NCBI RefSeq assembly: GCF_000718555.1
Contig: NZ_JOAN01000004.1
Coordinates: 124,001-188,000, forward strand
Direction: 5' to 3'
DNA from: Micromonospora chokoriensis
GTDB taxonomy: Bacteria > Actinomycetota > Actinomycetes > Mycobacteriales > Micromonosporaceae
Length of the DNA: 64,000 nucleotides
In this document: positions 1-64,000 of the stretch, piece by piece
How the letters are laid out: every line of letters starts with the position of its first letter
How positions within the stretch are numbered: the first letter of the stretch is position 1
Notes under the pieces: model-generated
What the model was told of the DNA's origin: nothing
Seen by the model: only the letters and a program-made list of their open reading frames with translations
Database searches by the model: none
Made by a program: the position numbers and the translations under genes

Positions 1-2485
1 TCGCCACGATAGTCACGCCGTCCGGGAGGTCCATCAGCTTGACCCCCATTGTGTTCCGGTCACGCGTACGTCGTACAGGCTTCACCGGAGTCCGAATGAC
101 ACCACCATTGCTGGTGATCGCGAACAGCTCGTCGTCCGGATCGATCACCACCGCGCCAACCAGACCACCGCGCCGTTCGGTGATCTTTGCAGTCAACACG
201 CCCTTACCTCCCCGACCCTGCACCGGGTATTCCTCGATCGGGGTGCGCTTCGCGTATCCCCCGTTCGTGGCCACCAGAACGTCCAAACCTTCCCGCACGA
301 CTTCCATGGCGAGCAGGACGTCGTCGTCCGTGAAGCGCATGCCGATCACGCCCGAGGTGGCCCGGCCCATCGGCCGCAGCGCCTCGTCCGAGGCGTTGAA
401 CCGAATCGCCTGTGCCTTCTCCGAGACCAGCAGCAGGTCGTTCTCCGGCGCAACCAACGCAGCACCGACCAGCTCGTCCTCATCGCGCAGGTTGATCGCG
501 ATGATGCCGCCGGAACGGTTGGAGTCGAACTCCTCGAGCCGCGTCTTCTTCACCAGGCCGTTCTTCGTGGCCAGTACCAGATAGGGGGCTACCTGGTAGT
601 TCGGGATCTCAATGATCTGAGCGATCTGCTCATCGGGCAGGAAGGCGAGCAGGTTGGCCACGTGTTGGCCCTTGGCTACCCTACTGGCCTCCGGCAACTC
701 GTACGCCTTGGCCCGGTACACGCGGCCCTTGTTCGTGAAGAACAGGATCCAGTCGTGGGTCGAGCAGACGAAGAAGTGGCTGACGATGTCGTCCTGCCGC
801 AGCGTGGCGCCACTGACGCCCTTGCCGCCGCGCCGCTGCGAGCGGTACAGATCGACCTTGGTCCGCTTGGCGTACCCGGTCCGGGTGATCGTGACGACCA
901 CGTCCTCGCGGGCGATGAGGTCCTCCATCGAGACCTCGCCGTCGAACGGGATGATCTGCGTCCGACGGTCGTCGCCCCACTTGGCGACGATCTCGCCCAG
1001 CTCCTCCGAGACGATCCTCCGCTGCCGCTCGGGCTTGGCGAGGATGTCCTTGAGGTCGGCGATCTCGATCTCGAGCTTGGCCAGGTCGTCCACGATCCGC
1101 TGCCGCTCCAGGGCGGCGAGCCGGCGCAGCTGCATGTCCAGGATCGCGGTGGCCTGGATCTCGTCGATCTCCAGCAGCCGGATCAGGCCCTGCCGGGCGT
1201 CGTCCACGGTCGGCGACCGCCGGATCAGCGCGATCACCTCGTCCAACGCGTCCAGCGCCTTGCCCAGGCCGCGCAGGATGTGCGCCCGCTCCTCGGCCTT
1301 GCGCAGCCGGAACGCGGTCCGCCGGCGGATCACGTCGATCTGGTGCTCGACGTAGTAGCGGATGAACTGGGCCAGGTTGAGCGTGCGCGGCACCCCGTCG
1401 ACCAGGGCCAGCATGTTGGCGCCGAACGTCTCCTGGAGCTGGGTGTGCTTGTAGAGGTTGTTCAGCACCACCTTCGCGACCGCGTCGCGCTTGAGCACCA
1501 GCACGATCCGCATGCCGGTACGGCCGGAGGACTCGTCGCGGATGTCGGCGATCCCGGCGAGCTTGCCCTCCTTGATCAGCTCGGCGATCCGCTCGGCGAG
1601 GTTGTCCGGGTTGACCTGGTAGGGCAGCTCGCTGACGACCAGGCAGGGTCGACCCCGCTTGTCCTCCTCGACCTCCACCACGGCGCGCATCCGGATCGAG
1701 CCGCGACCGGTGCGGTACGCGTCCTGGATCGCCGTCGTGCCGACGATCAGGCCGTGGGTCGGGAAGTCCGGGCCCTTGACGATGCCGAGCAGGGCTTCGA
1801 GGGTGGTCTCCTCGTCCTCCTCCGGGTGCTCCAGGCACCACTGCACCGCCGCGCCGATCTCCCGCAGGTTGTGCGGCGGGATCTTGGTGGCCATGCCGAC
1901 CGCGATGCCCTCGGAGCCGTTCACCAGAAGGTTGGGGATCCGCGACGGCAGGATGGTGGGCTCCTTGGCCCGGCCGTCGTAGTTGTCCTGCAGGTCGACG
2001 GTGTCCTCGTCGATGTCCCGCAGCATCTCCATCGCGAGGGGGTCGAGCTTGCACTCGGTGTATCGCATGGCTGCGGCCGGGTCGTTACCCGGTGAGCCGA
2101 AGTTGCCGTTGCCGTCGACCAGCGGGTAGCGCAGCGACCAGGGCTGCGCCATGCGGACCAGCGCGTCGTAGATCGCTGAGTCGCCGTGCGGGTGGAACTG
2201 ACCCATCACGTCACCGACGACGCGGGAGCACTTCACGTAGCCGCGGTCCGGACGGTAGCCGGAGTCGAACATCGCGTAGAGGATCTTGCGGTGGACCGGC
2301 TTGAGGCCGTCCCGGACGTCCGGCAGCGCGCGACCGACGATGACGCTCATCGCGTAGTCGAGGTAGGAGCGCTGCATCTCCACCTCGAGCCCGACCGGTT
2401 CGATCCGGTCGTGCGCGACCACCGCGGCGATGGCCTCGGCGGGGACCTCGGGCTCGTTCGGTGTGGACTCGGGAGAATCGGTCAC
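1..2485 (-). CDS. gyrA: DNA gyrase subunit A (3' end outside window)
   Basis: GyrA carries the DNA breakage-reunion activity of gyrase, which introduces negative supercoils with GyrB. About 828 codons are present; the C-terminal end lies beyond position 1. The N-terminal segment shows the quinolone-determining stretch [15 protein letters not shown] with the wild-type-like Ser and Asp, and the catalytic tyrosine in AAMRYTE near residue 140. The GyrA box QRRGGKG lies near residue 550, at the start of the DNA-wrapping C-terminal domain. I chose the GTG start because AAGGG sits six bases upstream. It follows gyrB on the same strand after about 130 bases that contain DnaA-box-like motifs. Confidence 0.97.
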
Positions 2486-2521
2486 TGTATACCCTTATCA
2501 GACTCAGAGTCGTTTTCGTGC

Positions 2522-2573
2522 TGTGGATAACCGCTGTGGATACCGGCCAAGCTGTGGATAACTCTGTGGACCG
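2522..2573. promoter_or_regulatory. DnaA-box cluster in the gyrB-gyrA gap
   Basis: Four DnaA-box-like motifs lie within 52 bases, all in the same orientation: TGTGGATAA at 2522-2530, TGTGGATAC at 2535-2543, TGTGGATAA at 2553-2561, and the start of a fourth (TGTGGACC) at 2565. Two are exact complements of TTATCCACA. They occupy the short space between the gyrB stop and the gyrA ribosome-binding site, so DnaA binding there could affect gyrA expression. That role is inferred. Confidence 0.7.
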
Positions 2574-2615
2574 CCGGATCGGCCGGGCAGTGCCCGGCCG
2601 ACCCACCGCAGTCCG

Positions 2616-4562
2616 TCAGATGTCCAGGAACCGCACGTCCTTGGCGTTGCGCTGAATGAACGACCGGCGCGCCTCGACGTCCTCACCCATCAGCACACTG
2701 AACAACTCGTCGGCGGTCGCCGCGTCGTCGAGAGTGACCTGACGCAGGGTACGCGTCGCCGGGTTCATCGTGGTTTCCCACAGCTCGGGGTAGTTCATCT
2801 CGCCGAGGCCCTTGAAGCGCTGAATGTCGTCCGGCTTGGCGTTCGGCTTCTTCTGCTGGCGCAGCGCGATCAGGCCGTCCCGCTCGCGGTCGGAGTACGC
2901 GTACTGGGCGTCGTCGCCCTTCTTGTTCCACTTGATCTTGTAGAGCGGCGGGGCGGCCAGGTAGACGTGCCCCATCTCGACAAGCGGACGCATGAAGCGG
3001 AACAGCAGGGTGAGCAGCAGCGTCTGGATGTGCTGACCGTCGACGTCCGCGTCGGCCATCAGCACCACCTTGTGGTACCGCAGCTTCTCCATGTCGAAGT
3101 CGTCGTGGATGCCGGTGCCCAGGGCGGTGATCAGCGCCTGGACCTCGTTGTTCTTCAGTACCCGGTCGATCCGGGCCTTCTCCACGTTGAGGATCTTGCC
3201 GCGGATCGGCAGGATCGCCTGGGTCCGTGGGTCGCGGCCCTGCTTGGCCGAGCCGCCGGCCGAGTCACCCTCGACGATGAACACCTCGGACTCGCGCGGG
3301 TCGGTCGACTGGCAGTCGGCCAGCTTGCCCGGCATCGAGCCGGACTCCAGCAGCGACTTGCGCCGGGCCAGCTTGCGCGCCTGCTGCGCGGCGATCCGGG
3401 CCCGCGCGGCCTGGGACGCCTTCGTGATGATCATCTTGGCCTCGGCCGGGTTACGGTCGAACCAGTCGACCAGCCGGTCGTTGCAGACCCGCTGCACGAA
3501 GCTCTTCACCGGCGTGTTGCCCAGCTTGGTCTTGGTCTGGCCCTCGAACTGCGGGTTGGCCAGCTTGACCGAGATGATCGCCGCGAGACCCTCGCGGATG
3601 TCCTCGCCGGAGAGCTTCTCGTCACCCTTGAGCAGCTTCTTGTCGGTGCCGTACCGGTTGACCACGCTGGTCAGCGCGGACCGGAAGCCCTCCTCGTGGG
3701 TGCCGCCCTCGTGCGTGTTGATCGTGTTGGCGAAGGTGTAGACCGACTCGCCGTACGACTCGTTCCACTGCATGGCGATCTCGAGCGACATGCCCTCCTC
3801 TTCGGCCTCGAACTCGACCACGGTCTTGTGGATCGGGCTCTTCGAGGCGTTGAGGTGGCGGACGAAGTCGGCGATGCCGCCCTCGTAGTAGAAGGTGACC
3901 TCGCGCTGCCGGCCGTCCTCCTCCTCGGCCACCCGCTCGTCGAGCAGGTGGATGCGCAGGGCGCGGTTGAGGAAGGCCATCTCCTGCAGACGCCGGTAGA
4001 TCGTCTGGAAGTCGAAGTCGACGGTCTCGAAGATGTCGGCGTCGGGCCAGAAGGAGACCGCCGAACCGCTGCGGTCGGTGGTCTCGCCCTTGTCCAGTGG
4101 GCCGGGCTTGGAGTAGTCGTACTTCTGCCGCCAGACGAAGCCGGACTTGTGGATCTCCACGGCCATCCGGGTGGAGAGCGCGTTCACCACGGAGACACCG
4201 ACGCCGTGCAGACCGCCGGAGACCGCGTACGCCTTGCCGTCGAACTTGCCACCCGCGTGCAGCACGGTCAGCGCGACCTCGACACCCGGCTTCTTGAGCT
4301 TCGGGTGGAGGTCGACCGGGAAACCACGGCCGTTGTCGGTGACCCGGACGCCGCCGTCGGCGAGCAGCACCACGTCGATGGTGTCGCAGTATCCGGCCAG
4401 CGCCTCGTCGACCGCGTTGTCGACGACCTCCCAGACGAGGTGGTGCAGACCGCGCTCGCCGGTGGACCCGATGTACATACCGGGCCGCTTGCGAACCGCC
4501 TCCAGCCCCTCGAGAACGGTGATCGACTCTGCGCCGTACTCCTGCTTGTCCTGCGCTGCCAC
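2616..4562 (-). CDS. gyrB: DNA gyrase subunit B
   Basis: GyrB is the ATPase subunit of gyrase. From the GTG at 4562 the protein is 648 residues, usual for actinobacteria, and begins [13 protein letters not shown] before the conserved [14 protein letters not shown] segment. The GHKL ATPase motif [14 protein letters not shown] and the TOPRIM motif [14 protein letters not shown] are intact. The frame stays open about 260 bases further upstream, but that extension is Arg/Pro-rich and unlike any GyrB, so I reject the longer start. It is transcribed towards gyrA and is probably cotranscribed with it. Its start faces a 520-base divergent region. Confidence 0.97.
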
Positions 4563-5082
4563 CCTCGGCCACTTTCTCGCGTCAGCCGCGCCGGTAGGGC
4601 GCGTCGGGCGCGGGTTCGGCGGACAGGACGCGACGTCGGCGCGCGGACCGGTGCCGGAGACCTCCGGACAGCGGGTCGAACGCGCCGGTCGCCGCGGTTG
4701 CCCGCGGATCGCGATCGGCTCGACCCGACGTGGAGAATGAATCTGGGCCAGCGGCCCCGTCCCACTCCCGCACCGGGTCTTCGTCTCGCTGTCAATCCTA
4801 CTGTGCGCGGGAGACAGAACCACCACTCGGCACCCTCAGAGAGGCGGCTGAGAAGTCCATAGCCGGCAGAACCCCGCCGCCCACGACTCCCCCCACACGC
4901 CAGGCTCCGATCGCACGCGCCGCACCCGAACGGGTTGACCCGCGGTCGGGTGGGTCGGGGGTCGCGGACAAAGCGTCCGTGCCGTACGTTTGCGGCGCCC
5001 CGGAACCTGGCTTGATCTTTACCGGCTGGAACCGGGACGATCGACTCGATCGACCCGATAAGCGCTCTTGAAGAGGTGACAG
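4563..5082. other. divergent intergenic region upstream of gyrB
   Basis: These 520 bases separate gyrB (minus) from the next plus-strand gene and should hold both promoters. A minus-strand TAGGAT at 4795-4800 is a possible -10 for gyrB, but no convincing -35 pairs with it. I see no RNA gene, repeat or DnaA box. The open frames across it are low-complexity read-through of gyrB. Confidence 0.5.
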
Positions 5083-5637
5083 ATGGGGCTGGACAACGTC
5101 GCGGTGCACTGGCCGCGGACCGGCCGCTTCTACGATCCGGTCGCGCCGGCCGAGTTCGTCGACTTCGGCGAGATCGTCGACCTACCGCGGATCTCCGCGC
5201 CGACTGCGGCGCTGGCCGAGCTCATCGCCAAGACCGGCACCATCCGGGCGACCGCGTACACCGAGTTGGTGGATCTGCTCCTCGGCCTGGAAGGTGTGTT
5301 GTACGCCACAGACGCCGCCGCCGAGGACGAGGACCCGGTGATCGACCCGGACGGCTGCTCCTGGATCGCGAGCGGCATCGAGAGGTTCGTGACCGGGCAC
5401 CGCGAGCACGGCGAGGCGGTCACCTTCGAGTCGGTGAGCACCGTGCTGCGTTCTCTGCTCGGCGACGGCAGGTTGGCCGAACAGCAACTGCGGTGGCTGG
5501 AGAGCCGGCTCGACGCTCTGCGTGACGAGCGCGGTGACCCGCCGCAGTGGAACTTCACCTGCGCCGAGTTGGGCGTGCTGGCGGCCTTCTATCGGCGCTG
5601 TGCCGAGCGTGGGTTCGCCGTCTACGCCGACGCCTGA
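5083..5637 (+). CDS. hypothetical protein, 184 aa
   Basis: I do not recognise a family. The protein is acidic, mostly alpha-helical by composition, without signal peptide, membrane segment or cysteine motif. An acidic patch (DAAAEDEDPVIDPDG) lies near the middle, and the C-terminal part reads like a helical bundle rich in Leu, Arg and Glu. The ATG at 5083 is preceded by AGAGGTGACAG, a good ribosome-binding site. Codon use matches the neighbours, so it is probably a real gene. Its last 16 bases overlap the end of the convergent ohrR-like gene tail to tail. Confidence 0.8.
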   Translation: MGLDNVAVHWPRTGRFYDPVAPAEFVDFGEIVDLPRISAPTAALAELIAKTGTIRATAYTELVDLLLGLEGVLYATDAAAEDEDPVIDPDGCSWIASGIERFVTGHREHGEAVTFESVSTVLRSLLGDGRLAEQQLRWLESRLDALRDERGDPPQWNFTCAELGVLAAFYRRCAERGFAVYADA

Positions 5638-6110
5638 GCCGCCGCGTCGGTCGCCGAGGCGGCCGGTCCGTTGGCGGCCGCGATCAGCTGCGTGAGCACC
5701 GCGTGCAGGTGTTGCAGGTCCGCGACGGGCAGCCCGAGCCGCTGCACGATCGCGGCCGGGATCAGCTCTGCCTGACTCCGTAGCGCGGCACCGCTGGCGG
5801 TGAGGGTGATGGCGAGGCTGCGCTCGTCACTCCGGTCGCGTTCCCGGCGCAGGTAACCGGCCGCTTCCAGCCTCTTGAGCAGGGGTGACAGCGTGCCCGG
5901 GTCGAGCTGGAGCAGGCGGCTGAGGTCACGACCGGAGAGCGGCGCGTGCTGCCAGAGCGCCAACATCACCAGGTACTGCGGGTGGGTCAGACCCATCGGT
6001 TCGAGCAGCGGCCGGTAGACGGCCACCACGCTGCGCGCGGCCACCGAGAGGGCGAAACAGACCTGCTGCTCCAGTGCCAGCGGGTCGACGCCGCCCGGTC
6101 GTTCGCTCAT
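5622..6110 (-). CDS. ohrR: OhrR-type MarR family peroxide-sensing regulator
   Basis: A 162-residue winged-helix repressor. The N-terminal stretch LEQQVCFALSVAARSVVAVYRPLLEPMGLTHPQYLVMLALW closely follows the OhrR pattern, including the early cysteine that OhrR proteins oxidise when sensing organic hydroperoxides. The recognition-helix and wing region (DPGTLSPLLKRLEAAGYLRRERD) is typical of MarR proteins. The ATG at 6110 follows GAGAGAGGGC. A perfect inverted repeat at 6150-6178 lies just upstream and is a likely autoregulatory operator. No ohr peroxidase gene is adjacent; the divergent gene codes for a small basic protein. The Ala-rich C-terminal tail is unusual but plausible. Confidence 0.85.
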   Translation of the reverse strand: MSERPGGVDPLALEQQVCFALSVAARSVVAVYRPLLEPMGLTHPQYLVMLALWQHAPLSGRDLSRLLQLDPGTLSPLLKRLEAAGYLRRERDRSDERSLAITLTASGAALRSQAELIPAAIVQRLGLPVADLQHLHAVLTQLIAAANGPAASATDAAAQASA

Positions 6111-6149
6111 CGGTTGCCCTCTCTCCGCACGATGACTATGGTACCGATC

Positions 6150-6178
6150 ATTGGTACACCAACCATTGGTGTACCAAT
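6150..6178. promoter_or_regulatory. probable OhrR operator, perfect inverted repeat
   Basis: Two exact 13-base arms, ATTGGTACACCAA and TTGGTGTACCAAT, are separated by three bases. An extra half-site TGGTAC lies at about 6139-6144. The repeat sits 40 bases before the ohrR-like start and about 65 bases before the divergent small gene, so binding could control both. The AT-rich core in GC-rich DNA fits a MarR-family operator. Confidence 0.75.
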
Positions 6179-6242
6179 ACTCTGCTCGTGCGAAGGCGAG
6201 ACGCGGCGGGCGAGACGCGGCGAGGCGAAAAGAGGGCGGCAG

Positions 6243-6470
6243 ATGAGCGAGGACAGCGCGGTCACCAGAGCCCCGGGCGAGGGTGGCCGACTGATGCGCT
6301 GGGCCTATCGGCACCTGGCCGGCCCGGCCGAGGGTGTGCAAGGCGCGGTGCAGGGCGGCTCGGCCGAGGCCCGCGAGGCGTGGAAACGCGACCTGGCCGA
6401 GCGCAAACGCTTTACCCAGGAGCAGCGGGAACGAAAGCGGGCAGCCCGCGAGGCCGACCGGCGCGGCTGA
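6243..6470 (+). CDS. small basic hypothetical protein, 75 aa
   Basis: The protein has no recognised family. It is strongly charged, with a C-terminal half made almost entirely of Lys, Arg, Glu and Gln (RDLAERKRFTQEQRERKRAA), consistent with one long amphipathic helix. There is no membrane segment. The ATG is preceded by AGAGGGCGGCAG. It is divergent from the OhrR-like gene and shares its operator region, so it may be part of that regulator's response. It ends nine bases before the convergent dciA stop. Confidence 0.65.
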   Translation: MSEDSAVTRAPGEGGRLMRWAYRHLAGPAEGVQGAVQGGSAEAREAWKRDLAERKRFTQEQRERKRAAREADRRG

Positions 6471-6479
6471 GTAGCCGGC

Positions 6480-7085
6480 TCAGCCGTACGTGTCGCGGGG
6501 GCCCCGGCCGCGTACCCGGCGCGGCCCCTTCCCCCAGGAGGGCGCGGCCGGGCCGTGGATGTGCAGCTTGCGCACCACGTTGTGGCCGACCTCGCTGGCG
6601 ATCTGCTTGAGCAGCGAGCCGGCGAGCAGCCGCAGCTGGGTGGCCCAGGCGGTCGAGCGCGCCTCCACGGTCAGCTCGCCGTTCTCCAACTTCACCGGGC
6701 GGCTGTTCTGCGCGACCTCCGCGCCGACGACCCGCTCCCAGGCGCCGAAGACGGTGGCCTCGGCCGCCGGCTGCTGCCAGCCACGCGCCTTCATCAGCCG
6801 GTTCAGCACGGCACCGAGCGGCTGCGGGTCGCGCGGGTCGGGGCCGGGGCCGGAGTAGCCGCGCAGCCGCCGCCCGGAGCCGCCGGCAGCGTCACCGCCA
6901 CTGGGGGTACGCCGGGCTCGGGCCGCCGCCTGCCGCCGCGACAGCGCCGCGTCGAGCACCGCCCGGGCCAGCTCCGGCCCGCTTGCGGCCGCCGCCGCCT
7001 CACCGCCCGCCGATTCCGCCTTGGCAGTACGCGCAGCCGGGCTGTCGCCTGCCGCCTGCCGATCGGTGCCTGGCTTATCCGACAC
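6480..7085 (-). CDS. dciA: DciA-type replicative helicase operator (DUF721)
   Basis: DUF721/DciA proteins are the ancestral bacterial partners that help load the DnaB helicase. The protein is about 201 residues: a disordered Ala/Gly/Arg-rich N-terminal half, then the KH-like DUF721 domain ([61 protein letters not shown], split here only by my reading). The C-terminal tail is basic, ending [13 protein letters not shown]. The GTG start at 7085 overlaps the recF stop by 11 bases, so translation is probably coupled. The recF-dciA-gyrB order is the standard actinobacterial arrangement. dnaB is encoded in the same window at 53675. Confidence 0.85.
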
Positions 7086-8208
7086 GGCGTACCGTCCCTT
7101 CGCCGACCTGGTAGCGGGTGCCGCGCAGGGCGGCCGGCACGTCGTCGTCCACCGCGCAGGTGACAAGCAGCTGACTCGCCCCACCGACCAGCTCCGCCAA
7201 CCGCTCCCGGCGGCCGGTGTCCAACTCGGCGAAGACGTCGTCGAGCACCAGCACCGGCTCGATGCCGTCGGCGCGCAACAGGTCGTACCCGGCCAGCCGC
7301 AGCGCGAGCGCGAACGACCACGACTCGCCGTGGCTGGCGTACCCCTTGGCCGGCAGTGGGCCGAGACTCAGCGCCAACTCGTCGCGGTGTGGGCCGACCA
7401 GGGTGGTGCCCCGCTCGATCTCGGCGGAGCGGGACGAGGCCAGGGCTGCCATCAGCGCCTCGGCCAGCGTGGCCCGGTCGGTGGTCGGCTCGGCCAGCTC
7501 GATCGAGGGCCGGTAGACGATGCTCGCCGCGCCTCGACCGGCGGCGACCGCGTCGTACGCCTTGGCGACGTGCGGGGTGAGCGCGGCCACGAGTTCCAGG
7601 CGGCCGGCGAGCAGCTCCGCGCCATGCTGGGCCAGGTGGGTGTCCCAGACGGCGAGAGTGCCGAGGTCTCCGCCCCGATTCCCACCGGTCTTGCGAGCCA
7701 GGTACGCGGTGCGCAGCAGAGCGTTGCGCTGCTTGACGACCCGCTCGTAGTCGGCCCGCACCCCGGCGTACCGGGGCTGCCGATTGACCAGCAGGTCGTC
7801 CAGGTAGCGGCGGCGCTCGGCCGGGTCGCCCCGGACCAACTCAAGATCTTCCGGGGCGAAGAGCACAAGCCGGAGCGCCCCGAGCACGTCCCGGGCCCGC
7901 CGCGCCGGTGAGCGACCCAGCCGGGCCCGGTTGGCCTTGCCCGGCACGATCTCCAACTCGACCAGGAGTTCCCGGCCGTCGTGCACCACCGCGCAGCGGA
8001 TCACCGCCGACGTGGCGCCCATCCGGACCAGAGGCGCGTCGGTGGCGACCCGGTGCGAGTCCAGGGTCGCCACGTAGCCCAGCGCCTCGACGAGGTTGGT
8101 CTTGCCGACGCCGTTGGCGCCGATCAGGACGTTCGCCCCCGGCTGGAGGTCGACCGCCACCCGCTCGTACGAGCGGAAGTCGACCAGTTCCAGCCGGTGA
8201 ACGTACAC
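7075..8208 (-). CDS. recF: DNA replication and repair protein RecF
   Basis: RecF is an SMC-like ATPase that acts with RecO and RecR at single-strand gaps. From the GTG at 8208 it has 377 residues, the usual length. The protein opens [16 protein letters not shown] and carries the Walker A motif [10 protein letters not shown] near residue 35. The ABC signature region lies later ([16 protein letters not shown]) and the Walker B segment is [13 protein letters not shown]. The frame is open upstream but would overlap gnd, so I prefer the GTG start. It follows gnd by 16 bases that include a DnaA-box-like TGTGGATAC, and it overlaps dciA. Confidence 0.95.
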
Positions 8209-8224
8209 AGGTTGTGGATACCGC

Positions 8225-9097
8225 TCAGCGCTTGTGGACGGCGTGGCCGCCGAACTGCTGACGCAGCGCGGCAACGGCCTTCATGGCGGGCGAGTCATCC
8301 TGTCGCGAGGTGAACCGGGCGAACAGCGAGGCGGTGATGACGTTCAGCGGCACGGCCAGCCGGACCGCCTCGTCGACCGTCCACCGGCCCTCGCCGGTGT
8401 CCTCCGTGTAGCCGCTCAGGTCGGCCAGCTCCGGGTCCTCGTCGAGTGCGCGGTCCAGCAGGTCGAGCAGCCAGGAGCGGACGACGGTGCCCTCTCGCCA
8501 GGACTTGATGACGCCCGGCACGTTGGTGACCAGCTCGGAGGCGGCCATCAGCTCGTAGCCCTCGGCGTAGGCGTGCATCAGGCCGTACTCGATGCCGTTG
8601 TGCACCATCTTCGAGTAGTGCCCGGCGCCGACGGGGCCGGCGTGCACGAAGCCGAACTCACCCTCCGGCTTGAGCGCGTTGAAGATCGGCATGAGGCGGT
8701 CCACGTGCTCCTGGGCGCCGCCGACCATCAGCCCGTAGCCGTTCTGCCGGCCCCAGACGCCGCCGGAGACGCCGACGTCGACGTAGCCGATGCCCAGCTC
8801 GTTGAGCCGCTCGGCCCGGGGGGCGTCGTCGCTGAAGCGCGAGTTGCCGCCGTCGATGATGATGTCGCCCTCACCGAGCACCTCGGCGAGTTCGTCGATG
8901 GTGGCGTCGGTGACACCGGCGGGCACCATGACCCAGACGGCGCGCGGGGACTCGAGCTTCTCCGCCAGGCCCGCGATGGTCGCAACGTCGCTCAGCTGGG
9001 CGTTGTGGTCGAAGCCGACGACTTCGTGACCAGCGGCACGAAGCCGCTCCCGCATGTTGCCGCCCATCCGGCCGAGTCCTACTAGGCCGAGCTGCAT
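8225..9097 (-). CDS. gnd: 6-phosphogluconate dehydrogenase (decarboxylating)
   Basis: This enzyme oxidises 6-phosphogluconate to ribulose 5-phosphate and CO2 in the pentose phosphate pathway. At 290 residues it belongs to the short GntZ/YqeC-like class rather than the long E. coli Gnd class. The nucleotide-binding motif [12 protein letters not shown] is at residues 4-15. The substrate-binding motif [10 protein letters not shown] and the catalytic-lysine segment [16 protein letters not shown] are intact. A clear GGAGG precedes the ATG. It lies between dnaN and recF, a conserved position in many actinobacteria without an obvious functional link to replication. Confidence 0.95.
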
Positions 9098-9137
9098 GTG
9101 TTTCTACCTCCGTGGATCTGGGTGTTGCTTGGCACGA

Positions 9138-10271
9138 TCAGCGAGACACGCGGATCGGCATGATGAGGTACCGGTACCCCGGAATGACCTCGCCATCCTC
9201 GCCAGCGGGAGAGATCACCGCGGGCTTGAAGGCGTCGACGAAGGAGAGCACGGCCGTCTGGGAGCCCAGGTTTGCCAGACCGTCGATGAGGTACTGAGGG
9301 TTGAAGCCGATGGTCAGCGCGTCACCGGTGAAGGTGGCCTCCATCGCCTCGCTGGCCCGTGCCTCCTCGGAACCACCGGCCTCGACCACCAGGCCGTCGG
9401 CGCTGAAGCTGAGCAGCACCGGGGTGGTCCGTTCGGCGACCAGCGCGACCCGCTTGACCACCTCGATCAGCGTGCTGACCGGCACTCGGGCCGCGGCGTT
9501 GTGGGTGGCCGGGAAGAGCGACCGCACCGGCGGGTAGTTGGCGCCGTCGAGCAGGCGGCTGGTGGTGCGGCGGGTGCCGCCCGCCAGGCCGACCATGCCC
9601 TCGCCAGCGGCGCCCTGAGCAAGGGCGAGCGTGACCTCGCCGCCGATCGGGCCGAGAGCCTTGGCGGTGTCGTTCAGGGTGCGCGCCGGCACCAGGGCGT
9701 TGATGCTCACGTCGGGGTCGTCCGGCCGCCACTGGATCTCGCGCAGGGCCAACCGGTAACGGTCGGTCGCCAGCATCGACAGCGTGCTGCCGGAGAGCTC
9801 GACGCGGACGCCGGTCATCATCGGCAGCGTCTCGTCCCGGCCGGCCGCGATGGCCACCTGGGACACCGCGGTGGCGAACGCGGCGGCGTCGACAGTGCCG
9901 GCGCTCTGCGGCATCTCGGGCAGCGCTGGGTAATCCTCCACCGGCATGGTGGGCAGGGTGAACCGGGCGCTGCCGCAGACCAACTCGAGGTGCGCGCCGA
10001 CCGCGGCGATGTCGACCGGCTTGGCCGGCAACGCCTTGGTGATCTCGGCGAGCAGGCGGCCGGAGACGAGGGCGGCGCCGTCGGCGTCACCCTGCACCTC
10101 GACGGTCACCTGGCTGGAGACCTCGTAGTCGAACCCGGAGACCCGCAGGTTGCCATCGGTGACGCGGAGCATCACCCCGGCGAGCACCGGTACGGATGGC
10201 CGGTTGGGCAGGCTCTTCGCGGTCCACGCCACGGCCTCGGCGAGCGCGTCGCGCTCCACTCGGAACTTCAT
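9138..10271 (-). CDS. dnaN: DNA polymerase III sliding clamp (beta subunit)
   Basis: The beta clamp forms a ring that tethers the replicative polymerase to DNA. The protein has 377 residues and three repeated clamp domains. It starts MKFRVERDALAEAVAWTAKSLPNRPSVPVLAG and ends PGYRYLIMPIRVSR, the standard clamp C-terminus. The ATG at 10271 has GGAGG six bases upstream. An open extension further upstream runs into oriC and is rejected. The gene starts right at the edge of oriC and is followed 40 bases later by gnd. Confidence 0.97.
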   Translation of the reverse strand: MKFRVERDALAEAVAWTAKSLPNRPSVPVLAGVMLRVTDGNLRVSGFDYEVSSQVTVEVQGDADGAALVSGRLLAEITKALPAKPVDIAAVGAHLELVCGSARFTLPTMPVEDYPALPEMPQSAGTVDAAAFATAVSQVAIAAGRDETLPMMTGVRVELSGSTLSMLATDRYRLALREIQWRPDDPDVSINALVPARTLNDTAKALGPIGGEVTLALAQGAAGEGMVGLAGGTRRTTSRLLDGANYPPVRSLFPATHNAAARVPVSTLIEVVKRVALVAERTTPVLLSFSADGLVVEAGGSEEARASEAMEATFTGDALTIGFNPQYLIDGLANLGSQTAVLSFVDAFKPAVISPAGEDGEVIPGYRYLIMPIRVSR

Positions 10272-10637
10272 CAATGCCTCCGCGTCGACGTCAGCGACAA
10301 CTCTCTCATGCCGACCGCTGCCTACCGTCCCGCCCGACCGTGCGGGTACCCATCGCACCTTAGGGCGCGGGGGCATCGGCTGTGCGCCCGACCCCATGGA
10401 TCGTGTCGGTGCTGACCGGCTGATCCGACAGCGTTCGGCCCGATCCACAGAAAGCCCAACGGTGATGATTGGTTTTTGTTCTCTTAGAAGAGATAACTCA
10501 TCGTCTTCATCGCACCTGTGCAAACTGTGGAAAAGCCGAGTCTGCGCAGGTCAGACGGGTTATCCACCGGTGATTTAGCTGTGGAGAACCGGGGGTACAA
10601 CTGGCTTGTGTGTCCACAGCCCGGTCGCGGCGGCCGG

Positions 10638-10678
10638 TTGTCCACCGTTGTCCACCGGTTGTCCACCGGTAATCCACC
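10638..10678 (+). repeat. tandem DnaA-box array inside oriC
   Basis: Four boxes lie head to tail: TTGTCCACC at 10638, 10648 and 10659, then TAATCCACC at 10670. Start-to-start spacing is 10, 11 and 11 bases, close to one helical turn, so DnaA molecules would bind on the same face of the helix. All four end in C instead of the consensus A. Confidence 0.85.
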
Positions 10679-10980
10679 GACTTTCTCCCCAAGCCTGTGG
10701 ACGGCGGCGAAGATCACCATTGCCGTCATCCCCAGAACCTTCAACAGCTCGTACACAGGTTGATCGTTTTCGGTGGAAAACCTGACCGTCGTCCCCAGGC
10801 GTCCACAGCCTCGTACACAGGGTTTCTCCACAGCCTGTGGGTAACCAGGGAAAGACGGAACGTAGTTATCCACCGGCGGTGGATAACAAGCTGTGGACAA
10901 CGAGTGGCAGTCGAGGCGGTCACGGCCTCGATGATGTGGTCTACACCATGTCGAGAGTCCAGCTGGCGGCCGAAAAAGAA

Positions 10981-11007
10981 CGCCCGGCCGGGAGATCCGG
11001 CCGGGCG
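10981..11007 (-). terminator. dnaA terminator
   Basis: A perfect 11-base-pair stem (CGCCCGGCCGG with its complement) closes a five-base loop. Read on the minus strand it is followed by TTCTTTTTC, which makes a good intrinsic terminator at the end of dnaA and shields oriC from dnaA transcription. Confidence 0.85.
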
Positions 11008-11046
11008 TGTCCCGGGCTGTGTGCCGCCGCGACGGCGGGCGTGCGC

Positions 11047-12867
11047 TCAGCTGTTCTGCTTGATCCGGTTGGTCAGCTCGGCGATCTGGTTGTACAGCGA
11101 GCGGCGCTCCGCCATCTGCTGACGGATCTTGCGGTCGGCGTGCATCACCGTGGTGTGGTCCCGACCACCGAACGCCTGCCCGATCCGGGGCAGCGACAGC
11201 TCGGTCAGCTCCCGACACAGGTACATGGCCACCTGCCGGGCGTTGACCAGCACCCGGGACCTGGACTGGCCGCGCAGGTCCTCCAGGCTCACACCGAAGT
11301 AGTCAGCGGTCGAAGCCATGATCTGGTCGGCGTTGATCTCCGGACCGGCGCCGTCGGGCATGAAGTCCCGCAGCACCTCCTCGGCCAACGACAGCTCGAC
11401 GGTCGACCGGGTCAGGCTGGCGAACGCCGTCACCCGGATCAGCGCCCCCTCCAACTCCCGGATCGAGTTCGACACCCGGGAGGCGATGAACTCCAACACG
11501 TCCGGCGGGGCGTACATCCGCTCCTGCGCCGCCTTCTTCTGCAGGATCGCGATCCGGGTCTCCAGGTCCGGTGGCTGGATGTCGGCCAGCAGCCCCCACT
11601 CGAACCGGGTTCGCATCCGGTCCTCAAGGGTGGCGAGCTGGCGCGGCGACCGGTCGGAGGTGATCACGATCTGCTTGTTGGCGTTGTGCAGGGTGTTGAA
11701 CGTGTGGAAGAACTCCTCCTGGGTGCGCTCGCGGTTCTCCAGGAACTGGATGTCGTCGATCAACAGGATGTCGACGTCGCGGTAGCGCCGCTGGAACGCA
11801 CTGGTCTTGTCGTCCCGGAGCGAGTTGATGAAGTCGTTGGTGAATTCCTCGGTCGAGACGTACCGGACCGAGCGGGCGTTGCCGAGCGTCGTGGCGTAGT
11901 GCCCGATCGCGTGCAGCAGGTGAGTCTTGCCCAGCCCGGAGTGCCCGTAGATGAAGAGCGGGTTGTACGCCTTCGCCGGTGATTCCGCCACCGCCACGCT
12001 CGCCGCGTGGGCGAAGCGGTTGGACGAGCCGATGACGAACGTCTCAAACATGTACTTCGGGTTGAGCCGGTTGCCGCCGGTGTCGGCGCCGGGCAACCGG
12101 CGGTCGTCGCGGCCACCGGTCCGGTGGTCCACCGCACTGCGACCCGGGCCGCTGTCCGTTCCGCTGTCTCGGGGAAGGGAGCGGATCACATGCTGGTCGC
12201 GCGGCGACGCCGACTCTTCCCGATAGCGGGGCTCGTAGGGCCGGGTGTCCGGGCCGGGCGGGTCGAGGCGGGCGGCCTGCTCGTCGTAGCCGCGCCGGTC
12301 CGGGCCTGGCCGGGACGACCGCATGGGCTCCGCGAAGGCGGCGCTGAACAACGCCTCCTGCCCATCCCTGCTGGCGGGAATCAGCCCCGCGCGATGCCCG
12401 TCGACGGCCGGCGCGAGCGGCGGACCCGCCGGCGCGGCTGGCGCGACCGGCTCGGACGCGTGCGGTTGCTCCGGGATCATCGCGTCGGCACCCGGCCGAA
12501 CGGACTGGTCGTGGTCGAACGGTGCGGCGGCTGGACCCTCGACGTCGAGCGGCCCGGTCTCCGGGGCGCTGCGGTAGACGGTGCCCGCCGGTCGGCCAGT
12601 GGCATCCTCGGCCACCCGGACGGTGACCGCGACCTGGATCGGTCGGCCGAGCCGCCGGGTGAGCGCCTCGGTGATGGCGGGGCGCAGCCGTGACTCGATC
12701 ACGTCGCGGGTGAACGCATCCGGAACGGAGAGCAGCGCGGTGTCCTCGACGATCGCCCGCAGCCTGGTCAGTCGGAGATAGGCACGCTGCTGGGCGGAGA
12801 TGATCTCGTCGGCGAGCTCGTCGGTCGCCGCTAACCACACCGCGGCAAGGTCGGTCATACCGGCCAC
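11047..12867 (-). CDS. dnaA: chromosomal replication initiator protein DnaA
   Basis: DnaA binds the oriC boxes and melts the origin. The protein is about 606 residues. Domain I is at the N-terminus ([25 protein letters not shown]). A long disordered Pro/Arg/Asp-rich domain II of roughly 180 residues follows, as in streptomycetes and relatives. The AAA+ domain has Walker [12 protein letters not shown] near residue 310 and Walker [12 protein letters not shown]. The C-terminal DNA-binding helix contains [16 protein letters not shown] chose the GTG at 12867 because GAGGGGG lies about ten bases upstream; the ATG at 12858 is the alternative. Confidence 0.95.
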
Positions 12868-13493
12868 CGTCGTGCCACCCCCTCGCTTCTGCTCCCGGCC
12901 GCCGCTGTCTGCCAGCCGGCCATCCCGGGCCCGCCGCGTTCGCGGGTGGAACAACACCCACCCGGACGGTCGACCGGTGGTCATCCACAAGTTATCCACA
13001 GCCTGTGTACCGACCGATTGTGACCGCCGCCGGACGCGGGTGGGACCTGCCCCCGCCTGAACGGGCGCTGAAGCGGGTTCACCGTGCCGAACGATTCACT
13101 GCCTTGTCCGGTCTTGCCTGCGCGACGCCCGGAGCTTGAAGACGCTCACCGCAATCGGGCACGGTAACAGCGTTGTCCCTGCGCCATCAACCGGCGACGC
13201 GGCGGCGCCCTTGTCGGCATCAGCGAAAACCGCCCTCCGGCCTCGGGCGCGTCCTGTTACCCGCTGCTCGGGGTGTTTGACGGTCATTGCCCCCCTGCGT
13301 AGGCTGGAACGGCTGCTTTCTCGCCCTCTGCTAGGGTGATGGGTGCTTGCTGTCCGCGGTCGCATCCCCGCATTGCCGAGGTCCCGCTCCGCCGGACAGC
13401 ACCGATCGTGGGCCACCGTCGAGGTGGCCTGGACCACCACACGACCCCGGCGATCCCTTCGCGCGGGGCGCGTACGAAAACGGAGAGCCTGAC
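12868..13493. other. dnaA-rpmH divergent intergenic region
   Basis: These 626 bases separate dnaA (minus) from rpmH (plus). Two adjacent DnaA boxes, TCATCCACA at 12981-12989 and an exact TTATCCACA at 12992-13000, lie about 120 bases before the dnaA start and suit dnaA autoregulation. The rpmH promoter is at 13277-13305. The rest reads as untranslated leader; I see no gene in it. Confidence 0.8.
13277..13305 (+). promoter_or_regulatory. rpmH promoter
   Basis: TTGACG at 13277-13282 and TAGGCT at 13300-13305 are separated by exactly 17 bases, a good housekeeping-sigma promoter. It lies about 190 bases before the rpmH start, so the operon would have a long leader. A second possible -10 (TAGGGT near 13335) lacks a clear -35. 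Confidence 0.7.
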
Positions 13494-13631
13494 GTGAGCA
13501 AGCGCACCTACCAGCCGAACAACCGCCGGCGCGCGAAGACCCACGGCTTCCGGCTGCGCATGCGCACCCGTGCCGGCCGTGCCATCCTTTCGAGCCGTCG
13601 CGCCAAGGGTCGCACCACCCTGTCGGCCTGA
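13494..13631 (+). CDS. rpmH: 50S ribosomal protein L34
   Basis: L34 is a 45-residue basic protein of the large ribosomal subunit. The sequence [19 protein letters not shown] and its Arg-rich continuation match the family end to end. The start is a GTG with CGGAGAG about ten bases upstream; the longer open frame upstream is leader sequence. It is the first gene of the rpmH-rnpA-yidD-yidC-jag-rsmG cluster. Confidence 0.97.
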
Positions 13632-13662
13632 GCCGACCGGGCCGGTCCAGGGGACGTGGGCA

Positions 13663-14079
13663 GTGCTGGCCGCCGCACAGCGACTGCGGCGCAGCACTGA
13701 CTTCGCCGCAGCGGTTCGTGGTGGCCGACGCGCCGGACGTGGCGCCGTCGTGGTCCACCTGGCCGTGCCGGTGACCGTCGACCCCAGCACACCGACCTCG
13801 CCGGAGCCGGTACGGGACAACAGTGCGGAGCAGTCGTCCGTGCCGTCCCGTGCCGGCTTCGTCGTTTCCAAGGCGGTCGGCAACGCGGTGACCCGCAACC
13901 GGGTCCAGCGCCGACTGCGGGCGCTGGTTCGGGAACGGTTGGCGGCCCTGCCCGCCGGCAGCACCCTGGTCGTCCGGGCGCTCCCCGCCGCGGCGCAGGC
14001 CTCGTACCCTCGGCTCGCCACCGATCTGGACGCCGCCATCGCGGTCGCCCGGTCGCCCCGCGAGCGGCGGTCCCGATGA
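13663..14079 (+). CDS. rnpA: ribonuclease P protein component
   Basis: RnpA is the protein cofactor of RNase P, which matures tRNA 5' ends. From the GTG at 13663 it has 138 residues. The start [26 protein letters not shown] and the RNR-type motif [15 protein letters not shown] are diagnostic. A Pro/Ser-rich insertion ([19 protein letters not shown]) sits between the first strand and the motif. AGGGGA lies upstream of the GTG. The last four bases overlap the yidD start (ATGA), so translation is coupled. Confidence 0.95.
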
Positions 14080-14372
14080 GCGACACCGACCAGACCAGGT
14101 CACGCCCGTCGACAACCGGTGCCAAGGTGCTGATCGCGCCCATCATCGCGTACCGTCGGTGGATAAGTCCGGCACTGCCGGCTCGCTGTCGGTTCTACCC
14201 GTCGTGCAGTGCGTACGCCCAGGAGGCGATCGCTCGGCACGGCGCGCTCCGGGGAGCCGTGCTGGCGGCCCGGCGGTTGTTGCGCTGCCACCCCTTTCAC
14301 CCTGGTGGACATGACCCGGTGCCGGAGCCGGGCGGCCGCCGCCGTGCTGATGTGACTGGAGCCCCGAATTGA
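14076..14372 (+). CDS. yidD: membrane protein insertion efficiency factor YidD
   Basis: YidD is a small membrane-associated protein that assists YidC-dependent insertion. It has 98 residues and the signature [15 protein letters not shown] with the conserved cysteines, followed by [17 protein letters not shown]. It overlaps rnpA and yidC by four bases each, placing it in one translationally coupled operon. Confidence 0.95.
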
Positions 14373-15364
14373 GTCTGAGTCTCGACTGGATCTACTACGC
14401 GATTTCGTGGATCCTGCTGACCTGGCACTCTGCCTGGGACGCCATCGGGGTGCCCGTCGGCGCGGTGATCGGCACCAACTTCGCCTGGATCCTGTCCATC
14501 ATCTTCCTGGTGGTCACCGTCCGGGTGATCCTGTTCCCGGTCTTCGTCAAGCAGATCAAGTCGCAGCGGGCGATGCAGGCGCTCCAGCCCAAGGTCAAGG
14601 AGCTTCAGGAGAAGCACAAGGGTGACCGGGAGACGCTCCAGAAAGAAATGATGGAGCTGTACAAGAAGGAGAAGGCCAACCCGCTGATGGGTTGCCTTCC
14701 GATGTTCCTTCAGATCCCGGTCTTCCTGGGCCTCTTCCACGTGCTGCGCCGGCTCGACCCGGACAAGCAGAACAAGACCCTCTACGGCTGGACCGCCGAC
14801 CAGTTCCAGAGCGCCTCGCACGCGAAGCTCTTCACCGCGCCGATCGCCGGCAAGTTCGGCTCCACCGCCGACGAACTGGCCAGCCTCGGCGCCAATGGCA
14901 GCACCGTGAAGATCATTGCTGGTGTCCTGGTGCTGGTCATGATCGCGACCACCTACCTGACCAGCCGTCAGATGATCCTCAAGACCGGCTGGGCGGAAGA
15001 CCCGCAGCAGCGGATGATTCAGCGACTGATGCTCTACGGCATCCCCGCATCGCTGCTGATCTCCGGCGCGATCTTCCCGATCGGCGTCATCATCTACTGG
15101 GTCACCAACAACCTCTTCACCCTCGGCCAGCAGCAGTGGGTGCTGCGTAAGTTCCCGCCGCCGGTGACCGCCAAGAAGGCCGTCGCCCCCGCCGCCACCC
15201 GTAGCCCGGTGCAGCCCGCCAAGTCCGGTGGCCTGTTCGGCCGGGGCAAGACGGCCCCGCCGGCACCGGTCAAGGCGACCGCCCCCAAGGTGGCCGGGCC
15301 GAAGCCGGGCGCCAAGCCGGTGAACAACCCCAAGAAGGGTCGCCCCGCCAAGCGGCAGGGCTGA
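14369..15364 (+). CDS. yidC: membrane protein insertase YidC
   Basis: YidC/Oxa1 inserts proteins into the cytoplasmic membrane alone or with SecYEG. The 331-residue protein has an N-terminal hydrophobic segment and a membrane helix around residues 35-58. The cytoplasmic coiled region [19 protein letters not shown] follows, then [19 protein letters not shown] and two further helices. The C-terminal tail is Lys/Pro/Ala-rich and basic, as in ribosome-binding actinobacterial YidC. The start is TTG, overlapping the yidD stop in TTGA. A short actinobacterial-type YidC has no large periplasmic domain, as seen here. Confidence 0.95.
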
Positions 15365-15576
15365 CCTCTGAGGGCCGTCGCCGGGTGACCGGCGGCGGCC
15401 CGTTCCGCACCGCGCAGCCGCCGTACGGCCGGCGCCGGGTGGAACCGACCGCGCACCGCGCGGCCACGGGCGACACTGCCCGTACAGACGTGCCCGTGGG
15501 CACCGGCGACCTCCCGCCGGCCCCGGGAAACCAGTCGGACCCGACGGTCCGGCCGAGCGAGTACGGAGATGAGACC

Positions 15577-16191
15577 GTGACCGAGACCAGCATCCCCCGC
15601 GCCGAGCAGTCCCTGGACGAGGAGGAGACCGCGACGCTCGCGGTGAACGGCGACGACGACGCCGATGACACCGAGGCGGACGACGACACCGACACCGCCG
15701 CTGGCACCCGGGTGAAGAAGGCGGTGGGCGAGGGCGACCTGTTCCGGCAGAGCGAGATCGCCGCCGACTACGTCGAGGGCCTGCTCGACATCCTCGACTA
15801 CGACGGCGACATCGACGAGCTGGTCGCCGCCGGCCGTCCGATGGTCGAGGTGGTCGGCGAGCAGCTGCAGAATCTGGTCGGTCAGCGCGGGGCCACCCTG
15901 GAGGCGCTCCAGGAGCTGACCCGCCTCGCCGTCTTCCGGCAGACCGGTACGCCGAGTCGTCTGCTGCTCGACGTGGGCGGCTACCGGGCGAACCGCCGCA
16001 AGGAACTCGCCGCGGTCGCCAAGAACGCCGTCGAGAAGGTCAAGGAGTACGGCGAGCCGGTCCGCCTGGACGCGATGTCCGCGTTCGAGCGCAAGTGCGT
16101 GCACGATGTGGTCAACGCCATGTCCGGTGTGGCGAGCGAGTCCGAGGGTGTGGAGCCGAACCGGCGCATCGTCGTACGGCCGGCGGACTGA
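15577..16191 (+). CDS. jag: Jag/KhpB-like RNA-binding protein (KH and R3H domains)
   Basis: The protein is about 204 residues with a very acidic N-terminal region (runs of Asp, Glu and Thr to about residue 45). A KH-type domain follows ([20 protein letters not shown] to [20 protein letters not shown]), then an R3H domain with the [14 protein letters not shown] pattern. KhpB/Jag proteins bind RNA and link to cell division and wall synthesis in other bacteria. I chose the GTG at 15577 because GGAGA lies upstream. It sits between yidC and rsmG, its conserved position. Confidence 0.92.
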
Positions 16192-16195
16192 CCGG

Positions 16196-17068
16196 GTGAC
16201 CCACGACGACATCACGGCCGACGCCGTGACCGGCCCGGGCGGCACGCTGCCCGGGCCGTCCGCTGCCCGGCCCGATAACTCCGCTGCCGATGCCGAGTCG
16301 ACCGGGCGTGACACCGCCCAGTCGTCGGCTGACACCGCCCCGTCCCCGGCCGACGCGGCGTTGCCGCCCGAGCTGGCTCCGGCCGCGCTGACCCTCTTCG
16401 GTGATCGTCTCGACCTGGCCGCCGCGTACGCCGAGCTGTTGGCCACCGACGGGGTGGTCCGTGGCCTGATCGGCCCTCGGGAGGCACCTCGCATCTGGGA
16501 TCGGCACCTGCTCAACTGTGCTGCTGTCGCCGAGCGGATCCCGTCCGGCGCGACGGTGCTCGACGTCGGCTCCGGCGCCGGTCTGCCGGGTCTCGTCCTG
16601 GCCATCGCACGCCCGGACCTCACGGTCACTCTGATCGAGCCGCTCGCCCGACGGACGTCGTTCCTGATCGAGGTCGTCGAGAGACTCGGCCTGGCCAAGT
16701 CGGTGCGGGTGTTCCGGGGCCGGGCCGACGAGGCGGCCAGCGGATCGAGCGGCCGGGAGCCGATCAGCGGAGACGTGGTGACCGCGCGCGCGGTCGCGCC
16801 GCTGGATCGGCTGGCGGGCTGGAGTCTCCCCCTGGCGGTTCGCGGTGGTCGTCTGTTGGCGCTCAAGGGGTCGTCGGCCGCAGCCGAGATCGAGGAGCAC
16901 GCCGAGGTGGTGGCGCGACTCGGTGGTGGAGAGCCGGCCGTGCACCTCTGCGGCGTCGGGGTCATCGACCCACCGACCACGGTGGTGGAGATCGTGCGGG
17001 AGCGTGTGGTCGGCCCTCGTCCGGCGGCCAAGAAGCGCGCCCGGGGCGGTCAATCGCGCCGACGCTGA
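16196..17068 (+). CDS. rsmG: 16S rRNA (guanine-527-N7)-methyltransferase
   Basis: RsmG methylates G527 of 16S rRNA using SAM. The product is about 290 residues. The first 60 are disordered, rich in Ala, Asp, Ser and Pro, and are an extension beyond the usual length. The methyltransferase core has the SAM motif [17 protein letters not shown] and the conserved [16 protein letters not shown] segment ([18 protein letters not shown]). The C-terminus is basic. The GTG start is four bases after the jag stop. A later start within the disordered part is possible. Confidence 0.92.
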
Positions 17069-17324
17069 CACTTCGCGCCATCGGGCTTCCGGCCGGTGGG
17101 TTGCCTCGTTGTACCGGTACGGATGGACGAGGGGATGAGAACCCGACGTGGACCGGCCGCGCCCGTCCGCCGTAGGCTGACCGCGCGTCGATAGTGTGGA
17201 GCGGGTGACGGACGTCGCGGGTCTCCGACCGCTCCCTTGGGCCGTACGCTCCGGGATGCGGACGTGGATGCGGCCAAGTTGACCGGGGCGCGGACCGACC
17301 ATCCGAAGCGGGCAGGGATGACAG

Positions 17325-18650
17325 GTGCATGACGACGGCAGGTACGACGATCCACGCGTGACCGGGTCGACCAGCGATCCCGTTTCACGTGAAACCGACT
17401 ACCCGAGCTGGTCGCCCGGCGCGACCGGGCCGACGACCCGACCTGCGGACAGCGATCCGCCGGCAGTGCTCGACCAACCCTCTGACTTCGAACGGTCGGA
17501 GGGCTCAGCCATTCCGGAGTCGGCGAGTGTTCGTCGTACGCCGGAGGGGTTGAGTCGGCCGGTCAACGCCGCCGAGGTGCGGCCGACCTCGGGTCGCCGC
17601 AATACCGCCAGAGCGGTTCGGTTCGAGCCGGCGGTCCCGCACCAACCCACCGCGGCCGTCGTTCGGGACTCCGCGCCGGTGGTCGCCGACGCGCCGATCG
17701 CTTCGACCGAGTCGCTGGCTGCCGTGGCGGCCGACTCCACGTACGTTTCACGTGAAACCCCGACGCGCGAAGAGGATGACCCACCGTTGGCTATGGAGGC
17801 GATGCGCGCCGTGCAGATCCTGAATCCCAGTGGCGAGGTGACAATGCCTCGGCCGGACCGGACCCGGGTCATGTGCGTCGCCAACCAGAAGGGCGGCGTG
17901 GGTAAGACCACGACTACCGTCAACCTTGCGGTGGCACTCGCCCTGCACGGCAACCGGGTGCTCGTGGTCGACCTCGACCCGCAGGGCAATGCCTCGACCG
18001 GGCTCAACGTCCCACATCACACCGGCATCCCCGATGTCTACGACTGCCTGATCAACAGCGTGCCGCTGGCCGAGGTGGCACAGGCCGTCGAGGGCATCCC
18101 CAACCTCTGGTGCGTACCCGCGACCATCGACCTGGCCGGCGCGGAGATCGAGCTGGTGTCGGTGGTGGCGCGGGAGTCGCGCCTGGATCGTGCGATCGCC
18201 GCGTACCCGGGCGAGTTCGACTACGTCTTCATCGACTGCCCGCCCTCGCTCGGTCTGCTCACGGTCAACGCTCTGGTTGCCGCGCAGGAGGTGCTGATCC
18301 CGATCCAGTGCGAGTACTACGCGCTGGAGGGGCTCAACCAGCTGATCAACAACATCAACCTGGTACGCCAACACCTCAACCCGAAGCTCGACGTCTCCAC
18401 CATCCTGCTGACCATGTACGACCGCCGCACCCGGTTGGCCGACGCCGTCGAGCAGGACGTCCGGAACCACTTCGGCGACAAGGTGCTCCAGGCGGTCATC
18501 CCCCGCAACGTCCGGGTCTCCGAGGCACCGAGCTACGGCCAGTCGGTGATGACCTACGATCCCGGTTCGCGGGGCGCCACGAGTTACTTCGAGGCCGCCC
18601 AGGAGATCGCCGAGCGGGGCGTGAAGGAGCCGGTGGGCCGGAATGCGTAG
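17325..18650 (+). CDS. parA: chromosome partitioning ATPase ParA (Soj)
   Basis: ParA is a Walker-type ATPase that, with ParB-parS, moves the chromosome origin. The 441-residue frame has a long disordered N-terminal extension of about 180 residues, then the deviant Walker A KGGVGKTTTTVNLA near residue 189. The later conserved segments are DLDPQGNASTG, FIDCPPSLGLLT and YDRRTRLADAV. Two parS sites lie inside the extension and are read in frame as VSRET. The GTG at 17325 follows AGGGATGACAG. If the true start were a later in-frame codon, both parS sites would be non-coding; the domain core would not change. Confidence 0.93.
   Translation: MHDDGRYDDPRVTGSTSDPVSRETDYPSWSPGATGPTTRPADSDPPAVLDQPSDFERSEGSAIPESASVRRTPEGLSRPVNAAEVRPTSGRRNTARAVRFEPAVPHQPTAAVVRDSAPVVADAPIASTESLAAVAADSTYVSRETPTREEDDPPLAMEAMRAVQILNPSGEVTMPRPDRTRVMCVANQKGGVGKTTTTVNLAVALALHGNRVLVVDLDPQGNASTGLNVPHHTGIPDVYDCLINSVPLAEVAQAVEGIPNLWCVPATIDLAGAEIELVSVVARESRLDRAIAAYPGEFDYVFIDCPPSLGLLTVNALVAAQEVLIPIQCEYYALEGLNQLINNINLVRQHLNPKLDVSTILLTMYDRRTRLADAVEQDVRNHFGDKVLQAVIPRNVRVSEAPSYGQSVMTYDPGSRGATSYFEAAQEIAERGVKEPVGRNA
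17382..17395. promoter_or_regulatory. parS: parS site 1 (inside parA)
   Basis: Exact 14-base palindrome GTTTCACGTGAAAC, the ParB-binding parS core. It lies near the parA 5' end and encodes V-S-R-E-T. Confidence 0.95.
17745..17758. promoter_or_regulatory. parS: parS site 2 (inside parA)
   Basis: Exact palindrome GTTTCACGTGAAAC within the disordered N-terminal region of parA, again read in frame as V-S-R-E-T. Confidence 0.95.
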
Positions 18651-18677
18651 TGCGGATGAGTCGCTGGGAGGCGTGGC

Positions 18678-19697
18678 ATGAAGAACCGTCCTCGGGGCGG
18701 TCTGGGTAGGGGCCTGGGGGCACTGATCCCGACCGGGCCGGCGCCGGATGCCGTCGGCACCGCGACGGCCGAGCCGGAGCATGAGCACGTGGACGACGCG
18801 GGCACCGCTGCCGTCGCCGCGATGCCCGCCGGAGCACCGGTCCATGAGCCGGAGCCTGCGCTCAGCCCGGTGCCCGGTGCGCGATTCGCCGAGATCCCGG
18901 TCGACGCGATCATCCCGAACCCGAAGCAACCCCGCCAGGTCTTCGATGAGGAGGCACTGGAAGAGCTGAAGACCTCGATCCAGGAGGTCGGCTTCCTTCA
19001 GCCCATCGTCGTTCGGCAGCTCGACGACGAGAAGTACGAACTGGTGATGGGTGAGCGGCGCTGGCGGGCCGCCCAGGCGGTGGGGCGGGAGAGCATCCCG
19101 GCGATCGTCCGGGACACCCGCGACGACGCCATGCTCCGTGACGCCCTCCTGGAGAACATCCACCGGGCCAACCTGAACCCTCTGGAAGAGGCCGCCGCCT
19201 ACCAGCAACTGCTGGAGGAGTTCGGGGCCACCCACGAGGAGTTGGCCCGTCGGATCGGCCGGAGTCGCCCGCAGATCTCCAACACGATCCGACTGCTGAA
19301 TCTGCCCGCGCAGGTGCAGCGCCGGGTTGCCGCCGGCATTCTCTCGGCGGGGCACGCCCGCGCTCTGCTGAGCCTCGATGAGGCCGAGGCACAGGAACAG
19401 TTGGCGCTGCGGATCGTGGCCGAGGGCCTGTCGGTCCGGGCGACCGAGGAGATCGTGGCCTTGGCGCTGAACGATGGGCCGGCGAAGGGCCAGCCCGCAA
19501 AGCGGCGCCCCAAGGCTCACGCGCCGGCCCTCACCGATCTCGCCGATCGGCTGTCCGACCGGTTCGACACTCGGGTGAAGGTGGACATCGGCCGGAGCAA
19601 GGGCAAGATCACGATCGAGTTCGCGACGGTGGACGACCTTGAGCGGATCGTCGGAATCATCGGCGTGCAGCAGGAGGAGAGCGAGAACGGGGACTGA
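18678..19697 (+). CDS. parB: chromosome partitioning protein ParB
   Basis: ParB is the CTP-dependent clamp that loads at parS and spreads. The 339-residue protein starts [19 protein letters not shown], the ParA-interacting N-terminal motif. An acidic linker follows. The CTP-binding catalytic domain contains [17 protein letters not shown] and [10 protein letters not shown] plus [16 protein letters not shown]. The helix-turn-helix has [18 protein letters not shown]. The C-terminal dimerisation region begins [12 protein letters not shown]. It is 27 bases after parA and probably in the same operon. Confidence 0.97.
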
Positions 19698-19713
19698 GCC
19701 CGGTCTCTCGCTA

Positions 19714-19743
19714 CGGCCGCGCTACCCGCAGGGGGCGCGGCCG
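19714..19743 (+). terminator. parB terminator
   Basis: Nine-base stem CGGCCGCGC / GCGCGGCCG with a 12-base loop lies 17 bases after the parB stop and is followed by TTCTGC. It is a plausible but not strongly U-tailed terminator. Confidence 0.6.
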
Positions 19744-19765
19744 TTCTGCATGCCGGGGTCGCCGC

Positions 19766-19779
19766 GTTTCACGTGAAAC
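19766..19779. promoter_or_regulatory. parS: parS site 3
   Basis: Exact GTTTCACGTGAAAC palindrome 70 bases after parB. Confidence 0.95.
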
Positions 19780-20201
19780 AGGCGGTGGCCCTCGCTTCTG
19801 CGGATCGGCGTAGCCGGCGAACGGATCGCCCGTGGCCCGCTCGGTCAGTCGCGCGGCGAGGGTCTGCGCTGACCAGCTCCGGCCGCTTCTCCGCCACGGG
19901 CCGCCGCCCGACCGTCGGCTTGGGTCGAGTAGCGACGCCAGCGCCGTGCCCGCCGATGCGGGAGAACGGTCGGAGAGATCGGGCTCGCTCGCGCGCTCAC
20001 AAATCCGCCGACGCCACGCCAAGACTCAGTTGCCGCGCCAACCGCCCGCCACAGGCGTCGCAGACGGGTCGGCAATGGTCCACTCGACCGCAGCCACCCC
20101 CAGTCGCGCCAGAAGCGCCAGTGAGCCGCTCAGCGGTGCGAAACGCGCCTCCGTCGTGATCCTCGGGCGTGCCGACGTCCTCGGAGCCCCAGTGCGGCCT
20201 G

Positions 20202-20215
20202 GTTTCACGTGAAAC
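20202..20215. promoter_or_regulatory. parS: parS site 4
   Basis: Exact GTTTCACGTGAAAC palindrome in the non-coding zone downstream of parB. Confidence 0.95.
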
Positions 20216-20261
20216 CGGGCCGCAGTTAGATCGAGGTGCCGAGCCGGCCGGGCCGCGAGCT

Positions 20262-20301
20262 GATCGGGGTGCGAGCCGATCGGGGTGCGAGCCGATCGGG
20301 G
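20262..20301 (+). repeat. 16-base tandem repeat
   Basis: GATCGGGGTGCGAGCC occurs twice exactly (20262-20277 and 20278-20293) and is followed by a third partial copy GATCGGGG. It lies between parS sites 4 and 5. No function is visible. Confidence 0.8.
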
Positions 20302-20471
20302 GTGGGCCAGCGGTCGTTGTCGACGCCGTCCCGCGCCCGGTCGGCGAGGGGGCGACCGGCGGACGAGTGCCACTCCGGCGCGATCGGAGCGCGCCGGTTC
20401 ACGTCGCCGACTCGGTGGCGGTCGACCCGTCGATCTGGCGGTTCGCGGACAACGACCGACCGGCCGAAAAG

Positions 20472-20586
20472 TTATCCACACCGGTTGTCCACAGGCACCC
20501 CCCGTTTCACGTGAAACAGCGCGTGAGAGTGGGTGCGAGCCTGTGGATGACGGCCTGTGTTGAGGATCTCGGCAGCCTGTGGATAT
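20472..20586. promoter_or_regulatory. DnaA-box cluster next to parS site 5
   Basis: Two exact boxes, TTATCCACA at 20472-20480 and TTGTCCACA at 20485-20493, lie 13 bases apart start to start. Two near matches follow: TGTGGATGA at 20542-20550 and TGTGGATAT at 20578-20586. parS site 5 lies between them. A DnaA-titration or control site is an inference. Confidence 0.75.
20504..20517. promoter_or_regulatory. parS: parS site 5
   Basis: Exact GTTTCACGTGAAAC palindrome, 11 bases after a perfect DnaA box and upstream of the HIT-like gene. Confidence 0.95.
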
Positions 20587-20677
20587 CGCTTCTCGGCGTA
20601 CGCGTGACTGCGCCGTCCCGGTCGATGGCTGTGCCGTTTCAGTGACCCTGAGACCGCTCAAACAGGTAGGGACAGCG

Positions 20678-21850
20678 GTGCCAGACTCGGTTAGGGTCAG
20701 CGTCGTGCACGACACCCCTCCCTCAGTCCCGGACTTCACCCAGTGGCCGTCATTTCCATTCGAGGGTGACCTCCACGTCAAGCATCTCGATGATCCGGTC
20801 CCGGTCGAACCGCCCCGGAAGGGCGAGGGTCTCCGGGAATGCACCGCCTGTAACGCACCCGACGACGCCTACATCTGGGTGGGTGAGCGGTGGCGGGTAC
20901 GCGCCATGGACCGTCCCACCGGCCTGCCCATGGTCCTCATCCTGGAATCGCGGACCCACCTCGACCTCGGTGATCTGCCGAACCTGCTGGCTGCCGAGTT
21001 GGGCGTGATGACCGTGCGACTGGAGCGGGCCATCCGTTCTCTCGACGGCGTGGCGCGGGTGCACGTCAATCGTTGGGGCGACGGCTCGGCCCATCTGCAC
21101 ATGTGGTTCCTCGCCCGCCCATACGGCCGCCTTCAACTGCGGGGCACGTTCCTGTCCCTGTGGGACTCGATCCTGCCGCCGATCTCCGAGGCGCAGTGGC
21201 GGGAAAATCTGGCACTCGTCGCGGCCTGGCTCGCCGAGTTCGGCGGTCGCCCGCTCGCTGAGCCGCCCCGGATCCAGTGGCAGGCACCGTCCAGTCTGCT
21301 GGCCCAGTCAGCTGCCGCGGACGCCGCTGCCGCTGCGGAGGCTGCCGCTGCGGAGGCGGTCTCGGTCATCGAGGCGGCAGAGGAGATCCCGGAACCCGCG
21401 CTCGACGCCGACGTCGCGTCCTCGGTCGCACCAGCAACGGACACCGATGCCGATGCCGGCTCAACGGCGACCACCGTCACCGACCGGACGACTGAACCCG
21501 CGCCGACTGCGACGGCCACCGGCCCGGCGGCTGAACCCGCTCGGACGGCATCCGCCGCCGATCTGCCCGGCACCTCAGCATCCGGCACTCCGGCCTCCAC
21601 CGCCCGTGACCCCAGCGCCGCAGCATCCGACAGTGCAGCGACCGACAGCGCGGACGCGGCGGAGACGTCGACCGACGGACCCCACGTCGTTCCAGTAGGC
21701 AGGAGCGCCGACGAGGGGGCCGCCGGTAAGGGCGCCTCCGGTGCGGCCGGCAGGGGCAGCGGGAGCGGTTCCGGGGACACCGGCACCGCTGGCGGAGCGG
21801 TCGCGCCTACCAGTGGCAGCGATACACCCGACGCCCGTACCAGCCACTGA
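20678..21850 (+). CDS. HIT-like protein with long Ala/Ser/Thr-rich tail
   Basis: The first half resembles the HIT/GalT superfamily of nucleotide-binding hydrolases. It has a CTACNAPDDAYIWVGERWRV segment with a CxxC pair, a strand-rich core, and the motif SAHLHMWFLARPYG. The histidine triad is incomplete: H-x-H-x-W replaces H-x-H-x-H, so catalysis is uncertain. From about residue 190 the protein turns into a 200-residue low-complexity tail of Ala, Ser, Thr, Asp, Pro and Gly. The GTG at 20678 follows AGGTAGGGACAGC; a second GTG at 20705 is possible. It lies alone between the parS zone and a terminator-like hairpin. Confidence 0.75.
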   Translation: MPDSVRVSVVHDTPPSVPDFTQWPSFPFEGDLHVKHLDDPVPVEPPRKGEGLRECTACNAPDDAYIWVGERWRVRAMDRPTGLPMVLILESRTHLDLGDLPNLLAAELGVMTVRLERAIRSLDGVARVHVNRWGDGSAHLHMWFLARPYGRLQLRGTFLSLWDSILPPISEAQWRENLALVAAWLAEFGGRPLAEPPRIQWQAPSSLLAQSAAADAAAAAEAAAAEAVSVIEAAEEIPEPALDADVASSVAPATDTDADAGSTATTVTDRTTEPAPTATATGPAAEPARTASAADLPGTSASGTPASTARDPSAAASDSAATDSADAAETSTDGPHVVPVGRSADEGAAGKGASGAAGRGSGSGSGDTGTAGGAVAPTSGSDTPDARTSH

Positions 21851-21858
21851 GGTGGGAC

Positions 21859-21898
21859 CGACCATGAGGTTGGCCACGACAAGTCAACTTCATGGTCG
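21859..21898. terminator. terminator-like hairpin between convergent genes
   Basis: Fourteen-base arms CGACCATGAGGTTG and CAACTTCATGGTCG pair at 13 positions with one G-T, closing a 12-base loop. The hairpin lies just after the HIT-like gene and before the convergent ligase stop, so it may terminate from both sides. Confidence 0.6.
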
Positions 21899-21929
21899 AT
21901 CCGGAAGCGCCGTCACGCGCTCCGGTGGG

Positions 21930-22931
21930 TCAGCGAGTGGCGAGCCGGGTCGCCGCGCGGGCGACCAGGGTGCCGAGCAGTCGGCCGAAGTCCAGCCCTG
22001 CCGCCTGCACGGCGAGCGGCAGCAGCGACGTCTCCGTCATGCCCGGCGAGACGTTGACCTCCAGCACGTGCGGCTGGCCGGCCGCGTCCACGATCACGTC
22101 GACGCGGGAGAGGTCCCGTAGACCGAGCGCGTTGTGTGCGGCGAGGGCCACATCAGCGACCGTGGCAGACGCCTCCGGGCCCAGCCGCGCAGGTGCGTGC
22201 CAGGTGGTCCGCCCTGCCGTGTAGCGGGCGGCGTAGTCGTACACGCCGTTGCGCGGCACGATCTCCACCGGGGGCAGCGCCTGCGGGCCGTCGCCGAGGT
22301 CGACCACGGAAACCGCCACATCCATGCCGGGCACGTACCGCTCCACAAGCGCCGTGGAGTCGTACGAGAAGCAGCCGACCATCGCTGCGGGCAGCGCCGC
22401 GGCGTCCCGGACCACTGCTCCGCCCAGCCCGGACCCGCCCTGCGCCGGCTTGACCATCAGGGGCAGGCCCAGACGGTCGACGATCCGGTCCAGTACGGCG
22501 ACCGCGCCGAGCTCGGAGAAGCGATCGTGCGGGAGGGCCACCCAGTCCGGGGTCGGGATGCTCGCCTCGCGGAGCACCGCCTTGGCCGAGGGCTTGTCCC
22601 AGGCGACCCGGGAGGCTCTGGCGTCGCAGCCGACGTACGGAATGTCGCACAGATCCAGCACCCCGCGCAGCGAGCCGTCCTCGCCGGTGGCGCCGTGCAG
22701 CGCGATCACCACCGCGTCCGGCGGGTCGGCCGCGAGCGCCGGCAGCAGCGCCACGTCCGCGTCCCGCAGCTCGGCCTCCACCCCGACGGCGCGCAGCGCA
22801 TCGAGCACCCGACGGCCAGAGCGCAGCGACACGTCCCGTTCGTAGGAGAGCCCGCCGGCGAGCACCACGACGCGCAGGTCGGCCGCGACGGCGGAATCGG
22901 TCACGAGGAGGCGCTCAGCGGTCGTACCCAT
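21930..22931 (-). CDS. D-alanine-D-alanine ligase family protein
   Basis: A 333-residue ATP-grasp enzyme. Visible are the N-terminal segment VVVLAGGLSYERDVSLRSGRRV, typical of Ddl, then HGATGEDGSLRG, the ATP-grasp lysine segment LPLMVKPAQGGSGLG, and the C-terminal VLEVNVSPGMTETSLLP, close to the Ddl NTxPGMT pattern. It could join D-alanines for peptidoglycan or use another amino acid pair; the sequence alone does not settle this, and a second ddl may exist elsewhere. The ATG is seven bases after the aminotransferase stop, so the two are likely one operon. Confidence 0.85.
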   Translation of the reverse strand: MGTTAERLLVTDSAVAADLRVVVLAGGLSYERDVSLRSGRRVLDALRAVGVEAELRDADVALLPALAADPPDAVVIALHGATGEDGSLRGVLDLCDIPYVGCDARASRVAWDKPSAKAVLREASIPTPDWVALPHDRFSELGAVAVLDRIVDRLGLPLMVKPAQGGSGLGGAVVRDAAALPAAMVGCFSYDSTALVERYVPGMDVAVSVVDLGDGPQALPPVEIVPRNGVYDYAARYTAGRTTWHAPARLGPEASATVADVALAAHNALGLRDLSRVDVIVDAAGQPHVLEVNVSPGMTETSLLPLAVQAAGLDFGRLLGTLVARAATRLATR

Positions 22932-22938
22932 GCCGGCA

Positions 22939-24252
22939 TCATGCCAAGTCGGGGCCGGGCACGTCGGAGCCGGCCCGACCGCGTCGGCCGGCCGCGCCAC
23001 CCACGGCACCGAAGACCCGACGCATGGCGATCTCCTGTTCCATCACGCCGGCCAGCCGGCGGATGCCCTCGCGGATCCGCTCCGGCGGCGGGAAGCTGAA
23101 GTTGAGCCGCATGGCGCCGGTGCCGGTGCCGTCGGCGTAGAAACCGGTGCCGGGGACGTAGGCGACCCGGGCGGCAACCGCTCGCGGCATCATGGCCTTC
23201 GAGTCGAGACCGTCGGGCAGGGTGGCCCACACGAAGAGACCGCCGGCCGGTGTGGTCCAGCTGGTGCCCTCGGGCATCAGGTCGGCCATCGCGTCGAGCA
23301 GGGCGTCGCGGCGTTCCCGGTAGACCTCGCGATAGACCTTGAGCTGCTGCCGCCAGGGCATCGTGCTCAGGTAGGTGGCGACCGCGGCCTGGGCGTAACT
23401 GCTGGGGCAGAGGATCTGCGCCTCACTGGCGATGACCAGTTTGTCGCGGACCGCGTGCGGCGCCAGGATCCAGCCGACCCGCAGCCCGGGGGCGAAGGTC
23501 TTGGAGAAGGTGCTGAGGTAGAAGACGCCGTCGCGGCGGCGGGCCCGCAGGGGCGCCGGGGCCTCACCCTCGAACCCCAGCTGACCGTACGGGTCGTCCT
23601 CGACGACGAGCAGGCCGGCGCGCTCGCAGATGTCGAGGACCCGTTCCCGGCGCTCCTCGCTGAGCGTCACGCCGGTCGGGTTCTGGTAGGTGGGGATCGT
23701 GTAGAGGAACTTGACCCGCCGGCCCGCGCGAGCCAGGTCGGCGATGGCCGTCTCCAGCGCTTCCGGGATCAGCCCGTCCGCATCCATGGGTACGTGCACG
23801 ACCTGTGCCTGGGCGGCCTGGAAGACTCCGAGCGCACCGACGTACGTCGGCCCCTCGGCGAGCACCACGTCACCCGGGTCGAGGAAGAGCCGGGCTACCA
23901 GGTCCAGTGCCTGCTGCCCGCCCACGGTGACCACGACGTCCTCCGGAGAGGCGCCGCACGCGGCGTCGATCCCGGAGAGCGACATCACCTCGCAGATCCG
24001 CTCGCGTAGCTCAAGGGTGCCCTGGCCGATGCCGTACTGAAGGGTGGTCACGCCGTGCTCGGAGCCGAGCCGGCCGAGCATCTCGCCGACCGCGTCCAGC
24101 GGAAGGGCGGCGATGTACGGTGCGCCACCGGCGAGCGAGACGACCTCTGGGCGACTTGCCACCGCGAACAATGCTCGAATCTCGGAGGCGGTCATTCCGC
24201 GTACCCGCCGGGCATACCGGTCGGTGTAGTCGTCGAGAGTCGTGCCGGTCAT
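22939..24252 (-). CDS. PLP-dependent aminotransferase, class I/II (MocR/2-aminoadipate type)
   Basis: A 437-residue fold-type I aminotransferase. It opens TLDDYTDRYARRVRGMTASEIRALFAVASRPEVVSLAGG, with no N-terminal GntR domain, then TVGGQQALDLVARLFLDPGD, the IPTYQNPTG cofactor region, and the PLP-lysine motif STFSKTFAPGLRVGW. The C-terminal arginine region is GTGAMRLNFSFPPPERI. This pattern suits 2-aminoadipate or aromatic/branched-chain aminotransferases; the substrate is not clear. GGTGAGG precedes the ATG at 24252. It is followed by the Ddl-like gene. Divergent from the GNAT gene across 294 bases. Confidence 0.9.
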   Translation of the reverse strand: MTGTTLDDYTDRYARRVRGMTASEIRALFAVASRPEVVSLAGGAPYIAALPLDAVGEMLGRLGSEHGVTTLQYGIGQGTLELRERICEVMSLSGIDAACGASPEDVVVTVGGQQALDLVARLFLDPGDVVLAEGPTYVGALGVFQAAQAQVVHVPMDADGLIPEALETAIADLARAGRRVKFLYTIPTYQNPTGVTLSEERRERVLDICERAGLLVVEDDPYGQLGFEGEAPAPLRARRRDGVFYLSTFSKTFAPGLRVGWILAPHAVRDKLVIASEAQILCPSSYAQAAVATYLSTMPWRQQLKVYREVYRERRDALLDAMADLMPEGTSWTTPAGGLFVWATLPDGLDSKAMMPRAVAARVAYVPGTGFYADGTGTGAMRLNFSFPPPERIREGIRRLAGVMEQEIAMRRVFGAVGGAAGRRGRAGSDVPGPDLA

Positions 24253-24546
24253 GACCTCACCTCGATCGCTGCTCGGGTGGCTCCAGCCCCGGGTACCCCG
24301 CCCGCCGCTGACCATGGCGGCAGGACACCGATTGTCGATCCTAGTCCGCCAGCGTCGCCCTGCCGCCGTGCCAAAGCAGATCGACCACATAGCGGACCGT
24401 CCTCGGCGTCCCCCGCGACGGTGGGCATCTGCGCGTCCCCTCCCGCATCGCCGATCGGCGGCGTACGATCGCTCGTCGGGGGCAGGAAGGCGGCGCTGTC
24501 GTTCCATGCCGGTCTCACCACCGAGCCTATTGTGGGGATGCGCCAT

Positions 24547-25212
24547 ATGTCGCGACGTCTGGTCAACCTGACCCTCGACACGTTGGAAGATCTCCCTCGC
24601 CCGTGCCGGCAGTGCGTCTACTGGGAGCTCGACCCGGTCTCCGCGGAGCGGGCCTGCGCCGCTGGCGACCCGGGCCTGGAGAAGGAGGCGTGGGTCTCCC
24701 AGACGCTGCTGGAGTGGGGCTCCTGCGGAAAACTTGCGTACGTCGACGGCATGCCGGCGGGCTTCGTGATGTACGCCCCGCCCGCCTACGTGCCCCGTTC
24801 GATGGCGTTCCCGACCTCGCCGGTCTCGGCCGACGCGGCGCTGCTGATGACCGCCAACGTGGTCGCCGCGTTCGCTGGTGGCGGGTTGGGCCGGATGCTT
24901 GTGCAGGGCGTCGCCCGGGATCTGACCAAGCGCGGGATCAAGGCCATCGAGGCGTTCGGCGACGCCAAGTTCGGTGACGCGGACGATTCCGCCGGCGGTT
25001 GCGTGGCACCCGTCGACTTCTTCCTCTCCGTGGGCTTCAAGACCGTCCGCCCGCACCCGCGTTTCCCCCGGCTGCGCCTTGAGCTGCGTACCGCGCTGAG
25101 CTGGAAGTCCGACGTCGAGTACGCGCTGGAGAAGCTGCTCGGGTCGATGAGCCCGGAGACCCTGCTCCGGCCGGTCCGTCCCGCCCCGGCCACCCGATCC
25201 ACCAACGGCTGA
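24547..25212 (+). CDS. GNAT family N-acetyltransferase (Rv3916c-like position)
   Basis: About 221 residues. The coenzyme A-binding loop is visible as FAGGGLGRMLVQGVARDLTKRGIKAIEAF. Near the N-terminus is a cysteine-bearing segment LPRPCRQCVYWELDP that could bind metal, an uncommon addition in GNAT proteins. The substrate is unknown. GGGGA precedes the ATG at 24547 with good spacing; an ATG nine bases earlier is in frame. It lies between parAB and the cwlM-trx block, where mycobacteria carry a conserved gene of similar type. Confidence 0.8.
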   Translation: MSRRLVNLTLDTLEDLPRPCRQCVYWELDPVSAERACAAGDPGLEKEAWVSQTLLEWGSCGKLAYVDGMPAGFVMYAPPAYVPRSMAFPTSPVSADAALLMTANVVAAFAGGGLGRMLVQGVARDLTKRGIKAIEAFGDAKFGDADDSAGGCVAPVDFFLSVGFKTVRPHPRFPRLRLELRTALSWKSDVEYALEKLLGSMSPETLLRPVRPAPATRSTNG

Positions 25213-25248
25213 CCGCGCAGACGCGGCAACCGCCGGCCCGGCGGCGGA

Positions 25249-26412
25249 TCAGTCGACCACCGTGCCGGCGGTCACCACGGCGCGCAGTTCGCTGACGTCG
25301 AGCGACCCGGTTGGGACGTCCCGCTCGATCGGGTAGTACATCCGCTGTACCGCTGCCACGATCGCCTCCACCACCCGGTCCCGGAACCGGGGGTCGACAA
25401 GTTGGGCGCGGTCCTTCGGTGAGGTGAGATAGCCGACCTCGACCCGGACGGCGGGCATCCGCGTCAACCGCAGCAGCTCCCACGTCTTGGCATGGGTACG
25501 GCAGTCCCGCAGGCCGGTGCGGGCGACGATCTCTCGCTGCACCAGCCCGGCCAGGCGTTCACCGGTCGCCGAGGTCACCCCGTTGTCGGTGCCGTAGTGG
25601 TAGGTCGCGACGCCCTCCGCGTCCGGGTTGGCGTGGCCGTCCAGGTGCAGCGAGATGAACACGTCGGCGCCGAGCGAGTTGGCCAGCAGGGCCCGGTCGG
25701 TGTCCGGCAGACAGCTGTCGGGTGACGGGCCGCGGGTGAGCTGCACCCGCACGCCGGTGGCGGCGAGTCGCCCCTCCAGGCGGCTGGCCAGGTCGTGCAC
25801 CAGATCCGCCTCCGTCCAGCGCAGCGACCCGTCGGGCACCACCATCCCGGGGTCGGTGCCCCCGTGCCCCGGGTCGATGACGACCGTCTTGCCGACCAGC
25901 GCCGGCCCGGACTGCCGGATCGCGTCGGACTCGCGTAGCCACTGCGGTCGGCCACCGACCACCTTGCGGCCGATCCGGCGCAGCGCGTTCATCGTGTGTG
26001 GGCCGCAGGAGCCGTCCGGGGTGAGCCCGACCTCGCGCTGGAACTGGGCCACCGCCCGCGACGTCCGGACGCCGTAGATGGCGTCCGCCCGGCCCACGTC
26101 GTACCCCATCTCCAGCAGTCGCTCCTGCAGCGACCGGACGTCCTCGCCGGTGAGCGGCTCGGGGACCGCGTGGTAGAGGGTGCGAGCGCCGAGCCGCCAG
26201 CGGGCGGCGTCCAGTGCGCGCCAGGTCTCTGCCCCGACCCGGCCGTCCACACTGAGCCCCCGCGACTGTTGGAACGCGCGAACCGCCCGCTCGGTGTCGA
26301 GGTCGAACTCGTCGGTCTGCGGGCCGGCCGCGCTGAGCAGTTCGAGGCCGGTCAGGATGGTACGGATCTCCGTGACCGCAGGTCCCCGGTCACCGGGTCG
26401 GATCGGACGCAC
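25249..26412 (-). CDS. cwlM: CwlM-like N-acetylmuramoyl-L-alanine amidase domain protein
   Basis: About 387 residues. Two peptidoglycan-binding_1 repeats occupy the N-terminal half (residues about 8-70 and 85-150; FDLDTERAVRAFQQSRGLSVDG and AIYGVRTSRAVAQFQREVGL). An amidase_3 domain follows with VIDPGHGGTDPG, the Glu of WTEADLV, SLHLDGH and VEVGYLTS, so the zinc ligands and the catalytic Glu seem present. There is no signal peptide, which fits CwlM, a cytoplasmic regulator of MurA in mycobacteria, rather than a secreted hydrolase. The GTG at 26412 has AGGGGG about seven bases upstream. Confidence 0.88.
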   Translation of the reverse strand: MRPIRPGDRGPAVTEIRTILTGLELLSAAGPQTDEFDLDTERAVRAFQQSRGLSVDGRVGAETWRALDAARWRLGARTLYHAVPEPLTGEDVRSLQERLLEMGYDVGRADAIYGVRTSRAVAQFQREVGLTPDGSCGPHTMNALRRIGRKVVGGRPQWLRESDAIRQSGPALVGKTVVIDPGHGGTDPGMVVPDGSLRWTEADLVHDLASRLEGRLAATGVRVQLTRGPSPDSCLPDTDRALLANSLGADVFISLHLDGHANPDAEGVATYHYGTDNGVTSATGERLAGLVQREIVARTGLRDCRTHAKTWELLRLTRMPAVRVEVGYLTSPKDRAQLVDPRFRDRVVEAIVAAVQRMYYPIERDVPTGSLDVSELRAVVTAGTVVD

Positions 26413-26530
26413 GCACGACCCCCTCTGCACGACGCTCGCTGGCCGGGCGGCCCAGGCTTGAGGCTATGCGCTCTCCGGCGGCGAGGTGGCTGGGCCGAGA
26501 AATACGTCGACGGTGCTGCCGGGAAAGACG

Positions 26531-26567
26531 CCGAACCCCGCACCCGACGAGCGGGTACGGGGTTCGG
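26531..26567 (-). terminator. trxA terminator
   Basis: A ten-base stem CCGAACCCCG / CGGGGTTCGG encloses an inner ACCCG/CGGGT stem with one mismatch between them. It lies just after trxA on the minus strand and before the cwlM-like gene. The T-run after it is short. Confidence 0.7.
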
Positions 26568-26585
26568 TTGATGCTTCTGTGCTGG

Positions 26586-26909
26586 TCAGAGGGCCGATTC
26601 GATGAGTCGGATCAGCTCGCCCTTCGGCTTGGCACCGGCGATCGACTGCACCGGCTGGCCGTTCTTGAAGACGGTGAGCGTCGGCACCGACATCACCCGG
26701 TAGGCCCGAGCGGTCTCCGGGTTCTCGTCGATGTTGAGCTTGACGATGGTGACCTGGTCGCCCATCTCGCCGGCGATCTCCTCGAGCAGCGGCGACACCT
26801 TGCGGCACGGCCCGCACCACTCGGCCCAGAAGTCCACCAGAACCGGCTTGTCGGCCTGCAGCACGTCGGCGACGAAACTCTTGTCCGTGACGGCCTTGGT
26901 TGTTCCCAC
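26586..26909 (-). CDS. trxA: thioredoxin
   Basis: A 107-residue thioredoxin with the active site WCGPC in [19 protein letters not shown]. The cis-proline segment [13 protein letters not shown] is also present. It reduces disulfides in the cytoplasm and is recharged by TrxB, encoded immediately upstream 32 bases away. GGAGG precedes the ATG at 26909. Confidence 0.97.
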
Positions 26910-26941
26910 TATGCCCCTCCTCCGGGATGTGTTGCGTTGTT

Positions 26942-27892
26942 TCAGCTGAGCGTCGCGATGAACCGTTCGGCGTCGAGCGCGGCGGCACAGCCGGTGCCGG
27001 CCGCGGTGATCGCCTGGCGGTAGGTGTGGTCGACCACGTCGCCGGCGGCGAAGACGCCGGGCACGTTGGTGCGGGTGCTCGGGGCGTGGACCTTCACGTA
27101 GCCCTCGTCATCCAGCTCGACCTGGCCCTGGAACAGCTCGCTGCGGGGGTCGTGACCGATCGCCACGAAGACGCCGGTCACGTCCATCACCTTGGTCTCG
27201 CCGGTGTGCACGTTGCGGACGCGTACGCCGGTGACCTTGCCGTCGTCGCCGAGGATCTCCTCGACGGCACTGTTCCACTCGACCTTGATCTTCTCGTTGC
27301 TCAGCGCCCGGTCGGCCATGATCTTGCTGGCGCGGAACGAGTCGCGGCGGTGGATGATGGTGACCGACTCGGCGAAGCGGGTGAGGAAGCTGGCCTCCTC
27401 CATCGCCGAGTCGCCGCCGCCGACGACCACGATGTGTTGGTTGCGGAAGAAGAAGCCGTCGCAGGTGGCACACGAGGAGACGCCGTGGCCCAGGTACTCC
27501 TGCTCGCCGGGCACGCCCAGCGGACGCCAGGCCGAACCGGTGGAGAGGATGATGGACTTCGCCCGGTAGGCGGTCTTGCCAACCCAGACGGTGCTGACCG
27601 CGCCGGAGCCGGCGTCGCCGGTGTCCACCAGCTCGACCCGGGTCACGTCGTCGGTGAGGAACTCGGCGCCGAACCGCTCGGCCTGCTTGCGCATGTTGTC
27701 CATCAGCTCGGGGCCGAGGATGCCGTCAGCGAAGCCGGGGAAGTTTTCCACCTCGGTCGTGGTCATCAGCGCGCCACCGGACTGCACGCCCTCAATGATC
27801 AGCGGCTTGAGGTTGGCGCGTGCGGCATAGACCGCCGCCGTGTAGCCGGCCGGCCCGGAGCCAATGATGATCAGGTTGCGGACCTCGTCCAC
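26942..27892 (-). CDS. trxB: thioredoxin-disulfide reductase
   Basis: TrxB uses NADPH and FAD to reduce thioredoxin. From the GTG at 27892 it has 316 residues. The FAD motif [19 protein letters not shown] is at the N-terminus. The redox centre is CATCDG, the NADPH motif [13 protein letters not shown], and the C-terminal FAD segment [32 protein letters not shown] lies just before the start. An oxidative-stress-type promoter lies about 100 bases upstream, and trxA follows. Confidence 0.97.
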
Positions 27893-27988
27893 TGCCGTCT
27901 CCCGAGTTGTGTGTGTTCGGCGTCGGCGCGAGCACCGATGCTGATCCGAGTTGCCGACGCCTGGGTGGGGTCGGCAGCTGACTTCCAG

Positions 27989-28016
27989 AACGTCATCGTA
28001 CGAACCGGGGATTCCC
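27989..28016 (-). promoter_or_regulatory. SigR/SigH-type promoter of trxB
   Basis: On the minus strand GGGAAT (28016-28011) is followed by a 19-base spacer and GTT (27991-27989). This matches the SigR/SigH consensus GGGAAY-N18/19-GTT known for thiol-stress genes such as trxBA. It is 97 bases before the trxB start. Confidence 0.75.
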
Positions 28017-28075
28017 GAGCCGGGCATCCGGTGGGTCAGGTCACGTGAGTGGGCATCGTGCCGTTGACCGTGGAT

Positions 28076-29086
28076 TCACCCTACCCGCGCCGAATAACGG
28101 CTGTCCGAGCCGGACCCAGGCACTCCGCACTCCGGGCCACTCACCCAGGCCCACCGGGCACCGGTTGCGTCGGTGAAACGAATGACAAGCGCCTGCTCGC
28201 CCGCGAACCGCGCGTAGTCGACCATTTCGACCACCAGTGGGGCCGCCCCGTGCTCCGCCGCGACGGTGGCCAGGCAGGTGGTCAGCGCGACCTCGTCGGA
28301 CAGCCGGGCCAGCTGGTCCGACCCGACGGGTGACCGACGTCGCTCACCCTCGGCGTCCACCCCCGGCTGCCCGCCGGGCGTCTCGCCGGTTGCCCGGCTG
28401 GCGTTCGGCGCGTCGGTGCCATAGGCGTTGCCGAGGGCCTGCGGGGTGTAGTTCGTACCGCTGCGTAGTACCGGCCCGGTGGTGCGGACCGCGCCGACCC
28501 CCGCGAGGCCCTCGGGCGCGTTGGCCGGGTGGTTCATGGCGGTGCTGCTGCCGGCGTCGTCCGATGCTCGCATCGTCAACTGGTTGAGGCCCAGTGCGAC
28601 AGCGATGACGGCGATCGCGGCGGCGGCCACGGGTGCGCTGCGTCGGGCCCAGCCGCGCTGGCGGCGGCCCGGCCCGGTGGACGCCCAGCGCGCCGACCCG
28701 ACTGGCTCGGGGAGGGCCGGCCGGCGACCGGCTCCGCCCTGCACCGGTACGACAAACGGTGTCGCGGTGTCGCCGTCCGGATCGCCGCTGGTCGTGGCGG
28801 CGGGGTCCGCGTTCGAGGTGTCGTCGGTCGGCTCTGCGGCGGCCAGCGCGGTCAGGAGGCGGTCGGCGATCGCCTGCGGCATCTTCGGAGGTGGCTCGGC
28901 CCAGCGGGTCAGGTCCGTCCGGACCTCCGCTACGGCGGGGGCCAGCAGCGCGTACGCCTCGGCCCAGGCCGGATCGGTGGAGACCAGTTGGGCGACCTCG
29001 TCCTGCTGCGGGGTGCCGTCCAACGCCCCGCCGAGGTAGTCAGCGAGGAGGTCGTCGTCGACCTCCCGGAACCCCTCGGTCGTCAC
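28076..29086 (-). CDS. anti-sigma factor-like membrane protein (RsmA/Rv3912-like)
   Basis: A 336-residue protein translated from a GTG that overlaps the sigM stop by four bases and has AGGAGG before it. The N-terminal part (DDDLLADYLGGALDGTPQQDEVAQLVSTDPAWAEAYALL) is a short zinc-free anti-sigma-type helical domain. One membrane helix is at about residues 145-163 (SAPVAAAAIAVIAVALGLNQL). The outer part is Gly/Thr/Asn-rich and ends in a domain with two cysteines. The pairing with sigM and the position match the mycobacterial sigM-antisigma pair. It should hold SigM at the membrane until a signal arrives; the signal is unknown. Confidence 0.85.
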   Translation of the reverse strand: MTTEGFREVDDDLLADYLGGALDGTPQQDEVAQLVSTDPAWAEAYALLAPAVAEVRTDLTRWAEPPPKMPQAIADRLLTALAAAEPTDDTSNADPAATTSGDPDGDTATPFVVPVQGGAGRRPALPEPVGSARWASTGPGRRQRGWARRSAPVAAAAIAVIAVALGLNQLTMRASDDAGSSTAMNHPANAPEGLAGVGAVRTTGPVLRSGTNYTPQALGNAYGTDAPNASRATGETPGGQPGVDAEGERRRSPVGSDQLARLSDEVALTTCLATVAAEHGAAPLVVEMVDYARFAGEQALVIRFTDATGARWAWVSGPECGVPGSGSDSRYSARVG

Positions 29087-29802
29087 GTGTCCTCCTGGTT
29101 GGCGTCCCGCCGGTAGCGTCCCGACCCCGATCCGACGCCCTCCGCCGGGCCGAGGTTCCCCGGCGTGACGTCGGGCACGCCGTTGTGCGGGGAGGCGGGA
29201 TCCGGTTGGGCCGGAGTCGTCACGGTGACGGCGGGGCGAAGATGCCCGAGCAGCACGGCCAGCCGGGCTCGACCCCGGGCGCACCGGCTCTTCACCGTGC
29301 CCTCCGCGACCCCGAGGATGCGGGCGACCTCGGCGACCGGGTAGCCCTGCACGTCCACCAGCACCAACGCGGCGCGTTGCTCAAGAGGTAGTGCGGTGAG
29401 CGCCTGGCGGACCACCAGCACGGTGTCATGATCCTGGACCGGGGCGGCCGGCTCCAACCCGCCGGTGCCCGAGCCGTCCTCGGCCCGATTGCCGTCCGGC
29501 AGCGGCACGGTGGGGTGCGCCTGCCGGCGTCGGATCCGGTCCAGGCAGGCGTTGACCACGATCCGGTGCAGCCAGGTCGTGACAGCGGAGTCACCCCGGA
29601 ACCGGGCCGCCGCTCGATGCGCCGACAGCAACGCGTCCTGGAGCGCGTCAGCTGCCTCCTCGCGGTCGCCGAGCGTCCGCAGGGCCACCGCCCACAACCG
29701 GTCGCGGTGCCGGTGGAACAACTCGGCGAAGGCGTCCCGGTCACCGGCGGCGTGGGCGCGCAGCAGCTCCAGGTCCGTTGCGGCGTCGCGCCCGTCCATC
29801 AC
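29083..29802 (-). CDS. sigM: ECF RNA polymerase sigma factor SigM
   Basis: A 239-residue group 4 sigma factor. Region 2 is DAFAELFHRHRDRLWAVALRTLGDREEAADALQDALLSAHRAAARFRGDSAVTTWLHRIVVN in outline, and region 4 is ALPLEQRAALVLVDVQGYPVAEVARILGVAEGTVKSRCARGR. A Pro/Gly-rich tail of about 40 residues follows. The start is GTG at 29802 or ATG three bases later. It lies 40 bases after the pseudokinase gene and overlaps its anti-sigma gene, so the three may be cotranscribed. Confidence 0.92.
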   Translation of the reverse strand: MMDGRDAATDLELLRAHAAGDRDAFAELFHRHRDRLWAVALRTLGDREEAADALQDALLSAHRAAARFRGDSAVTTWLHRIVVNACLDRIRRRQAHPTVPLPDGNRAEDGSGTGGLEPAAPVQDHDTVLVVRQALTALPLEQRAALVLVDVQGYPVAEVARILGVAEGTVKSRCARGRARLAVLLGHLRPAVTVTTPAQPDPASPHNGVPDVTPGNLGPAEGVGSGSGRYRRDANQEDT

Positions 29803-29842
29803 CGCGTCCAGCGAATGCGGTGCCCGGTTCGTGGTGCCCGGC

Positions 29843-31564
29843 TCACGACCCCTGGACCGTAATCTCCTGCACCCCTAGCTTGAACCCACCCTCGGCCGGA
29901 GCCAGCTCGGTGATCCAGAACAGCAGGTACTGGTATTTCTGGTCGACGTCGAAGCCGTTGAACGTCATGGTGGTGCCGTCGTGATCCTCGAACGGCTGGC
30001 CGATGGCGGTCTTGTAGTTCGCGATCAACTGCTTGTCACCGCTGGAGCTGGACGGCGGGTTGCTCGTGCCGGCGAGCATCTGGGCGGACGCTCCGGTGGC
30101 CGAGAGCACCGCCCGCACCGACTTGACGCTGTGCGGCTCGCCGAGGTCGATCCAGACCCCCATGCCCCTCTTCAGGTTGCCGAAGTTGGGCCGGTTCTGG
30201 TACGTCTCGGTCTCCCAGCCCTTGTCCTCGTCACCGTCGATGACCTTTTCGGCGCCGCCGACCTCACTGCGGTTCGTGCTGTCCGGGTCGATGATCCGGA
30301 CGTTCTTCACGGTCAGCTTGCGCACGGTCGCGGCGGCCGGGGTGGCGTCGCCGGCCGGGGCGCTGGCGCTCGGTTCGGCGACCGGGTTGGACTGCGGGTC
30401 CTTGTCGTCGCCGCCCAGCGTGATGATGCCGATCAGCAGACCGACCAGGGCGACGGCCAGCAGGCTGGCGATGCCCACGGCGACCTTGCGACCGCCGGCC
30501 GCGGCCAGCGGCGACGGCTCTTCCTCGGTGTCGGCGGCGAACCGCAGCGGCCCGCTGTTGTCGAGGTAGTGCTCATCCTCGGCCGGCACATCCAGGCGCG
30601 CCAACTCGGCGGCGAGCACGTCGGAGGAGGGCGGCGCGATCTCGGCGTCGAGGAGGTCCATGGTCAGGTCGTCCAGGTATGCCGGAACGCCCGCCCTAAC
30701 CTGGCGAGGCGCCGCGATGGCACCCGCGGCGTCCCGAACGGCGTCCGGGATGGCGGCGCGGCCGTGGCCAGCGGTGGCGCCGCGCAGCGGTGCCTCGGCG
30801 TGCGGCCAGGAGCCGGTCAGCGCGAAGTAGAGGACACCGCCGACCGCCCGGATGTCGTTCTCCTGGCTGTCGGCGCCGTCGGTGCGGGCGTCGGCCAGGA
30901 CCACCCGGCCCTCGTCGCTGATCATGACGGTGCCGGGGTGAACGTTGCCGTGCACCATGCCGGTGGCGTGCACCGCAGCGAGCGCGCTCGCCGCGGCGTT
31001 GCCGATCGCGGTGGCCCGAGCCGGGTCCAGGGGGCCGTCGGTCGCCAGGTCCCGCAGGGACTGCCCGTCGACCCACTCGCGCACCACGTACGCCCGGTCG
31101 GCCTCGTCGATCGCGTCGTAGACGCCGACCAGGTTGGGGTGGATGACCCGGCTGGCCGCGACGGCGGCCTGAAGCATCTCGGTGGCGGAGTCGCCACCCG
31201 GGTAACGCAGCACCACCGCAACGGGACGGCGCAGGATGACGTCGACCCCGCGCCAGACCAGCCGACCCGCGCTGTCGTTATTGATGTGCTCAACCAGTTC
31301 GTACCGCTCGGCGAGGACTTCACCGGCCGTGGGAGCACCGAAGGTCATGACCGGAGGAGCGCTTTCGTCCGCCTCCTGACCCTCGCCGACCTGGGTCACC
31401 CGTCCTCCCTCGGTGATCGTGTCGATCGATGAACCCGAACTGCTGGGCATGTGGCTTCCCGCTCTGCCGTTGAAGGAACCGGCCGACCAGTTCCGACGCG
31501 CAGCGTCGGCCCCTGCCGTACCCGTCGAGAGCGACCTTACCCGGGTTGCCCGTCTCTCCGACAT
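29843..31564 (-). CDS. MviN-associated pseudokinase with extracellular discoidin-like domain
   Basis: A 573-residue protein. A disordered N-terminus leads to a protein-kinase-like fold from about residue 85 (LAERYELVEHIN). The catalytic motifs are lost: HGNVHPGTV replaces HRDxKxxN and ADARTDG replaces DFG, and the beta-3 lysine is absent in VAVVLRYPG. It should therefore bind partners, not phosphorylate. One membrane helix (VAVGIASLLAVALVGLLIGIITL) precedes an outer domain resembling discoidin/F5-8 type C folds. In mycobacteria this module is fused to MurJ (Rv3910) and is recognised by FhaA. Here it is a separate gene, 332 bases after murJ. Confidence 0.9.
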   Translation of the reverse strand: MSERRATRVRSLSTGTAGADAARRNWSAGSFNGRAGSHMPSSSGSSIDTITEGGRVTQVGEGQEADESAPPVMTFGAPTAGEVLAERYELVEHINNDSAGRLVWRGVDVILRRPVAVVLRYPGGDSATEMLQAAVAASRVIHPNLVGVYDAIDEADRAYVVREWVDGQSLRDLATDGPLDPARATAIGNAAASALAAVHATGMVHGNVHPGTVMISDEGRVVLADARTDGADSQENDIRAVGGVLYFALTGSWPHAEAPLRGATAGHGRAAIPDAVRDAAGAIAAPRQVRAGVPAYLDDLTMDLLDAEIAPPSSDVLAAELARLDVPAEDEHYLDNSGPLRFAADTEEEPSPLAAAGGRKVAVGIASLLAVALVGLLIGIITLGGDDKDPQSNPVAEPSASAPAGDATPAAATVRKLTVKNVRIIDPDSTNRSEVGGAEKVIDGDEDKGWETETYQNRPNFGNLKRGMGVWIDLGEPHSVKSVRAVLSATGASAQMLAGTSNPPSSSSGDKQLIANYKTAIGQPFEDHDGTTMTFNGFDVDQKYQYLLFWITELAPAEGGFKLGVQEITVQGS

Positions 31565-31896
31565 GTCATCTTCCCGCCGCACCTGGCGGGGTTCCGGCAG
31601 TCGGAGAACTCGTCCGGTTACGACCGTTGTCAGCCACGTTGCTGGCACATGTACTAGCTAATCTACGGCTTCACCGCAAGTGACCGACGTCGGGGCTGGG
31701 CTGGGCGTGGCGCTCGCGTTACCTCGCATGTTCCCCCCGAACGGGTTGCCACCCTCAGCCGTACGGTTGGTTATCCACAGGCCGATGCGGTGGTTGACCG
31801 GCGAATCGCGGAGTTATCCACAGGGACATCCCCAGCCTGGTGATCCGTGGTCACGGTCCGTATGAGTGTCAACTTGTTGTGATCGGATGCTGTCTT
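31565..31896. other. murJ-pseudokinase intergenic region with two DnaA boxes
   Basis: These 332 bases should contain the pseudokinase promoter. Two exact TTATCCACA boxes in the same orientation lie at 31771-31779 and 31814-31822, 43 bases apart. I see no coding signal or terminator. Confidence 0.7.
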
Positions 31897-33654
31897 TCAG
31901 CGACCGAGGCGGCGGCGAACCATGCCGACCACCTCGGTGATCTCGCCGATCCGCAGCAGCATGGCCAGACCCAGGTAGGTCCCGCCGATCACCACGCCGC
32001 CGATCACGAGCTGGATCACCGCCTGCATCCAACTCGGCCGGTCGCCGCCGGGCAGCAGGTTCACGACGAGAAGGCCGACCAACGCGGCCCCCAACGCGGC
32101 AACCGCCACTCGGCCGAGGGTGCGCAGGATGGCACCCATCCCGATCCGGCCCACCCGGGGCCGCAACAGCCAGGCTGAGGCGAACGCCGCCGCAAGGTAG
32201 GAGACGGTGTTGCCGATCATCATGCCGGCGGCGGCGAAGTGGGCGGCGAAGGCGACGTAGAGCACCACCTGCACGCCGATCCGCAGGGCCACCACCGGGA
32301 TGTTGATCAGCGCCGGGGTGCGGGTGTCCGGTAGGGCGTAGAAGGCGAACGTGAAGAGCTGACTGATCGCGAACGGCACCAACGCCAGCGCAGCCAGCAG
32401 CAGCACCAGCGAGGTGTCCGCCGCGTTCTCGTCGCTGAACGCGCCGTAGCGGAACAGCGCCACCGCCAGCGGGGTGGCCAGCACCGCGTAGCAGACCGCG
32501 ATCGGGGCGAGCACCGCCGAGACGGTGCGCGTGCCACGGGACAGATCGGCGGCGACGTCGGAGTACCGGCCGTCGGCAGCGGCCGCGCTCATCCGGGGCA
32601 TCAGCGCCGTGATGATCGAGACGGCGATGATGCCGTGCGCCATCATCAGCAGCAGGAACACGTTGTTGTAGATAAGTGGACCGGCCGCGTTCTCCTTGCC
32701 CGCCCGGTTCAGCAGGTTGAACAGCACGATGAGGCCGACCTGGCTCACCGCGACGTAGCAGAACATCCAGCCGCCGAGACGCCCCAGCTCGCGCAGCCCG
32801 AGGGTGCGGAAGTCGAACCGGAACCGCCACCGGAAGCCGACCTTGCGCAGCGCCGGCAGTAGCCCGGCGGCCTGGATCGCCACGCCGAGCAGGGTGCCGC
32901 CGCCGATCAGCAGGATCCGGCCGGGGGTCATCTCCGCCGGCTTGACGATCTCCGCGCCGAAGATCGCGATGTACAGCCCAGCGGTGCTGATCACCACGAT
33001 GTTGTTGAGGATCGGCGCCCACATCGGCGCGGCGAAGTGCCCGCGCGTGTTCAGCACCGCGCTGATCAGCGCGCTGAGACCGGTGAAGAAGATCATCGGC
33101 AACATCAGGTACGACAGGGCCTTGACCAGGCCCCGGAAATCTTCTCCGGTGTCTTCGCCGGCGTAGAGCTTGGTCAGCAGTCCGGCCGCGAGCACAGCCA
33201 GCAGGGCCGCTCCCGCCAGGGTCAGCACGGCGAGGGTCAGCAACCGTTGGGCGTACGCCTGACCACCGTCGGCGTCGACCTTGCGCCGACGGACCAGCAC
33301 CGGGATCAGCACGCTGGTGAGGATGCCGCCGAGTAGGAACTCGTAGACCATGCCGGGCAGGATCTGCGCGGTGGTGTACGCGTCGCCTACCAGCGCGCCA
33401 CCCAGCGCGGCGGTCAACGCCAACGTACGCAGAAAGCCGGTGCCCCGGCTGACCAGGCTGCCGATCGCCATCACCGCGCTGTTGGTCGCCGCGCTCGCCT
33501 CGGCCACCTGCTCCTGCGGCGGTGCGGTCGACTCCATGGCCGGCTGGTTCAGTGGCTCGGCGGAGATGAACGTGGCGCCGTCCCCGGGACGGGCGCCAGC
33601 TCCGGCCCCGCCATCGTTCGCGGCGTTGGCGCTGCGGTAGAGCCCGCCGCTCAT
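31897..33654 (-). CDS. murJ: lipid II flippase MurJ (MviN)
   Basis: MurJ moves lipid II across the membrane for peptidoglycan synthesis. The 585-residue protein has about 50 disordered residues, then a MATE-like core of some 14 hydrophobic helices. It starts AVMAIGSLVSRGTGFLRTLALTAALG, including the conserved loop-1 arginine region, with the later PAFYALPDTRTP-like segment (TFAFYALPDTRTPALIN). The C-terminus ends after the last helix with a short basic tail, so no kinase-like domain is attached. CTGGAG/GGAGG precede the ATG. It is divergent from pcnA. Confidence 0.95.
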   Translation of the reverse strand: MSGGLYRSANAANDGGAGAGARPGDGATFISAEPLNQPAMESTAPPQEQVAEASAATNSAVMAIGSLVSRGTGFLRTLALTAALGGALVGDAYTTAQILPGMVYEFLLGGILTSVLIPVLVRRRKVDADGGQAYAQRLLTLAVLTLAGAALLAVLAAGLLTKLYAGEDTGEDFRGLVKALSYLMLPMIFFTGLSALISAVLNTRGHFAAPMWAPILNNIVVISTAGLYIAIFGAEIVKPAEMTPGRILLIGGGTLLGVAIQAAGLLPALRKVGFRWRFRFDFRTLGLRELGRLGGWMFCYVAVSQVGLIVLFNLLNRAGKENAAGPLIYNNVFLLLMMAHGIIAVSIITALMPRMSAAAADGRYSDVAADLSRGTRTVSAVLAPIAVCYAVLATPLAVALFRYGAFSDENAADTSLVLLLAALALVPFAISQLFTFAFYALPDTRTPALINIPVVALRIGVQVVLYVAFAAHFAAAGMMIGNTVSYLAAAFASAWLLRPRVGRIGMGAILRTLGRVAVAALGAALVGLLVVNLLPGGDRPSWMQAVIQLVIGGVVIGGTYLGLAMLLRIGEITEVVGMVRRRLGR

Positions 33655-33780
33655 CTCCAGCCTCCCAGGGGTACGTCGAGTCGGACACCGACCCGCACGC
33701 CACAGACCATAGTCAACCCACGCCCATTACCCGCGCCCGGCGGATCGGATCACACCCTGGCCCGATAAGCTGGCGATCCC

Positions 33781-35241
33781 ATGTCCGAAGCTTCCGTTCC
33801 TCACGCCGCTGACCGCCGTGAACTCACCGCCGCGCAGCGCAACGCCGTCGCCGAACTGCTCCGGGTGTCCCCGGTCGCCGACGAGTTGGGCCGCCGGTTC
33901 GTCCGCGCTGGTCACGAACTGCACCTGGTGGGCGGTTCGGTGCGGGATGCCCTGCTCGGTCGTCTCGGGGACGACCTCGACTTCTGCACCGACGCGCACC
34001 CCGACGAGACCCTGCGGATCATCAAGGGCTGGGCCGAGTCGATCTGGGAGACCGGTCGGGAGTTCGGCACCATCGGCGCTCAGCGCGACGGTCTCCGGCT
34101 GGAGATCACCACGTTCCGCGCGGAGTCGTACGACCAGGTCAGCCGCAACCCGGTAGTGGTGTACGGCACCAGCCTCGACGAGGACCTGAAGCGGCGCGAC
34201 TTCACCATCAACGCGATGGCGGTCAGCCTGCCGGACCACCGGTTCACCGACCCGCACGGCGGGCTGGACGACATCTCGGCCAAGGTGATCCGTACCCCCA
34301 GCACGCCACGTGAGTCCTTCGGTGACGACCCGCTGCGAATGCTGCGGGCCGCCCGGTTCGCCGCCCAGCTCGGCTTCGTCGTCGACCTCGACGCGCACCG
34401 GGCGATGAGTGAGATGTCGGCGGACCTGGACCGGATCACCGCCGAGCGGATCCGCGACGAGTTCACCAAGCTGCTCTGCGGCGCGGACCCGATCACCGGG
34501 CTGCGGCTGCTCGTCGACACGGGGTTGGCCGAGCGTTTCCTGCCGGAGTTGACCGGGCTGAAGCTGGAGATCGACGAGCACGCGCAGCACAAGGACGTCT
34601 ACGAGCACACGTTGACGGTCGTCGAGAACGCGGTCTCCTACGAAGATGAGGGCTGCGACTTCATCCTGCGGATGGCCGCCCTCATGCACGACGTGGGCAA
34701 GCCGGCGACCAAGGCCGCCGCCCCCGACGGCCGGGTCAGCTTCCACCACCACGAGGTGGTCGGTGCCCGGCTGACCAAGGCCCGGATGAAGGCGATGCGG
34801 TACCCGAAGGAGATCACCGCGAAGGTGACCGCGCTGGTCGCGCTGCACCTGCGCTTCTACGGGTACGGGCGGGGCGAGTGGACCGACTCGGCGGTGCGCC
34901 GCTACGTCGCCGATGCCGGTGATCTGCTGCCCCGACTGCACAAGCTGACCCGTTCGGACTGCACGACCCGTAACCGGCGCAAGGCCGCCCAGCTCGCCGC
35001 CGACTACGACGCGCTGGAAGACCGGATCGCCCGGATCGCGGCCGAGGAGGACCTGGCGCGGGTCCGGCCCGACCTGGACGGCAACGCGATCATGGAGCTG
35101 CTCGGCGTGCCGCCGGGGCCGGTGGTCGGGCGGGCCTGGAAGCACCTCAAGGAGCAGCGCCTCGAACACGGCCCACTGGACCGGGACGCCGCCGAGGTGG
35201 AACTGCTGCGCTGGGCCCGCGCCGAGGGTCTGATCAACTAA
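33781..35241 (+). CDS. pcnA: CCA tRNA nucleotidyltransferase
   Basis: The enzyme adds or repairs the 3' CCA of tRNAs. The 486-residue protein has the class II nucleotidyltransferase head LHLVGGSVRDALLGRLGDDLDFCTDAHP with the catalytic Asp pair, then RRDFTINAMAVSL. The tRNA-binding neck region includes DDPLRMLRAARFAAQLGF. A C-terminal HD domain is visible at ALMHDVGKPATK. The position next to murJ matches the actinobacterial order, where it is usually called pcnA. It ends before a strong bidirectional hairpin. Confidence 0.93.
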   Translation: MSEASVPHAADRRELTAAQRNAVAELLRVSPVADELGRRFVRAGHELHLVGGSVRDALLGRLGDDLDFCTDAHPDETLRIIKGWAESIWETGREFGTIGAQRDGLRLEITTFRAESYDQVSRNPVVVYGTSLDEDLKRRDFTINAMAVSLPDHRFTDPHGGLDDISAKVIRTPSTPRESFGDDPLRMLRAARFAAQLGFVVDLDAHRAMSEMSADLDRITAERIRDEFTKLLCGADPITGLRLLVDTGLAERFLPELTGLKLEIDEHAQHKDVYEHTLTVVENAVSYEDEGCDFILRMAALMHDVGKPATKAAAPDGRVSFHHHEVVGARLTKARMKAMRYPKEITAKVTALVALHLRFYGYGRGEWTDSAVRRYVADAGDLLPRLHKLTRSDCTTRNRRKAAQLAADYDALEDRIARIAAEEDLARVRPDLDGNAIMELLGVPPGPVVGRAWKHLKEQRLEHGPLDRDAAEVELLRWARAEGLIN

Positions 35242-35262
35242 CCCGCTCCACGCCTTCGCGTT

Positions 35263-35310
35263 ACGCCGACGGGCGTCGTCCCCGAGGTTCAGGGCGACGC
35301 CCGTCGGCGT
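35263..35310. terminator. bidirectional terminator between pcnA and flotillin genes
   Basis: A perfect 16-base stem starting ACGCCGACGGGCGTCG closes a 16-base loop between the convergent pcnA and flotillin genes. Neither side has a strong T-run, as is common in high-GC actinobacteria. Confidence 0.8.
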
Positions 35311-35316
35311 ACCAGG

Positions 35317-36834
35317 TCAGCGGGTTTCGACGGCCGTCCCGTCCACCGACGAGGTGCCGTTGCCGGTCGAAGAGGACGCCGCGCCGAGCCGGGCCAGCAG
35401 GCCGGGCAGGTCGATCCCGGTGAGGTCGCTGCCGAGCTGGAGCCCTTGGGCCACGTTGCCGGCCACCGACTTGGTCAGCGACGACGCGCCGTCGGTGGAG
35501 ATGACGGTCATCTTGTCGATCGCCCCGATCGGTGCGCTGGCCGCCTCCACGACCTTCGGCAGCACCCTGACCAGCAGGTCCAGCACCGCTGCCTCGCCGT
35601 ACGCGGCGAACGCCTCGGCCTTGCGCGCCATCGCGTCGGCCTCGGCCTCGCCCTTGGCCAGGATGGCCGCCGCCTCGGCCTGGCCCTCCCGCTCGACCGC
35701 CTCGGCGATCGCGGAGCGTCGGCGCTGCTCGGCCTCACCTTCCTTGGCACCCTCGATCGCGTTCGCCTCGGCGAGCGCGGCACGCCGGGCCCGCTCGCCT
35801 TCACCGGTGAGCCGGGCCTGCTCGGCGGAGGCCTGCGCGGCGGCGATGACCGACTGCCGCTGCGCGTCCGCGTGCAGCACCGCCGCGGCGCGGGAAGCCT
35901 CGGCCTCCTGCTCCACCTTGTACCGGGCCGCGTCCGCCGGCTTGCGTACCTCGGTGTCGAGTTGGCGCTGCTTGAGTTCGGCGTTGCGCTCGGCGACCTT
36001 CTGCTGCTCGGAGAGGATCGCCTGGTCCCGTTCCGCCTGGGCGAGCGGGCCGGCCGCGGCGGACTTCGCCTTCGCGGCGTCGATCTCGGCCTGGATGCCG
36101 GCCTGCTTGAGGGACAGGTTCCGGTTCGCCTCGGCGATGGCCTCCTCGGCGAGCAGCCGCTCCTGCTCGGCCTGCTGCCGGGCCCGCGCCTCGGCGATGG
36201 CGGCGTCCTTGAGCACCCGGGCGGCCTCGGGTCGACCCAGGTCCTGCAGGTAGGACCCTTCGGCGAGGATGTCCTGGAGCTGGAAGGTGTCCAGCACCAG
36301 ACCCTGGTTGGTCATCGAGTGTTCGGCCTCCTCGGCCACGGCGCTGGCGAACGCCGCCCGGTCCCGGATGACCTCCTCGACGGTGAGCCGGCCGACGATC
36401 GAGCGCAGCGCTCCGGCGAGCACCTCACGGGTGAAGTTGTCGATCTCGTCCTGTTGGTGCAGGAACCGCTGGGCGGCAGCGCGGATCGCGTCCTCGGTGC
36501 CGCCGACCTTGACGATCGCCACGCCGTGCAGGTCGGCGCGGATGCCCTGCTTGCTCACCGCACCCCGGATGCCGACGTCGATCCGGCGGCTGGACAGGTC
36601 GAGCGACTGGAGCTTCTGCACCACCGGCAGCACGAAGACCGAGGCGCCCAGCACGACCTTCTGACCGGAGTTGTCGGTCGACCGCCCGCCGTCGGCGGTC
36701 TGCGTGGTGCGGCCCTTGCGGCCGGTGACGATGAACGCCTCGTTCGGGCCGGCCACCTTGATCCGGGAGAGCACGAAGAGCACCAGGATGAGCGCGAGGA
36801 GGACCGCGCCACCAATGGCGATTAACAGGGCCAT
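35317..36834 (-). CDS. flotillin-like SPFH domain protein
   Basis: A 505-residue membrane-scaffold protein. One N-terminal membrane helix (LLIAIGGAVLLALILVLFVLSRI) leads into the SPFH domain (GPNEAFIVTGRKGR to RRIDVGIRGAVSKQGIRADLHGVAIVKV). A long coiled coil of Ala, Glu, Arg, Lys and Gln repeats runs from about residue 185 to 400. A C-terminal flotillin segment follows (GEAAVLDLLVRVLPKVVEAASAPIGAIDKMTVISTDG). Flotillins organise membrane microdomains. It follows the NfeD-like gene by 28 bases, the usual NfeD-flotillin operon. Confidence 0.92.
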   Translation of the reverse strand: MALLIAIGGAVLLALILVLFVLSRIKVAGPNEAFIVTGRKGRTTQTADGGRSTDNSGQKVVLGASVFVLPVVQKLQSLDLSSRRIDVGIRGAVSKQGIRADLHGVAIVKVGGTEDAIRAAAQRFLHQQDEIDNFTREVLAGALRSIVGRLTVEEVIRDRAAFASAVAEEAEHSMTNQGLVLDTFQLQDILAEGSYLQDLGRPEAARVLKDAAIAEARARQQAEQERLLAEEAIAEANRNLSLKQAGIQAEIDAAKAKSAAAGPLAQAERDQAILSEQQKVAERNAELKQRQLDTEVRKPADAARYKVEQEAEASRAAAVLHADAQRQSVIAAAQASAEQARLTGEGERARRAALAEANAIEGAKEGEAEQRRRSAIAEAVEREGQAEAAAILAKGEAEADAMARKAEAFAAYGEAAVLDLLVRVLPKVVEAASAPIGAIDKMTVISTDGASSLTKSVAGNVAQGLQLGSDLTGIDLPGLLARLGAASSSTGNGTSSVDGTAVETR

Positions 36835-36862
36835 ACGAGGAGTCCCGTCTAGGAGGGGGAAG

Positions 36863-37375
36863 TCAGTAGGTTTCGACGTGCACGCTGGTCTCGCTGAGTG
36901 CCTGCACGACGAAGACCTGGGTGCCGATCGGTATCGGCTGGTCCGCGCGGGCGCTGAGCTTGACCGGCTGACCGGCGAGGCGTACCCGGACCTCGCCGTA
37001 GCCGTTGACCGGCACCGGGGTGACAACCAGGCCGAGCGCTCCGACCAGGTCGTCGCGGGTGGGAGTGGGGTCGGTGCGCATGTTCCTGGCCGCCCGGCTC
37101 AGCCGGGAGGCCAACCAGCCGGTGGGCACGGCCGCCAGCAAGCCGCCGGCCGTCGCGCCGACGATCATGCCAGGTGTACGCGCACCGAGCAGTTCGTTGA
37201 CGATGGCGGCGCCGAACCCGAACGCCCCGGCGAAGCCGGCGACCGTCTCGACCGAGATCGGGCCGTCCACGTCGGGATGCCCGAACTGGAGAATCTCGGT
37301 GCCGAGCAATGCGAGCGCGAGCACGCCGATGCCCGCCCCACCGATGATCAGAAAGATGAGCGTCCCCGTTGCCAC
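36863..37375 (-). CDS. NfeD-like membrane protein
   Basis: About 170 residues: an N-terminal membrane helix (TLIFLIIGGAGIGVLALALLG), further hydrophobic segments rich in Gly and Ala (AGFAGAFGFGAAIVNELLG, GMIVGATAGGLLAAVPTGWLA), and a C-terminal OB-fold (GALGLVVTPVPVNGYGEVRVRLAGQPVKLSARADQPIPIGTQVFVVQ). This is the short NfeD class that works with flotillin. The start is uncertain: GTG at 37375 seems likeliest, with a TTG at 37402 also in frame. No strong ribosome-binding site is seen. Confidence 0.82.
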   Translation of the reverse strand: MATGTLIFLIIGGAGIGVLALALLGTEILQFGHPDVDGPISVETVAGFAGAFGFGAAIVNELLGARTPGMIVGATAGGLLAAVPTGWLASRLSRAARNMRTDPTPTRDDLVGALGLVVTPVPVNGYGEVRVRLAGQPVKLSARADQPIPIGTQVFVVQALSETSVHVETY

Positions 37376-37450
37376 GACCCGAACGGTATCGACGCCGCGC
37401 AACGGGCAACGGGTCGGTCACCGCCGGCGGGAGTCGGGGACAATGGGTGG

Positions 37451-37930
37451 ATGCGTTGGACCGTGCTCGACTCACCGATCGGCGAGTTCTCCGTGGCCAG
37501 CGACGGTGCGAGCGTCTGCGGCGCGCACTTCGGCCGGGTCGACGCGGCGGCCGACGAGCCTGACCACGAGTTGTCCCGGCAGGCCGTCGCCGAGCTGCGG
37601 GCGTACTTCGCCGGTGAGCTGACCGGGTTCGCCGTCCCGGTGACCATCCCCCGTGGTTCGGACTTCGAACGGGCGGTGTGGCGGGAGATGACTCTGATCC
37701 CGTACGGCGAGACACTTACCTACGGCGAGGTGGCGCGTCGGGTCGGCGACGCCGGTGCCGCCCGGGCGGTGGGGGTGGCCTGCAACCGGAACCCCATCCC
37801 GGTCATCGTGCCGTGCCACCGCATCGTCGGTGCTGGCGGGCGGCTCGTCGGCTTCGGGGGTGGCCTGCCGCGCAAGGTGCACCTGCTGGAGTTGGAGGCC
37901 CGGGTGGCTCTACAACAAGCGTGGTCCTGA
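37451..37930 (+). CDS. ogt: methylated-DNA-[protein]-cysteine S-methyltransferase
   Basis: A 159-residue suicide repair enzyme for O6-methylguanine. The active site PCHRIVG is in IPVIVPCHRIVGAGGRLVGFGGGLPRKVHLLELE, and the upstream helix-turn-helix region is IPYGETLTYGEVARRVGDAGAARAVG. There is no Ada-type regulatory domain. GGTGG lies directly before the ATG at 37451. It stands alone, divergent from the NfeD-like gene. Confidence 0.95.
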   Translation: MRWTVLDSPIGEFSVASDGASVCGAHFGRVDAAADEPDHELSRQAVAELRAYFAGELTGFAVPVTIPRGSDFERAVWREMTLIPYGETLTYGEVARRVGDAGAARAVGVACNRNPIPVIVPCHRIVGAGGRLVGFGGGLPRKVHLLELEARVALQQAWS

Positions 37931-38051
37931 TCGGTCTCAACGGGCCAATCTGTTCGAAACGGGTCGTGTTCATCAGCCGATCGGTCGATGTGGATACCCA
38001 GTCTCACCCGTCATGATCGGTCGTCATTTCACCGACTATCGCGGGGGACCT

Positions 38052-39002
38052 GTGACCGAGAACCAGGACAAGACCGTCAACCGTCGGCGGCTGCTGCGCC
38101 GCGCCGGCACCGTCGCGGCGGGTGTTGCCGGCACCACTGTGGTCGGCGCCGCCGTTGCCGCGCCCGCTCAGGCCGCGGCGGGTGACCCGGTGGTTCAGGG
38201 TGCCGCCAACGCCGCCGGTGCCACCACCACGGCGCTGACCAGCACCGGGACCGGCCCCACGCTGCGGCTGGCGAACACGAGCACCACCGCCTCGAACGGC
38301 GCGGTGCTGGCCCGCCCGGCGCTGCAGCTGGCGCCCAGCGGCGATTTTCTGCACCCCGACTCGCCCGGCGGCTCGATCGGCCTGGACAACTACGGCAACA
38401 TCCAGTTGGTCACCGAGTTCGGCGGTGACAAGTACCTCGACTACGTGCACACCACCGGCAACTCGAACCAGATCGTCCCGATCACGCCGCAGCGCGTCGT
38501 CGACACCCGCGCGGCGGCGTCGCGTAAGCGGATTCTGAACCAGTCGTCGACCACCCTGGACAGCTCGGGCCGCCTGCGGGACGGCCAGACGATCCACATC
38601 AACCTGAGCGACTTCGTCTACTTCGGCGACGCCCTCTTCGGCAACCTCACCGTGACCACCGCGGTCGCCTCGGGCTTCGTGCAGATCTTCCCGTTCGGCA
38701 CCCCGCGCCCGGCGAACTTCTCGACGATCAACTACCTGACCAACCAGGTGGTGGCGAACTCGTTCATGTCGGGCGTCGGTTACCGGGACGAGAACGCGAC
38801 CGACGTCATCTCCGTCTACGCCGCCCGGACCACCCACATCATCATCGACGTGGTGGCGTTCGTGGTCGGCGTCGGCGAGGTCTTCCCGGAGATCCTGCCC
38901 TTCGCCGCGAACTCGACGGCGCGTGGCGCAGCCGAGACGCCCGAGCAGCGTAGGGCGAAGCGGGCCGCGCAGGCCCAGGCGGGCACGCCGAGCTGGAAGT
39001 GA
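38052..39002 (+). CDS. Tat-secreted protein of unknown function
   Basis: A 316-residue protein with a twin-arginine signal: NRRRLLRRAGTVAAGVAGTTVVGAAVAAPAQAAAG, cleavage expected after AQA. The exported part is rich in Thr, Ser, Asn and Val with a beta-rich look. It contains the segment ITPQRVVDTR, a motif seen in several actinobacterial surface and secreted proteins, and no catalytic motif I can name. The C-terminal tail is Arg/Ala-rich. GCGGGGGACCT precedes the GTG; an ATG at 38013 is in frame but would put the signal farther inside. Probably a cell-surface protein. Confidence 0.8.
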   Translation: MTENQDKTVNRRRLLRRAGTVAAGVAGTTVVGAAVAAPAQAAAGDPVVQGAANAAGATTTALTSTGTGPTLRLANTSTTASNGAVLARPALQLAPSGDFLHPDSPGGSIGLDNYGNIQLVTEFGGDKYLDYVHTTGNSNQIVPITPQRVVDTRAAASRKRILNQSSTTLDSSGRLRDGQTIHINLSDFVYFGDALFGNLTVTTAVASGFVQIFPFGTPRPANFSTINYLTNQVVANSFMSGVGYRDENATDVISVYAARTTHIIIDVVAFVVGVGEVFPEILPFAANSTARGAAETPEQRRAKRAAQAQAGTPSWK

Positions 39003-39040
39003 GCCGGTCGCCGTACTCAACGGCGAGGCACTGAACGCGG

Positions 39041-39072
39041 CGAGGGCCGGGTCCGTTCGGACCCGGCCCTCG
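39041..39072. terminator. terminator between convergent genes
   Basis: A GC-rich stem of 15 bases (CGAGGGCCGGGTCCG and its complement) with a tight loop lies between the Tat-secreted protein and the convergent ino1 gene. It can serve both. Confidence 0.8.
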
Positions 39073-39094
39073 GCCGTGCTTGGTGCTCAGCGGG

Positions 39095-40174
39095 TCAGCG
39101 CTCGACCTCGCCGGCGATGAACTCCTCGACGGCCTGGTGGGCGTCGTGGTCGGCGTACTGCACCGGCGGGGACTTCATGAAGTACGACGAGGCCGACAGG
39201 ATCGGGCCGCCGATCTTCCGGTCCAGCGCGATCTTCGCGGCCCGGACTGCGTCGATGATGACGCCGGCCGAGTTCGGAGAGTCCCACACCTCGAGCTTGA
39301 GCTCGGCGTTCAGCGGGGTGTCACCGAACGAACGACCCTCCAGGCGGATGTACGCCCACTTGCGGTCGTCCAGCCACGGCACGTGGTCCGACGGGCCGAT
39401 GTGCACGTCGCTCTTGCTCATCTCGTGCGGGATCTGCGAGGTGACCGACTGGGTCTTCGAGATCTTCTTCGAGACCAGCCGCTTGCGCTCCAGCATGTTC
39501 ATGAAGTCCATGTTGCCGCCGAAGTTGAGCTGGTACGTGCGCAGCAGCTCGACGCCGCGGTCCTCGAAGAGCTTCGCGAGAGCGCGGTGCACGATGGTGG
39601 CGCCGACCTGGCTCTTGATGTCGTCACCGACGATCGGCAGGCCCGCGTCGGTGAACTTCTGGGCCCACTCGGGGTCCGAGGCGATGAAGACCGGCAGGGC
39701 GTTGACGAACGCGCAACCGGCGTCGATCGCCGCCTGGGCGTAGTACTTGGCGGCCTGCTCGGAGCCGACCGGCAGGTAGCAGACGACGACGTCGACCTGC
39801 GCGTCGCGCAGCGCCTGCGCCACGTCGACCGGGGTGGCGTCCGACTCCTCGACGATCTCGCGGTAGTACTGGCCCAGACCGTCGAAGGTCGGACCGCGCT
39901 GCACGCTGACGCCGGTCGGCGGCACGTCGCAGAGCTTGATGGTGTTGTTCTCGCTGGCGACGATCGCCTCCGCGAGGTCCATGCCCACCTTCTTGGCGTC
40001 CACGTCGAACGCCGCGACGAACTCCACGGAGTTGACGTGGTAGTCGCCGAAGGCGACGTGCATGAGACCCGGGACGCGGTCGTTCGGGTTGGCGTTCCGG
40101 TAGTACTCGACGCCCTGAACCAGGGACGAGGCGCAGTTACCCACACCGACGATGGCGACGCGGACGGAGCCCAT
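39095..40174 (-). CDS. ino1: inositol-3-phosphate synthase
   Basis: Ino1 makes myo-inositol 3-phosphate from glucose 6-phosphate using NAD, the first step towards phosphatidylinositol, mycothiol and related actinobacterial molecules. The 359-residue protein starts [21 protein letters not shown], the NAD-binding motif. It has [26 protein letters not shown] and [13 protein letters not shown], all typical. GGAGG precedes the ATG at 40174; a slightly longer frame is rejected. It follows padR by 23 bases, so the regulator and enzyme are likely cotranscribed. Confidence 0.95.
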
Positions 40175-40197
40175 AGCGTCTGCCTCCTTCTTTTCTG

Positions 40198-40836
40198 TCA
40201 CGGCCGCTCATTCCTGGTCTCTCCAGGCGGAGGCGGGCTGTTGTCTTCTCGTCGGCCGCCGGCTGTCCCGATGTTCGGGACCGTCGGGGCTCGGCCGGAG
40301 CGCTCGTTGGCGATGAGCTCCTCCAGCCAGCGGACCTCGCGCTCACAGGCATCAAGGCCGTGGCGCTGCAGTTCCAGCGTGTAAGCGTCGAGGCGCTCGG
40401 CCGCCCGGCCCAGCACGTCGCGAAGCCCTTCGCGACGCTCCTCGATCTTGCGGCGGCGACCCTCCAGAATGCGCAGTCGGGTCGCCTGGTCGGTCCGGGC
40501 GAAGAACGCGAAGTGCACGCCGAAGCCCGTGTCGTCGTACGTCTCGGGCCCGGCCTGCGCGATCAGCTGGGCGAAGCGTTCCTTGCCTTCCGCGGTGATT
40601 TTGTAGACCACCCGACCTCGTCGGCTGGTCAGCGCGGGAACCTCCTCGGCAGTGGCGGGTGTCTCAGCAGCTTCGGTGATCCACCCCGCCGCCTGCAGCC
40701 TGCGCAGGGTCGGATAGAGCGAGCCGTAGCTGATCGCCGCCCGGATCGCGCCGAGTTTCGCGGTCAGCTCCTTGCGCAGCTCATAGCCGTGCATCGGAGA
40801 CTCCTGCAGGAGGCCGAGGATGGCGAACTCAAGCAC
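40198..40836 (-). CDS. PadR family transcriptional regulator
   Basis: A 212-residue regulator. The N-terminal winged helix [52 protein letters not shown] is typical of PadR, and the C-terminal half is a helical dimerisation region rich in Arg and Glu. The GTG start has GAGAGGG upstream. A perfect palindrome 45-67 bases before the start is a likely operator. It precedes ino1, matching the mycobacterial Rv0047c-Rv0046c order, so it may control inositol synthesis. The effector is unknown. Confidence 0.9.
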
Positions 40837-40880
40837 TGGCCACCCTCTCTTTACCCTCCGGCGTGGAGTCGTAACCGCCG

Positions 40881-40903
40881 CGATGTATCGGACCGATACA
40901 TCG
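40881..40903. promoter_or_regulatory. probable PadR operator
   Basis: Two exact 11-base arms, CGATGTATCGG and CCGATACATCG, flank one central base. The palindrome lies upstream of padR and on the side facing the divergent DUF5318 gene, so it could affect both. Confidence 0.75.
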
Positions 40904-41011
40904 CACGTTAGCGGGTCGCGCGGGCCAGGGCAAACCCCCGCTCCGAGATGCCGTCGTCACGGATCGTGAGCGTGGTCGCCTGGTCGGGCCGGACCGCGTA
41001 CCCTTCTCCGC

Positions 41012-41461
41012 ATGCGTACGCAGCGCCAGGTCGTCGACTACTCGCTTCAGAAGCGAGCAGTGCTGCGTGAGCTCCTGGCCGGGCGAGTCGGCACGTACGA
41101 CGTCTGCGACGCGTCGCCGTACCTGAAGAACGCCGCTCGGTTCCACGGCGAGCCGACCGACCGGCGCTGCCCGATCTGTCGCAGCGAGAACCTGACTCTC
41201 GTCCATTACATTTACGGCGACGAACTCAAGCAGTCCGCCGGGCAGGCCCGCACGCTTACCGAGCTGCCTGTGCTGGCGATGACGCTGCGTGAGTTCCAGG
41301 TCTTCGTGGTGGAGGTGTGCCTTGGTTGCGACTGGAACCATCTCGTCGAGCAGTACCTGCTCGGCCGGGACGGCCTGACCGGCGACAGCGACGGCACCAG
41401 CGAACAGGACGCGGCGGGCGCCGAAGGCGCCGGTCGGCGGAGGCGAGAGGCGCAACGGTGA
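41012..41461 (+). CDS. DUF5318 family protein
   Basis: A 149-residue protein of unknown function. Two cysteine pairs, CPIC (residues near 53) and CLGC (near 107), look like a zinc site. The N-terminus RTQRQVVDYSLQKRAVLRELLAGRVGTYDVCDASPYLKNAARFHGEP is well conserved in actinobacteria at this position. The C-terminal tail is Arg/Ala/Gly-rich. No ribosome-binding site is visible before the ATG, which may mean a leaderless transcript. It precedes ponA as in mycobacteria (Rv0049-Rv0050). Confidence 0.85.
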   Translation: MRTQRQVVDYSLQKRAVLRELLAGRVGTYDVCDASPYLKNAARFHGEPTDRRCPICRSENLTLVHYIYGDELKQSAGQARTLTELPVLAMTLREFQVFVVEVCLGCDWNHLVEQYLLGRDGLTGDSDGTSEQDAAGAEGAGRRRREAQR

Positions 41462-41658
41462 TCTCAGCTGGTTGGACCGGCCCCGGGGCCGCAGGCAAAA
41501 CCGGGGGTGGTCGACCGCTTGTTGGTCCGATTGGCCCGATTGATACGGCAATGACCTCGTGGAGCTGGCACCCCTGTGCCGGTGTCCAGGGTGAAGCAAC
41601 TCACGGCAACCCGGTGGCGGCGCAGTCGCGCCGCACCGCGACCGGCAGGGTGTGAAGA

Positions 41659-44526
41659 ATGAACTCGTACGGCGATCCCAGTTCTGCGCGCGGACGGACC
41701 CAGTACTCGGGTCCGGACGGCGACCCCGGACCGGGCGGTGACTCCGGCGGGAGTGGCTGGTCTGCCTCGGAGGGCGGCGCGGCAACCCCGGGTCGGGCCT
41801 CGGTGACACCGCGGGCCGCTGGTGGTCGCGCCACGGTCGGCGGTTCGGCCTCGGTGCCGCCGCGTGGCGGTTCAGCCTCGGTACCGCCGCGTGGCGGTGC
41901 GGCCGCCGGGTCCGCTTCGGTGGGTTCGGCATCGCCGGGCCGGGCCGGGCGGGCCTCGGTGCCGGTGTCGCCGGCACCGGGTGTGGCAGCCGGCCGTGCT
42001 GGCGCGGGTCGGGCCTCGGTGCCCGTCTCCCCGGCCCCGGGCGCACCGGCAGGTCGGGCTGCGGTGGGTGCCGCCGCCGTCGGTGCCGCATCGGTTGGCA
42101 CCGCATCTGCGGGCCGGGCCAGCGTCGGCTCCGCGTCGGTCGGTGGCCGGGCGGCGGTCGCCCGAGCGAGCGTCTCACCGGTCTCCGGTGGGCCCGGCGG
42201 CCCTGGTGGGCCAGGTGGCCCGGGCGGTCCCGGTCGGGGCGGTCGTGGCCCGGGTGACTCGGGCGCCGCAGCGCGGGCGAAGAAGCGCAAGCGGATGAAC
42301 CTGCTGATCGCCGGGTTCGCGGTCTTCATCATGCTCGCCGGCATCGGCGTGGTGACCTTCACCTACTACTCGACAAGTGTGGTGATGCCACAGTCGCTGC
42401 CCCTGCCGCTCTCCACCACCGTCTACGCGAGCGACAACACGACGATCATCGCCAAGCTCGGCGAGGAGAACCGGCAGCTGATCAAGATCACCGATATGCC
42501 GCAGCACGTGCGGGACGCGGTGGCGGCGGCCGAGGACCGGAACTTCTACGACCACTCGGGTGTGGACTACAAGGGCATCGCCCGCGCCGCCTGGAACAAC
42601 GTCTCGGGCGGCGACAAGCAGGGCGCCTCGACCATCACCCAGCAGTACGCGCGAAACGCCTACCAGAACCTCAAGGACGACAGCTACGCCCGGAAGGTCA
42701 AGGAGGCGATGTTCGCCTCCAAGCTGAACGACGAGTTCACCAAAGACGAGATCATGGAGCACTACCTCAACGTGATCTATTTTGGTCGCGGCGCGTACGG
42801 CATCCAGGCGGCGGCGCAGACCTACTTCGGCGTCGACGCCAAGAAGTTGGACGTGGCGCAGGGTGCGGTCCTCGCCGCCCTGATCCGCCAGCCGGAGCCG
42901 AGCACCACCCACAAGGGCTACGACCCGGCTCTCAACCTTGAGGAAGCCCAGGCCCGCTGGCGCTACGTCATCGACGGCATGGTCAAGAAGGGTTGGCTCG
43001 ACCAGCCGAATCGGCCGCAGCGACCCACTGAGTATCCGAAGGTGGCGCCTCCGAAGAAGGGTGGGGCCGGGTTCGGCGTCGACAGCCCGCGGGGCAACGT
43101 GATCAACTACGTCCGCCAGGAGATGGACCGGATGGGCCTCTGCACCGACAGCGGGGCGGCCGGCAAGGTCACCTGCGTCGAGGCCCTGCGCGTCGGCGGC
43201 TACCGGATCCAGACCACAATCGATCGGAAGCTCCAGACCGCCGCCGAGAACACGGCGATGCAGTCGAAGAAGGGCTCCGAGCTCTACGACCAGCCAAAGA
43301 ACCTGATGGCGGCGGTGGTCTCGATCAACCCGAAGAATGGTCGCGTGGTCGCCTACTACGGGGGTGACAGCGGCGCCGACTTCGACTACGCCGGCAAGAA
43401 CACCGACAAGAACGGCGACCTGACCGGTGGCCACCAGCCGGGCTCGTCGATGAAGGTGTACACCCTGGCCGCCGCGATCGAGGCCGGCATCTCGGTCAAG
43501 TCGCACTGGGACCCCACGCCGTACAAGCCCGAGGGCTCTGCTGTCGCAATCGGTAACGCCAACCGCACCAACCTCAGGTGCGGCAAGAACTGCACCCTCG
43601 AAGAGTCGACGATCCAGTCGTACAACGTGCCCTTCTACTGGGTCTCGAAGGAGATCGGCTCCGACAAGGTCGTCGACATGGCCAGGAAGGCCGGCGTGAC
43701 CACCATGTGGGGCGTCGACCCGCCGAAGGCCTTCGATCTGGAGAAGAAGGGGCCGAACCCGTTCGACCACTACACCGCCTTCGGCAAGTACCCGCTCACG
43801 GTGTTGGACCACGCCAACGCCATGGCCACGTTCGCCAACGACGGCAAGTACATCCAGGCGCACTTCGTCATCAAGGTGGAGCAGCAGGACAAGGAGACCG
43901 GTAAGTGGAAGGTGGTCGGCGGCGAGCGCATCAAGCCCGTGCAGCGGATCCCCAAGAAGATCACCGATGAGGTCACCGGCGTCCTGAAGCAGATCCCCCG
44001 CCCCAACGACATCTCCCTGGCCGATGGCCGCCAGGCCGCCGCCAAGACCGGCACCTGGGAGTACGACAGCAAGGACAACGCGCACGCCTGGACGGTCGGC
44101 TACACCCCGCAGAACGCCACGGCGGTGTGGGTGGGCAGCAAGGACCCGAGGAAGCCGCAGATCCGGCTCGCCAGCGGTAAGGACATCGGCGGCTCGACGC
44201 TCCCCGGCCCGATCTGGGAGAAGTTCATGAACACCGCCCTCGCTGGGCAGGAGGAGATCTCTCTGCCCAGCGTCACCGGCGAGGGCGACGTCACGAAGGG
44301 CAATGGCAAGGAGCCCGCGAAGCCGCCGACGCCGCCGGTCATCCCGGGTCTGCCCGGCATTCCGGGTGGGGGCACGCCGCCGTGCAACCCGCTGACCGAC
44401 CCGTTCTGCCCGCGTAACGATGGCAACAACCCCGGCGGCCCTGGCACGCCAGGAAATCCTGGCGGCAATGGAAACGGTGGTGCTGGCGGCGGGCTGTTGC
44501 CCAGCCTGCCACCCAACCGGGACTGA
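41659..44526 (+). CDS. ponA: bifunctional class A penicillin-binding protein
   Basis: A 955-residue enzyme that polymerises and cross-links peptidoglycan. The first 210 residues are a low-complexity cytoplasmic region with repeated RASVPVSPAPG and SASVPPRGG units. A membrane helix follows at about 214-237. The GT51 glycosyltransferase domain has its catalytic Glu near residue 292 in AAEDRNFYDHSGVDYKG. The transpeptidase has SSMK (Ser 596), SYN (654-656) and KTG (796-798). The C-terminal tail is Pro/Gly-rich. GTGTGAAG lies just upstream of the ATG. It follows the DUF5318 gene after 197 bases. Confidence 0.95.
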   Translation: MNSYGDPSSARGRTQYSGPDGDPGPGGDSGGSGWSASEGGAATPGRASVTPRAAGGRATVGGSASVPPRGGSASVPPRGGAAAGSASVGSASPGRAGRASVPVSPAPGVAAGRAGAGRASVPVSPAPGAPAGRAAVGAAAVGAASVGTASAGRASVGSASVGGRAAVARASVSPVSGGPGGPGGPGGPGGPGRGGRGPGDSGAAARAKKRKRMNLLIAGFAVFIMLAGIGVVTFTYYSTSVVMPQSLPLPLSTTVYASDNTTIIAKLGEENRQLIKITDMPQHVRDAVAAAEDRNFYDHSGVDYKGIARAAWNNVSGGDKQGASTITQQYARNAYQNLKDDSYARKVKEAMFASKLNDEFTKDEIMEHYLNVIYFGRGAYGIQAAAQTYFGVDAKKLDVAQGAVLAALIRQPEPSTTHKGYDPALNLEEAQARWRYVIDGMVKKGWLDQPNRPQRPTEYPKVAPPKKGGAGFGVDSPRGNVINYVRQEMDRMGLCTDSGAAGKVTCVEALRVGGYRIQTTIDRKLQTAAENTAMQSKKGSELYDQPKNLMAAVVSINPKNGRVVAYYGGDSGADFDYAGKNTDKNGDLTGGHQPGSSMKVYTLAAAIEAGISVKSHWDPTPYKPEGSAVAIGNANRTNLRCGKNCTLEESTIQSYNVPFYWVSKEIGSDKVVDMARKAGVTTMWGVDPPKAFDLEKKGPNPFDHYTAFGKYPLTVLDHANAMATFANDGKYIQAHFVIKVEQQDKETGKWKVVGGERIKPVQRIPKKITDEVTGVLKQIPRPNDISLADGRQAAAKTGTWEYDSKDNAHAWTVGYTPQNATAVWVGSKDPRKPQIRLASGKDIGGSTLPGPIWEKFMNTALAGQEEISLPSVTGEGDVTKGNGKEPAKPPTPPVIPGLPGIPGGGTPPCNPLTDPFCPRNDGNNPGGPGTPGNPGGNGNGGAGGGLLPSLPPNRD

Positions 44527-44540
44527 CAGGCATCAGCGCA

Positions 44541-44585
44541 CGCCGCCGCCGGCCGGACGACCCGTCCCGCCGGCGGCGGCGTTTT
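44541..44585 (+). terminator. ponA terminator
   Basis: A perfect 12-base stem (CGCCGCCGCCGG with its complement) and a 17-base loop are followed by TTTTC, placed just after ponA. Confidence 0.8.
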
Positions 44586-44648
44586 CGTACCCGGATCTCC
44601 GCGCCGGGACAGGACGGGCACCCCCGTCGTACGGCAGGATGCCTCTTC

Positions 44649-46151
44649 ATGAGCACCCAGTCGACGCCCGGCATCGACGACGCCGGAACCACCGATCACC
44701 CGTCTCGCTCCGACGGGTTCGTCCGCGGCATCTCCAGCGTCATCGGCGGCCCGCTGGGCGACCACGCGACCGCGTTGGACCGGCCGGCCGGTCCGGAGCG
44801 TCGCTTCTGGACCGCCGTGCGGATCGTGCTGGCGCTGGTGTGCCTCACGCTCGCGCTGCACTGGGTGCAGAAGTCGCCCTGCCAGGACGGCGCCTGGCAG
44901 AACAACGTCCAGTACACCCGGTTCTGCTACACCGACGTCCTCGCCCTCTATTACGCCGAAGGGCTCAATGAGGGCAAGGTGCCCTACCGCGACCACCCGG
45001 TGGAATACCCGGTGCTGACCGGCTACTTCATGGGGGCGCTGGGCCTGCCGGTGCACGCCATCGGCGACGGCGACCCGAGCATCAATCAGGGTCAGTGGTT
45101 CTACAACCTCAATGCGCTGGTGTTGGGGGCGCTCGCGGTGGCCACGGTGGCAGTGATCCTGTCCCTGCGCCGCCGACGACCCTGGGACGCGGCGATGTTC
45201 GCGCTGGCCCCGGCGTTGGTGCTCACCGCCACCGTCAACTGGGACCTGCTCGCCATCGGGCTGGCCGCCTTCGGCCTGCTGGCCTGGGCTCGAAAACGAC
45301 CGGCGTTGGCCGGTGTGCTGCTCGGGTTGGCCGGCGCGGCGAAGCTCTGGCCGCTGTTCATACTCGGGCCGATCCTCATCCTGGCGCTGCGGGCCGACCG
45401 GGTTCGTGCCGCGCTCATCGCTATCGGTTCGGCGATCGCCGCCGTGGTGCTGGTGAACCTGCCAGCCGCCCGGGCCTACCCGGAGAACTGGGACCGATTC
45501 TTCGAGCTGAACACCACCCGGCCGATCGACTGGGGCACGCTCTGGTACATCGGGCGCTACCTGGACGGCAAGGTCGGCAACGACCCCGGACAGCTCGGCC
45601 CGTTCGAGTGGCTGAACGCCAACATTCCGGCCCTCAACACCCTCTCGTACGCGCTGTTCGGGCTGGCCTGCCTCGGTGTGGCCGTGCTGGCGCTGCGGGC
45701 ACCGCGCCGACCGCGGCTGGGTCAGCTCGCCTTCCTGGTGGTGGCGGCGTTCCTCATCTTCAGCAAGGTCTGGTCGCAGCAGTTCGTTCTCTGGCTGCTC
45801 CCGCTCGTGGTGCTGGCCCGGCCGAAGTGGGGTGCGTTCCTGGCCTGGCAGATCGCCGAGGTCTGCTACTTCGTCGCCTTCTACGGGGAGCTGCTCGGCG
45901 CGGCAACCAGCCGTCCGGTCTTCCCGGAGGGGGTGTTCGTGCTGGCCTCGACGCTGCGGCTGGCCACCGTGGTGGTGCTCTGCGTGCTCGTCGTCAAGGA
46001 GATCCTGCACCCCGAGCGGGACGCGGTGCGGGCCACCTACCCGGACGACCCGGACGGCGGCGTGCTCGACGGCGCACCAGATGCCCCCTGGCTAGACCGC
46101 TGGCGCCGCCCCGCGAGAAGCGAGCCCTCCGTGGAACCCATCGCCACCTGA
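44649..46151 (+). CDS. polytopic membrane glycosyltransferase-like protein (GT87/DUF2029)
   Basis: A 500-residue integral membrane protein with roughly ten hydrophobic helices after a 55-residue cytoplasmic N-terminus. The first loop has the acidic stretch YYAEGLNEGKVPYRDHPVEYPVLTGYF, typical of GT-C polyprenyl-phosphate mannosyltransferases (GT87), where an Asp/Glu acts in the first outer loop. The segment LLGLAGAAKLWPLFILGPIL is also typical. It occupies the place of Rv0051. The sugar and acceptor are unknown. It ends at a very long hairpin shared with the convergent gene. Confidence 0.85.
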   Translation: MSTQSTPGIDDAGTTDHPSRSDGFVRGISSVIGGPLGDHATALDRPAGPERRFWTAVRIVLALVCLTLALHWVQKSPCQDGAWQNNVQYTRFCYTDVLALYYAEGLNEGKVPYRDHPVEYPVLTGYFMGALGLPVHAIGDGDPSINQGQWFYNLNALVLGALAVATVAVILSLRRRRPWDAAMFALAPALVLTATVNWDLLAIGLAAFGLLAWARKRPALAGVLLGLAGAAKLWPLFILGPILILALRADRVRAALIAIGSAIAAVVLVNLPAARAYPENWDRFFELNTTRPIDWGTLWYIGRYLDGKVGNDPGQLGPFEWLNANIPALNTLSYALFGLACLGVAVLALRAPRRPRLGQLAFLVVAAFLIFSKVWSQQFVLWLLPLVVLARPKWGAFLAWQIAEVCYFVAFYGELLGAATSRPVFPEGVFVLASTLRLATVVVLCVLVVKEILHPERDAVRATYPDDPDGGVLDGAPDAPWLDRWRRPARSEPSVEPIAT

Positions 46152-46184
46152 CCCCTGAGGTGGAACGCGACTCGGAACAGGTCA

Positions 46185-46260
46185 GGGTTTTCGGGGGAGC
46201 CCGCCCGGCGCAGGGATCAAGCCCGACCGCCCGGAGCCGGGTGGGCTCCCCCGAAAACCC
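46185..46260. terminator. very long bidirectional hairpin
   Basis: Two 25-base arms, 46185-46209 and 46236-46260, match at 24 positions and close a 26-base loop. The arms begin and end GGGTTTTC / GAAAACCC, giving T-runs for both directions. The hairpin ends three bases from the convergent gene's stop. Confidence 0.85.
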
Positions 46261-46263
46261 GCC

Positions 46264-48495
46264 CTAAAGGCGATAGACCACGGCGTCCCCAACGTCCTGC
46301 CGGCTGATGCCAAGCGACTCCACAGGCGCGTCGATGTTGATCTCCCACGGCGTGCCCGCGACCTGCCCGCGCAGCAGCACCACCGTGCGGACGCCGAGCG
46401 TGCGCAGGTAGTCGACGCTGGTCTGGTCCGGGAACGCCTGGCTCACCCGACGGACGTCGTCGAGCTGGCGCGGAGTGAAGCCGCTGCCGCCGTTTACCAC
46501 GTCCGGGAACCCGTTGGTCGACCAGAGCATCACGTGCTGGTCCAGGCTCTGGTTGCTGGGCAGCACCAGCAGCGGCCCCTGCGCCGAACGCATCGCGGCC
46601 GGTTGGGTCGGCACCACCGGGTGCGGGGTGGTGTTCAGGCCCTCGACGGTGACCAGCAGCAGCGGCAGCAGGGTGGCCATCCGCAGCCACGGCCCCGGCC
46701 AGGATGGAATCCGCTGCGCGGTCAACTCGCGAACCCGGTCGGTGAGCGCGGTGACCGCACCCGCCGCGAGCAGGCCCAGCAACAACGTGGTCCAGAGCAT
46801 CAACCGCCCGGGGGTACGCAACGCGCTCCAGCCCGGCACATGCTCGAAGAGCGGCACGTAGGTGAAGGTGCCGTCGAAGAACCGGGTGCCCATCGCGAAC
46901 GCCATCGTCACCAGCACCCCGGCGAGCAGCAGCAGCCGGTGCCGCAACCGCCAGACCGAGAAGAACAGCCCACCCGCGGCGAGCGCGTAGAGCACGAAGC
47001 CCGGCAGCAGGGTCATCTCCGGGTGCCACGGCAGCGCCGCGCGGGCCCCCTCGTGCAGCCCACCCCAGATCCGCGACTCGGCGGGCGCCGTCACGAAGCC
47101 CGACGCCGGCGGCGAGAAGAGGCTGATGTCGGCGATGGTGCGCTCGGCGTACGGGTGCAGCTCGGTCACCTTGAAGAACGGGAACGCCATCAGCAGACCC
47201 ACACCGGCGAACAACACCCCACCGAGCACGTCGGCGGCGAACAACCGGCGACCGAACGGTACGGCCTGGCCGGTGCGCAGCCGTCGGGCGTAGAAGAGGA
47301 CGGCAGCGACGAGCACCACGCCGGCCAGGAGGTACGCGAATGGCAGCCCGATGCCGAAACCGAGGCTGAGTTGCCAGGCCGCCACCAGCCAGCCGGCGTA
47401 TACCCACCCGTCGTGCCGGCGCTCCGGTCGGTAGCCGTGTCGCAGGGACCAGCCGTGCCCGCGCGCCAACATCGCCAGCGCCAGCGGAATTCCACCGTTG
47501 GAGAGCACGTGCAGGTGCCCGGCCTGGGCCAGCAGCCACGGCGCGTAGGCGTAGCTCACGCCAGCGACAGCGGCACCGATCCGGCCCGCTCCGAGCTGTC
47601 GGGCCAGCGCGTACGCCCCGAGCGTGGCGAGCGCGTGCGCCAGCACGAACATGATGTTGTAGCGCAGCACGGCGTCCTCGGGGCCGCTGCCGAGCATTCC
47701 GGCCGGGGCGTACCCGAGCAGCGTGTCGGAGAAGGCGAAGCTCCACAGCTCGGGGAAGAACGTGTTGGACTGCCACAGGTGCGCCGGGTTGGCCAGCAGG
47801 ATGTGCCCGGACCAGGCCATCTGCCAGGCCTGAAGGCTCGGATCCCAGTAGTCCTGCGGAAGGGTGTAGCGCGGATAGCGCAGCGTCGGCCAGGTCATCG
47901 CCACGGCCAGTGCCAACGCCCCGAGGGCGGCCAGGGTCCACTCGTGGATCAGGAACCGACCGACGGCTCGGCCCGCTCGGCTGAAGATCGAGGGCCGCGG
48001 CTCCGGCGCGGAGGCGAACGCCTCCCAACGCTCCGGGCCGACCGGCTTCGCCTCGCCGTCGGACTTCGCCTCGCCGTCGGCCTTCGCGTCGCCGTCGGCG
48101 TCGCCCGCCTTCGCGTCCTTGGTCGGGCCATCCTCCGTGCTGTCCTTGGCGCTGCTGTCGCTGATTGCGGTGCCGGCCTCGGCGGTGCCCCCGGTGGCCG
48201 TCCCCTTGTTCGCCGTGACGCCCTTCTTGGCCGCCCTACCCTTCTTGCCGCCGGGCTGGGCCGCGTCCTTCTTGGCGACACCGCTCGTCGCGGGGTCGCC
48301 GTTCGGGGCCGCTTCGGCCGTTGCCGCGTCGCTCGACGGCGAGTGGACCGCCGTGGTTTCAGCGGGGGCGTCGTCGGGGGTGCGAGCCGGCTGGGCGGGG
48401 GTGCCCGCTGCGGCCGTGGTGGCGGGTCGGCTCTCGGCGTCCGCGCCGGTGGGGGTAGAACCGGCGTTGCCGGTCCCGGGCTGTCCGTTCGTCAT
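46264..48495 (-). CDS. large polytopic membrane protein, GT-C-like
   Basis: A 743-residue protein. The first 165 residues are low-complexity and charged, rich in Ala, Thr, Asp, Glu and Lys, with [11 protein letters not shown] repeats. After a first helix ([20 protein letters not shown]) come about a dozen hydrophobic segments with loops such as [34 protein letters not shown]. This fold resembles GT-C glycosyltransferases and related YfhO-type proteins, but I cannot name the substrate. A soluble C-terminal domain follows. It overlaps the nfo stop by four bases (ATGA). Confidence 0.75.
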
Positions 48496-49283
48496 GCCGC
48501 CGAGTTCTCCGCTCCGAGTTGCTGACGGAGAAAATCGATGTCGGCGGTCTGGCCGGCCACACCGCCCGGTGTCTCGACGACCACCGGTGCGCCGGCCGCC
48601 CGGATCACCGCTACCACCAGCTCCGGGTCGATCGTCCCGCCGCCCAGGTTGTCGTGTCGGTCCTGGCCGGAGTTGAACCCGCCCTTGGAGTTGTTGGCGT
48701 GCACCAGGTCGATCCTTCCGGTGATCGCCTTGACGCGGTCGACCAGGCCGAGCAGCTCCTCACCGCCCGCGTAGGCGTGGCAGGTGTCCAGGCAGAAGCC
48801 GACCTCGTGGTCGCCGATGGCGTCCCACAGTCGGGCGAGCGCGTCCAGCCGTCGGGCGCACGCGTTGTCACCGCCGGCGGTGTTCTCGATCAGGACCGGC
48901 ACGCCGAAGCCGCCGGAGTCAGCGGCGTACGCGAAGGTCTTGCGCCAGTTGTCGAAGCCGACGGCCAGGTCGTCGCCGGCGTTGACGTGCCCGCCGTGAA
49001 CGATCAGGCCCTTGGCGCCGATGGCGGCGGCCGCGTTGGCATGCCCGAGCAGCAGCTTTCGGCTCGGGATCCGGATGCGGTTGTTGAGGGTGGCCACGTT
49101 GATGACGTACGGCGCGTGCACGTAGAGGTCGACCTCGGCGGCGCGCAGCCGCTCGGCATCTTCCCGAGGCTTTGGCGCCTTCCACCCCTGTGGGTCGGAG
49201 AGGAAGAACTGCACGGTGTCGGCAGACCGGGAGGCCGCCTCCGCCAGCGGGTCGGTCGAATCGACGTGGGCTCCGATACGCAT
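48492..49283 (-). CDS. nfo: endonuclease IV (AP endonuclease)
   Basis: A 263-residue AP endonuclease of the Nfo family, which cuts at abasic sites in base-excision repair. The zinc-site segments are visible: [72 protein letters not shown] and VVVETPGG. It is slightly shorter than the E. coli enzyme. The ATG start encodes MRIGAHVDS, the family start. The last bases overlap the downstream membrane-protein gene, so they are translated together despite unrelated roles. Confidence 0.92.
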
Positions 49284-49598
49284 GCGAGCGAGCCTACGTC
49301 GCGACCCGCAGCGGCGGGTCGACGGCCGGGGCGGTGTCGCGTCACCGGATGGACCGACGATCGTTGATGTGTGTGAACCGGCGACCAGCACCCGGTGCCG
49401 CCAGCGGCGCGAGCGTCGCAGACGGCGACCCGGTGGTCGACGGCCGACAGCGAGGTCACCCCGCCGCGCGGCCCGGCGCAGCGGGGGCGACCCTTCGCAC
49501 CGCGAGTGCCGACCGATGAAGAATCTCGGAAATTTGTGCTTTTCCCCCCGACAAGGTACGAGTGCTGTTGTATCGTCAGATAACAACACGATAAAGCT

Positions 49599-49684
49599 CC
49601 GCGGGGCGTCTTCGGTCCAACCTCATCGGTGTGGTCGTTCCTCCCCAGGTCCCACCCAAGGAATGCGGACCAGACGCCCCGCGG
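49599..49684. repeat. long inverted repeat of unknown role
   Basis: The left arm (49599-49618, CCGCGGGGCGTCT then a two-base bulge and GGTCC) pairs with the right arm (49667-49684, GGACC AGACGCCCCGCGG). All 18 right-arm bases pair. The 48-base spacer is unpaired. It is too far from any gene end to be a usual terminator. Confidence 0.75.
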
Positions 49685-49856
49685 CCTTGTAGACGGGGGT
49701 CCACCACCCGGCCGATTGACGGCCGGACGGTGGGCTCCCGTCAGCACGTCCGGGTGTGCACCCGGCCCCCCGGGCATGATCGTTCGGACCGGGTATCCTG
49801 GTCAGGTTGTCCGCGTCCGGCCGGGTTCCCCCGGCGCGTGCGGGCAGCGACACAAG

Positions 49857-49901
49857 ACCTCCTGCCACGGAAGGACCGTGGCCGCTTAGCCCATAGGAGG
49901 T
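49857..49901 (+). ncRNA. S6:S18-type ribosomal protein leader of rpsF
   Basis: An outer helix pairs ACCTCCT (49857-49863) with AGGAGGT (49895-49901), which is the rpsF ribosome-binding site. An inner hairpin pairs CCACGG (49865-49870) with CCGTGG (49876-49881) around AAGGA. Directly after the inner helix comes CCG (49882-49884) in a 3'-side bulge. This layout matches the published S6:S18-binding mRNA motif, with its CCG bulge, through which the S6-S18 complex represses its own operon. The match is by eye. Confidence 0.8.
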
Positions 49902-49910
49902 GAGCACGTC

Positions 49911-50201
49911 TTGCGTCACTACGAACTAATGGTCATCCTCGACTCCAGCCTCGAGGAGCGCACCGTTGCACCGTCGCTCGACACGTACCTGAACGTGATT
50001 CGGACTGCGGGTGGCTCGGTTGAGAAGACCGACGTGTGGGGCCGTCGGCGCCTCGCGTACGAGATCAACAAAAAGGCCGAAGGCATCTACGCCGTCATCG
50101 ACCTGCAGGCCACGCCTGCTGCGGTGGCCGAGCTGGACCGTCAGCTGCGCCTCAACGAGTCCGTGCTGCGCACCAAGGTCATCCGACCGGAAATGCGCTA
50201 G
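49911..50201 (+). CDS. rpsF: 30S ribosomal protein S6
   Basis: A 96-residue small-subunit protein, partner of S18. It reads [23 protein letters not shown], then [29 protein letters not shown], the standard S6 pattern. The start is TTG with AGGAGGT nine bases upstream; that site is paired in the predicted leader helix. It opens the rpsF-ssb-rpsR-rplI operon. Confidence 0.97.
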
Positions 50202-50299
50202 AGCATCCAACCCCGGTTCGTCCGGATCAGCCTCCGCGACTCTGTCGTACGGCTCTGCGAGCCTGTAGGACGAGACGCTGAGTGCGCGAGGAGATGGTC

Positions 50300-50821
50300 A
50301 TGGCAGGAGACACCACCATCACGGTCATCGGCAATCTGACCGATGACCCCGAGTTGCGGTTCACCCCCTCCGGGGCTGCGGTCGCCAAGTTCCGAGTCGC
50401 TTCGACGCCCCGTTTCATGGACAAGGCGTCGAACGAATGGAAGGACGGCGAGCCGCTGTTCCTCGCATGCACCGTGTGGCGGCAGGCCGCCGAGCACGTC
50501 GCCGAGTCGCTGCAGCGTGGCGCTCGGGTGATCGTGTCGGGCCGGCTGCGTCAGCGGTCGTACGAGACCCGCGAGGGTGAGAAGCGCACCGTCATCGAGC
50601 TTGAGGTCGACGAGATCGGCCCGTCGCTGCGCTACGCCACGGCGAAGGTGCAGAAGATGTCCCGCTCCGGCGGCGGTGGCGGCGGCTTCGGTGGCGGCGG
50701 TGGCGGCGGCCAGGGTGGCGGCGGAGGCAACTTCGACGACCCCTGGGCTTCGGCTGCTCCCTCTCCCTCTCCCGCGCGTGCCGGTTCGGGCGCCAATTTT
50801 GACGAGGAGCCACCGTTCTAA
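50300..50821 (+). CDS. ssb: single-stranded DNA-binding protein
   Basis: A 173-residue SSB that protects single-stranded DNA. The OB-fold covers about residues 1-110 ([39 protein letters not shown], [16 protein letters not shown]). A Gly-rich linker follows, and the acidic tip ends NFDEEPPF, which recruits partner proteins. GAGGAG precedes the ATG at 50300. Its last base is shared with the rpsR start. Confidence 0.97.
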
Positions 50822-51102
50822 TGGCGCCTAGCGCTCGCGATCGCAAACCAGGAGCACGTGCAACGGCCAAGGCTGCGGCACTGCGCAAGCCCAAGAAGAA
50901 GGTGAACCCGCTCGACAAGGACGGGATCGCCTACATCGATTACAAGGACACCGCGCTGCTGCGCAAGTTCATCTCCGATCGCGGCAAGATCCGCGCTCGT
51001 CGGGTGACCGGCGTTACCTCGCAGCAGCAGCGGCAGATCGCCCGTGCGGTCAAGAACGCCCGTGAGATGGCGCTCCTGCCGTACACGGCCACCACCCGCT
51101 GA
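50821..51102 (+). CDS. rpsR: 30S ribosomal protein S18, zinc-free type
   Basis: A 93-residue S18, partner of S6. The conserved core [26 protein letters not shown] and [19 protein letters not shown] is present. The usual CxxC and later cysteine positions are gone: [11 protein letters not shown] stands where C+ forms have KKKVCxFC, and GVTSQQQRQ where they have GNCxQHQRD. There is no cysteine in the protein, so it is the C-minus, zinc-independent form. The start overlaps the ssb stop by one base. Confidence 0.95.
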
Positions 51103-51116
51103 GAGGAGGCACCGAT

Positions 51117-51563
51117 ATGAAGATCATCCTGACTCAGGAAGTGTCCGGCCTCGGTGCCCCAGGCGACATCGTCGAGGTCAAGAACGGCTACGGCCGTAAC
51201 TACCTGCTGCCGCAGGGCTTCGCGATCGTCTGGACCAAGGGCGCGGAAAAGCAGGTCACGGTCATCAAGCGGGCCCGTGGGGCCCGCGAGATCCGCGACC
51301 TCGACCACGCCAACGAGGTCAAGGCTCAGCTCGAGGGTCTGAAGGTCAACCTGAAGGTCCGCGCCGGCGACGGCGGACGGCTCTTCGGCTCGGTCACTCC
51401 GGCCGAGATCGTCGACGCCGTCAAGGCCGCCAGTGGCCCGGTCCTCGACCGGCGTCGGCTGGAGGTGCCCGGTCACATCAAGTCGATCGGCGCCTACCCG
51501 GTGAAGATCAAGCTGCACCCCGAGGTGACCGCGTCGTTCAACCTGAACGTCGTTCAGGGCTGA
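51117..51563 (+). CDS. rplI: 50S ribosomal protein L9
   Basis: A 148-residue large-subunit protein. The N-terminal domain [36 protein letters not shown] is diagnostic; a long helix and the C-terminal domain ([33 protein letters not shown]) follow. GAGAGGAGG precedes the ATG. It ends the operon before a strong terminator. Confidence 0.97.
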
Positions 51564-51578
51564 CGTCCGCAACACCAT

Positions 51579-51618
51579 CACGAGGGCCCGCACCGATCGC
51601 TCGGTGCGGGCCCTCGTG
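51579..51618 (+). terminator. rplI operon terminator
   Basis: A perfect 18-base stem (CACGAGGGCCCGCACCGA with its complement) closes a four-base loop, 15 bases after rplI. It also faces the convergent gene and may act both ways. Confidence 0.88.
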
Positions 51619-51715
51619 CGTACGTCATCCGAAGCGGCAGTGCCCAGCCGATGATGTGGCCCGCCGCCCGCCGCCCGCCGCCCGGCGCCCGGCGCTGCCC
51701 CGACCCGCTGGCGGC

Positions 51716-53278
51716 TCACCCGATGGGCTGGCCCGTCACCGCGCTGATCAGCACGGTGGAGAGGCCGCCGCCCACCACCGCGGCGGCAACAGCGATGGTC
51801 GCCGAGCGCCACGTCGTACCCACCCGACGCAGCAGCGCCGCCACCACCAGACTGCTCACCAGCGCCAACCCGAAGCGCGGCGAACCGGCGAGCAGTGACT
51901 CCAACGCGCGCGACCGGGCCGAGTCGCAGCCGCCCCCGCTGATGTCCGTCACGCAACCAGCCGGTGCCTGGCTGTCCAACGTCAACAGCCAGACGAAGAT
52001 CAGCATCGCCGGCACCAGGTAACACGCGGCCGTGTACAGCAGAGGCCGGACAGACCCACCCGGGTCCGGGTCCAGTAGGTCGTCCTCCAGACGCCGCGCC
52101 CAGGCACCGGTGGCCGCCGACTCGACCCGCTGACGCACCGACGCCGTCCCGGCCGCCGGCCGGTCCGCCCGACGCCGTGGCGCACCCCCACGCGGCGCAC
52201 CCACCGGCGGCACAGGCGCGCTGCGCGGCCGCGGAGCGGTATATCCCACCACCGGCGACCGGGGCGCCGACGTCGACGGGTCCATCCAACGCGGGTCGTC
52301 ATCGGCCAGCCGGGTGCCGGACCAGAATCCATCCTCCCGGCTCGGCCACCCCTCGGCCGCCACCGGCTGATCCGAGCGCGGCGGCAGCGTACGGTCCCAC
52401 TGGTCATCCTCGATCGCGGACCGCTCCCACTGGCCGGTGCGGTCCGACCGCTCCCAGCCACCGACGCTCTCCACCGCCGACCACTGCTCGCTCAGGTCCC
52501 CACCGTCACCGCCGGCCACGCCGGTCACCGGCGGCCACGCCTGCACGCCCGAGGCGTCCCACGGGTCCACCGCTGGCGGGTACGACGGTTCGGGCTCAGC
52601 CACCCGGTCCGATCCCCTGGTCCACGGGTCGGCCGCCGGGCGGGACCAGGACTCCTCCGCCGCACGACGGCTACGCCGGCTGCGACGGCTCGGCTCCTGG
52701 TCCGGCACCTGCTCGGTCGGGGCGGCCTCCAGATCCCCGCCCGACCAGATCACCTGCGGACGGCCAACGGGTGCACGGCGGGGACGCCGGTCCGAGACAG
52801 CCCCAGAGACCGGCTCGTCCTCCCCGGCATCGGCCCGTCGGCGGCCGGCGTACCCCTGCTCCTGTGGTCGATCGAGCGTCCACTCTCTGGTGTGGTCCGA
52901 GTCGGGCGCCGGGCCGATCGCGGCCTGCTCCCGCCGACCAACCTCCCGGCCCCGCCGCTGACGGGTCGACGACTCGGCGGACCGCCGGCCAGCGCCGGAC
53001 GTCGGCCGCTCGGGCTCAGGCTCATCCTCGTCTGGTGCCGCGTGGCGACCGCCACCGTCCGCGTGCCGGACCCCCGACTCCAGCGCCCACCGGGGCAGGT
53101 AGGCGTCGACAGGCTCGTCCTGGCCGCGGTCCAGTGCACGCCTTCGGCTGGAGGTGCGGTAGCGCCCGTCCTCGTCGTACGGATCAACCGGAACGGACGC
53201 CGCGCGCTCACCCCACGATGCGGTTGGCGGGCGCTCGCGCGGGCTGCCGTCGCCGCGTCCCCAGTCCCGGTAATTCAC
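51716..53278 (-). CDS. hypothetical membrane protein with long disordered N-terminus
   Basis: A 520-residue protein. About 380 residues are disordered, rich in Arg, Asp, Glu, Ser, Pro and Trp, with many short Trp-containing repeats (WERSDRTGQWERS, WPSREDGFWSG). The C-terminal 130 residues hold three hydrophobic helices, the first being LLYTAACYLVPAMLIFVWLLTL. Two cysteines flank a Gly-rich loop after the first helix. I do not recognise a family. The start is GTG with AGAAGGG about 14 bases upstream, so it is uncertain. It lies convergent to rplI and divergent from dnaB. Confidence 0.7.
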   Translation of the reverse strand: MNYRDWGRGDGSPRERPPTASWGERAASVPVDPYDEDGRYRTSSRRRALDRGQDEPVDAYLPRWALESGVRHADGGGRHAAPDEDEPEPERPTSGAGRRSAESSTRQRRGREVGRREQAAIGPAPDSDHTREWTLDRPQEQGYAGRRRADAGEDEPVSGAVSDRRPRRAPVGRPQVIWSGGDLEAAPTEQVPDQEPSRRSRRSRRAAEESWSRPAADPWTRGSDRVAEPEPSYPPAVDPWDASGVQAWPPVTGVAGGDGGDLSEQWSAVESVGGWERSDRTGQWERSAIEDDQWDRTLPPRSDQPVAAEGWPSREDGFWSGTRLADDDPRWMDPSTSAPRSPVVGYTAPRPRSAPVPPVGAPRGGAPRRRADRPAAGTASVRQRVESAATGAWARRLEDDLLDPDPGGSVRPLLYTAACYLVPAMLIFVWLLTLDSQAPAGCVTDISGGGCDSARSRALESLLAGSPRFGLALVSSLVVAALLRRVGTTWRSATIAVAAAVVGGGLSTVLISAVTGQPIG

Positions 53279-53674
53279 GGCCGGAGTGTGACCCTTCTGA
53301 ACCGAAAGCGGAATCCGCTGTCCAGGTGTAGCCGTTCGCTGGAGATAGTACGGGACGATCGTGTCACAGGCCCGACCGAAATATTATCCTCCACAGGCTG
53401 GGGAGCATGTTTCCCCAGGTCAGCGACTTGAAGCCGAGAATTCCCCAATGGTTATCCACAGGCTGTGCACACGCTGCGCACATGCTGACCACCGGCATCC
53501 ACAGGTTGTCCCGAGGCTCATCCACCGGCGTTGTTGAGTCTCTGACCTCGGGGTCCGTATGGTTGGCCCTCGACCGCCGGCGATGGCCCCCGATCGACCG
53601 GCCCGGTCGGTGTAGAAGTGTCAGACCCCAGCGGTAGAGCTGGGACTGGATCCGGCGCAGTGGAGGGGGTACCC
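53279..53674. other. dnaB upstream region with DnaA boxes
   Basis: In this 396-base gap an exact DnaA box TTATCCACA lies at 53452-53460. Weaker matches, GCATCCACA at 53495-53503 and TCATCCACC at 53518-53526, follow in the same orientation. The gap should hold the dnaB promoter, but I see no pair of -35 and -10 boxes I trust. Confidence 0.6.
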
Positions 53675-55078
53675 GTGTCGGTCACCGACGACATGCGGGC
53701 AGAGCCACGCTCCGGCGGAGGCCAGCCACCCGCGCAGCGGGACGGCCAGTTCGACAAGACTCCACCGCAGGATGTTGCCGCCGAGCAGTGCGTCCTCGGC
53801 GGCATGCTGCTCTCCAAGGACGCCATCGCCGACGTCGTCGAGATCCTCAAGACCAACGACTTCTACCGGCCGGTGCACGCCACCATCTTCGACATCATCC
53901 TCGACATCTACGGTCGGGGTGAGCCGGCCGACCCGATCACCGTCGCCGCCGCGCTGACCGACTCCGGGGACCTGGCCCGCATCGGTGGCGCGCCGTACCT
54001 GCACACCCTCATCGCCAGCGTGCCCACCGCCGCCAACGCGGCGTACTACGCCCGCATCGTCAGCGAGCGGGCGGTGCTGCGCCGGCTGGTCGAGGCCGGC
54101 ACCAAGATCGTGCAACTGGGCTACGGCACCGCCAGCGGCGGCAGCCGCGACGTGGACGACGTCGTCGACCTCGCCCAACAGGCCGTCTACGACGTCACCG
54201 AACGGCGGGTGAGCGAGGACTTCGCGATCCTGGCCGACATGTTGCAGCCGACGCTGGACGAGATCGAGGCGGTGGGGGCGACCGGCGGCATGATGACCGG
54301 CGTGCCGACCGGCTTCAGCGACCTGGACCGACTGCTCAACGGCCTGCACGCCGGTCAGTTGATCATCGTGGCCGGAAGGCCCGGTTTGGGAAAATCTACG
54401 GCAAGTATGGACTTTGCCCGAAATGCGGCTATTCGCGCCAACCAGGCGGCCGCCATCTTCTCGCTGGAAATGAGCAAGGTCGAGATCGTCATGCGGCTGC
54501 TCTCCGCCGAGGCGCGGGTGCCGCTGCACGTGCTGCGCAGTGGTCAGCTCTCCGACGACGACTGGACCAAGCTGGCCCGGTGCATGGGTGAGATCAGCGA
54601 GGCGCCGCTCTTCGTCGACGACACCCCGAGCATGAACCTGATGGAGATCCGGGCCAAGGCTCGGCGGCTCAAGCAGCGGCACGACCTCAAGATGATCGTG
54701 GTGGACTATCTCCAGCTGATGACCTCGCCGAAGCGCACCGAGAGTCGCCAGCAGGAGGTCGCCGACCTGTCCCGTGGCCTCAAGCTCTTGGCCAAGGAGG
54801 TCGAGTGCCCGGTCATCGCGGTCAGTCAGCTGAACCGTGGCCCCGAGCAGCGCACCGACAAGCGACCCCAGCTGTCTGATCTGCGTGAGTCGGGCTCGAT
54901 TGAGCAAGACGCCGACGTTGTCATCCTGCTGCACCGCGACGACTACTACGACAAGGAGTCGCCGCGGGCCGGGGAGGCGGATTTTATTGTTGCTAAGCAC
55001 AGAAATGGGCCAACCGACACGGTGACCGTCGCAGCCCAGCTGCACCTGTCCCGCTTCGTCGACATGGCCATCGGCTGA
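53675..55078 (+). CDS. dnaB: replicative DNA helicase DnaB
   Basis: The hexameric helicase unwinds DNA at the fork. The 467-residue protein has the N-terminal domain (PQDVAAEQCVLGGMLLSKDAIADVVE), the linker helix, and the RecA-like ATPase domain with GRPGLGKSTASMDFARN, FSLEMSK, MIVVDYLQLM and SQLNRGPEQRTDKRPQLSDLRESGSIEQDAD. There is no intein, unlike the mycobacterial gene. GGAGGGGG precedes the GTG by six bases; the longer frame is rejected. Its likely loader DciA is encoded at 6480-7085. Confidence 0.97.
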   Translation: MSVTDDMRAEPRSGGGQPPAQRDGQFDKTPPQDVAAEQCVLGGMLLSKDAIADVVEILKTNDFYRPVHATIFDIILDIYGRGEPADPITVAAALTDSGDLARIGGAPYLHTLIASVPTAANAAYYARIVSERAVLRRLVEAGTKIVQLGYGTASGGSRDVDDVVDLAQQAVYDVTERRVSEDFAILADMLQPTLDEIEAVGATGGMMTGVPTGFSDLDRLLNGLHAGQLIIVAGRPGLGKSTASMDFARNAAIRANQAAAIFSLEMSKVEIVMRLLSAEARVPLHVLRSGQLSDDDWTKLARCMGEISEAPLFVDDTPSMNLMEIRAKARRLKQRHDLKMIVVDYLQLMTSPKRTESRQQEVADLSRGLKLLAKEVECPVIAVSQLNRGPEQRTDKRPQLSDLRESGSIEQDADVVILLHRDDYYDKESPRAGEADFIVAKHRNGPTDTVTVAAQLHLSRFVDMAIG

Positions 55079-55100
55079 CCGGCACGGCACCGTTCGCCGC

Positions 55101-55778
55101 TCAGCCGAGCAGAGGGAACCAGCCCGCCGACTCGCCCAGCTCCAGCCGGTCCCGGTCGGTCAGTGACACGCGCCCGGTGGCCTTCAGCAAGAAATCTCTG
55201 TCGCTCCACCCGGCGGGTCGAACGGTGTCGTCACTGAGCAGGCCAAACATGGTCGCCACCGCGACGCGTACCCCCAGGGGGCCGGGCGGCGGCGCGCCGG
55301 GCAGTTCCAGCGTCAGGTCCAGGTGGTGGACGACGGCCTCGGTGGTCAGGGTGGCGAGGAAATCCGGTACGCGCAGCACGTGCCCCTGCGTGGTCACGTA
55401 CCCCTTGGGGTCGGCTGACGCGGCGGCGCGGATCGCCGCCGGGGTGGTTTCTCGCCAGAGCTTGACGATCCCGGTCGGACGGTCGAAGGCGGCGGCCGAT
55501 CGACGGACCCACCAGGCGTGCCGGGCCGCCTCGTCGTCGTTGCCGGGGAAGTCACGCCAGTAGCTCACGTCGTCGACGTCGGCGGGGCCGTCGACGGGGC
55601 TGGCCAGGGCGACAAGTGCCCGCTGGGCGTCACCGAGCACGTGCAGGAGCAGGTCGGCGATGAGCCAGCCCTGGCAGCGGGTGGCTCGTTGCAGGCCGGC
55701 GTCGTCCAGGTCGCCGACCACCGCAGTGATCCCGTCGTACGCCTGGGCCAGCGCCTCGTCCGGTCGGATCGCGGTCAT
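55101..55778 (-). CDS. maleylpyruvate isomerase-fold (DinB-like) protein
   Basis: A 225-residue protein of the DinB/MDMPI superfamily, which has a four-helix bundle and often a metal site. The pattern TRCQGWLIADLLLHVLGDAQRAL near the N-terminus and EAVVHHLDLTLELPG later, with histidines in the expected places, is typical. These proteins use mycothiol or similar thiols in actinobacteria; the substrate here is unknown. It sits convergent to dnaB with 22 bases between stops. The ATG at 55778 has CGAGG upstream. Confidence 0.8.
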   Translation of the reverse strand: MTAIRPDEALAQAYDGITAVVGDLDDAGLQRATRCQGWLIADLLLHVLGDAQRALVALASPVDGPADVDDVSYWRDFPGNDDEAARHAWWVRRSAAAFDRPTGIVKLWRETTPAAIRAAASADPKGYVTTQGHVLRVPDFLATLTTEAVVHHLDLTLELPGAPPPGPLGVRVAVATMFGLLSDDTVRPAGWSDRDFLLKATGRVSLTDRDRLELGESAGWFPLLG

Positions 55779-55884
55779 ACGACTCAGCCTCGCACGACGC
55801 ATCGCACCCGCCAACGATCAATGGCCTGGGTGAGGTGCCCGGGCCGACGCGTGGATCGACCCGGGCAGGGAGGTCGGCTTGGGC

Positions 55885-56265
55885 TCAGCCGAACATCTCG
55901 TCGAGGAAGCCCTTGCGCTTCTTCTGCCGGTAGTGGCCGTGGTAGCCGTGGTGCTGCTGCTGGTGGCCGTAGGCCGGCTGCGGCGGGTAGCCGTGGGCGG
56001 GCGGGGGCGGCGGCGGGACGGCGCCGTAACCGGGCTGGTGCGGCGGGGGCGGCGGGGGCGGGTAGCCGGCCGGCTGCTGCGCGGACTGCGCTGGCGCGCC
56101 GCCGGTCTGCTGGCGGCTCCAGTTGGCCTCCGCCTCGAACAGCTTCTCCAACTCGCCCCGGTCCAGGAAGATGCCTCGGCACTCCCCGCACTGGTCGATG
56201 ACGACGCCGCTGCGCTCGTACTGGCGCATTTCTCCGTGACACTTGGGACAGGTGAGACTACTCAT
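55885..56265 (-). CDS. zinc-ribbon (zf-TFIIB-type) protein with Pro/His-rich tail
   Basis: A 126-residue protein. The first 45 residues form a zf-TFIIB domain with CPKC and CGEC pairs and the family motif DQCGECRGIFLDRGELEKL. A Pro/Gln/His/Tyr-rich tail of about 60 residues follows, and the end is basic (RQKKRKGFLDEMFG). The function is unknown. It is followed by the divergent-looking but same-strand isomerase gene and preceded by the phosphoribosyltransferase gene. Confidence 0.85.
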   Translation of the reverse strand: MSSLTCPKCHGEMRQYERSGVVIDQCGECRGIFLDRGELEKLFEAEANWSRQQTGGAPAQSAQQPAGYPPPPPPPHQPGYGAVPPPPPPAHGYPPQPAYGHQQQHHGYHGHYRQKKRKGFLDEMFG

Positions 56266-56287
56266 CGCCCGACGGTACCCGCTGGAC

Positions 56288-56920
56288 CTAAGCAGTTGCT
56301 GTGAGCGCCTCGGTGACTTCTTCGTCGGACACCTCGTGGAAGTCGTCGTAGTAGACGCTCACCGCACCGAAGTCAGGTGGCCGTTGAGCACAGATGACCT
56401 GGTCCGCTTCGGCGGCGAGCAGTTCGTACGCCTCCTGCGCGCCGACCGGGACCGCGACCACCACCCGGTGTGCCCCGAGTTGGCGGACCACCTCGACGGC
56501 GGCGCGGGCGGTCGCGCCGGTGGCGAGGCCGTCATCGACGATCAACGCGGTCCGTCCGGTGAGGTCCAACTGTGCGCGACCGCCCCGGTAGAGCCGTTCC
56601 CGGCGTTCCAACTCGGCCTGCTCCCGATGGCTGACCTCGGCTATGTCGTCGCTGCTGAGTCGGCTGGCCACCGCGTCGTTGAGCACTCGGACGCCGCCCG
56701 GCCCGAGCGCGCCGAAGGCGACCTCCCGGGCCCACGGCATGCCGAGCTTGCGGACGACAAGCACGTCCAGTGGTGCGCCGAGCCGTTCGGCGACGACCCG
56801 GGCGACGGGTATGCCGCCACGGACGAGGCCGAGGACGACGACGTCCGGATCGCCGATGAGTGCGGTGAGTCGTTCGGAGAGCACCCGGCCCGCGTCGGCC
56901 CGGTCGCGGTACGTCGTCAT
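56288..56920 (-). CDS. phosphoribosyltransferase family protein
   Basis: A 210-residue type I PRTase. The PRPP-binding motif is RTALIVDDGLATGATARAAVEVVR, and the N-terminal LVRGGIPVARVVAERLGAPLDVLVVRKLGMPWAREVAFGA fits the family found with dienelactone-hydrolase-like or erythromycin-esterase-like partners in other genomes. The base specificity is unknown. The ATG at 56920 encodes MTTYRDRADAG. It ends 22 bases before the zinc-ribbon gene start, so they may be cotranscribed. Confidence 0.85.
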   Translation of the reverse strand: MTTYRDRADAGRVLSERLTALIGDPDVVVLGLVRGGIPVARVVAERLGAPLDVLVVRKLGMPWAREVAFGALGPGGVRVLNDAVASRLSSDDIAEVSHREQAELERRERLYRGGRAQLDLTGRTALIVDDGLATGATARAAVEVVRQLGAHRVVVAVPVGAQEAYELLAAEADQVICAQRPPDFGAVSVYYDDFHEVSDEEVTEALTATA

Positions 56921-56961
56921 GCCTTCAGGTCTACGCCCTGATGCGCAGTTGCGCCCGGCAG

Positions 56962-58311
56962 TTACGCCGAAGTGGTCCGACCGGACCGCTCATCGGGAAC
57001 CGGGGAGTTCGGCGTGTCGACCGGGCGGTGCAGCGCGGGTGCCCAGGTGAGCAGGGCCAGCGGGTACAGCAGGTAGCCGAAGCGGGTCGTGGGCATCAGG
57101 GCGATGGCAGCGAGCAGCCCGTACCCGCAGATGAGCGCGGTGGCGACGGCGGTGCGGGGCGGGCGGCGGGCGAGCCGGACGGCGATGGCCACGCCGGCCG
57201 CGACCAGCAGCGCGGCGGCGATCAGCCGGCCGGCGGGTAGCGCGCTGGCGATCAGGTAGCCGGGGAACGGGGACTGTGCGGGGCTGGTGACCAGCCCGTG
57301 GCCGAGGGGGAAGCGCAGCACGTTCTCGGTGAGGGCGTCGCGGTCGACAAGCAGTGCCGGCAGTAGTGCGGCGACGGGCAGGCCGATGGCGCCGACGGCG
57401 ACTCGGGTGCCGGCGCGTCGGGTCAGACCCCAGACGATCAAAACCAGGGCGACCGGCCAGGCGAACAGCTTCAGCGCGCCGGCGAGCCCGACCGCGAGGC
57501 CGGCCCGGCCGGGTCGGTTGGCGGCGGCGAATGCGAGGGCCAGCAGACAGAGCGCGAGTACGGGTAGGTCGTCGCCGCCGGTGGCGAGGGTGAGGGCGCA
57601 GATCGGCAGTACGGTGGCGGCCTGCACGCCGCGCAGCAGGGCGGTGTCGGTTCGGTGGGTCGTGGCGGGGGTGGCCTGGCCGGCGGCGGCCGGCAGTCCG
57701 CGCAGGGTGGCCACCGCCAGGGCGAGCGCCAGCGCGGTACCCACCGCGAACCAGACCCGGGAGTCGGTCCACCAGGCGTCGACAAGTGCTCTGGGCAGGC
57801 CGAACATCGCCATGCCGGGCTGGTACGGGGTGTAGCCCATAAGTTGCTCGCCGGGTGGCAGGGCGGCGATGGCGTCGGGTCCGAGGTACGGCGTGCCGTG
57901 CTCCAGGAGGCGGCTGCCGGCGTGCTCCACGACCAGCACCTCCTCCTGGGCCCGGTCGGTGCGCCCGCCGGCCCGGTCGATGCTCTGCCAGACCAGGGGC
58001 AGCAGTGTGGTGCCCGCCCAGGCGAGACCGGTGACCGCCCAGCGGGCTGGCAGGCCGGTCAGTCGGGAGGTCGGAGAGCGTCGACGCAGCAGGAGTTGGG
58101 CGATTACCGCCAGTGTGGCGAGCAGGTAGCCGACTGCGGCGACCGCTCCCCAGGCTCGATGCGGCAGCAGGGTCGAGGTGACTGCGGTGATCGCGGCGAA
58201 GATGGCCGAGACGGCGTAGAGGCCCAGGTCGAGGGCGAGTCCACCGGCTGCGGCGTCGAGCGTCCGCCAGTGCCAGCGACGGCGGTGGGCGGGCTGGTCG
58301 TCGACGATCAC
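56962..58311 (-). CDS. polytopic membrane protein, GT87-like
   Basis: A 449-residue integral membrane protein with about eleven helices. The loop PYLGPDAIAALPPGEQLMGYTPYQPGMAMFGLP follows the second half of the N-terminal helices, and the segment GLAVGLAGALKLFAWPVALVLIVWG resembles the GT87/DUF2029 family, as in the protein at 44649. It is therefore a candidate polyprenyl-phosphate sugar transferase. Substrate unknown. The start is GTG at 58311. It lies alone, 41 bases before the PRTase gene in transcription order. Confidence 0.78.
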   Translation of the reverse strand: MIVDDQPAHRRRWHWRTLDAAAGGLALDLGLYAVSAIFAAITAVTSTLLPHRAWGAVAAVGYLLATLAVIAQLLLRRRSPTSRLTGLPARWAVTGLAWAGTTLLPLVWQSIDRAGGRTDRAQEEVLVVEHAGSRLLEHGTPYLGPDAIAALPPGEQLMGYTPYQPGMAMFGLPRALVDAWWTDSRVWFAVGTALALALAVATLRGLPAAAGQATPATTHRTDTALLRGVQAATVLPICALTLATGGDDLPVLALCLLALAFAAANRPGRAGLAVGLAGALKLFAWPVALVLIVWGLTRRAGTRVAVGAIGLPVAALLPALLVDRDALTENVLRFPLGHGLVTSPAQSPFPGYLIASALPAGRLIAAALLVAAGVAIAVRLARRPPRTAVATALICGYGLLAAIALMPTTRFGYLLYPLALLTWAPALHRPVDTPNSPVPDERSGRTTSA

Positions 58312-58381
58312 GCGCGACAGTCTGGCAGATCGGGCTGTCTGCGAGGTGGGCCGATGCTCGCTCAGGTGCAGAGGTGCCTGC

Positions 58382-60919
58382 TCAGGCGGGCAGGTGCGGG
58401 AGGCGGTCGGGGTGGGAGCGACCGGCTTGGCGGCGGTTCTGGTTGAGCCGGATCACCGCTCCGGTGTCGTGCAGCGGTGCGGCCAGGGTGCCCGGTCGGC
58501 CGCCCGAGCCGCGCTGCATCGCCGCGAGGAGGGTGCCGGACGGCATCGGTCGCGCGAACAGGTGGCCCTGGCCGGCGACGCAGCCCAACTCCCAGAGGGC
58601 CCGCCGCTGCGGCTCGCTCTCGACCCCCTCGGCCACCACGTCCAGGTTGAGGCTGCGGCCCAGGTCGAGGGTGGATCGGATGACGGCGGCGGCCTCGGCC
58701 GAGCTCTCCATCGTGGTGACGAAGCTCCGGTCGATCTTCAACTCGTGTACCGGGATGCGGGAGAGCAGGGAGAGTGAGGAGTAGCCGGTGCCGAAGTCGT
58801 CCAACGCCAACCGGACACCCTCGTCGCGCAGCCGGCTGAGGACCCGGTCGACCACGTCGAGTTGGCTGAGCGTCAGCGTCTCGGTCAGCTCCAGGACCAG
58901 CCGGTTCGGTGGGAGGTCGTGGGCACGGAGGCGGGCCAGCACCGAGCCCGGGAACCGCGCGTCGAGCAGGCTGCGCGGGGACACGTTGACCGCGACCGGT
59001 ATGTCGAAGCCGGCGTCGCGCCAGCTGGCCGCCGCGATCAGCGCCTGGTCGAGGATCGCTTCGGCGAAGGCCGGCAGTAGGCCGGACCGCTCCACCGTCT
59101 CCAGGAAGCGCAGGGGGTCGATCATGCCGTGGGTGGGGTGGTGCCAGCGGGCCAGGGCCTCTGCGCTTGTCACCTTGCCGGTGCCCAGGTCGACGATCGG
59201 TTGGAAGTTGACGACGAACTCGTGGTCGGCGACCGCGCGTGGCAGGTCGCCGCCGAGGGTGAGACGGCCCAGGTCTGCGGTGTCCCGGGCCGGGGCGTAC
59301 GTGGAGATCCGTTGCCCGGCCCGCTTCGCCTGGTACATGGCCACGTCGGCGCGGCGCAGCAGCTCGGCCATCCCACCGCTGGACGGGGCGATGGAGATCC
59401 CGCCGCTGGCCTCGACGCTGATCCGCATGCCGTCCAGCTCGAACGGCTCGTGCAGGGTGGCGAGCAGCGTCTCGGCCCGGTGTGTGGCGACCGCAGGGGC
59501 CGGCAGACCGCGCAAGAGCACGGCGAACTCGTCGCCCCCGAGGCGGGCCACCAGGTCACTCGCCTGGGCTGCGCCCTGCAACCGGTCGGCCACCTGCACC
59601 AGCACCTGGTCGCCGGCGGCATGCCCGAGTGTGTCGTTGACTTCCTTGAAGTGGTTGAGGTCGATCAGCACCAGCGCGGTCACCCCGTCGGCGTGGCGGG
59701 CGCTCAACTGCTCGGTGCCCTCGTCGAGGAGGTGCCGGCGGTTGGCCAGCCCGGTCAGCGCGTCGTGCGCGGCCGCGTACGCGTGCTCGTCGGCGACCCG
59801 GGCCAGCTCGGCGTACGCCTGCGCGTTGCGGACGGCCGTGCAGAGCGCGGAGGCGAAGGTACGCAGGGTGTACTGCTCCCGCTCGGAGAGCTGTACCGGG
59901 CCGCGGAAACGCAGTCGGAGCATGCCGACATCGACGGTCCGGTCGTGACCTTCGAGGGTCGCGGGGATGATCGTGCCGTCCACGTCGGTGGGCGTGCCGG
60001 TCGGGCCGTCGAAGGTGATGCCACCGGTGCCACCGCGTACGGTTCGGCCGCCGTCGCGTAGCTCGATCTCGACCTCGTCGGCGGAGAACAGCTCGGCGGC
60101 CTGGGTGACGGCGGTGGTGAGGACGTTGCCCAGGTCGACCACGTTGAGCGCGTCGGTGGTGCGGGCGAGGCGCTGCCACGCCTGCTGTTCCGTCCTGGAA
60201 CGGATTCTCGTGGAGTAGGCGAGGTGCAGGCTGAGCACCAGCGGCGGAACGGCCACCAGGAGTCGTAGGTCGGCCTGAAGGAGGAGAAGGGTGCAGATGG
60301 TGACGAGGAATCGCAGCGCTACACCCACGCCCCGCAAGTCCCAGTTCGTGCGGAATTGCTGACGGATGCTGCTACCGGAGGCTATCGCGATGACCGGGAT
60401 CGCGATGATCTCGTCGAGCAGTGTGGCGGCGAGGTAGGCGAGGGCTATCGGGCCGACGAGGTCGGTGAAGTCGGTGAATGTGTCGGGGGGCCAGGCCCAG
60501 TCGAGCGAAACGAGGGTCAGCCCGGCGCCGGCGGCAACGAGGGCGTTTTTTCCGACGCTGAACGCCATCTTGATCGCCGGCAGACGCAGGACCGCGAAAG
60601 CAACCGCCACCCCAATTGCCGTGCACAACACGACCCAGGGTGCTGGAGCGACCGCCACTCCGACCAGGATCGCGGTCTCGTTCCAGGTGATCGAGTGTGT
60701 GGTTGATCGGATTCGCACCCGGGCCTTGACCATCGTGGCAACGGCGATCATGGCGATGAGTGCTACGACGGTGGCAACTTCGGTCACGGATGCCGGGGGA
60801 CGGGCGAGCACCGCCATCAGCGACAGGGCGCAGACCATCGATGCCGCAACGACGATGACACCGATAATCAGGGTCAGTCTTCGATGATCTTCTTGATCGT
60901 TCTGCGCTTGGGAAGGCAT
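58382..60919 (-). CDS. membrane-anchored GGDEF-EAL cyclic-di-GMP protein
   Basis: An 845-residue protein. Several hydrophobic helices fill the first 220 residues (starting LTLIIGVIVVAASMVCALSLMAVL), and a GAF-like region follows. The GGDEF domain has the intact motif LGGDEFAVL near residue 458 and could make cyclic di-GMP. The EAL domain has AEALARW near residue 584, plus LDDFGTGYSSLSLL and LKIDRSFV, so it could also degrade it. GGGAG precedes the ATG at 60919. Which activity dominates cannot be read from sequence. Confidence 0.92.
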   Translation of the reverse strand: MPSQAQNDQEDHRRLTLIIGVIVVAASMVCALSLMAVLARPPASVTEVATVVALIAMIAVATMVKARVRIRSTTHSITWNETAILVGVAVAPAPWVVLCTAIGVAVAFAVLRLPAIKMAFSVGKNALVAAGAGLTLVSLDWAWPPDTFTDFTDLVGPIALAYLAATLLDEIIAIPVIAIASGSSIRQQFRTNWDLRGVGVALRFLVTICTLLLLQADLRLLVAVPPLVLSLHLAYSTRIRSRTEQQAWQRLARTTDALNVVDLGNVLTTAVTQAAELFSADEVEIELRDGGRTVRGGTGGITFDGPTGTPTDVDGTIIPATLEGHDRTVDVGMLRLRFRGPVQLSEREQYTLRTFASALCTAVRNAQAYAELARVADEHAYAAAHDALTGLANRRHLLDEGTEQLSARHADGVTALVLIDLNHFKEVNDTLGHAAGDQVLVQVADRLQGAAQASDLVARLGGDEFAVLLRGLPAPAVATHRAETLLATLHEPFELDGMRISVEASGGISIAPSSGGMAELLRRADVAMYQAKRAGQRISTYAPARDTADLGRLTLGGDLPRAVADHEFVVNFQPIVDLGTGKVTSAEALARWHHPTHGMIDPLRFLETVERSGLLPAFAEAILDQALIAAASWRDAGFDIPVAVNVSPRSLLDARFPGSVLARLRAHDLPPNRLVLELTETLTLSQLDVVDRVLSRLRDEGVRLALDDFGTGYSSLSLLSRIPVHELKIDRSFVTTMESSAEAAAVIRSTLDLGRSLNLDVVAEGVESEPQRRALWELGCVAGQGHLFARPMPSGTLLAAMQRGSGGRPGTLAAPLHDTGAVIRLNQNRRQAGRSHPDRLPHLPA

Positions 60920-61543
60920 GCCGCTCCCGAGGGTGCCGGGTCCGCTCCTGGCACCGTAGCGCACGATAAGGGGCCAGCGGCAGACCCCCGCGTCGTCACA
61001 TCCACTCGTTGCCGCGCATGACTACCTCCCGGAGGTTCAGGCATTAGTGGCAACTCATGGACTAGCCATTAATGCTCCGACTTGCTGACGGGGATAGCGT
61101 AATAGAGATATAGCCCGTTACAGACCGCCATATGTCTCTATGCGCAACATTAGCCAACTGGGAGATGGTTTGTAACGTTCTGTCCGCGCTCCTGAGCGCA
61201 CCGTTGAGGTTTGCCCCCTCTGACGCGGACTCGTTGCTAGCTGCTGCAGGTTGAATCCGGTGGGTTATGTCTGCGTATCCTCTCAAGTCTGCTGGCTTCC
61301 GACCTGCTACATCATCTGGAGTTCGGCCAGAGGAGACAACCGGTTGGGCAAGCTGTCCGTCTGGAACGCCGGGAGGCGCAATCAATGGTCGATGGCCCTC
61401 AAGTGAACGGATGCCCGGCAACTTGCTCCCGGATAAGCAGGGGGCAACCTGCACGCGGCACCCTGCACCGGGACTGGCCAGCCTCGTCGCAGAGCGCGTT
61501 GTCCGCCGTTAGCGACCGTCCCGCCCCAATGGCAGGGGGATGA
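60920..61543. other. AT-richer region with nested inverted repeats before the AfsR-like gene
   Basis: This 624-base divergent region has lower GC than its surroundings between about 61030 and 61350. It contains inverted repeats at 61041-61075 (GCATTAGTGGC/GCCATTAATGC, one mismatch), 61103-61140 (TAGAGATATA/TATGTCTCTA, imperfect) and 61116-61177 (CGTTACAGACC/GGTTTGTAACG, one mismatch). Short open frames here have no family likeness. Confidence 0.7.
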
Positions 61544-64000
61544 GTGGAGATTCAGCTTCTGGGTGGCCTCTCAGTGCAATTGTCCACTCGTAAACTGCAC
61601 CTTGGTACGCCTAAACAGCAGGCCGTTTTTGCGATGCTCGCAGTCCAGCCGGGACAACTGGTGACGCTAAACGACCTGGTTGACGAGTTGTGGCCCGACG
61701 GTCCGCCGCGCTCAGCGGTTGCGAATGTGCGTTCCTACGCCGCGAATCTGCGTCGGGCCTTCGAGACTTTCGACAACGGTGAGGGCGCCATCCTTAGGCA
61801 ACAGAACGGTTACCGACTCGTTCTGCCGGCGGAGCTTATCGACGTGTTCCGCTTTGAGATGGAGCGCGTGGCGGGCCGGGAAGCCCTAATTGCCGGCCGG
61901 CTGGACCGCGCCCTGGAACTGCTGGGGTCTGCCGTGGCTCGATGGCACGGGCCGATGCTCGCCGGTGTCCCGCTCGGCCCGGTACTCACCGCGAGCAGCG
62001 CTGCCGCAGAGGAGGAGCGCCTGCTGGCCGTGGAACTCCTCATCGACGCCCAGTTGAGGTCGGGGCGGGACGACCTGGCGATCCCGCTGCTGCGCGACGT
62101 CATCGTGCGTCACCCCCTCCGGGAACCGGCGTACGTCCTTCTCATGCGGGCGCTGTACGAGCGCGGCGACCACGCCGGCGCGCTTACCGCGTACGGGGAG
62201 GCGCGCGCGAGGCTGGCAGCGGATCTGGGCATCCCTCCGGGTGCCGGGCTGCAGGCTCTTCACCGCACGATCCTCACGGCGGCTACGCCACTGTCGAGGA
62301 GCAGCCCCGCAGCCCGTCCGGCTGGCCCGACCGCGCCTGCCCAGGCGACCGCGGTGGCCTCCGCGAAACCACGTCGGCCCGACCTGGTGGATCACCTCCC
62401 CCGAGCGGTCACCGACTTCGTCGGTAGGGAGCACGTGGTGTCGCGGCTGCTGGCGGAGACCCGGCGGATCGAGGAGCGGGTGCCGGCCGTGCACATCATC
62501 GACGGCATGGCGGGTAGCGGCAAGACAACCCTTGCCGTGCACCTGGCGCGTCGGCTGTCCGAGCGGTACCCGGACGCCGCGTTGTTCATCGACCTCTGCG
62601 GGCATGGCGAGAAGAACCGGGTGGAGCCGGCGAGCGCCCTCGTCACCCTGCTCCGACAGCTTGGCGTTCCGGCCGACCGCGTACCGGTGGAGTTCGACGG
62701 CAGAGTCGAAATGTGGCGACAGGAGTTGGCCCGCCGGAGGTCGGTGGTGGTGCTCGACAACGCTGCGAGCAGCGAGCAGATCATGCCTCTCCTGCCGGCC
62801 GAGCCGACCACCGTCGTGTTGGTGACGTCGCGGCGACGACTGTCCCACCCGGATGTCGGGCCGTCGCAGACGCTGCCGGTGATGAGCCCGCAGGAGGGTG
62901 TGGATCTGCTCGGCCTGAGCGTCGGTCGAGACCGGGTCGAGGCCGAGCCGGACGCGGCCGCCGAGGTGGTCCGGCGATGTGGGCACCTTCCCCTGGCGAT
63001 TCGGCTGGCCGGTGCCCGACTGGCCCACCGCCGCGGCTGGCGGTTGGCGGACCTTGCCGAACAGATGGCTGGCGATGCCCCGGCGCTGCACCACCTGGCC
63101 CAGGAAGACAGCACGATCACCGGTGCCTTCGCCGCCTCCTACGAGCCTCTGCCGAATTCGACCAAGCGTGTCTTCCGGTTCCTGGGTCTGTATCCGGGTA
63201 ACCGCTTCAGCCTCCCGGCCGTCGCCGCGCTGACCGGCCTGACCATCGCGGAAGCTCGCGAGGCGCTCGACGACCTCGTCGACAGGAACCTGGTGGAGGA
63301 CCTGGACTCGACGCGGTATCGGCTGCACGACCTCATGCGTCAGTACGCCGTGGAGTTGTGCTCGCGTACCGACTCCGCGAGCGATCGAAGCGTTGGGTTG
63401 GCCCAGCTGTTCGACTTCACGCTGGAGGTGGCGCTGAGGGTCGCCGAGACGCTGGAGCCTGGCATCGCAAATTCCCAGGTCAAACGAGTCTCGTTCGCGC
63501 GGCCCGAGCTGGTCGACGCCATCGGCGACCCCACCGCCGACTGGTTGGAGGCGGAGCGGACGGACCTGGTGGCGATGGTGTCGGCAGCGCTTGATGACGG
63601 TTTTCCCGAGCACTCCTGGCGACTGGCCCGTGCCCTCTGGCGATTCTGCTACATCCGCGGATACTTCGAGGACATCATCGTGACTCACCGTCGAGCACTG
63701 ATCGCGGCGGAGGCATCCGGGGACATCGGCGCACTGGCATTGATCAACAACTACCTCGCCTCCGGCTACGTCCGCACCGGTGACAGCCGGCGAGGACTCG
63801 ACCACCTGACCCGCGCGGTCGCCCTCGCCCGTGACTCGGGGGACGTGCTGAGCACCGCGCGGTACCGCGCGAATCTCGCGGCCGTCTACTACTGGAGTGG
63901 CAACCTTGCCGAAGCGGTGGCGGTCGGCTCGGAATGCCTGCGCGACTACAAGGGGTACGGCACTGTCAGGGTGCCGATGGTGCTGCCGAACCTCGGCATG
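61544..64000 (+). CDS. AfsR/SARP family transcriptional regulator (3' end outside window)
   Basis: About 819 codons are present and the frame is open at the window edge. The GTG follows GGGGGATGA. Residues 1-95 form the OmpR-like SARP DNA-binding domain (IQLLGGLSVQLSTRKLHLGTPKQQAVFAMLAVQPGQLV, DELWPDGPPRSAVANVRSYAANLRR). The bacterial transcriptional activation domain follows to about 240. An NB-ARC ATPase begins near 320 with the P-loop GMAGSGKTTLA and has VVVLDNAAS and GHLPLAIRLAG. The C-terminal part starts TPR-like repeats. Such proteins control secondary metabolism or differentiation. Early codons (CTA, ATT, CTT) are less biased than in neighbours. Confidence 0.92.
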   Translation, partial: MEIQLLGGLSVQLSTRKLHLGTPKQQAVFAMLAVQPGQLVTLNDLVDELWPDGPPRSAVANVRSYAANLRRAFETFDNGEGAILRQQNGYRLVLPAELIDVFRFEMERVAGREALIAGRLDRALELLGSAVARWHGPMLAGVPLGPVLTASSAAAEEERLLAVELLIDAQLRSGRDDLAIPLLRDVIVRHPLREPAYVLLMRALYERGDHAGALTAYGEARARLAADLGIPPGAGLQALHRTILTAATPLSRSSPAARPAGPTAPAQATAVASAKPRRPDLVDHLPRAVTDFVGREHVVSRLLAETRRIEERVPAVHIIDGMAGSGKTTLAVHLARRLSERYPDAALFIDLCGHGEKNRVEPASALVTLLRQLGVPADRVPVEFDGRVEMWRQELARRRSVVVLDNAASSEQIMPLLPAEPTTVVLVTSRRRLSHPDVGPSQTLPVMSPQEGVDLLGLSVGRDRVEAEPDAAAEVVRRCGHLPLAIRLAGARLAHRRGWRLADLAEQMAGDAPALHHLAQEDSTITGAFAASYEPLPNSTKRVFRFLGLYPGNRFSLPAVAALTGLTIAEAREALDDLVDRNLVEDLDSTRYRLHDLMRQYAVELCSRTDSASDRSVGLAQLFDFTLEVALRVAETLEPGIANSQVKRVSFARPELVDAIGDPTADWLEAERTDLVAMVSAALDDGFPEHSWRLARALWRFCYIRGYFEDIIVTHRRALIAAEASGDIGALALINNYLASGYVRTGDSRRGLDHLTRAVALARDSGDVLSTARYRANLAAVYYWSGNLAEAVAVGSECLRDYKGYGTVRVPMVLPNLGM

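Follow-up and report, generated by a model that had tools for sequence, protein, structure and literature searches.

An actinobacterial rpsF leader in Micromonospora chokoriensis is very probably an S6:S18 feedback switch of a known kind

The rpsF leader of Escherichia coli and Bacillus subtilis is said to bind the S6:S18 complex, reportedly in work of Matelska 2013 and Fu 2014. A CCG can be read at positions 719–721 of E. coli 16S rRNA, between helices h23 and h23a. According to Babina 2015 (PMC4647458), translation of rpsF in E. coli is repressed by S6 acting jointly with S18, and the putative Shine-Dalgarno sequence (SD) of the leader is located inside stem H1. The same study states that conserved cytosines matter and that K60 and R63 of S18 are needed for full regulation, and it names 16S C719, C720 and h23a in connection with the S18 contact. 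In PMC7247131, the S6:S18 rpsF leader is called very widespread in bacteria. A Chlorobi S6:S18 leader in that paper has the same proposed ligand and operon as the leader studied here and is described as not resembling rRNA.

The window is a 64,000-nt stretch of contig NZ_JOAN01000004.1 of M. chokoriensis. The features at its rpsF locus are as follows.

49846–49857, + strand: possible 5' arm of an outer helix P0, AGCGACACAAGA, which could pair with the start region; a tentative feature, with duplexes for it and controls partly against it.
49857–49863, + strand: 5' strand of helix P1, the anti-SD ACCTCCT (core CCTCCT at 49858–49863), from sequence and fold.
49865–49881, + strand: hairpin P2, made of CCACGG (49865–49870), loop AAGGA (49871–49875) and CCGTGG (49876–49881), from sequence, fold and six covarying pairs.
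49882–49884, + strand: near-invariant CCG that immediately follows P2, the putative contact of S18 and counterpart of 16S C719-C720-G721.
49888–49893, + strand: conserved single strand AGNCC(A/G) before the SD, here AGCCCA.
49895–49901, + strand: 3' strand of P1, which is the rpsF SD AGGAGGT, from sequence, fold and alignment.
49908–49917, + strand: possible 3' arm of P0, GTC-TTG-CGT-C, with the start codon inside; tentative, with evidence both ways.
49911–50201, + strand: rpsF, ribosomal protein S6, TTG start, from the open reading frame and PF01250.
50300–50821, + strand: ssb (PF00436), with ATG at 50300 chosen and an alternative in-frame GTG at 50282 in the list of open reading frames.
50821–51102, + strand: rpsR, cysteine-free S18 (Pfam), the sole S18 found in the genome.
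51117–51563, + strand: rplI, ribosomal protein L9 (Pfam).

Pfam assignments on the open reading frames give the operon order rpsF-ssb-rpsR-rplI, with S6 and S18 sharing one operon. Among named matches to the S6 protein, the nearest are from Micromonospora. The rpsR start overlaps the ssb stop in TAATG at 50819–50823, which suggests translational coupling within the operon. The leader would be part of the 5' UTR of rpsF, in an operon with rpsR, which is the same place as that of the E. coli and B. subtilis leader. No sigma-70 promoter was found by a scan of 49560–50000. A long inverted repeat was also observed at 49690–49745, in the interval that separates rpsF from the divergent gene upstream.

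The original prediction, made from the letters of the window, had proposed that ACCTCCT pairs with AGGAGGT around a six-base-pair hairpin followed by a CCG bulge, in the layout of the S6:S18-binding motif. This pairing within 49857–49901 was confirmed by sequence, by the isolated fold and by covariation. A single G at 49864 separates the anti-SD from P2, and CTTAGCCCAT occupies 49885–49894 between the CCG and the SD. The CCG is directly 3' of P2 as proposed, but it sits within a 13-nt unpaired strand between P2 and P1 (CCGCTTAGCCCAT, CCG included) and is not a bulge by itself. Two other proposals, that the leader contains the SD of a TTG-start rpsF and that the partner S18 is free of cysteine, also agree with the sequence.

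When 49857–49902 was folded alone, P1 and P2 were both formed at −22.1 kcal/mol (z −3.20; 1 of 200 shuffles equally stable), with an additional pair 49864:49882 that uses up the first C of the CCG. When flanks were included (49840–49925; z −1.92, 9/200 shuffles equally stable), the minimum free energy fold kept the inner hairpin and moved the SD to an alternative hairpin. In an 84-nt context the fold with P1 forced reached −29.9 versus −33.1 kcal/mol for the minimum, about 3 kcal/mol in favor of the alternative for the window sequence, and the probability that the SD is paired was 0.48. Because the fold of one sequence is ambiguous, the comparison across relatives decides.

The rpsF leaders from the same class comprised 241 loci, namely 240 relatives and the window's own copy. 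Some entries are the same genome, and the distinct leaders number 219 by flanks and 172 by core. By script, the anti-SD was present in 241/241 leaders, as was an SD preceded by CC[AG], and in 235/241 the CCG was immediately preceded by a stem of 4 bp or more without interruption. The other six are L103 and L148, which have TCG, L215, which has one mismatch, and the long forms L150, L154 and L213. The covariation alignment contains 108 diverse leaders out of the 172 distinct cores; 57 cores were dropped as too similar, and another 7 because they carry long inserts or are long forms that had been cut wrongly.

With P1 and P2 imposed on the 108 leaders, 94.0% of cells were standard pairs, and 81 cells had changes on both sides, compared with 19.1 (sd 3.3) after shuffling; slid controls never exceeded 11. 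All six pairs of P2 showed double changes, with 99.8% of cells paired. For P1, changes on both sides were found in 2/7 pairs and 89.0% of cells were paired, a value lowered because the outermost A:U 49857:49901 pairs in 30/107 only; apart from that A, the 5' strand is paired across relatives. Constraint on the SD leaves P1 little room to vary: the pair 49860:49898 is U-A in 99 leaders, U-G in 5, C-G in 3 and A-U in 1, and 49858:49900 fails in 6. The CCG after P2 is near-invariant (TCG in 2/108 rows), and so is AGNCC, followed mostly by A, between the CCG and the SD; no pairing partner for this element (49888–49893) was found in the aligned leaders. RNAalifold, unprompted, returned P2 and five P1 pairs, without 49858:49900 and 49857:49901, and added 49864:49882, which would consume the first C of the CCG. 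These results indicate that both helices are backed by covariation, P1 less so than P2. The covarying pairs and conserved CCG anticipated for related leaders were thereby found, and the motif layout in a conserved, covarying rpsF leader is supported.

Burial of the ribosome-binding site of a TTG-start gene and the lack of cysteine in S18 had together been taken to make this leader a useful variant of the autoregulation. Cysteine-free S18 was found in 131/131 Micromonosporaceae loci (S18 is partial in L054). In 108 loci of other Actinomycetes, S18 has CxxC in 69, no cysteine in 33, two cysteines in 4 and one in 2, and the anti-SD and SD are present in all of them, whatever the cysteine type. 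These counts indicate that cysteine-free S18 is a clade trait, which tracks the clade rather than the leader, and a variant defined by it was rejected. Novelty of the SD burial was also rejected, since PMC4647458 already reports a putative SD inside the E. coli H1 stem. The counterparts of E. coli S18 K60 and R63 are K and R in 233/239 loci by pattern, and the place of R61 is N in 232 loci, including the window, and T in one. The six pattern misses are KN[AS]R in L078, L110, L205, L235 and L237, and L206, which ends before the site. The residues for cytosine contact are thus conserved.

A match to the Rfam S6:S18 models had been named as a further check, and none was obtained. RF02893 (RpsF_leader), which has the same gene and presumed function, gave no match in 49000–51500 even at E 10, and none of the nine Rfam matches in this interval at E up to 10 was to a ribosomal leader. 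Six of the nine sit within 49671–49760 on the inverted repeat upstream of rpsF, which drew weak matches that are probably due to chance. Over the whole window there was no Rfam match at the gathering cut-off. The cut-off of RF02893 is 37 bits, and the E. coli positive control scored 110.1 bits. Weak matches were obtained in 12 of 21 genomes (own and relatives), 0/21 being above the cut-off, and 1/14 control genomes was above it. RF02893 is therefore a narrow model, to which the window leader cannot be assigned by the cut-off.

We built a covariance model from the 108 aligned leaders, including the window copy. The window scored 71.7 bits, being one of the model's own rows, and the next match in the genome had 18.5 bits. 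The E. coli leader was not matched, the best score of 12.3 bits being elsewhere in that locus. As there is no model match in either direction, the models give no evidence at the level of sequence that the window leader is homologous to the E. coli leader that was tested. With stricter filters and a limit of E 0.1, the model matched 61 of 119 genomes of the phylum and gave nothing in the other 58. The 29 new best-scoring loci all have rpsF directly downstream, and 20 of them are outside the class; being the best-scoring, these 29 are uninformative on the other matches and on the 58 unmatched genomes. Judged by eye, the 20 leaders from outside the class have UYCUGC-stem-GCCG-AGNCC-NN-RGGAGG in common, with AGNCC in 20/20.

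In comparison with the E. coli and B. subtilis leader, an SD-containing stem (SD putative in E. coli), a hairpin, conserved cytosines and the S18 residues K60 and R63 are alike. The P1 strand AGGAGGT of the window is the SD nearest the start, with nine bases between it and the TTG at 49911. In the E. coli structure of Rfam, unlike in the window, the AAGGAG nearest ATG is held by an outer helix, GUUCCUU:AAGGAGC. The S6:S18 site of 16S rRNA (h22, h23, C719-C720-G721 and h23a) also has a stem, a hairpin and a CCG 3' of the hairpin, but only the CCG and the order of elements are in common, and the window leader has no hairpin after the CCG.

Judged by anatomy, the leader is a member of the class, because P2 is followed by the CCG, which matches the element order of 16S rRNA, and K and R of S18 are kept. 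We consider it highly likely that it represents the S6:S18-responsive rpsF leader in an actinobacterial form and represses by sequestering the SD. Sequence, conservation, covariation, operon and S18 contact residues were observed here, and S6:S18 binding, repression and coupling are carried over from the work on E. coli and B. subtilis. Once S6 and S18 outnumber 16S rRNA, the S6:S18 complex would bind P2-CCG-P1, and S18 would read the CCG of the leader in the way it recognizes C719 and C720 in 16S rRNA; the assignment of 49882–49884 as the S18 contact is taken from E. coli (PMC4647458). Binding would keep P1 closed, so that ACCTCCT would go on masking AGGAGGT and 30S subunits would be unable to load on rpsF. 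Translation of rpsF would then drop, and that of ssb-rpsR-rplI would drop too through coupling. The leader is thus very probably a feedback switch of the known kind, real and mostly ordinary, and the original prediction as a whole is partly supported.

An outer helix P0, in which the arm directly before the anti-SD pairs with GTC-TTG-CGTC, might bury the start codon along with the SD. For Micromonosporaceae, the mean duplex energy of 12-nt arms was −10.07 kcal/mol, compared with −5.54 (sd 0.33) for shuffled, −6.55 for reversed and −3.49 for far-upstream arms, and that of 15-nt arms was −10.24 versus −7.45 (sd 0.12) with swapped 3' arms. The duplexes of 54 distinct arm pairs ranged from −6.5 to −12.8, each pairing at least one base of the start codon, and 5' arms as different as GACGCACGA, GACACAAGA, CGTAAGAC and CGCAAG pair with the start region. 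In other Actinomycetes, 12-nt arms gave −8.54 versus −5.49 (sd 0.23) for shuffled arms, but reversed arms reached −7.52, and 15-nt arms gave −9.06, close to swapped (−8.43, sd 0.23, lowest −9.12) and reversed (−8.42) arms. The contiguous-helix score was above shuffles in both groups (14.79 versus 13.37, sd 0.31, in Micromonosporaceae; 14.25 versus 12.54, sd 0.23, in the others). However, when 3' arms were swapped, it stayed at 14.73 in Micromonosporaceae, where these arms hardly vary, and fell only a little, to 13.78 (sd 0.20, maximum 14.23), in the others.

Codon 2 of rpsF (49914–49916 in the window) is CGT in 199/225 distinct genes, and CGC is the commoner Arg codon elsewhere in rpsF. CGT at Arg codon 2 was found in 110/117 Micromonosporaceae versus 190/919 other rpsF Arg codons, and in 89/108 other Actinomycetes versus 175/740, which agrees with P0 but could also arise if weak bases are favored close to starts. 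The start codon was paired with probability 0.64–1.00 in 16 chosen leaders; in the P1-forced folds of these leaders, however, L016 and L073 take another register and L002 leaves 2/3 start bases open. In P1-forced folds of Micromonosporaceae the start codon was paired in 58/74 (0.78), against 0.76 (sd 0.06) with shuffled arms, and the energy was only slightly better (−30.94 versus −30.09, sd 0.35). In other Actinomycetes pairing was above shuffles (70/104 versus 0.47, sd 0.04), and the energy was worse (−30.98 versus −31.57, sd 0.27). P0 in whole-leader folds was set aside, as the control failed in Micromonosporaceae and was mixed in the others. The pairs flanking the GACGC:GCGTC core showed no covariation (25/49 paired, P 0.13). 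GACGC is within a local hairpin of at least 5 bp, with GAC in the loop, in 23/57 other leaders and 2/73 Micromonosporaceae, counts taken without a shuffle control, and such a hairpin is a competing reason for the conservation of GACGC. With mixed evidence and some controls against it, P0 is a possible helix to which we give somewhat less than an even chance.

A side observation concerns the same motif. GACGC recurs 5' of the anti-SD in L112–L142 (49/104 leaders versus 12% shuffled), and outside Micromonosporaceae it is often inside a small hairpin, such as TTGC-TGAC-GCAA in L134.

A strong hairpin P3 is predicted after the CCG in four named Catellatospora species, in L135 of another family and in 9/12 genomes of a third family, and neither sequence nor fold shows it in the window leader, which accordingly has no 16S-like P1-P2-CCG-P3 junction. 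The Catellatospora cases are six loci (L023, L030, L066, L068, L070 and L071), L023/L030 being apparently the same genomes as L066/L070; further P3-bearing loci are L141, L150, L154, L213/L284, L280, L282, L283, L285 and L286. In the third family, L279, L281 and L287 have no P3 by eye (the script found no AGGAGG there), and at least one genome, L029 (g15), of the same genus as L023 and L030, also has none. P3 varies with compensation in Catellatospora (GGGGCCGG/CCGGCCCC and GAGGCCGG/CCGGCCTC), and its sequence differs widely between genera of the third family. In several P1-forced folds P3 reaches into the CCG, its outermost pairs including the G (CG in L135). Leaders with P3 thus add a hairpin after the CCG, as h23a does in 16S rRNA. 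The Actinomycete leader might be a switch with two locks, P1 on the SD and P0 on the start codon and codon 2, together with a copy of the 16S junction through P3 in at least three families. On this proposal the nearly fixed CGT at codon 2 would be explained by P0 covering that codon along with the start, and the mRNA would copy the whole h22/h23/CCG/h23a junction, beyond CCG alone. We regard the combination as rather unlikely.

For the S6:S18-responsive leader itself, the conserved elements bear on whether a ligand is needed. The SD hairpin could passively lower translation or act like a thermometer without a protein ligand, conservation reflecting rpsF tuning only; in favor of this, P1 alone sequesters the SD in the short fold. 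Masking of the SD alone, however, would not require a conserved P2, CCG and AGNCC, and P2 is kept by compensatory change with a near-invariant CCG, also in the 20 leaders outside the class, which makes a passive hairpin improbable. Transcription attenuation or mRNA stability in place of SD access is still harder to believe, since a terminator scan of 49560–50000 found none on the + strand (two on the − strand) and the 3' half of P1 consists of the SD throughout the aligned leaders, although in E. coli the native transcript also drops upon S6:S18 overexpression (PMC4647458).

The two elaborations, P0 and P3, may be new. No description of an actinobacterial alignment, a start-codon helix or a post-CCG hairpin for the rpsF leader was found in the accessible text of literature including PMC4647458, PMC10931766, PMC7247131, PMC8388888, PMC8470358 and PMC7160235; the alignments of Matelska 2013 and Fu 2014 are outside this search, which does not prove absence in print. 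For the window locus alone, the outcome is close to expectation. An actinobacterial alignment with a sensitive model would permit annotation of the leader where Rfam misses it, and the presence and absence of P3 within one genus is a natural test of how closely an mRNA must copy rRNA for protein binding.
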